Source: Saccoglossus kowalevskii
Taxonomy: Eukaryota > Hemichordata > Enteropneusta > Harrimaniidae
Assembly (NCBI RefSeq): GCF_000003605.2
Contig: NW_003143797.1
Span: 328,610 to 350,442 of the forward strand
Length of the DNA: 21,833 nucleotides
Direction of reading: 5' to 3'
The notes below the pieces were generated by a model that saw only the letters and a program-made list of their open reading frames with translations, was not told where the DNA came from and did not search any database. A program made the position numbers and the translations under genes. The stretch's first letter is position 1. Each line of letters begins with the position of its first letter. This document shows positions 1 through 21,833 of the stretch, piece by piece.

Positions 1-2005
1 TTGTCATCATGCTTTGTTACCTTTACCTGTTTATACCTCATGAGGGCGTTTTTTTATGCAAGATGGCGCAAACGGAAGTTCTTCGCAGGTTTATGGTTCT
101 CATATTTAAATCATCATAACTCTGAAGATAATCATTTTTTTTATTTATTTTTTCAAATTAATAATCAATATACTTAACTTGATAAATACAAACACCAAAA
201 TAGGCTCTATTTAGTTCCCCTTTAATTAAATAAGGTGTTGACGGGGTGTCAAATCGCGACTTTACGTACTTCTCGGCCGGTCTGCCTTTGATATAGCTCT
301 ATAAAATTCACTACAATGAGTTGAATCCATGTGGGCATGGTAGCTGTGATGTTTTTCAATAAAAAAAACTTACTACGAACACATGTGTGTATATGTGCTA
401 TTTATCCGTTTTCAACTCATGACCCCCCCCTCACGAACCCTGATATGTCACGTTTTTTGTTTGGACTCTGACACCCGCGATTTAGCGAGGGGTCACCATA
501 TCACTAATGTGTTGCAATACAACAAAATAAAATTGAGCCTGAGAAATTTCAATATAAAATATTCCATCAGTGACAATTATGGGTGTATTTCACGGTTAGT
601 GTTTGTTTTTATCATTTTAATGGTGAGCATATTTTACCGGTAATACAATATAAAGGTACACTTTACAAAAATACCCACGATGTATTAATTATAGAATCCA
701 TTATACAACCTGGACAAAAGAAATTCTTATTTTTTGTTGATATAATGATAACGTGTTACTTAATGCGGAAATCCTAGTAAATGAGATTTTAAAAAAGGGA
801 TTGTCACTTGCCCATTAATGCTGTATGTTGACGCTACCTTCAGGCCCTACCTGTTTTCCAGAGTCTCATGTTGAAAAGGAATTCCATTTTGGACTAGTGC
901 CATTGTCAAGAACTTTTTCATACAGGAGAAGTTCCAGTACAGAGTTGTTCGATTGGTATATCAAAATCCTACATGATCTGTATATTCACCAAAATAACAA
1001 TATTGCCATGTTTCTGGGCATACAACGAACTTGAAGCAAAAGAAATCGTTCGATCCAAACGACTTATGTCCAGTCCTTGTGTTCCTGAGCGAAAATACCA
1101 GTAAAGATTCCCGGGGAACAAATATTAATGCTGTAATTCACTCTGATGTGGGAATAGGTAACAAAGGTCAAAACTAATTTTTGAGGGAATCCGAAAACGT
1201 ATCTTACTGCACGCGAGATTCACGACGAAGTTTTCAACGTTCTGGTTATCTCTGTGCGGCTGCAGTCTTCGAAACAAAATTGAGGGACTCTAAAACGCAA
1301 TGTATGGTACGACAAAAACGAAATGTAATGCAATATCGCGACGAATGTTTCGGATGTTTTGTCATGAATTTGTTTACGCGTATCTGTTGACCAACTTAAT
1401 TAGCTGATTATTAGCTGAATGGCTGTGTTATGTCTGTCATCGTTTAGGCCTATTTGAAGTTTTGGACGGAACTTGGCTCAGTGATTTGGAACTAATTACG
1501 AGATAACCGTCGCTATTCTGACTACTAATTCTGACAGTTAGCATTCGTAGTTATTAATGTAGTGAACGATTAATCAAAAGATATGACGTATTCAGTACTT
1601 AGTGTGATTGGCTTTATAATTGAAGGTTACGCCCTAGAGTCTTTTCACTGTTTTGTAATTGGTTAGAGTTTTGAAAATGAATAAAGAGAGTTTTGAGTTG
1701 GTCTTGGGAGTACTCCACGATAGACGGAGTCTAAGTCCAGTCCTGGAGAATCTTGGACAGATTCTTGAGTCAGCCTTGCGATAGTCTTGGGGATTTTTCC
1801 CCAGGGCGCTGTGTCTTATAGAGTGCTCGACTGATCGACTAAGACGAGAGTTGAAACGTATTTCGTTGTGAGCGTCTATTTGACTGTAAAGCTTAAGTGA
1901 CTTCCTGATCCCGTACCTCAAGGGGACGAGATATAGAGACGAGACGAGATTCCCCCCTGACAAGTGTGGAAAACCCCAGAGAGAAGATTTTCCCCGTGAT
2001 AGTTC
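1..2005. other. No supported gene; possible LTR-like segment at its right end
   Basis: Open frames here are short and unlike known proteins. A run of eight C lies at 421-428. The part from about 1610 to 2005 has TTTATAA, then AATAAAG at about 1680, and a higher GC content than the rest, which is loosely like a retrotransposon terminal repeat; no terminal TG/CA pair, duplication or retroviral-type protein was found. Confidence 0.4.
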
Positions 2006-2262
2006 GCCCATTCTTCCATGTTTATTTTGGCGATATGAATGATTCAGCCCAGCGCTTAGATAGGTTATTTATTAGAGGCGCCTGTGGAATCAAAATTTAG
2101 CGTGAATGGCTTTCCGAGCGGTCAAAAAAGAAAGAAAAGAAAAAGAAACGATTTTCGCCCAATCATCCATTTTTGGGTGATATATCATTGATTCAGCCCA
2201 GCGGTAATTTAGCTTATTTATAGAGGCGCCAGGGAACAAAAAATTTGGGACGTGAATTATTT
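2006..2262. repeat. Diverged tandem duplication of about 105 bp
   Basis: Copy one is 2006-2110 and copy two 2157-2262, offset by 151 bp. Shared blocks, in order: GCCCA..TC.TCCAT, TTGATTCAGCCCAGCG (first base varies), TTATT..AGAGGCGCC, GTGAAT. A purine-rich tract (about 2127-2150) separates the copies. No coding content is recognised. Confidence 0.75.
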
Positions 2263-4053
2263 GGACGACAATTATAACCAAGAGGTGAGCGACTACATAC
2301 CACGGCGATAGCTACGGTGACTGCGATCCCAATCATATTTTAACTGGGCTTAGACATATTACGAAATTATTACTATTTTAATTTTAGTAAGCGAGGGTAA
2401 AACCCGTGTTTATGTTATGAGAAAGAACAGATCTTGAACGTACTTTAGTGCATATACATTTTTGGATTGCCTAGCATGGCGAACGCAATTTAATGCGAGT
2501 GAATTTCCCCTACTAAGGTTTAAACGAGACAACTTCCGGTATGTTAGTTGAAAATTTGTTCCAGTTTTCTAGGTGATAGCTATGTGTATTTGAACCAAAA
2601 TGTTATCAGCAAGATTCAAAATACGACAGTGACAGCCACTGAAACGTTATTGAAGGCAAATGAACACGTCCAGCAAAAGACACTGTTTCGAGTCGTGGAC
2701 TTGTGACATTGTGTACTTGTGAGGGAAATGGAAATCAGTCGATTTCGAGCGAGGGAGCAAATCGTTTTTATACTATGAAAAAGTGATGACGTACTTTTCA
2801 GACTTTAATACAACGTCCCTCAGCAAATAATTAAGCGAAGGCATTTTCTCCCGTTTTACGCAAACTGGGAAGATCGAATTACTAAACAAAGTACAGGACG
2901 ACGAAGCTGAAATATCCAAGAACCAAAACATACCAAAAATTATACCACAAAAGTGAATACATGTATTCGTGGTGTATGTCGAGTCTAACCGGACCGGAAG
3001 TGGGAATTTGGGAACATATTTTAGTATAAGGTAGTAACAATCCTACTAGGCAAGTATGGGGGTTCATTAATTTCACCATGCTAGAATTGACATATCAACA
3101 ACGGATAACTGATAAGCAAGGTTACAAAAGTCAAAACCCTATCATACTTCGAATACCAAGTACGACCAACGGCGATGAAAATGACCGTGAAATGAATTAC
3201 TATCCTGCACGTAAGAAAGATGGTTGTTTACGTGGAAGAAGTATAAGTTTACGGACGAAGGTTCTCAGGGCACGTTGTGTCAGCGTGTGATTCAGACCCT
3301 CAGATTGAAACAGTTAATTTCCTTTCACTATGTACATCCTGAAAATAACACCACTGTATTAATATATAATATCACCCTTTAGTATTACTGTAATGTGATA
3401 CTGCATGATTTGAACGCGTCACATTCCTCAGAACGACGTGCACCATACTTGTTAACCAGCGACTAAAAGTTATTTGAGCATGGCGGTGATATGGGCGGAC
3501 TGCCGTACAATGTACAAGACAGTCTGCACATGCTTGTTTCCATCGCAATGTACTGAAGGCATGGAGACAGCGACAGTCAATGATGACACAGATTTCTGTG
3601 CCGACTACGCAGTTACAAAGTAATTCGCCAGACATTTCATGTACTCTGAAAAAAACATTTGTACTCGATGCAAGTGTACAACCACTAGATGTTTGCGCGA
3701 TTTTTTATACATATAGTTAATATTTAAACTACACATGTTTCCAATAGACAAGAACGATACATCTGAATGTGTCAGTATGTGACGATCGGATCTGGTATCA
3801 TCAACAAACATTGTCTTAACACAGACCACATTCGTTACCGCCACAATCAATACGTTGTAATAATAAATGCAATGCAAAATGTTTTTACTCGACGTGTTCC
3901 TTATAGGACATTCTAAGTTGTTGTTTTTTCGGTTATTGGTTGCGGTTTGGGACGTTGGATTGTAAAACTGGCATTTACATACGGGTTTGCAACCATGAAG
4001 CTAACTGTAGTTGTGTATTAGTAGTAGCACACTTGGTTAATTCATGGTTAGAC
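2263..4053. other. No supported gene
   Basis: Both strands show only short open frames (up to 90 codons) that overlap on opposite strands and resemble no family I know. No RNA gene or clear repeat was seen. Confidence 0.6.
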
Positions 4054-4077
4054 CCATAGACCTTAGAAGGTCTATGG
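4054..4077. repeat. 24-bp near-perfect palindrome
   Basis: Arm CCATAGACCTT, a 2-base AG centre, and its perfect 11-base complement. It may be the end or centre of a foldback element; the flanks GGTTAGAC... and ...GGTTATAA are not further paired. Confidence 0.8.
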
Positions 4078-7000
4078 TTATAATTTGAATTTTATTTGCC
4101 GGTAGGATTATTTCGTCCGTCGTGGGGTGAGCGCGAAACCATTGCAAGTCTAGGCGAGCTACCGTACCGGGCAAACTTTTGTCTATGTGTCACTATGGTC
4201 ACAGCTATCAGACTTTTTACAGTCGATCCCAGAACTAATTTGTCACGTATCTCGAAAATGATGCGCCAAAAATTACCGATTATCTCGCAATTTTTTTTTG
4301 AAAAGTTACGTATTGATGATTTTACTTTCAAGGTGACCATCTTGGCTAAACCACTGGTGTTCTAAGAGTTTCCACTGATTTGTGTGGGATTAATCGGCAA
4401 ATTTTAGGGCATCCTTCATAGGTTGCGTGACGATTTCGTTTTTGAATCTATTAGCTGTATGAAGAAATGAAGGGGTTTTTTTTGCCTTCTAGTCCCTTTA
4501 CCTTTTTACAAGCTGTCAAACATTCATCAATTATCATATACGTGTTATAAGGGTAGTCCATTAAAAACTTTGTGTGGGGAGACAAGTTGTGCAAATCGAT
4601 GTTTACCTTCATTCAGTTTTGACCTAGATATTTGAAAGACATTGTTAATTTCATTTAGTTTACTATTTTATCCACAGTGAAGTTTTTTTTTAATAAAAGT
4701 TATTAATTATAGTTACATATTATTTCCATAAATTTTCTCTTCAATCTTCCTCCGCGAATACATAGTGGTCAATCGCCAGTTTCATTATATAAGGTCCAGA
4801 TATAATATATATATGCTTCTTATAGTGATTATTTTTCTTGTAGTTCCAGCAAAGCTTTGGTAATATCGCGTTTTCCTAAACTTACAGGTCGATTATAGCT
4901 TACCAAAGTAGATGCATGTGACTATGAATATCACAACAGTGATTATATGGTGTATTAATGACAATAAATAGTGTACCAGTTGAGATTTTGCGGACTAAAT
5001 GTCAAAAACCGACTAAAGAACGCGCTGCTAAGCTTGAATAATTAACTATTTTCAATCAATTTCATTTGAACTGCTGAAACAGGGTGCGTCATCTAATCTT
5101 CACAAACATTTACACTAATGTGTTTCTCGTTATCACATACCGGATTCAACGACTCGAGAGATGAAAAATCGTACTTGCAAAGTTAAAATTCGCCACAGAG
5201 TATAAGCCAGAATATCTCTAGCTGTTTAACGAATCCTTCGTTCCGAGTATGTGTACATGTATGTGGAATCGTTGTTGAATATTTCAAGTGTTGATTCCTT
5301 CTGATTTCCATTCACAACCAACTCCCAGTCTGAGTGAATAAACGATGCGCAGATGATAGCTTCTTGTGTTTCGGTAACAAAATGGTTATTTTGTGCATGT
5401 TGACTGAAACAGGTACAGTGCCGAAATGAGTGTATTTCAACACTCATCGAAATTTATCGACGCATCCACCATCGTACGTGCGATATTTTGAGTACAATTT
5501 CCTGTATTATGGCAGATAAAGATGAACAATGCTTTCACTGGTACATGTAGTCACATACAAATAAACACCCGCTTATGTAGCTAAGGTCATTGTCCTATAA
5601 TAGCTAGCGAGACTAGACCACTATACACTAGGCGCTTCTGGGGGGGGGGGGTTGTTATTAACTTGTAAATAAACTACGGGTTTTTTTGGAAACATTCATT
5701 AGGCAAGTGATTAACAACGCTCATTATCATAGCCACGCCACCAATAAACAATCGCCTGGGCGACTGAATTGAGCCTTCAATCCATACCATAATTGTAATC
5801 GGATATATATTTGACTTTCGACAAAATATCTCAGACCCGCGATAAGGGCGAGGTAAATATCATGAATCGCGTACAACGGCCTGTGCCAAGAGATGTGTAC
5901 GAACGCAACTGTTCCACATTCGACTACGCTCCAAAGGATCTTTTGAAAACACGAAATCGACATACCGAGAAACCTCGTTCCATACATTAACGAACCATTA
6001 AGGTGAAAGGTCACACATAGTCAGCAGACTGAGTTCCACAAGCCAAGGTGTGCCAGTATGAACGTATACGACATCGATTCGTATTCATCGAAATGTTCTC
6101 TTTTTTTAATCGACGTATGATTACGTCCATATGTACCCGTGTAATATCAGATCACTGAACACTGCAGTCAATAGGAAGAAGGTCGTGCCAGGACCATACA
6201 CCATTGAACTGCAAGGAGTTCCATGCGTACACTAAACAACGATAACGTGTATGTGTATTTTAATTTGACCTATTTCCAGTCTAATCTGTATCATACATAT
6301 CTTTAGGACAGAGTTGCATTATCCATATTGTTTATGATTCTGTACTAGTTCTAGTGTTAGTCCTTATAGCGAGTGTTTGTGGCACATTAAACCATATATC
6401 CTACAATGATTACACACAGTGCCATGTAACAATCGGAGTTATGACTCAGGGCTACATTACTCAACATCTGGCATTAAAATCACAACTTACCCTTTCAGCA
6501 GAGATATCCTGCGACAACACCGATTCTGTTAGCTAACGGCAGTACATGTATTAAGTCTCGAAGTTGCAGGGTTAAAAATTCTATCGTATCAGTGTTGAAT
6601 ATCATACGAATTATTCGCGGTCGGTACTTAACTTTAACAACTAACTGACCACACTCCTCGATAAACATGGCAGTGCGCATGTCTCTGTGAGTAGGGTCTT
6701 TTTACTTTCATGATCTCGTTTAAATTTACATAACAAAAAGTAATTGCAAATATAGGCCATTCAGCAATAGGGCACATCACGGTTACTAAACCGTGGGCAC
6801 ATGTATGGGAGACTACTAGTATTTGTCGATGACGTATTGCCACGGGGAGTGTTTTGTCCGGGCCATTAGGTTGCGAGGTTTATTCATGTAGTTTTTAGTT
6901 AGCGGTAACGTTGATGTATACAAAATCATCACAATCGATATAATCTCAAATAAGTACAGATGCCGATTAACGCCGTATGTCCTATTGCGATTTTGAGGAT

Positions 7001-7825
7001 CTATAAAACTTCTGGGTTCAATAGCGAGCCACTGCAGACGTCAGTCATTTTTTTGCGTCGTTTGTGTAATTCTGAAAAAGTGTACTTCTTTATTACGCGC
7101 TATGTGCGTGGCGCAAAATAAAATTGTCGCCGATTTCAGTTGACAGAAGAATTTTACCCTACTGTGAGTTATTCATGTTTGGGGCTTACTTCTGAACACC
7201 GTGGTATAAAAAACAGGTTCTCGACCAATCAGACATGCTGGTATAATATAATATTGCATTGAACTAAAAATCCTGGTACAAAATTTGCATGTAGCACCAC
7301 AGGGAGTTGGAAAAGCTCAAGTGATATTTTAATAAAAACTATTGGGAATAATGCGTATATCCTTTATATTCCTCCCCGACTCTTTATCCAAGGTTTATTT
7401 GGTGTTTAATTCATAGATTTAAATCTCCCGATCTCATGCAAATTGTAATCCTTGGTTACGCATCGTATTTTACCTCCGTAAGCACTTACTGTTATAAGAT
7501 GGCTTGTAGACTTTCATACAAATATGCTATGTTCACACGGCAGCATTCTATTGGGGCCGAACTACTGCTCCTCCCACCGATTAACAGGAAATTATCTCCA
7601 TGGTTCACATATGGTCGCGCCGAACAAGAGCCGAGATCTGCCAGAGTTCAATTCAGTTTGACCAGAGCATGCAACTATTGTAGTTCCATGATCATAGCCG
7701 AAAGGAACAGTTCCCTCGAATAATTAGTATGAAAACAACATGACTGAAAACGATGTTGGTGTCGTGCTTGTATTGTTTCTTTACATGGCACGATGCTGTT
7801 GAGCTGGGAGAAAAAAAGAAACCAC
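4078..7825. other. No supported gene; small simple-sequence features
   Basis: It contains a run of 12 G at 5640-5651, an AT dinucleotide stretch near 4802-4814, and a 7-bp inverted repeat CACGGTT/AACCGTG at 6778-6795. The 4096-4365 segment is open on both strands with a higher GC content, but neither translation is recognisable. Confidence 0.55.
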
Positions 7826-7875
7826 AGAGGGACTGTGAAGAAACATTCACGTGTCTGAGCATGGAGGTAGAAAAG
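7826..7875. repeat. Fragment related to the 10667-10745 repeat region
   Basis: Within 50 bp there are AGAGGGACTGTG (7826-7837, the complement of the first 12 bases of the MITE terminal repeat), CACGTG (7848-7853) and CATGGAGGTAGAAAAG (7860-7875). The same three words occur together, rearranged, at 10668-10765. It is probably a diverged relative of the same repeat. Confidence 0.45.
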
Positions 7876-8072
7876 TCAATGTACTGGTGTTATGATTTTG
7901 GTACTAGTGTGATAGGTAATTTTGATGTATTAAAACCTTTCACTTAGGTAACCGCGATTCGATTGTTCTCCACGCTAGACTCACAAAAAAACACACACAA
8001 GCTCAGTTCATGTCACATTCGATTCTCTGCTTGTCTCCAGCTTTCTTCACTTTTTATTACTTGTCAACCATT

Positions 8073-8376
8073 AGCCAATTACAATACAGTATAAGAGACT
8101 TTAAAGCCTTGCCTTCAAACAAACAGCCAATCACATGAAAGTTTTACACATCGTCACTATATTAGGAAAACCACTATCATATTGTCAACGTCAGTTTATA
8201 TTTATGGGTACTAATGGTCTTGCAATAACATTCCACAGTTGACATCAATATATATCATTCGTTCTGGACTATGACCAAGACACCGCATAAGTTTAAAATC
8301 GCAAACATCATTAGTTTTGGGTTACGACCAAAGTACCGCATAAGCCAATTACAATACAGTATAAGAGACTTTATAG
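8073..8376. repeat. Nested direct repeats (34 bp and 38 bp units)
   Basis: A 34-bp word starting AGCCAATTACAATACAG is found at 8073-8106 and again at 8343-8376 with one mismatch. Between them, a 38-bp unit ending CACCGCATAAG/TACCGCATAAG occurs at 8254-8291 and 8307-8344. This fits two rounds of segmental duplication, or short flanks of a lost insertion. Confidence 0.75.
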
Positions 8377-8720
8377 ACTAAAAATTGGCATTCCAGCTCA
8401 GCCGCCAATCAGCGACGGCCTAACGCTTAGATGACAATTTCGGTTTCAAATACCCCGGCTTAGTGTTCTAGGTTCTTCGCGTAATTAGGTGTTCGTATGT
8501 AAGGGATTTTTCCACACAAAAACGACGAATTGGGAAACCTAGATTAGATGGATCATGGAGGTAAATCTCTTTTTACCCACATGGATGGATCGTCGCACAA
8601 AGACACATTTACAGGGTCACTTTATTTGGCATTTGCCGCCATGTTGAAACCTACAGGTTGAATCCACGTATGTTTTGACTTCGAGTCAATAACGAAAAGC
8701 GCCATCTAATCTGTGTTCAC

Positions 8721-9010
8721 GTATCGCAAATGCAGACGATTCTACGAACACAAATGGAGTTTGACGAATATATACGGAGGTTTTACAAATACAACTACAT
8801 GTATACATTTCTACCAAAATGCGCCCTCTATGCCCACTTATCACATTTTTTACAAATATAGATGATCCATGAATACAAATGCAGATTTTACGAATATAAA
8901 TGCATGGTTTACAAATACAAATGGAGGCTTTAATGATTATAAATAGAGATTTAACGAATATAAATGGGAGTTATATGAATATAAATATGTTACTTATAAA
9001 TATGAATGTT
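8721..9010. repeat. Decayed A-rich tandem repeat, unit about 21-23 bp
   Basis: Units resembling ACGAATATAAATGGAGATTT recur about ten times with many substitutions (for example at 8743, 8766, 8885, 8899, 8920, 8955, 8977). A non-repeat interruption lies at about 8800-8850. It is old and strongly diverged, in contrast to the fresh array in intron 3. Confidence 0.75.
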
Positions 9011-10666
9011 ATTCCTTGCACATAAATATTTTTAATGAATATTGCAACACTCAAGCGACGAATATTTTTAGGCGTCCTTTTGCAACAAATCAGACAGTGA
9101 CAGTAACACCATAATCTAAAGACGCTATAAATCTGTCAATATAGAATCAAATCAGCTCCACTTTTCGACTACGGTGACTGACACAGAAATAGATACGATC
9201 TAAATGATTATCAGTTGGCATACAACTGCCCTCAGACAACTGAGAACTGCCGCAATAGTCGAAGTCACGGCATTGCGACGTATCATCTCCACCCGGGTAT
9301 CTCCACTCCTGGCGGTTGTAATGTGTTGTGCTACGAGGCCGAGATTCGCATAGAATTATACACATACTTAAATTAAAAGTAATAAAAATATGCTCATCCA
9401 CTTGAAAACCCCAATGATGTTTTCACAGAGCTGTCCTGAAAACATTCCGTGGTAACATGTTTAGCGCAAACCACTGCCGACTCGCCAGGGTCTACGCCAT
9501 CTCAGTCAGCTCGTTTTGTTCTCACAAATGCCCATTGTCATACTAGTACTTGGGAAAATTATGAAGCGATACGCTATCCCTATGGGTGGCATTGCATCTA
9601 TGTATGACGCACCCTTTTACCGTGACCATCGTTTTATCAATATAATGAGTGCAAATACAGTGAAATAAACCTAGCAGACACAACTTTTCGTCATAATTCA
9701 GAAGTTTCCCGAAGCCATGTTTTCAAATACAGGTTTACAAATGATTGACACATATATTTTCACAACGTAGTGTCGTATATAAGATCGAAAATAAAAATAA
9801 AATCATGGAATAATTTCTTGAATCAATTTATTATCAAATTCTATATAAGTACACGTACTTGTAACTTACACACATTATTCTCGAATCGGTCAATCTCACC
9901 GATAACACATCCGCACGTGAAGCACAATTACAATTAAACTCTTATCCGTGTGGGTTTCAGCTTTATTCAAGATGGTTTAGTATACAACCAATTATTAAAA
10001 TTGGCGTTATACATGATCGTTAGTTGCATATTGACCACTATGTGTTCGTAACAGACACTACAGTTTTTAAGCAAACACAATTGGTTCAACTGTAGTACAA
10101 AACCCAATATAATGGAACGTATCGGAGAGAATACACGCAGTGGAGCTCCCTTTATCTTTGCTTTAATGCTTTGCCCTGTTTTTAGCTTTGAGTTTAAGAA
10201 AACAACGTCATCATGATGGGATGCACACCTGAAATGATGGGTTCTGACAACTTCTAAAATTAAGAACTTAGTTCGTTTTCTTGTTTATTTTTATTATGAA
10301 CTATTACAATTAGGAAGTACACAACCCAATAAACATTGGCAGTGCGATTTAGTTCAGAGATAATTAGTATATTCATAATTTCAGTGGAAAAACAATCTTC
10401 TTTTCCGTTCTCACTGTTTTCAGTTCCACTTTAACAAATGCATTTTAAAAACAAATTAGCGTCACAAAATATCTACTAGTATATGATGCACTGTGTATTA
10501 ACTCAATGAATTGTCTTTTAGAAATTCTAATTCACTGTGAATAGACTGTCTATTGCTATACAATGTTTGAGATAATAATGTAATGTAAAGAATATAGTGT
10601 AATTAATACATGGGACTTCACGCACAAAGAAAAACACGGCCCGTATATTGCCCTAAATTGGGTCTA
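9011..10666. other. No supported gene; one Cys-rich minus-strand frame of unknown status
   Basis: The only thing of note is an open minus-strand frame at 9147-9401, treated in the findings. The remainder is AT-rich with no recognised structure. Confidence 0.5.
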
Positions 10667-10701
10667 CCATGGAGGTAGAAAAGAGACTAACTACTCCATG
10701 G
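10667..10701. repeat. Short inverted repeat CCATGGAG/CTCCATGG
   Basis: Perfect 8-bp arms at 10667-10674 and 10694-10701, embedded in a longer weak symmetry GTCTACCATGGAG...CTCCATGGGTCTAC, immediately left of the MITE. It shares a 16-bp word (CATGGAGGTAGAAAAG) with 7860-7875. Confidence 0.6.
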
Positions 10702-10724
10702 GTCTACATAATCTCTATGGCAGA

Positions 10725-10872
10725 TAGTGGTCACAGTCCCTCTATAGACACGTGACTGTCACGTGACTATGCGACGCCAACAACCGCTGCACGCATTCGC
10801 TGGATGTTTATTGCTAATCCCCCTAAGACAATAGGCGTTTCCAGACCGGTGATAGAGGGACTGTGTAGTGGT
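10725..10872. mobile_element. MITE of 134 bp with 14-bp perfect terminal inverted repeats
   Basis: The ends are CACAGTCCCTCTAT at 10732-10745 and its exact complement at 10852-10865. Both sides are flanked by TAGTGGT (10725-10731 and 10866-10872), a 7-bp candidate target-site duplication; the next two bases (CA) also agree, so the exact boundary is ambiguous by up to two bases. The left interior carries CACGTG twice. There is no coding capacity. The superfamily is uncertain. Confidence 0.82.
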
Positions 10873-11687
10873 CAACAAAGTTTTTTCTTCATTTGACTAT
10901 TTCCCCCCAAAAGGCACACAAACCAATCATGGTAACTTCATAAACATAGTGTAGACTTCATCTTTCAGCATAGCACATAATCAAATTAGAAATAAAGTCA
11001 TATTTCATAGCGTTTCTTAAGCAGTATTTCGTGGATAGCTGATGTGTCTGTCTATGGGGACCGTGAAGTTGTTATACTAACTTTCAGTTATTTTGAAACA
11101 GAAAGTGTTTGATGGCGCTCGACTTATTAAAAAGGTCAATTATGAATGTAGGTTCATGGGTACTTGGAGTATTTTTGTTGTTTTTTTTTTTTACCCAGGC
11201 GGTCTTGGCTAGATAGCTTTAAATATTTCGGAGCAATGTCAATGATGGAAGATACTAACAAAATATATACGCGTATGTGATTAAAAGTCCGGAAAGTTTG
11301 TTTACGTTGCTCTTTGATTGACAAGTCACTGCTGATGATATAAGCAAATGTACGGTGTGGCGGTGTGTGACTTCCTGTCCTGGCTCCTTGTTTACTTACC
11401 CCAAGCGCGATCAATTAGCCTCGCCAATTACAAAAACACACAAGCCGCACAGTAGACGCTACCAGCATGCCAAGCGGAATGAAAAAAAAAAAAAAAAAAA
11501 ACTATTAAAAACTATTTAAAACATACAGTTGTAAATGATATGTATAAACTTTTTTTCAGCCTAATCTCACAAAACTTCTAGCCTGTCAGCTTCCAGTGGC
11601 ATACTTTGAAATAATTGTATTTTCATTTATTTCGCGCAAAACAGGGTCACAATTTTGTGTTCTCTTGGTACATAGAAAATAAAGTTT
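10873..11687. other. No supported gene
   Basis: AT-rich. It carries an A run of 20 at 11482-11501 and a T run near 11181. The minus-strand frame at 11154-11414 resembles nothing known. Confidence 0.55.
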
Positions 11688-11850
11688 GTTGTGGGCAGGG
11701 GCGGATCCAGCAAAATGTATTGGGGGGTCCAAGCTTCGTTTAAAATTTACGGAGCGTAAATCGCAGAGAAGCTATGCGTAATCCAGATGGCATGAATGAT
11801 CGTTTAGGGGGTGCCCCCTGCCCCCCTCTGGATCTGCCACTGGTTGTGGG
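11688..11850. mobile_element. hAT-type MITE, 147 bp, with 8-bp target-site duplication
   Basis: The element spans 11696-11842. Its ends are 15-bp terminal inverted repeats, CAGGGGCGGATCCAG on the left and the complement of CAGTGGCAGATCCAG on the right, matching at 13 of 15. It is flanked on both sides by the identical 8-mer GTTGTGGG (11688-11695 and 11843-11850). An 8-bp duplication and CAGNGGC-type ends are typical of the hAT superfamily. No coding capacity, so it was moved by a transposase from elsewhere. Confidence 0.92.
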
Positions 11851-13304
11851 CATTGTGGGCGGAACTATTATATAAGGTAGCTCCACAGCATTCCGATGAC
11901 TGTTTGTGTTATACCCAATATTTGATATATTGAAGGAAGACAGAGAAAGTGGGCTAAGTTAACAACGAGAAATAACTGAACCGAAGAAAACCAGCCAGTA
12001 AGACCGGAAAACAACTTTGTGGCGCGCTATATGTATCAATACACTGACACTGTTCTCACGTGTGTCGAACTAAAACTGTTCTTTTGTTCGCGTACCGTGA
12101 AATGCACTGCTTATCTGAAAGCTTATTTGAAAAGTTACTGTTTATTTATTCCAAGATTAACGCATCTTATCACAATAAACTAAAATATGTTATGTTCTAT
12201 TTGTGAGTTTCATGGATATATTTCTAACTCTAAGATAGGTGATCAACGATGATGCATTCTCTATATGTTTTAGCTCACATAATGTAATGACAACAACTCG
12301 GCTCACGGTATTTTGTCGACTTGACGGATGTGACGTCATTTTAAACTTGAAACGTTGCATCAGTATTGACAGGTAAGTACATGTTATTGAGCTAAGACAT
12401 TTATTTATCTAATTTCAAGCGAAAATAAATCTAGCGCAAGATGTGCATACACAGTTATAAAGAAGCCAGTAAGATGGAGTCCATAAGGGTATCCGTACTT
12501 GTTTACACTATTTGTTTTCCCTTTCACACTTCTGAACGAATATTGAGCAGTTATCACATATCACAGTTATCGCTCTAAATAAATAAAAAGCGCCACAAAA
12601 CATCTTGAATTTTCAAGGCGAATGTTCCGGCGAAGCACTCCACTATCGTAGAGGGAGGTATGTCCGAACGGAACAACACCGTGCAGGCGGACGATGCCAC
12701 AAAAGGAATACGGAGGTTTTTTTCTGGCAGTGAATGAAAGTACTAGTATTGAAGGTCACGCTTGAAAAACAATTGTTTTCATTCGGGGTTTGAGTTTGAA
12801 CCCTGCTTACCGGCATTATAACTTAATGCCTATCAAATACTGTAAAAATATACTTAGCTGGAATTAATCTTCGCTTAAAAGACTTTTGTATGTTTGATAT
12901 GGAATTTATTTTCCCTGATTTTTGACGAGTTGAATGTAAAATATAGGAAAAAGGGTATATTCGTTAGATTTTATTTTTATTGAATCATTCCTTCAGCGAA
13001 AATTAGTTGCAAGCTAAAATAAGGTATTTTACAGTACCGGATAATGCCACATATTCTGCATTATATTACGTTCACTCATATTGCACATAATTTGTTGCAG
13101 CGCCCTCAGTGTTATATATATATATATATATTTTGAGGTCACCATAGAGTTCGTTCTAGGTTGAGAAGGTCCTGTTGTGGCGTCTGCACCAGACAAAAGG
13201 TAAAGGGGTCGTTGAACGGTTGATATCGATTGCTGTTTCTCTCTCCTGCGTTGCACGTACGTTATTTGTGTTTTGCACGTCTTGTCTGGGACAGTTAATG
13301 TGAC
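11851..13304 (+). promoter_or_regulatory. Candidate promoter and 5' UTR region of the aminopeptidase gene
   Basis: This 1.45 kb precedes the start codon. It contains a TATA-like TATATAAG at 11869-11876, a perfect cAMP-response-type palindrome TGACGTCA at 12331-12338, a consensus splice donor CAG|GTAAGT at 12373, an acceptor-like TTGTTGCAG ending at 13100, and a (TA)9 tract at 13113-13130. One reading is a noncoding exon ending at 12372 spliced to an exon starting at 13101. The transcription start cannot be placed from sequence alone, so all of this is tentative. Confidence 0.3.
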
Positions 13305-13999
13305 ATGGATTCGCCCAAATACGGCTCCGCTAGCGCCGCTGATCGACCTGACGATGAGCCCGATGAAAAAGAACCATTAATCAGAAACCAGTCACCGACC
13401 TTCCCGAACAAATGCCTCTGCACGAAAAAAGGTTGTTACATAACAGCATGCTTGGCGTGGACGCTCTTTGTCTGTGTACTGCTGTTAATTACCTTCGTAG
13501 TTCTGCTAACATTTTTCTTGGGAAGGCGCCACTGCGACGAAACTTACGGGTTGCCCCCTGAACCCGAACCAAAAACAACTCCTTCGTTCGATGGCAGACT
13601 TCCAGAGACAGTCAAACCTGTCGCCTATCATCTGAACATCACTCCATATCTAGACGAAGAAGATGGTGACAAACGTTTTACGTTCGACGGCGACGTTACC
13701 ATTGATATAGATTGTATCCACCCATCGAATTCCATAACTTTGCATTTTTTGGATTTACGCATTGACACCGATTCCGTTCAAGTCACCAATAAAAGCAACG
13801 ATGAAGCAGTTGCTGTAGCCGGGACAATGTTTATTTCCGAATATGATTTCCTTATAATAAATTTGGATCGTTTTATAATGACTGAACACCAGTATCAGAT
13901 TTATATTAGATTTGCAGGCAGTCTAAACACAAGTAAAGACCCTGATGGTTCCTGGTTTGGTTTTTATTCCAGTTCCTATGAAACTAATGGGGAAACAAG
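13305..13999 (+). CDS. Exon 1: cytosolic tail, membrane anchor and N-terminal domain of the M1 aminopeptidase
   Basis: Encodes residues 1-231 and two bases of codon 232. The start is supported by an in-frame TAA at 13296-13298 and a strong Kozak context (G at -3 and G at +4). The tail is polar and acidic, with an EKEPLI dileucine motif at residues 21-26 and cysteines at 37, 39 and 44 just before the membrane. Residues about 46-73 form one long hydrophobic segment with no cleavage site, so a type II signal anchor is expected, with the catalytic part outside the cell or in a vesicle lumen. A Pro/Thr/Glu-rich stalk (83-95) leads into the M1 start [15 protein letters not shown]-glycosylation sequons are N111, N162 and N208. 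The exon ends ACAAG|GTAAAT (phase 2); the reading frame hits a stop immediately after the donor, in agreement with an intron. Confidence 0.96.
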
Positions 14000-16900
14000 G
14001 TAAATATTATGAAACATTAAACGCCACATTTAAAGTGCGGTAGTCGTCGCGCCACGCATGTGCAAGATATACGAGTCTCATATAATCAAAGATGGCTACT
14101 TTTACTGTTGCGCAGATCAACGAGTACGAACTGAGACGTTTCCAAGCTTTAATTAGGTAATTTTCAGGTGATTGGAAGATATCGAAGGAGTCACCGGCAG
14201 TAATCAGTGCAAGTCGCATCCAGGTCAAACCTCATACTTGTAAATTCTATTTGAAGAGCGCATTGTGGGAAAATCAATGTTTATCAATACAAATGTCACA
14301 CATGACCACCATGCTTTAAATATACCGTAGATACAAGCAATAAATCATTTCCTTGTGTACCATGATATTTTGCACTGAACCATAACATATATACAAATGA
14401 GCAAAATTTATTTATATATACATGTACCTGACTGCATTTTATTGGTATATATTCATTGAAATCATGAAATTAATCGTATATTAATTTCACAAATCAAGCT
14501 GAAATGAGAAGTTTCTATTGGCTGTTTGAATAACATCAGGATGATTTCAAATTGTGTTGTGCACTGTGCTCCTTGACTGGCTGGTTTTATTTATAAAGAT
14601 GAAGGAATGCCTTTGTTGCACCAATTGAAATGGGAAAATATATTAAGGAGACTATATTCAAAATTAATAATTGAGGTTAAATGTAGGGCTTGGGTGTTAT
14701 TAGACAAATTGTACATCCAGAACTAGAAACAAGATTGTTTTCTTGAAGAGAGATTGTGGCTTCGTTTTGAGAGAAGGAGACAAGCGGTGTAGTATTATGT
14801 AAAACTGTCAGTGGAATAAAGTAATGGATTTAAATACTTAAAACATATTTCTGATGATAACACCTTGGTAGATATAGTATTGTAGTTGTTGCCAGACTTT
14901 AATAATGACAGCATTCACTAAATATGAAGCACAATCGATCTTGACTATTGACCGACTCTTGACTATTACAGCAGGCACAAATAGGATTCGTACGGGTAAC
15001 TTACACCTTCCCTGGAAGTCCTTAGCAATTTTCCAATAACCCCATCAACATCCCTCAGGCGATTGAAATGACTGAAAATAAGATTCTGATTCGCCAGGAT
15101 AATTGATAACTTCCCTTGTATAGTCACAAGAATGTTGTATAATGAAAACAGACAACAACTTTGCCATAGTACATACATAGACAAAAATTAAAATTGATTA
15201 GTTCAAAATCAAGTTGCGCCATGGTAACCAAGTGAGACTATCACAAAATGTAGCACATACCAGTACTAAGTATTACCACTATCAAATGACACAATAGTAC
15301 AGTGGTCCCTCGCTAAGTCATGTGTATAAATACTTATCAGCAAAGTAAGCAAAATTAAAACCCAGTGGATAACTAATGCATTTTCTGTCGTCACAGTTTA
15401 AGCCCAGTTATCAGATATGCAATTGCTAATATTAATAAAGATAATAATAATAATTATTATAATATAAATCTTTATTGCATCTTTAGAAAATGTTAACTTC
15501 TATTTCTAACAAAGAAAGAATTGGGAAAATAAGTGTTAACATAAATAGACAAAAGATGAATAAATGAAGCTGTATTAATCGTTATTTTGTTTTTGGAATG
15601 CAGCAAAATTATAGTGGACTACAGTGTTTAATTTTTGAGTGTTTTTTATTATTAAATATATTAATTTGTCAGTATCATTTAGTAAGATTGATCGTATTCT
15701 TATTTGTCACCTATTGATGGCCATAATAAATAGGAAAATACAACGTCGACAGGTGATGCGTTAACATATGTTGTTGAAGTTGTGGTATTCTAGGCATATC
15801 ATAAGAAAATGTACTGAAATCTTATCTCCCTTTTGAATGTATAGATACCTTGCATCAACAAAGCTGGAACCGAGCGGTGCACGGCGTATGTTTCCTTGTT
15901 TTGATGAACCATCAATGAAAGCTACCTTTGATATAGTGGTAAACCATCGTCTGGGAAGAACGGCACTGTCTAATATGCCTAATATAAGGAATGAAATGGG
16001 CACAGAGTGGAACACTGCGTACTTTGATACATCTGTAGTGATGTCAACGTATCTAGTGGCTGTAGTTGTGTCTGATTTTGTTAATATGAAAACTATAACA
16101 GCCAATGGAGTGCAGGTAATTAACATGTATTATAAAAATGTCTAATGAGATATTTAAACAACATTGTTTTCTTTTGTTTATGTTGTATGTTCCGCAGTCA
16201 GTGCATTGTGTGTGCGTATGTGCACAGTAATTGCATGGTTGCCAAGAACCAGTGGTTCACACCTAAAAATGACGATGTGAACGTTATTGAAGAAAGTAAA
16301 TTGTGGGTGAAGGAAATCCCCTGTCTCGTGCCTGTTCCGTTGATGTCTGCGGGTACCGAAAAAACAGTGTGTTCTATGATGCTAGGGTTTGACAAATCTC
16401 CACTCAAATATTATTTAGATTAAATAATATATATGTTTAAATATATATATATATTGATTACTTTGTGATGCTCTCACCCTAGCAATATCCTCAGGCAGGT
16501 TGCTTAATTTTAAGAAATGACGCAACATTTCATTCACGTCAATTCCTCACTATGTCATGTATAAAATCAAAACTATTTGCAGGTGAGTAAACAACGTATC
16601 AAAACTTGAATGAAAGTGTAACATTTTTTGAACTGTTAATTAGCGGAAGACTTATTTTTGAAGTGACACGATAGGTTGGGATCTTTACTATGTTATTTTA
16701 TTAAAAAAATGTAGCAATTAAAGCACGCCAAAGGCTACCCTTGTCAATGCATTCAAGTATTCTTTGTCTCAAATTCAATTGTCTTTTACAGTATAGTATA
16801 TTAAATTAAACATGTTTTTTTTTTCAGTTTCGTGTTTGGTCTACAGCAGATTATTCACATGGTTTGACATTTTCACTTGAGTTTGGTAACCAATCATTGA

Positions 16901-19900
16901 CAGACTTTGAACAACTTTGGGGGATTCCGTATTCGCTTCCAAAGATGGGTATGTAAATGAACTTGGTTTTGTAATGAACATATGTACAATGCATTATGGG
17001 AGAATGGTAAATGTTTGTTTGAAAATTTTGCGATGAGGCTTTTCCAGACCATGTGATTGAGCCAACATTTTGAAAATGATGAAATTCTTTCACCATGGGA
17101 ACCAATTATGCACAAAAAAAGCGTAAATGTTTGTTTAGTCCAGTGTATTCATCCAGTGATTGCTATAATTGTTATCCAGAAGATAAATATCAATGTGGTG
17201 AATAGAATCAAAACCGAAACCCGAATGAATTCTACTACATTCTTCCCACAGTAACAAAATGTAAATACACAACAAAGTATAGGCACTTATAAACTTGAAC
17301 GACAATAAACCAGAGAAAAGTTAAATTTTGGCTATAGAGCTGGCCTCACAGAAACACATAAGAGCTTACGAAATGCTTTCTCTATTCAATTGTGAATAAT
17401 TCAATACCTGTAACATTGAAGAAATAAATTGCTATACATGTAATAAAATGTGATTTAATATAGTTACTTGTTTAAGCAATAAAAAAACCCATCCCCCAGA
17501 CTGAAGACAGGTATACCACAAGATACTGCACAATTGTGCAATATCAAGTGGTATACCCAACTTCAGCAGGGGGTTATTGCTATTATATTATACCAGGATA
17601 TTGACAATTCGATAAAACTAGTAAAAAGGGAGTTTACTTGCATCTACTATAAAATCATGATTATGGCCCTTGTACATGAATATTTATTAAAAAATACACA
17701 TATGCAACACAGTTCAAATTAAATACAAACTTCTTTATTTCATGTGAAATACAAAAGGTAAAATTGTGATGCATAAACACAAAAATTAGCATAACAAAGA
17801 TGACCTTTTACTGATTATGACATCAATGCCATTTGAGTACATGGTCATCTACACTTTAGATCAATAAAACAACTGATTTTCCATGTTTTTGACTGTAATT
17901 GGCCCATTGAAAGTACAATTGTAAAATAAACCAGATGTCGTGACTCATCATACTACTTGTAACTGAGGATATTTGACGTTCAGGGGTATTTGGCTAAACC
18001 AAAGTTTGATTTTGAGACATAGCAGGATGCTGTTATGTATCATGTACGGTGACTGGCATGACGATCTCAGACCCAACATCTGACCTGAATACATCTTTGG
18101 TATAATGTCGCAGTAATACAGTGGTTGGTTTACACTCGCGACAAATCTGCAGCTTTTGTGATTACCTTCATCATCTCCCCTAGTTTATTTTCCCCAGTGG
18201 ACAATTACAATACCATATATCATTGTAGAATTCTGTATTATCCAGTCGTCTTTGAAACAGATTACAATCACCCTGGTGCAATTTTGTCAGGTAGAATTCA
18301 AACGCGGCTGAGGGCACCGGTTGTTATCTGTGGCATATGTTTTTGCCTGTGCCTTGTAATTTTTTCCAATATTTTTCCAAAATTCTACCACTATATTTCC
18401 CTAAAAATCAAATACTACCGGTAATATGTATTTCTGCATTAAACCTGCTATCAATTCATGTTCCAGGGCCACTTTGTTTAGCAATAGTGTGAATTATCAG
18501 CCAATATACTCTTAATTGCATGTTTGGACCAATCAAATTGATGGATTAACACCATCAATATACTGGTATATTAATAGTAGTTCACAATCTTCATATGAAT
18601 TTAATTGTACTGGTTATATATGCATAAATATAAAGAAACATAATTGGAATGAACATATGAACAATCAAGCTTTATGACCTAGAGTGGTATAATATATATA
18701 GTCTGTGGTATAATACAGTAGTATAATATAGTCTGTGGTATAATACAGTAGTATAATATAGTCTGTGGTATAATACAGTAGTATAATATAGTCTGTGGTA
18801 TAATACAGTAGTATAATATAGTCTGTGGTATAAAACAGTGGTATAATATAGTCTGTGGTATAATACAGTGGTATAATATAGTCTGTGGTATAATAAGTGG
18901 TATAATATAGTCTGGTATAATATAGTCTGTGGTATAATACAGTGGTATAATATAGTCTGTGGTATAATACAGTGATATAATATAGTCTGTGGTATAATAC
19001 AGTGGTATAATATAGTCTGTGGTATAATACAGTGGTATAATATAGTCTGTGGTATAATAAGTGGTATAATATAGTCTGTGGTATAATACAGTGGTATAAT
19101 ATAGTCTGTGGTATAATACAGTGGTATAATATAGTCTGTGGTATAATACAGTGGTATAATATAGTCTGTGGTATAATATAGTCTGTGGTATAATAAGTGG
19201 TATAATATAGTCTGTGGTATAATACAGTGGTATAATACAGTGGTATAATATAGTCTGTGGTATAATACAGTGGTATAATATAGTCTGTGGTATAATACAG
19301 TGGTATAATATAGTCTGTGGTATAATACAGTGGTATAATATAGTCTGTGGTATAATACAGTGGTATAATATAGTCTGTGGTATAATACAGTGGTATAATA
19401 TAGTCTGTGGTATAATACAGTGGTATAATATAGTCTGTGGTATAATACAGTGGTATAATATAGTCTGTGGTATAATACAGTGGTATAATATAGTCTGTGG
19501 TATAATGCAGTGATATAATATAGTCTGTGGTATAATACAGTGGTATAATATAGTCTGTGGTATAATACAGTGATATAATATAGTCTGTGGTATAATACAG
19601 TGATATAATATAGTCTGTGGTATAATACAGTGGTATAATATAGTCTGTGGTATAATACAGTGGTGTAATATATTCTGTTGTATAATCCATTTTTATAATA
19701 TAGTCTGTGGTATAATAAGTGGTATAATATAGTCTGTGGTATAATATAGTGGTATAATATAGTCTGTGGTATAATACAGTGGTGTAATATATTCTGTTGT
19801 ATAATCCATTTTTATAATATAGTATGTGGTATAATAAGTGGTATAATATAGTCTGTGGTATAATACAGTGGTGTAATATATTCTGTTGTATAATCCATTT

Positions 19901-21090
19901 TTATAATATAGTCTGTGGTATAATATAGTGGTATAATATAGTCTGTGGTATAATACAGTGGTGTAATATATTCTGTTGTATAATCCATTTTTATAATATA
20001 GTCTGTGGTATAATACAGTGGTATAATATAGTCTGTGGTATAATACAGTGGTATAATATAGTCTGTGGTATAAAACAGTGGTATAATATAGTCTGTGTTA
20101 TAATACAGTGGTGTAATACAGTGGTGTAATATAGTCTGTGGTATAATACAGTGGTATAATATAGTCTGTGGTATAAAACAGTGGTGTAATATAGTCTGTG
20201 GTATAATACAGTGGTATAATATAGTCTGTGGTATAATATAGTATGTGGTAACAGTGCTATAGTAGTCTGTGTTATAATACAGTGGTATATATTACAGCTT
20301 CTAACCTCAGTAATTAAAGAAGTGCATGTTGTTTTTGATTCATAATAGACATGGTAGCTTTGCCGGTATTTGATGCTGGTGCCATGGAAAACTGGGGATT
20401 GATTACGTACAAAGACTATAGGATGTTGTACGATGACACGATTCATTCACCGTCACATTTACAAAGTGTTGCATTAGTAATTGCTCATGAATTGGTACAC
20501 ATGGTAAGCTAACACTCTCACATATAAATCCAGTAATCATATATTTACACAACATAGATGATAAACGGTTGCATCATTGTGCAATAGACTTTATTAATAT
20601 CTTGTGGTCTTCTTACAATCTGTTACCAAACCACAGTCACAGTATGCCGTTATTTGGCCTGATATCTGTAATATCATATGTGCTTTAATTGAATGCAATG
20701 CGATATCTGAATTACCGGTACGTTATAAGTAGGAAATCACAAGCTGTACATTCATTTGACGGTATTCTAATACAATTTGATACCCTATGGAATCCAAATC
20801 ATTCTGGTAATATTTCAGTGGTTTGGAAACTTTGTAACACTGGGCTGGTGGGACGATACTTGGCTTAATGAAGGCTTTGCCACTTACTATGAGATTGTGG
20901 GCATGGATAAGATATTTCCGGAATGGCAAATGGTGAGCTGAAAATTCAAATTATTATTTCAAATACCTTATTTCAGTGGTTTGGTAATTTTGTAACACTG
21001 GCTTGGTGGGATGATACTTGGCTGAACGAAGGTTTTGCAAGATTTTATGAAATTGTTGGTGTTAATAATATATTACCAGAATGGAAGATG
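13305..21090 (+). CDS. Aminopeptidase N-like M1 zinc metallopeptidase gene, 3' end outside window
   Basis: Gene-level entry. The exons are 13305-13999, 15845-16115, 16828-16948, 20349-20503 and then either 20819-20932 or 20977-21090. Joined with one copy of the last exon they give 452 residues with no frame break; intron phases are 2, 0, 1, 0. Order of parts: cytosolic tail (1-45), one membrane anchor (about 46-73), N-terminal beta domain (from LPETVKP at 99), PCFDEP at 249-254, GAMEN at 373-377, HELVH at 409-413, and NEGFA with the third zinc ligand E432. The HEXXH-X18-E spacing is exact for the M1 (gluzincin) family, which removes N-terminal residues from peptides. Family members are typically 900-1000 residues, so roughly half is here; the catalytic Tyr and the C-terminal helical domain should lie downstream. 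Paralogues such as aminopeptidase A, TRH-degrading enzyme or ERAP types cannot be separated from this half alone. Confidence 0.95.
14000..15844 (+). other. Intron 1 (1845 bp, phase 2)
   Basis: Donor GTAAAT at 14000, acceptor TGTATAG ending at 15844. AT-rich, with no supported gene. It contains a perfect 10-bp-arm hairpin (TGAAATTAAT at 14465-14474 and its complement at 14480-14489), a 9-bp-arm AT-rich inverted repeat (AATAAAGAT at 15434-15442 against 15468-15476), a repeated CTTGACTATT near 14940-14970, and a piece at about 15339-15385 that recurs at 21320-21350. Confidence 0.9.
15845..16115 (+). CDS. Exon 2: M1 N-terminal domain with the PCFDEP motif and an S1-site lysine
   Basis: Encodes the end of codon 232 (AG|A, Arg) through Q322. 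The start TAG|A at 15844/15845 joins exon 1 in phase 2 and gives [17 protein letters not shown], a direct match to the conserved M1 block that precedes PCFDEP (residues 249-254). TALSNMP and [13 protein letters not shown] are the usual next landmarks. The exon ends GTGCAG|GTAATT in phase 0. Odd point: in most M1 enzymes the block reads A-T/S-T-Q with Gln at the S1 specificity position, while here it is AST-K, Lys238, codon 15861-15863. The two-residues-later acidic position (E240) is kept. In aminopeptidase A the aligned residue is Asp, which binds calcium. Assignment is certain at family level. Confidence 0.95.
16116..16827 (+). other. Intron 2 (712 bp, phase 0)
   Basis: Donor GTAATT at 16116; acceptor is a T-rich tract followed by CAG ending at 16827. 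An unexplained open frame lies inside (16145-16423, discussed in the findings). An AT microsatellite-like stretch follows at about 16424-16455. The rest holds nothing recognisable. Confidence 0.88.
16828..16948 (+). CDS. Exon 3: M1 linker between N-terminal and catalytic domains
   Basis: Encodes residues 323-362 and the first base of codon 363. Acceptor: a long T tract then CAG|TTTCGT. The product begins [13 protein letters not shown] and ends [11 protein letters not shown], matching the M1 segment V-R-V-W-S/A-R-P ... Y-F-x-I-P-Y-P-L-P-K-x-D that leads into the catalytic domain. N343 is in an NQS sequon. Donor choice: GTATGT at 16949 leaves phase 1, and only this site joins the AC at the start of exon 4 to restore the conserved Asp of K-M-D. 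The usual PYPLPK is PYSLPK here, a mild change. The short 121-bp size is normal for the family. Confidence 0.93.
17475..17581. repeat. Long imperfect foldback (inverted repeat), about 107 bp
   Basis: The two halves are near-complements. Reading outward from the central palindrome TGCACAATTGTGCA (17526-17539), the matched blocks are GATA/TATC, GGTATACCAC/GTGGTATACC, CTGAAG/CTTCAG, CCCCC/GGGGG and AGCAATAA/TTATTGCT. Small 1-3 base internal loops separate them, and there is a bulge of about 10 bases in the left arm between AGCAATAA and CCCCC. About 38 base pairs can form with almost no terminal loop. This is most like a foldback MITE; a transcribed hairpin is also possible as it lies in the sense strand of an intron. 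No clear target-site duplication is seen. Confidence 0.75.
18684..20293. repeat. 30-bp minisatellite array, about 53 copies
   Basis: Tandem repeats run for 1.6 kb with period 30. Each unit is itself a diverged dimer of a roughly 15-bp motif GTGGTATAATAYAG. The left end carries a sub-type with ACAGTAGTATAAT (about 18710-18830), the centre is highly homogeneous ACAGTGGTATAAT, and the right part (19660-20010) shows a higher-order pattern with GTGTAATATATTCTGTTG. Shortened units (26-29 bp) occur throughout. Because 30 is a multiple of 3 and one minus-strand frame lacks stops, the array gives long meaningless open frames on the minus strand. It ends about 55 bp before exon 4. Confidence 0.97.
20349..20503 (+). 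CDS. Exon 4: M1 catalytic core with GAMEN and HEXXH
   Basis: Encodes residues 363-414. It begins [26 protein letters not shown] (20378-20392) is the exopeptidase motif that holds the substrate N-terminus, with E376 the expected amine-binding Glu. It ends [17 protein letters not shown] (20486-20500) supplies zinc ligands H409 and H413 and the general base E410. The exon starts at ATAG|AC (phase 1) and ends CACATG|GTAAGC (phase 0). Odd points: the residue after HEXXH is Met414, where nearly all M1 enzymes have Gln, and the block before GAMEN reads VFDA rather than the usual DFNA. All direct catalytic residues are intact, so activity is expected. Confidence 0.96.
20504..20818 (+). other. Intron 4 (315 bp, phase 0)
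   Basis: Donor GTAAGC at 20504; acceptor TATTTCAG ending at 20818. No gene and no further copy of the duplicated exon is visible. If the downstream exon copy is chosen instead, the intron extends to 20976. Confidence 0.88.
20819..20932 (+). CDS. Exon 5a: first copy of the duplicated exon with the third zinc ligand
   Basis: Thirty-eight codons, phase 0 at both ends, residues 415-452. Acceptor TATTTCAG|TGG, donor ATG|GTGAGC. It begins [20 protein letters not shown], the canonical M1 segment; E432 (codon 20870-20872) is the third zinc ligand, 18 residues after the HEXXH His. It ends [18 protein letters not shown]. Compared with its neighbour 5b it has G423, T436, Y437, M443, D444, K445, F447 and Q451. 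NEGFATYYE is the more ordinary M1 version. It joins exon 4 directly to give HELVH-M-WFGN. Retaining the following 44-bp intron would add Val-Ser and then a TGA stop. Confidence 0.94.
20933..20976 (+). other. 44-bp spacer intron between duplicated exons
   Basis: Bounded by GTGAGC and TTATTTCAG, so both signals look functional. At 44 bp it is far shorter than every other intron in the gene (315 bp or more) and leaves little room between donor and branch point. It is not a multiple of three and gives an in-frame TGA three codons in, so retention truncates the protein. Confidence 0.9.
20977..21090 (+). CDS. Exon 5b: second copy of the duplicated exon with the third zinc ligand
   Basis: Thirty-eight codons, phase 0 at both ends, the same length as 5a. 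Acceptor TTATTTCAG|TGG, donor ATG|GTGAGT (a better consensus than 5a). It keeps WFGN, WW, WLNEGFA and zinc ligand Glu (codon 21028-21030). It differs from 5a at 8 of 38 residues (G423A, T436R, Y437F, M443V, D444N, K445N, F447L, Q451K) and at 24 of 114 bases; 11 of the 19 changed codons are silent, the mark of purifying selection rather than decay. No stop or frameshift is present. Used in place of 5a it gives an intact active site. Using both in series would stay in frame but insert a second WFGN...NEGFA segment, which should not fold as an M1 active site. Confidence 0.91.
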
Positions 21091-21833
21091 GTGAGTCTGT
21101 TTTTTTTGTTTTTTTTTGTATTATTGGCTGTTGAATCACAGTTCATCAAAACAAATACTGTAAAATGACTAATTTTCACTGGGTTTAAATTTCACTAATT
21201 TACCATTTCATGCATATTCAGTGGGTATTAAATTCACGTTTTTTTTTATTTAGATAATGTGTTCTATACTCAATTTTACATATTCACTGGGTTTTAATTT
21301 TGCGCATTTTCCATTCAGCGAAATAAGCAAAATTAAAACCTATTGAATAATTAACCCCTTTACAGTATATTGAACTCTTTTATTTCCTTGGATCATTTTT
21401 CTGACATATCACCCTCTAGTGTTCATATTAAAATTTTACTTTGTTTTTTTTTGGTTGAAAGAATTCTCAATATAAAATGGAGTGTATTGTTACAATTACT
21501 TAAATAATAAAATCATTCTTCATTTAAGTTTATGTTGTATGTGGTGAAAACATTTATAAGACCCATGCAATGATGTTTACATTATGCATATCTAAGCAAC
21601 TGACTAGACTGACTGACAAAAAAAAAAGTTTAATTAAAAAAAAAAATTAAAGAGATGAAAATGTAGTTGGCTAAAACACTGCAGCTGTAGTTTGTGTCAA
21701 TACACATAGGTCAATAATTGTGACAAGAAATCAAGTCGTCATGCAAGTATTCTAAAGAACAAATCCAATAAGTATATTGTTCTATTGATGGTAATGGTCA
21801 GAATACCGGTACTAGAGTTGTCAACACAGTGTG
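21091..21833 (+). other. Start of the intron after exon 5b, running off the window
   Basis: Donor GTGAGT at 21091. No further exon or third exon copy is visible to the right edge. It contains a cluster of related short repeats (21174-21350) and homopolymer A/T runs around 21107, 21240 and 21619-21646. Confidence 0.8.
21174..21350. repeat. Cluster of TTCACTGGGTTTAA-type repeats with a hairpin
   Basis: Three related motifs lie at about 21176, 21218 and 21283 (TTCACTGGGTTTTAATTT and variants). The last one faces an inverted partner at 21320-21347 (AAGCAAAATTAAAACC), giving a hairpin with arms of about 27 bp, roughly 80 percent complementary, and a loop of about 9 bases. The same GCAAAATTAAAACC block occurs in intron 1 near 15347-15363. 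It looks like a dispersed short repeat family, possibly MITE-derived. Confidence 0.6.

What the first reader, a model, noticed from the sequence alone, without database searches (positions are those of the whole stretch)
20819..21090. Tandem duplicated, probably mutually exclusive exons that swap the third-zinc-ligand segment of an M1 aminopeptidase
Two adjacent exons of identical length (114 bp), identical phase (0/0) and intact splice signals encode the same WFGN...NEGFA...PEW segment. They are 30/38 identical in protein and 90/114 in DNA, and most of the changed codons are silent. Each carries the zinc-ligand Glu, so either one completes the HEXXH-X18-E site begun in exon 4, while neither or both should not. 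Isoform choice would therefore rebuild part of the catalytic pocket. Swapping an active-site exon of an M1 enzyme by splicing is not something I know to be described.
Basis: partly seen in the sequence, partly recalled or inferred. Interest (0 to 1): 0.88.

Follow-up and report, generated by a model that had tools for sequence, protein, structure and literature searches.

The report
Switchable active-site exon in acorn-worm aminopeptidase
An acorn-worm gene for a protein-trimming enzyme carries two side-by-side versions of the exon that builds part of its zinc-holding active site, and the sequence suggests that only one version can be used at a time, which would let one gene make two enzyme forms; nobody has yet shown that both are used.

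Summary
The organism is the acorn worm Saccoglossus kowalevskii; its public protein model equals the spliced window with 5B (452 of 452 residues). I found no record with 5A. Silent sites are saturated while the protein is conserved; a model with 5A neutral fits 11 log units worse. The 44-nt spacer is about half the shortest of 46 introns measured in M1 genes here (81 nt) and under the published ~50-nt donor-to-branch-point limit, so joining 5A to 5B should be blocked. Best reading: mutually exclusive exons, 5B default, 5A regulated. New: one of the eight residue changes, Thr/Arg, lies four residues after the zinc-ligand Glu, where ERAP2 Lys397 and E. coli PepN Val324 line the S1' pocket. So the choice would tune P1' preference rather than catalysis. 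It is a new member of a known kind (like KHK, CYP4F3); four literature searches gave no M1 case. Use of 5A in RNA is unproven.

The parts
13305..13999 (+). exon 1 of the aminopeptidase-N-like gene (start Met, cytosolic tail, membrane helix, start of domain I)
   Evidence: same residues in P0001
15845..16115 (+). exon 2 (..FPCFDEP..)
16828..16948 (+). exon 3 ([13 protein letters not shown])
20349..20503 (+). exon 4: GAMEN exopeptidase motif and HELVH zinc motif
20819..20932 (+). exon 5A: WFGN..NEGFAT..PEWQM; carries the third zinc ligand; weaker splice sites; Thr at zinc-Glu+4
20933..20976 (+). 44-nt spacer (GTGAGC..TTTCAG) between the two copies; read through from 5A it meets TGA at its third codon
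20977..21090 (+). exon 5B: WFGN..NEGFAR..PEWKM; carries the third zinc ligand; stronger splice sites; Arg at zinc-Glu+4; the copy used in the public model P0001
21091..21833 (+). start of the intron after 5B; contig ends here, exon 6 (FDQFYQQ..) lies off the contig

Best explanation
A pair of mutually exclusive exons made by an old tandem duplication of exon 5 in a Saccoglossus kowalevskii membrane aminopeptidase-N-like gene. Exon 4 is spliced either to 5B (default, stronger sites) or to 5A (weaker, hence regulated), and either is spliced to exon 6. Joining 5A to 5B is prevented because the 44-nt spacer cannot hold a branch point far enough from the 5A donor; skipping both would keep the frame but delete the third zinc ligand. 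The exon encodes a strand plus the zinc-ligand helix. Exchanging it leaves the zinc ligand in place but swaps Thr for Arg on the next turn of that helix, in the S1' pocket wall, so the two forms should differ in preference for the second residue (P1') of substrate peptides. Shown: duplication, intact signals, open frame, constraint on the copies as a pair, use of 5B in the public model, position of the Thr/Arg site by alignment. Inferred: use of 5A in RNA, mutual exclusion, change of specificity.
For: Exact structure. Both copies match Peptidase_M1 on their own and are closer to each other (79%) than to the exon-5 segment of any of 14 paralogue loci compared (at most 68%; 14 of the 24 other places). 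26 exon-5-type matches at 25 places in the genome; this is the only place with two (counted by hand). Silent sites saturated (NG86 dN 0.10, dS 2.6); log-likelihood -213.9 with both copies constrained, -225.1 with 5A neutral, -231.7 with both neutral; a neutral end stretch on 5A costs 1.7-2.0 units at 0.1 and 2.8-3.4 at 0.15 substitutions/site. The 8 residue differences lie in columns variable among 119 homologues (P about 0.001). Spacer 44 nt against a shortest of 81 nt among 46 M1-gene introns; published steric limit about 50 nt donor to branch point. Donor and acceptor scores of both copies lie within the range of 23 introns, 5B higher on both (8.45 v 6.85; 6.81 v 4.87). Segment position 22 aligns to position 397 of ERAP2 chains; ERAP2 Lys397, ERAP1 Lys380 and PepN Val324 are S1' residues. 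Modelled helix 429-446 carries Glu432 and Arg436.
Against: The only public protein found for this gene uses 5B, with one member in its cluster; two further searches with 5A found no 5A-bearing protein. No RNA could be examined. The selection test rests on 38 codons, saturated silent sites and equal branch lengths; the fitted values sit at extremes. At segment position 29, 5A has Met (2 of 119 homologues) where 5B has the common Val (71 of 119). The intron sample is one gene family. No second hemichordate with the pair was found: the Ptychodera and Glandiceps proteins listed each show one segment, though their genomes could not be read. No RNA pairing of spacer and flanks beyond shuffles.
Confidence: 0.66

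Rival explanations
1. 5A is a retired exon: it was used in the past, or is now used at trace level only, and the gene makes the 5B form alone.
For: Public model uses 5B only and no 5A record was found; 5A has the weaker donor and a weak acceptor (third lowest when placed among 23).
Against: No stop, frameshift or lost splice signal; conservation allows only a short neutral stretch; its differences from 5B are at tolerant columns.
Confidence: 0.22
2. Both copies are included together, giving an enzyme with a repeated helix and a second NEGFA.
For: Frame is kept (114 is divisible by 3).
Against: Needs removal of a 44-nt intron, about half the shortest of 46 measured; would insert 38 residues next to the zinc helix; public model has one copy.
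Confidence: 0.03
3. 5A is a switch-off exon: when its acceptor is used without its donor, the spacer is read through and meets TGA at the third codon, giving a truncated protein or decay of the message.
For: Spacer translates V-S-stop in the frame of 5A; weak 5A sites.
Against: Such a role does not need the 38-residue protein sequence to be conserved, yet it is; donor GTGAGC is intact.
Confidence: 0.06
4. Assembly artefact: two alleles or two paralogous exons placed side by side.
For: Window lies at a contig end; draft assembly of 4830 contigs.
Against: 21% DNA divergence with saturated silent sites is far beyond allelic difference; 5A and 5B are each other's nearest relatives among the M1 exons compared; the spacer is a coherent donor-to-acceptor stretch. 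A check for a second contig with the same locus did not complete (see Tried and rejected).
Confidence: 0.03

Closest known systems
Ketohexokinase exons 3A/3C (KHK-A/KHK-C)
   Same: Alternative use of one of two exons of an enzyme, tissue-dependent (passages of PMC6464065)
   Different: Sugar kinase, not a metallopeptidase; RNA evidence exists there and not here. That the two exons are tandem duplicates near the active site is recalled, not from a call.
CYP4F3 exons 3 and 4 (CYP4F3A/B)
   Same: Mutually exclusive exons of one enzyme gene; a cited title states that splicing switches substrate specificity (passages and a reference entry of PMC9658179)
   Different: Cytochrome P450; no metal ligand of a peptidase is involved (recalled)
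OGDH exons 4a/4b and Tpm1 intron 2 (exclusion by donor-to-branch-point distance)
   Same: Mechanism proposed here: branch point closer than about 50 nt to the upstream donor (passages of PMC7969005)
   Different: There branch points were mapped and lie far from the 3' splice site; here no branch point is mapped and the whole spacer is only 44 nt
Aminopeptidase N, ERAP1/ERAP2 (M1 family)
   Same: Sequence and fold; the S1' wall position under discussion is Lys in ERAP1/ERAP2
   Different: I found no report of a duplicated alternative exon at this place; a paper on human mutually exclusive exons has no word 'aminopeptidase' in its main text

Membership tests
M1 aminopeptidase (aminopeptidase N type) | Peptidase_M1 domain with GAMEN and HEXXH-X18-E | tested here: met
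   both isoforms
M1 aminopeptidase (aminopeptidase N type) | Whole fold of aminopeptidase N, N-terminal membrane anchor | tested here: met
   5B form P0001: model mean pLDDT 90.8, helix 48-74 near the N end (alignment of 35 proteins); best PDB matches are aminopeptidase N ectodomains, E 9e-69. Membrane orientation is inferred. The 5A form was not modelled.
M1 aminopeptidase (aminopeptidase N type) | Aminopeptidase activity of either form | not testable with these tools
   no assay
Mutually exclusive tandem-duplicated exons | Adjacent homologous exons, same length or phase, covering the same protein region | tested here: met
Mutually exclusive tandem-duplicated exons | Both copies under coding constraint | tested here: met
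   (38 codons, saturated silent sites, equal branch lengths assumed)
Mutually exclusive tandem-duplicated exons | A feature that prevents joint inclusion (short spacer, U2/U12 mismatch, frameshift, RNA pairing) | tested here: inconclusive
   Short spacer met: 44 nt. Frameshift not met: 114 nt keeps frame. RNA pairing of spacer with flanks not above shuffles (81 and 190 of 200 shuffles as good). U2/U12 mismatch not tested; introns are GT-AG.
Mutually exclusive tandem-duplicated exons | Both copies seen in transcripts, never together | not testable with these tools
   no RNA data; public model shows 5B only

The most novel reading that the evidence does not exclude
One M1 aminopeptidase gene toggles its S1' pocket by splicing: 5A gives the Thr/Ser type of most homologues listed, 5B the Arg type that, among 119 homologues, occurs in 13 of 38 hemichordate but 1 of 81 other sequences. 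The hemichordate radiation of M1 enzymes would then vary the same pocket residue both by gene duplication and, here, by exon choice within one gene.
Probability: 0.4. Interest if true: 0.62.

Novelty: new member of a known kind. Interest (0 to 1): 0.46.

Why it matters
If both forms are made, one gene supplies two peptidases that share everything but a 38-residue stretch with the zinc-ligand helix: a natural swap experiment at an M1 active site. It would add a metallopeptidase to the enzymes whose pocket is chosen by splicing, and give a clean test of what the residue after NEGFA does for P1' preference in the family that includes aminopeptidase N, ERAP1 and ERAP2. The exon boundary falls between the two zinc helices of the model, so the swap is structurally tidy.

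Tried and rejected
Plasmid collection search with the window DNA: no match, as expected for an animal. Competing RNA structures (dock and selector) between spacer and flanks: no signal; the intron4-downstream duplex (4 of 100 shuffles as good) is a long diffuse pairing and was not taken as evidence. Homologues with two NEGFA-type motifs: 9 of the 120 proteins; seven of these (P0006, P0017, P0021, P0033, P0037, P0039, P0040) show two HEXXH far apart, like fused neighbouring genes (judged from positions only); P0019 (sea urchin) and P0074 (beetle) hold near-identical or identical repeats and look like assembly or annotation artefacts (sequences seen). Papers, searches by listing: (17 papers; 3; 0; 0) for M1 or peptidase cases of exclusive or duplicated exons showed none by title and start of abstract; (10 papers, Saccoglossus with mutually exclusive splicing) showed none about peptidases; only the open-licence library was searched. 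(10 of 34 listed, none opened) was meant to give an intron-length figure for this animal and did not. (passages) had nothing on peptidases. The 38-residue tree joins 5A and 5B with support 0.53 only, too weak to date the duplication; the full-length tree (38 hemichordate proteins, P0076 left out, and two outgroups) does not settle which Ptychodera gene is the orthologue (0.476). In the splice-site matrix 20 of 24 aligned paralogue introns were used, plus 3 of the window; the 4 that did not resolve to GT-AG with 97% agreement were dropped. In one search I had counted P0076 (Ptychodera) as non-hemichordate; one search mends this (13 of 38 and 1 of 81 instead of 13 of 37 and 1 of 82). The 5A form was not modelled.

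Full report
WHAT IS THERE. The window is the last 21,833 bases of a 350,442-base contig (C3462) of a 572-Mb, 4,830-contig animal genome. The organism is Saccoglossus kowalevskii, an acorn worm: the spliced window protein with 5B agrees with a public 'aminopeptidase N-like [Saccoglossus kowalevskii]' model (P0001, 973 aa) at 452 of 452 residues, and with 5A at 444 of 452; two other S. kowalevskii models lie on contigs of exactly the lengths of two contigs here (88,378 and 21,838).

GENE. Exons 13305-13999, 15845-16115, 16828-16948 and 20349-20503 join in frame and give a membrane-anchored aminopeptidase up to ..HELVHM (orientation in the membrane is inferred). Then come 5A (20819-20932), a 44-nt spacer, and 5B (20977-21090). 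Both copies are 114 nt, phase 0/0, with AG and GT in place. Either completes HEXXH-X18-E. 90/114 bases and 30/38 residues agree; of 19 changed codons 11 are silent. Each copy alone is a significant Peptidase_M1 match.

WHICH COPY IS KNOWN TO BE USED. P0001 reads HELVHM|..[29 protein letters not shown], i.e. exon 4 - 5B - exon 6. Its cluster holds one sequence. A search with the hypothetical 5A form over residues 405-462 returned 12 proteins: P0001 at 86% over that part, the other 11 at 67% or less. A search with a 137-residue exon 4-5A-6 piece returned 276 (120 listed), the best-scoring at 48% and none listed above 64% identity. None of the 251 proteins fetched holds any of four distinctive 5A words. 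So 5A appears unannotated.

IS 5A ALIVE? Silent sites between the copies are saturated (NG86 dN 0.10, dS 2.6). In a codon model with equal branches, log-likelihood is -213.9 if both copies share a low omega, -225.1 if 5A has been neutral, -231.7 if both have. Letting only the last part of the 5A branch be neutral, 0.1 substitutions/site costs 1.7-2.0 units, 0.15 costs 2.8-3.4 and 0.2 costs 3.9-5.0 (kappa 4, 2 and 1). Limits: 38 codons, saturation, parameters at extreme values. The eight residue differences fall in columns that vary among 119 homologues (mean entropy 2.40 against 1.34 for all 38 columns; a random choice of eight reaches that in 0.1%; the 119 are P0002-P0120, i.e. the 120 listed less P0001, out of 6,952 matches). 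At one of them, position 29, 5A has the rare residue (Met, 2 of 119). Both sets of splice sites score inside the range of 23 introns of S. kowalevskii M1 genes: donors 6.85 (5A) and 8.45 (5B) in 2.9-10.5; acceptors 4.87 (5A) and 6.81 (5B) in 4.7-13.1 (a small matrix scored on its own training set, 5A and 5B not in it; 4 of 24 aligned paralogue introns dropped as unresolved). 5A is thus weaker on both sides but real-looking.

WHY EXCLUSIVE. The spacer is 44 nt. In 46 distinct introns of the M1 genes of this genome (27 from protein alignments, shortest 91; 21 from exon 4-5 match ends, shortest 81; 2 shared) the shortest is 81 nt. Published work takes about 50 nt between donor and branch point as the steric limit and uses it as a criterion for exclusive exons (57 of 629 human clusters; passages of PMC5740500; passages of PMC7969005). 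Any branch point within the spacer is below it. Frame gives no protection, since 114 is divisible by three; skipping both would delete the zinc ligand in frame. Reading through the spacer from 5A meets TGA at its third codon. No dock-and-selector pairing of the spacer was seen. Only one gene family was sampled for intron length, and some animals splice introns this short (recalled), so this step is an inference.

WHAT THE SWAP WOULD CHANGE. In a structure model of the 5B form (mean pLDDT 90.8; alignment of 35 proteins) a helix at 397-412 holds most of HELVH (409-413) and ends two residues before the exon boundary (414/415); the exon covers strand 420-422 and helix 429-446, which carries the zinc ligand Glu432. 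The best solved matches are aminopeptidase N ectodomains. Differences: G/A at segment position 9, T/R 22, Y/F 23, M/V 29, D/N 30, K/N 31, F/L 33, Q/K 37. None is a zinc ligand. Position 22 is the zinc Glu + 4, one helical turn on. It aligns without gaps to position 397 of ERAP2 chains (segment 1-37 to 376-412, 5A as query; chain position is taken as residue number). A paper on M1 inhibitors (section 3.3 of PMC6222927 read in full, other passages seen) lists Val324 in the S1' subsite of E. coli PepN and says that the Lys380 of ERAP1 and Lys397 of ERAP2 extend into that cavity; Val324 is zinc Glu + 4 if the listed His297-Glu298 begin HEXXH (recalled as so). So 5A puts Thr and 5B Arg in the S1' wall. 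Among the 119 homologues this column holds T 67, S 33, R 14, E 3, D 1, K 1; R is found in 13 of 38 hemichordate sequences and 1 of 81 others. The sample was ranked by likeness to the query, so this contrast may be inflated. I conclude that the exchange most likely tunes P1' preference; this is inference from position only.

HOW OLD, HOW WIDESPREAD. 5A and 5B agree at 30/38; the best other segment among the 119 agrees with either at 27/38. Of 14 paralogue loci of this genome compared, the best agrees at 68%. Of 25 places with an exon-5-type Peptidase_M1 match, one (this) has two and 24 have one (table, counted by hand; a lower bound because only best candidates are scored). The Ptychodera and Glandiceps proteins listed show one segment each; their genomes were not readable here, so a hidden second copy there is possible. 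The trees do not date the duplication.

RELATION TO KNOWN THINGS. Tandem-duplicated mutually exclusive exons are a well-described kind (listing and starts of abstracts). Enzyme precedents: KHK and CYP4F3, for which a cited title says splicing switches substrate specificity. For M1 enzymes I found none in the searches. I therefore file it as a new member of a known kind, with an unusual address: the exon that carries a metal ligand.

VERDICT. Observation confirmed; interpretation partly supported. Two coding exons kept by selection, in a geometry that should forbid joint use, make exclusive splicing the likeliest explanation (0.66), with a retired 5A the main rival (0.22).

Noticed in passing
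window 18696-20242 (overlapping array to 20289): A minisatellite of about 52 copies of a 30-bp unit lies in intron 3 and ends 59-106 bases before exon 4; its length may vary between animals and could affect splicing into exon 4.
   Followed up: no
window 21833 (contig end): The contig stops 743 bases after exon 5B, so the gene's 3' half is missing here, while the public model lies on a contig of 376,128 bases; the assembly versions seem to differ.
   Followed up: partly
genome G000, contigs C3160 and C3168: M1 aminopeptidases are numerous in this genome, with 25 exon-5-type places, 10 of them on two contigs; Arg after NEGFA recurs in hemichordate copies.
   Followed up: partly
protein P0019 (Strongylocentrotus purpuratus, 691 aa): The model holds the exon 4 + exon 5 region twice, nearly identical; probably an assembly artefact, but a tandem two-exon duplication is not excluded.
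   Followed up: no
window 8743-9007: Six diverged copies of a 54-nt A+T-rich repeat, start-to-start spacing 105, 21, 21, 43 and 21.
   Followed up: no
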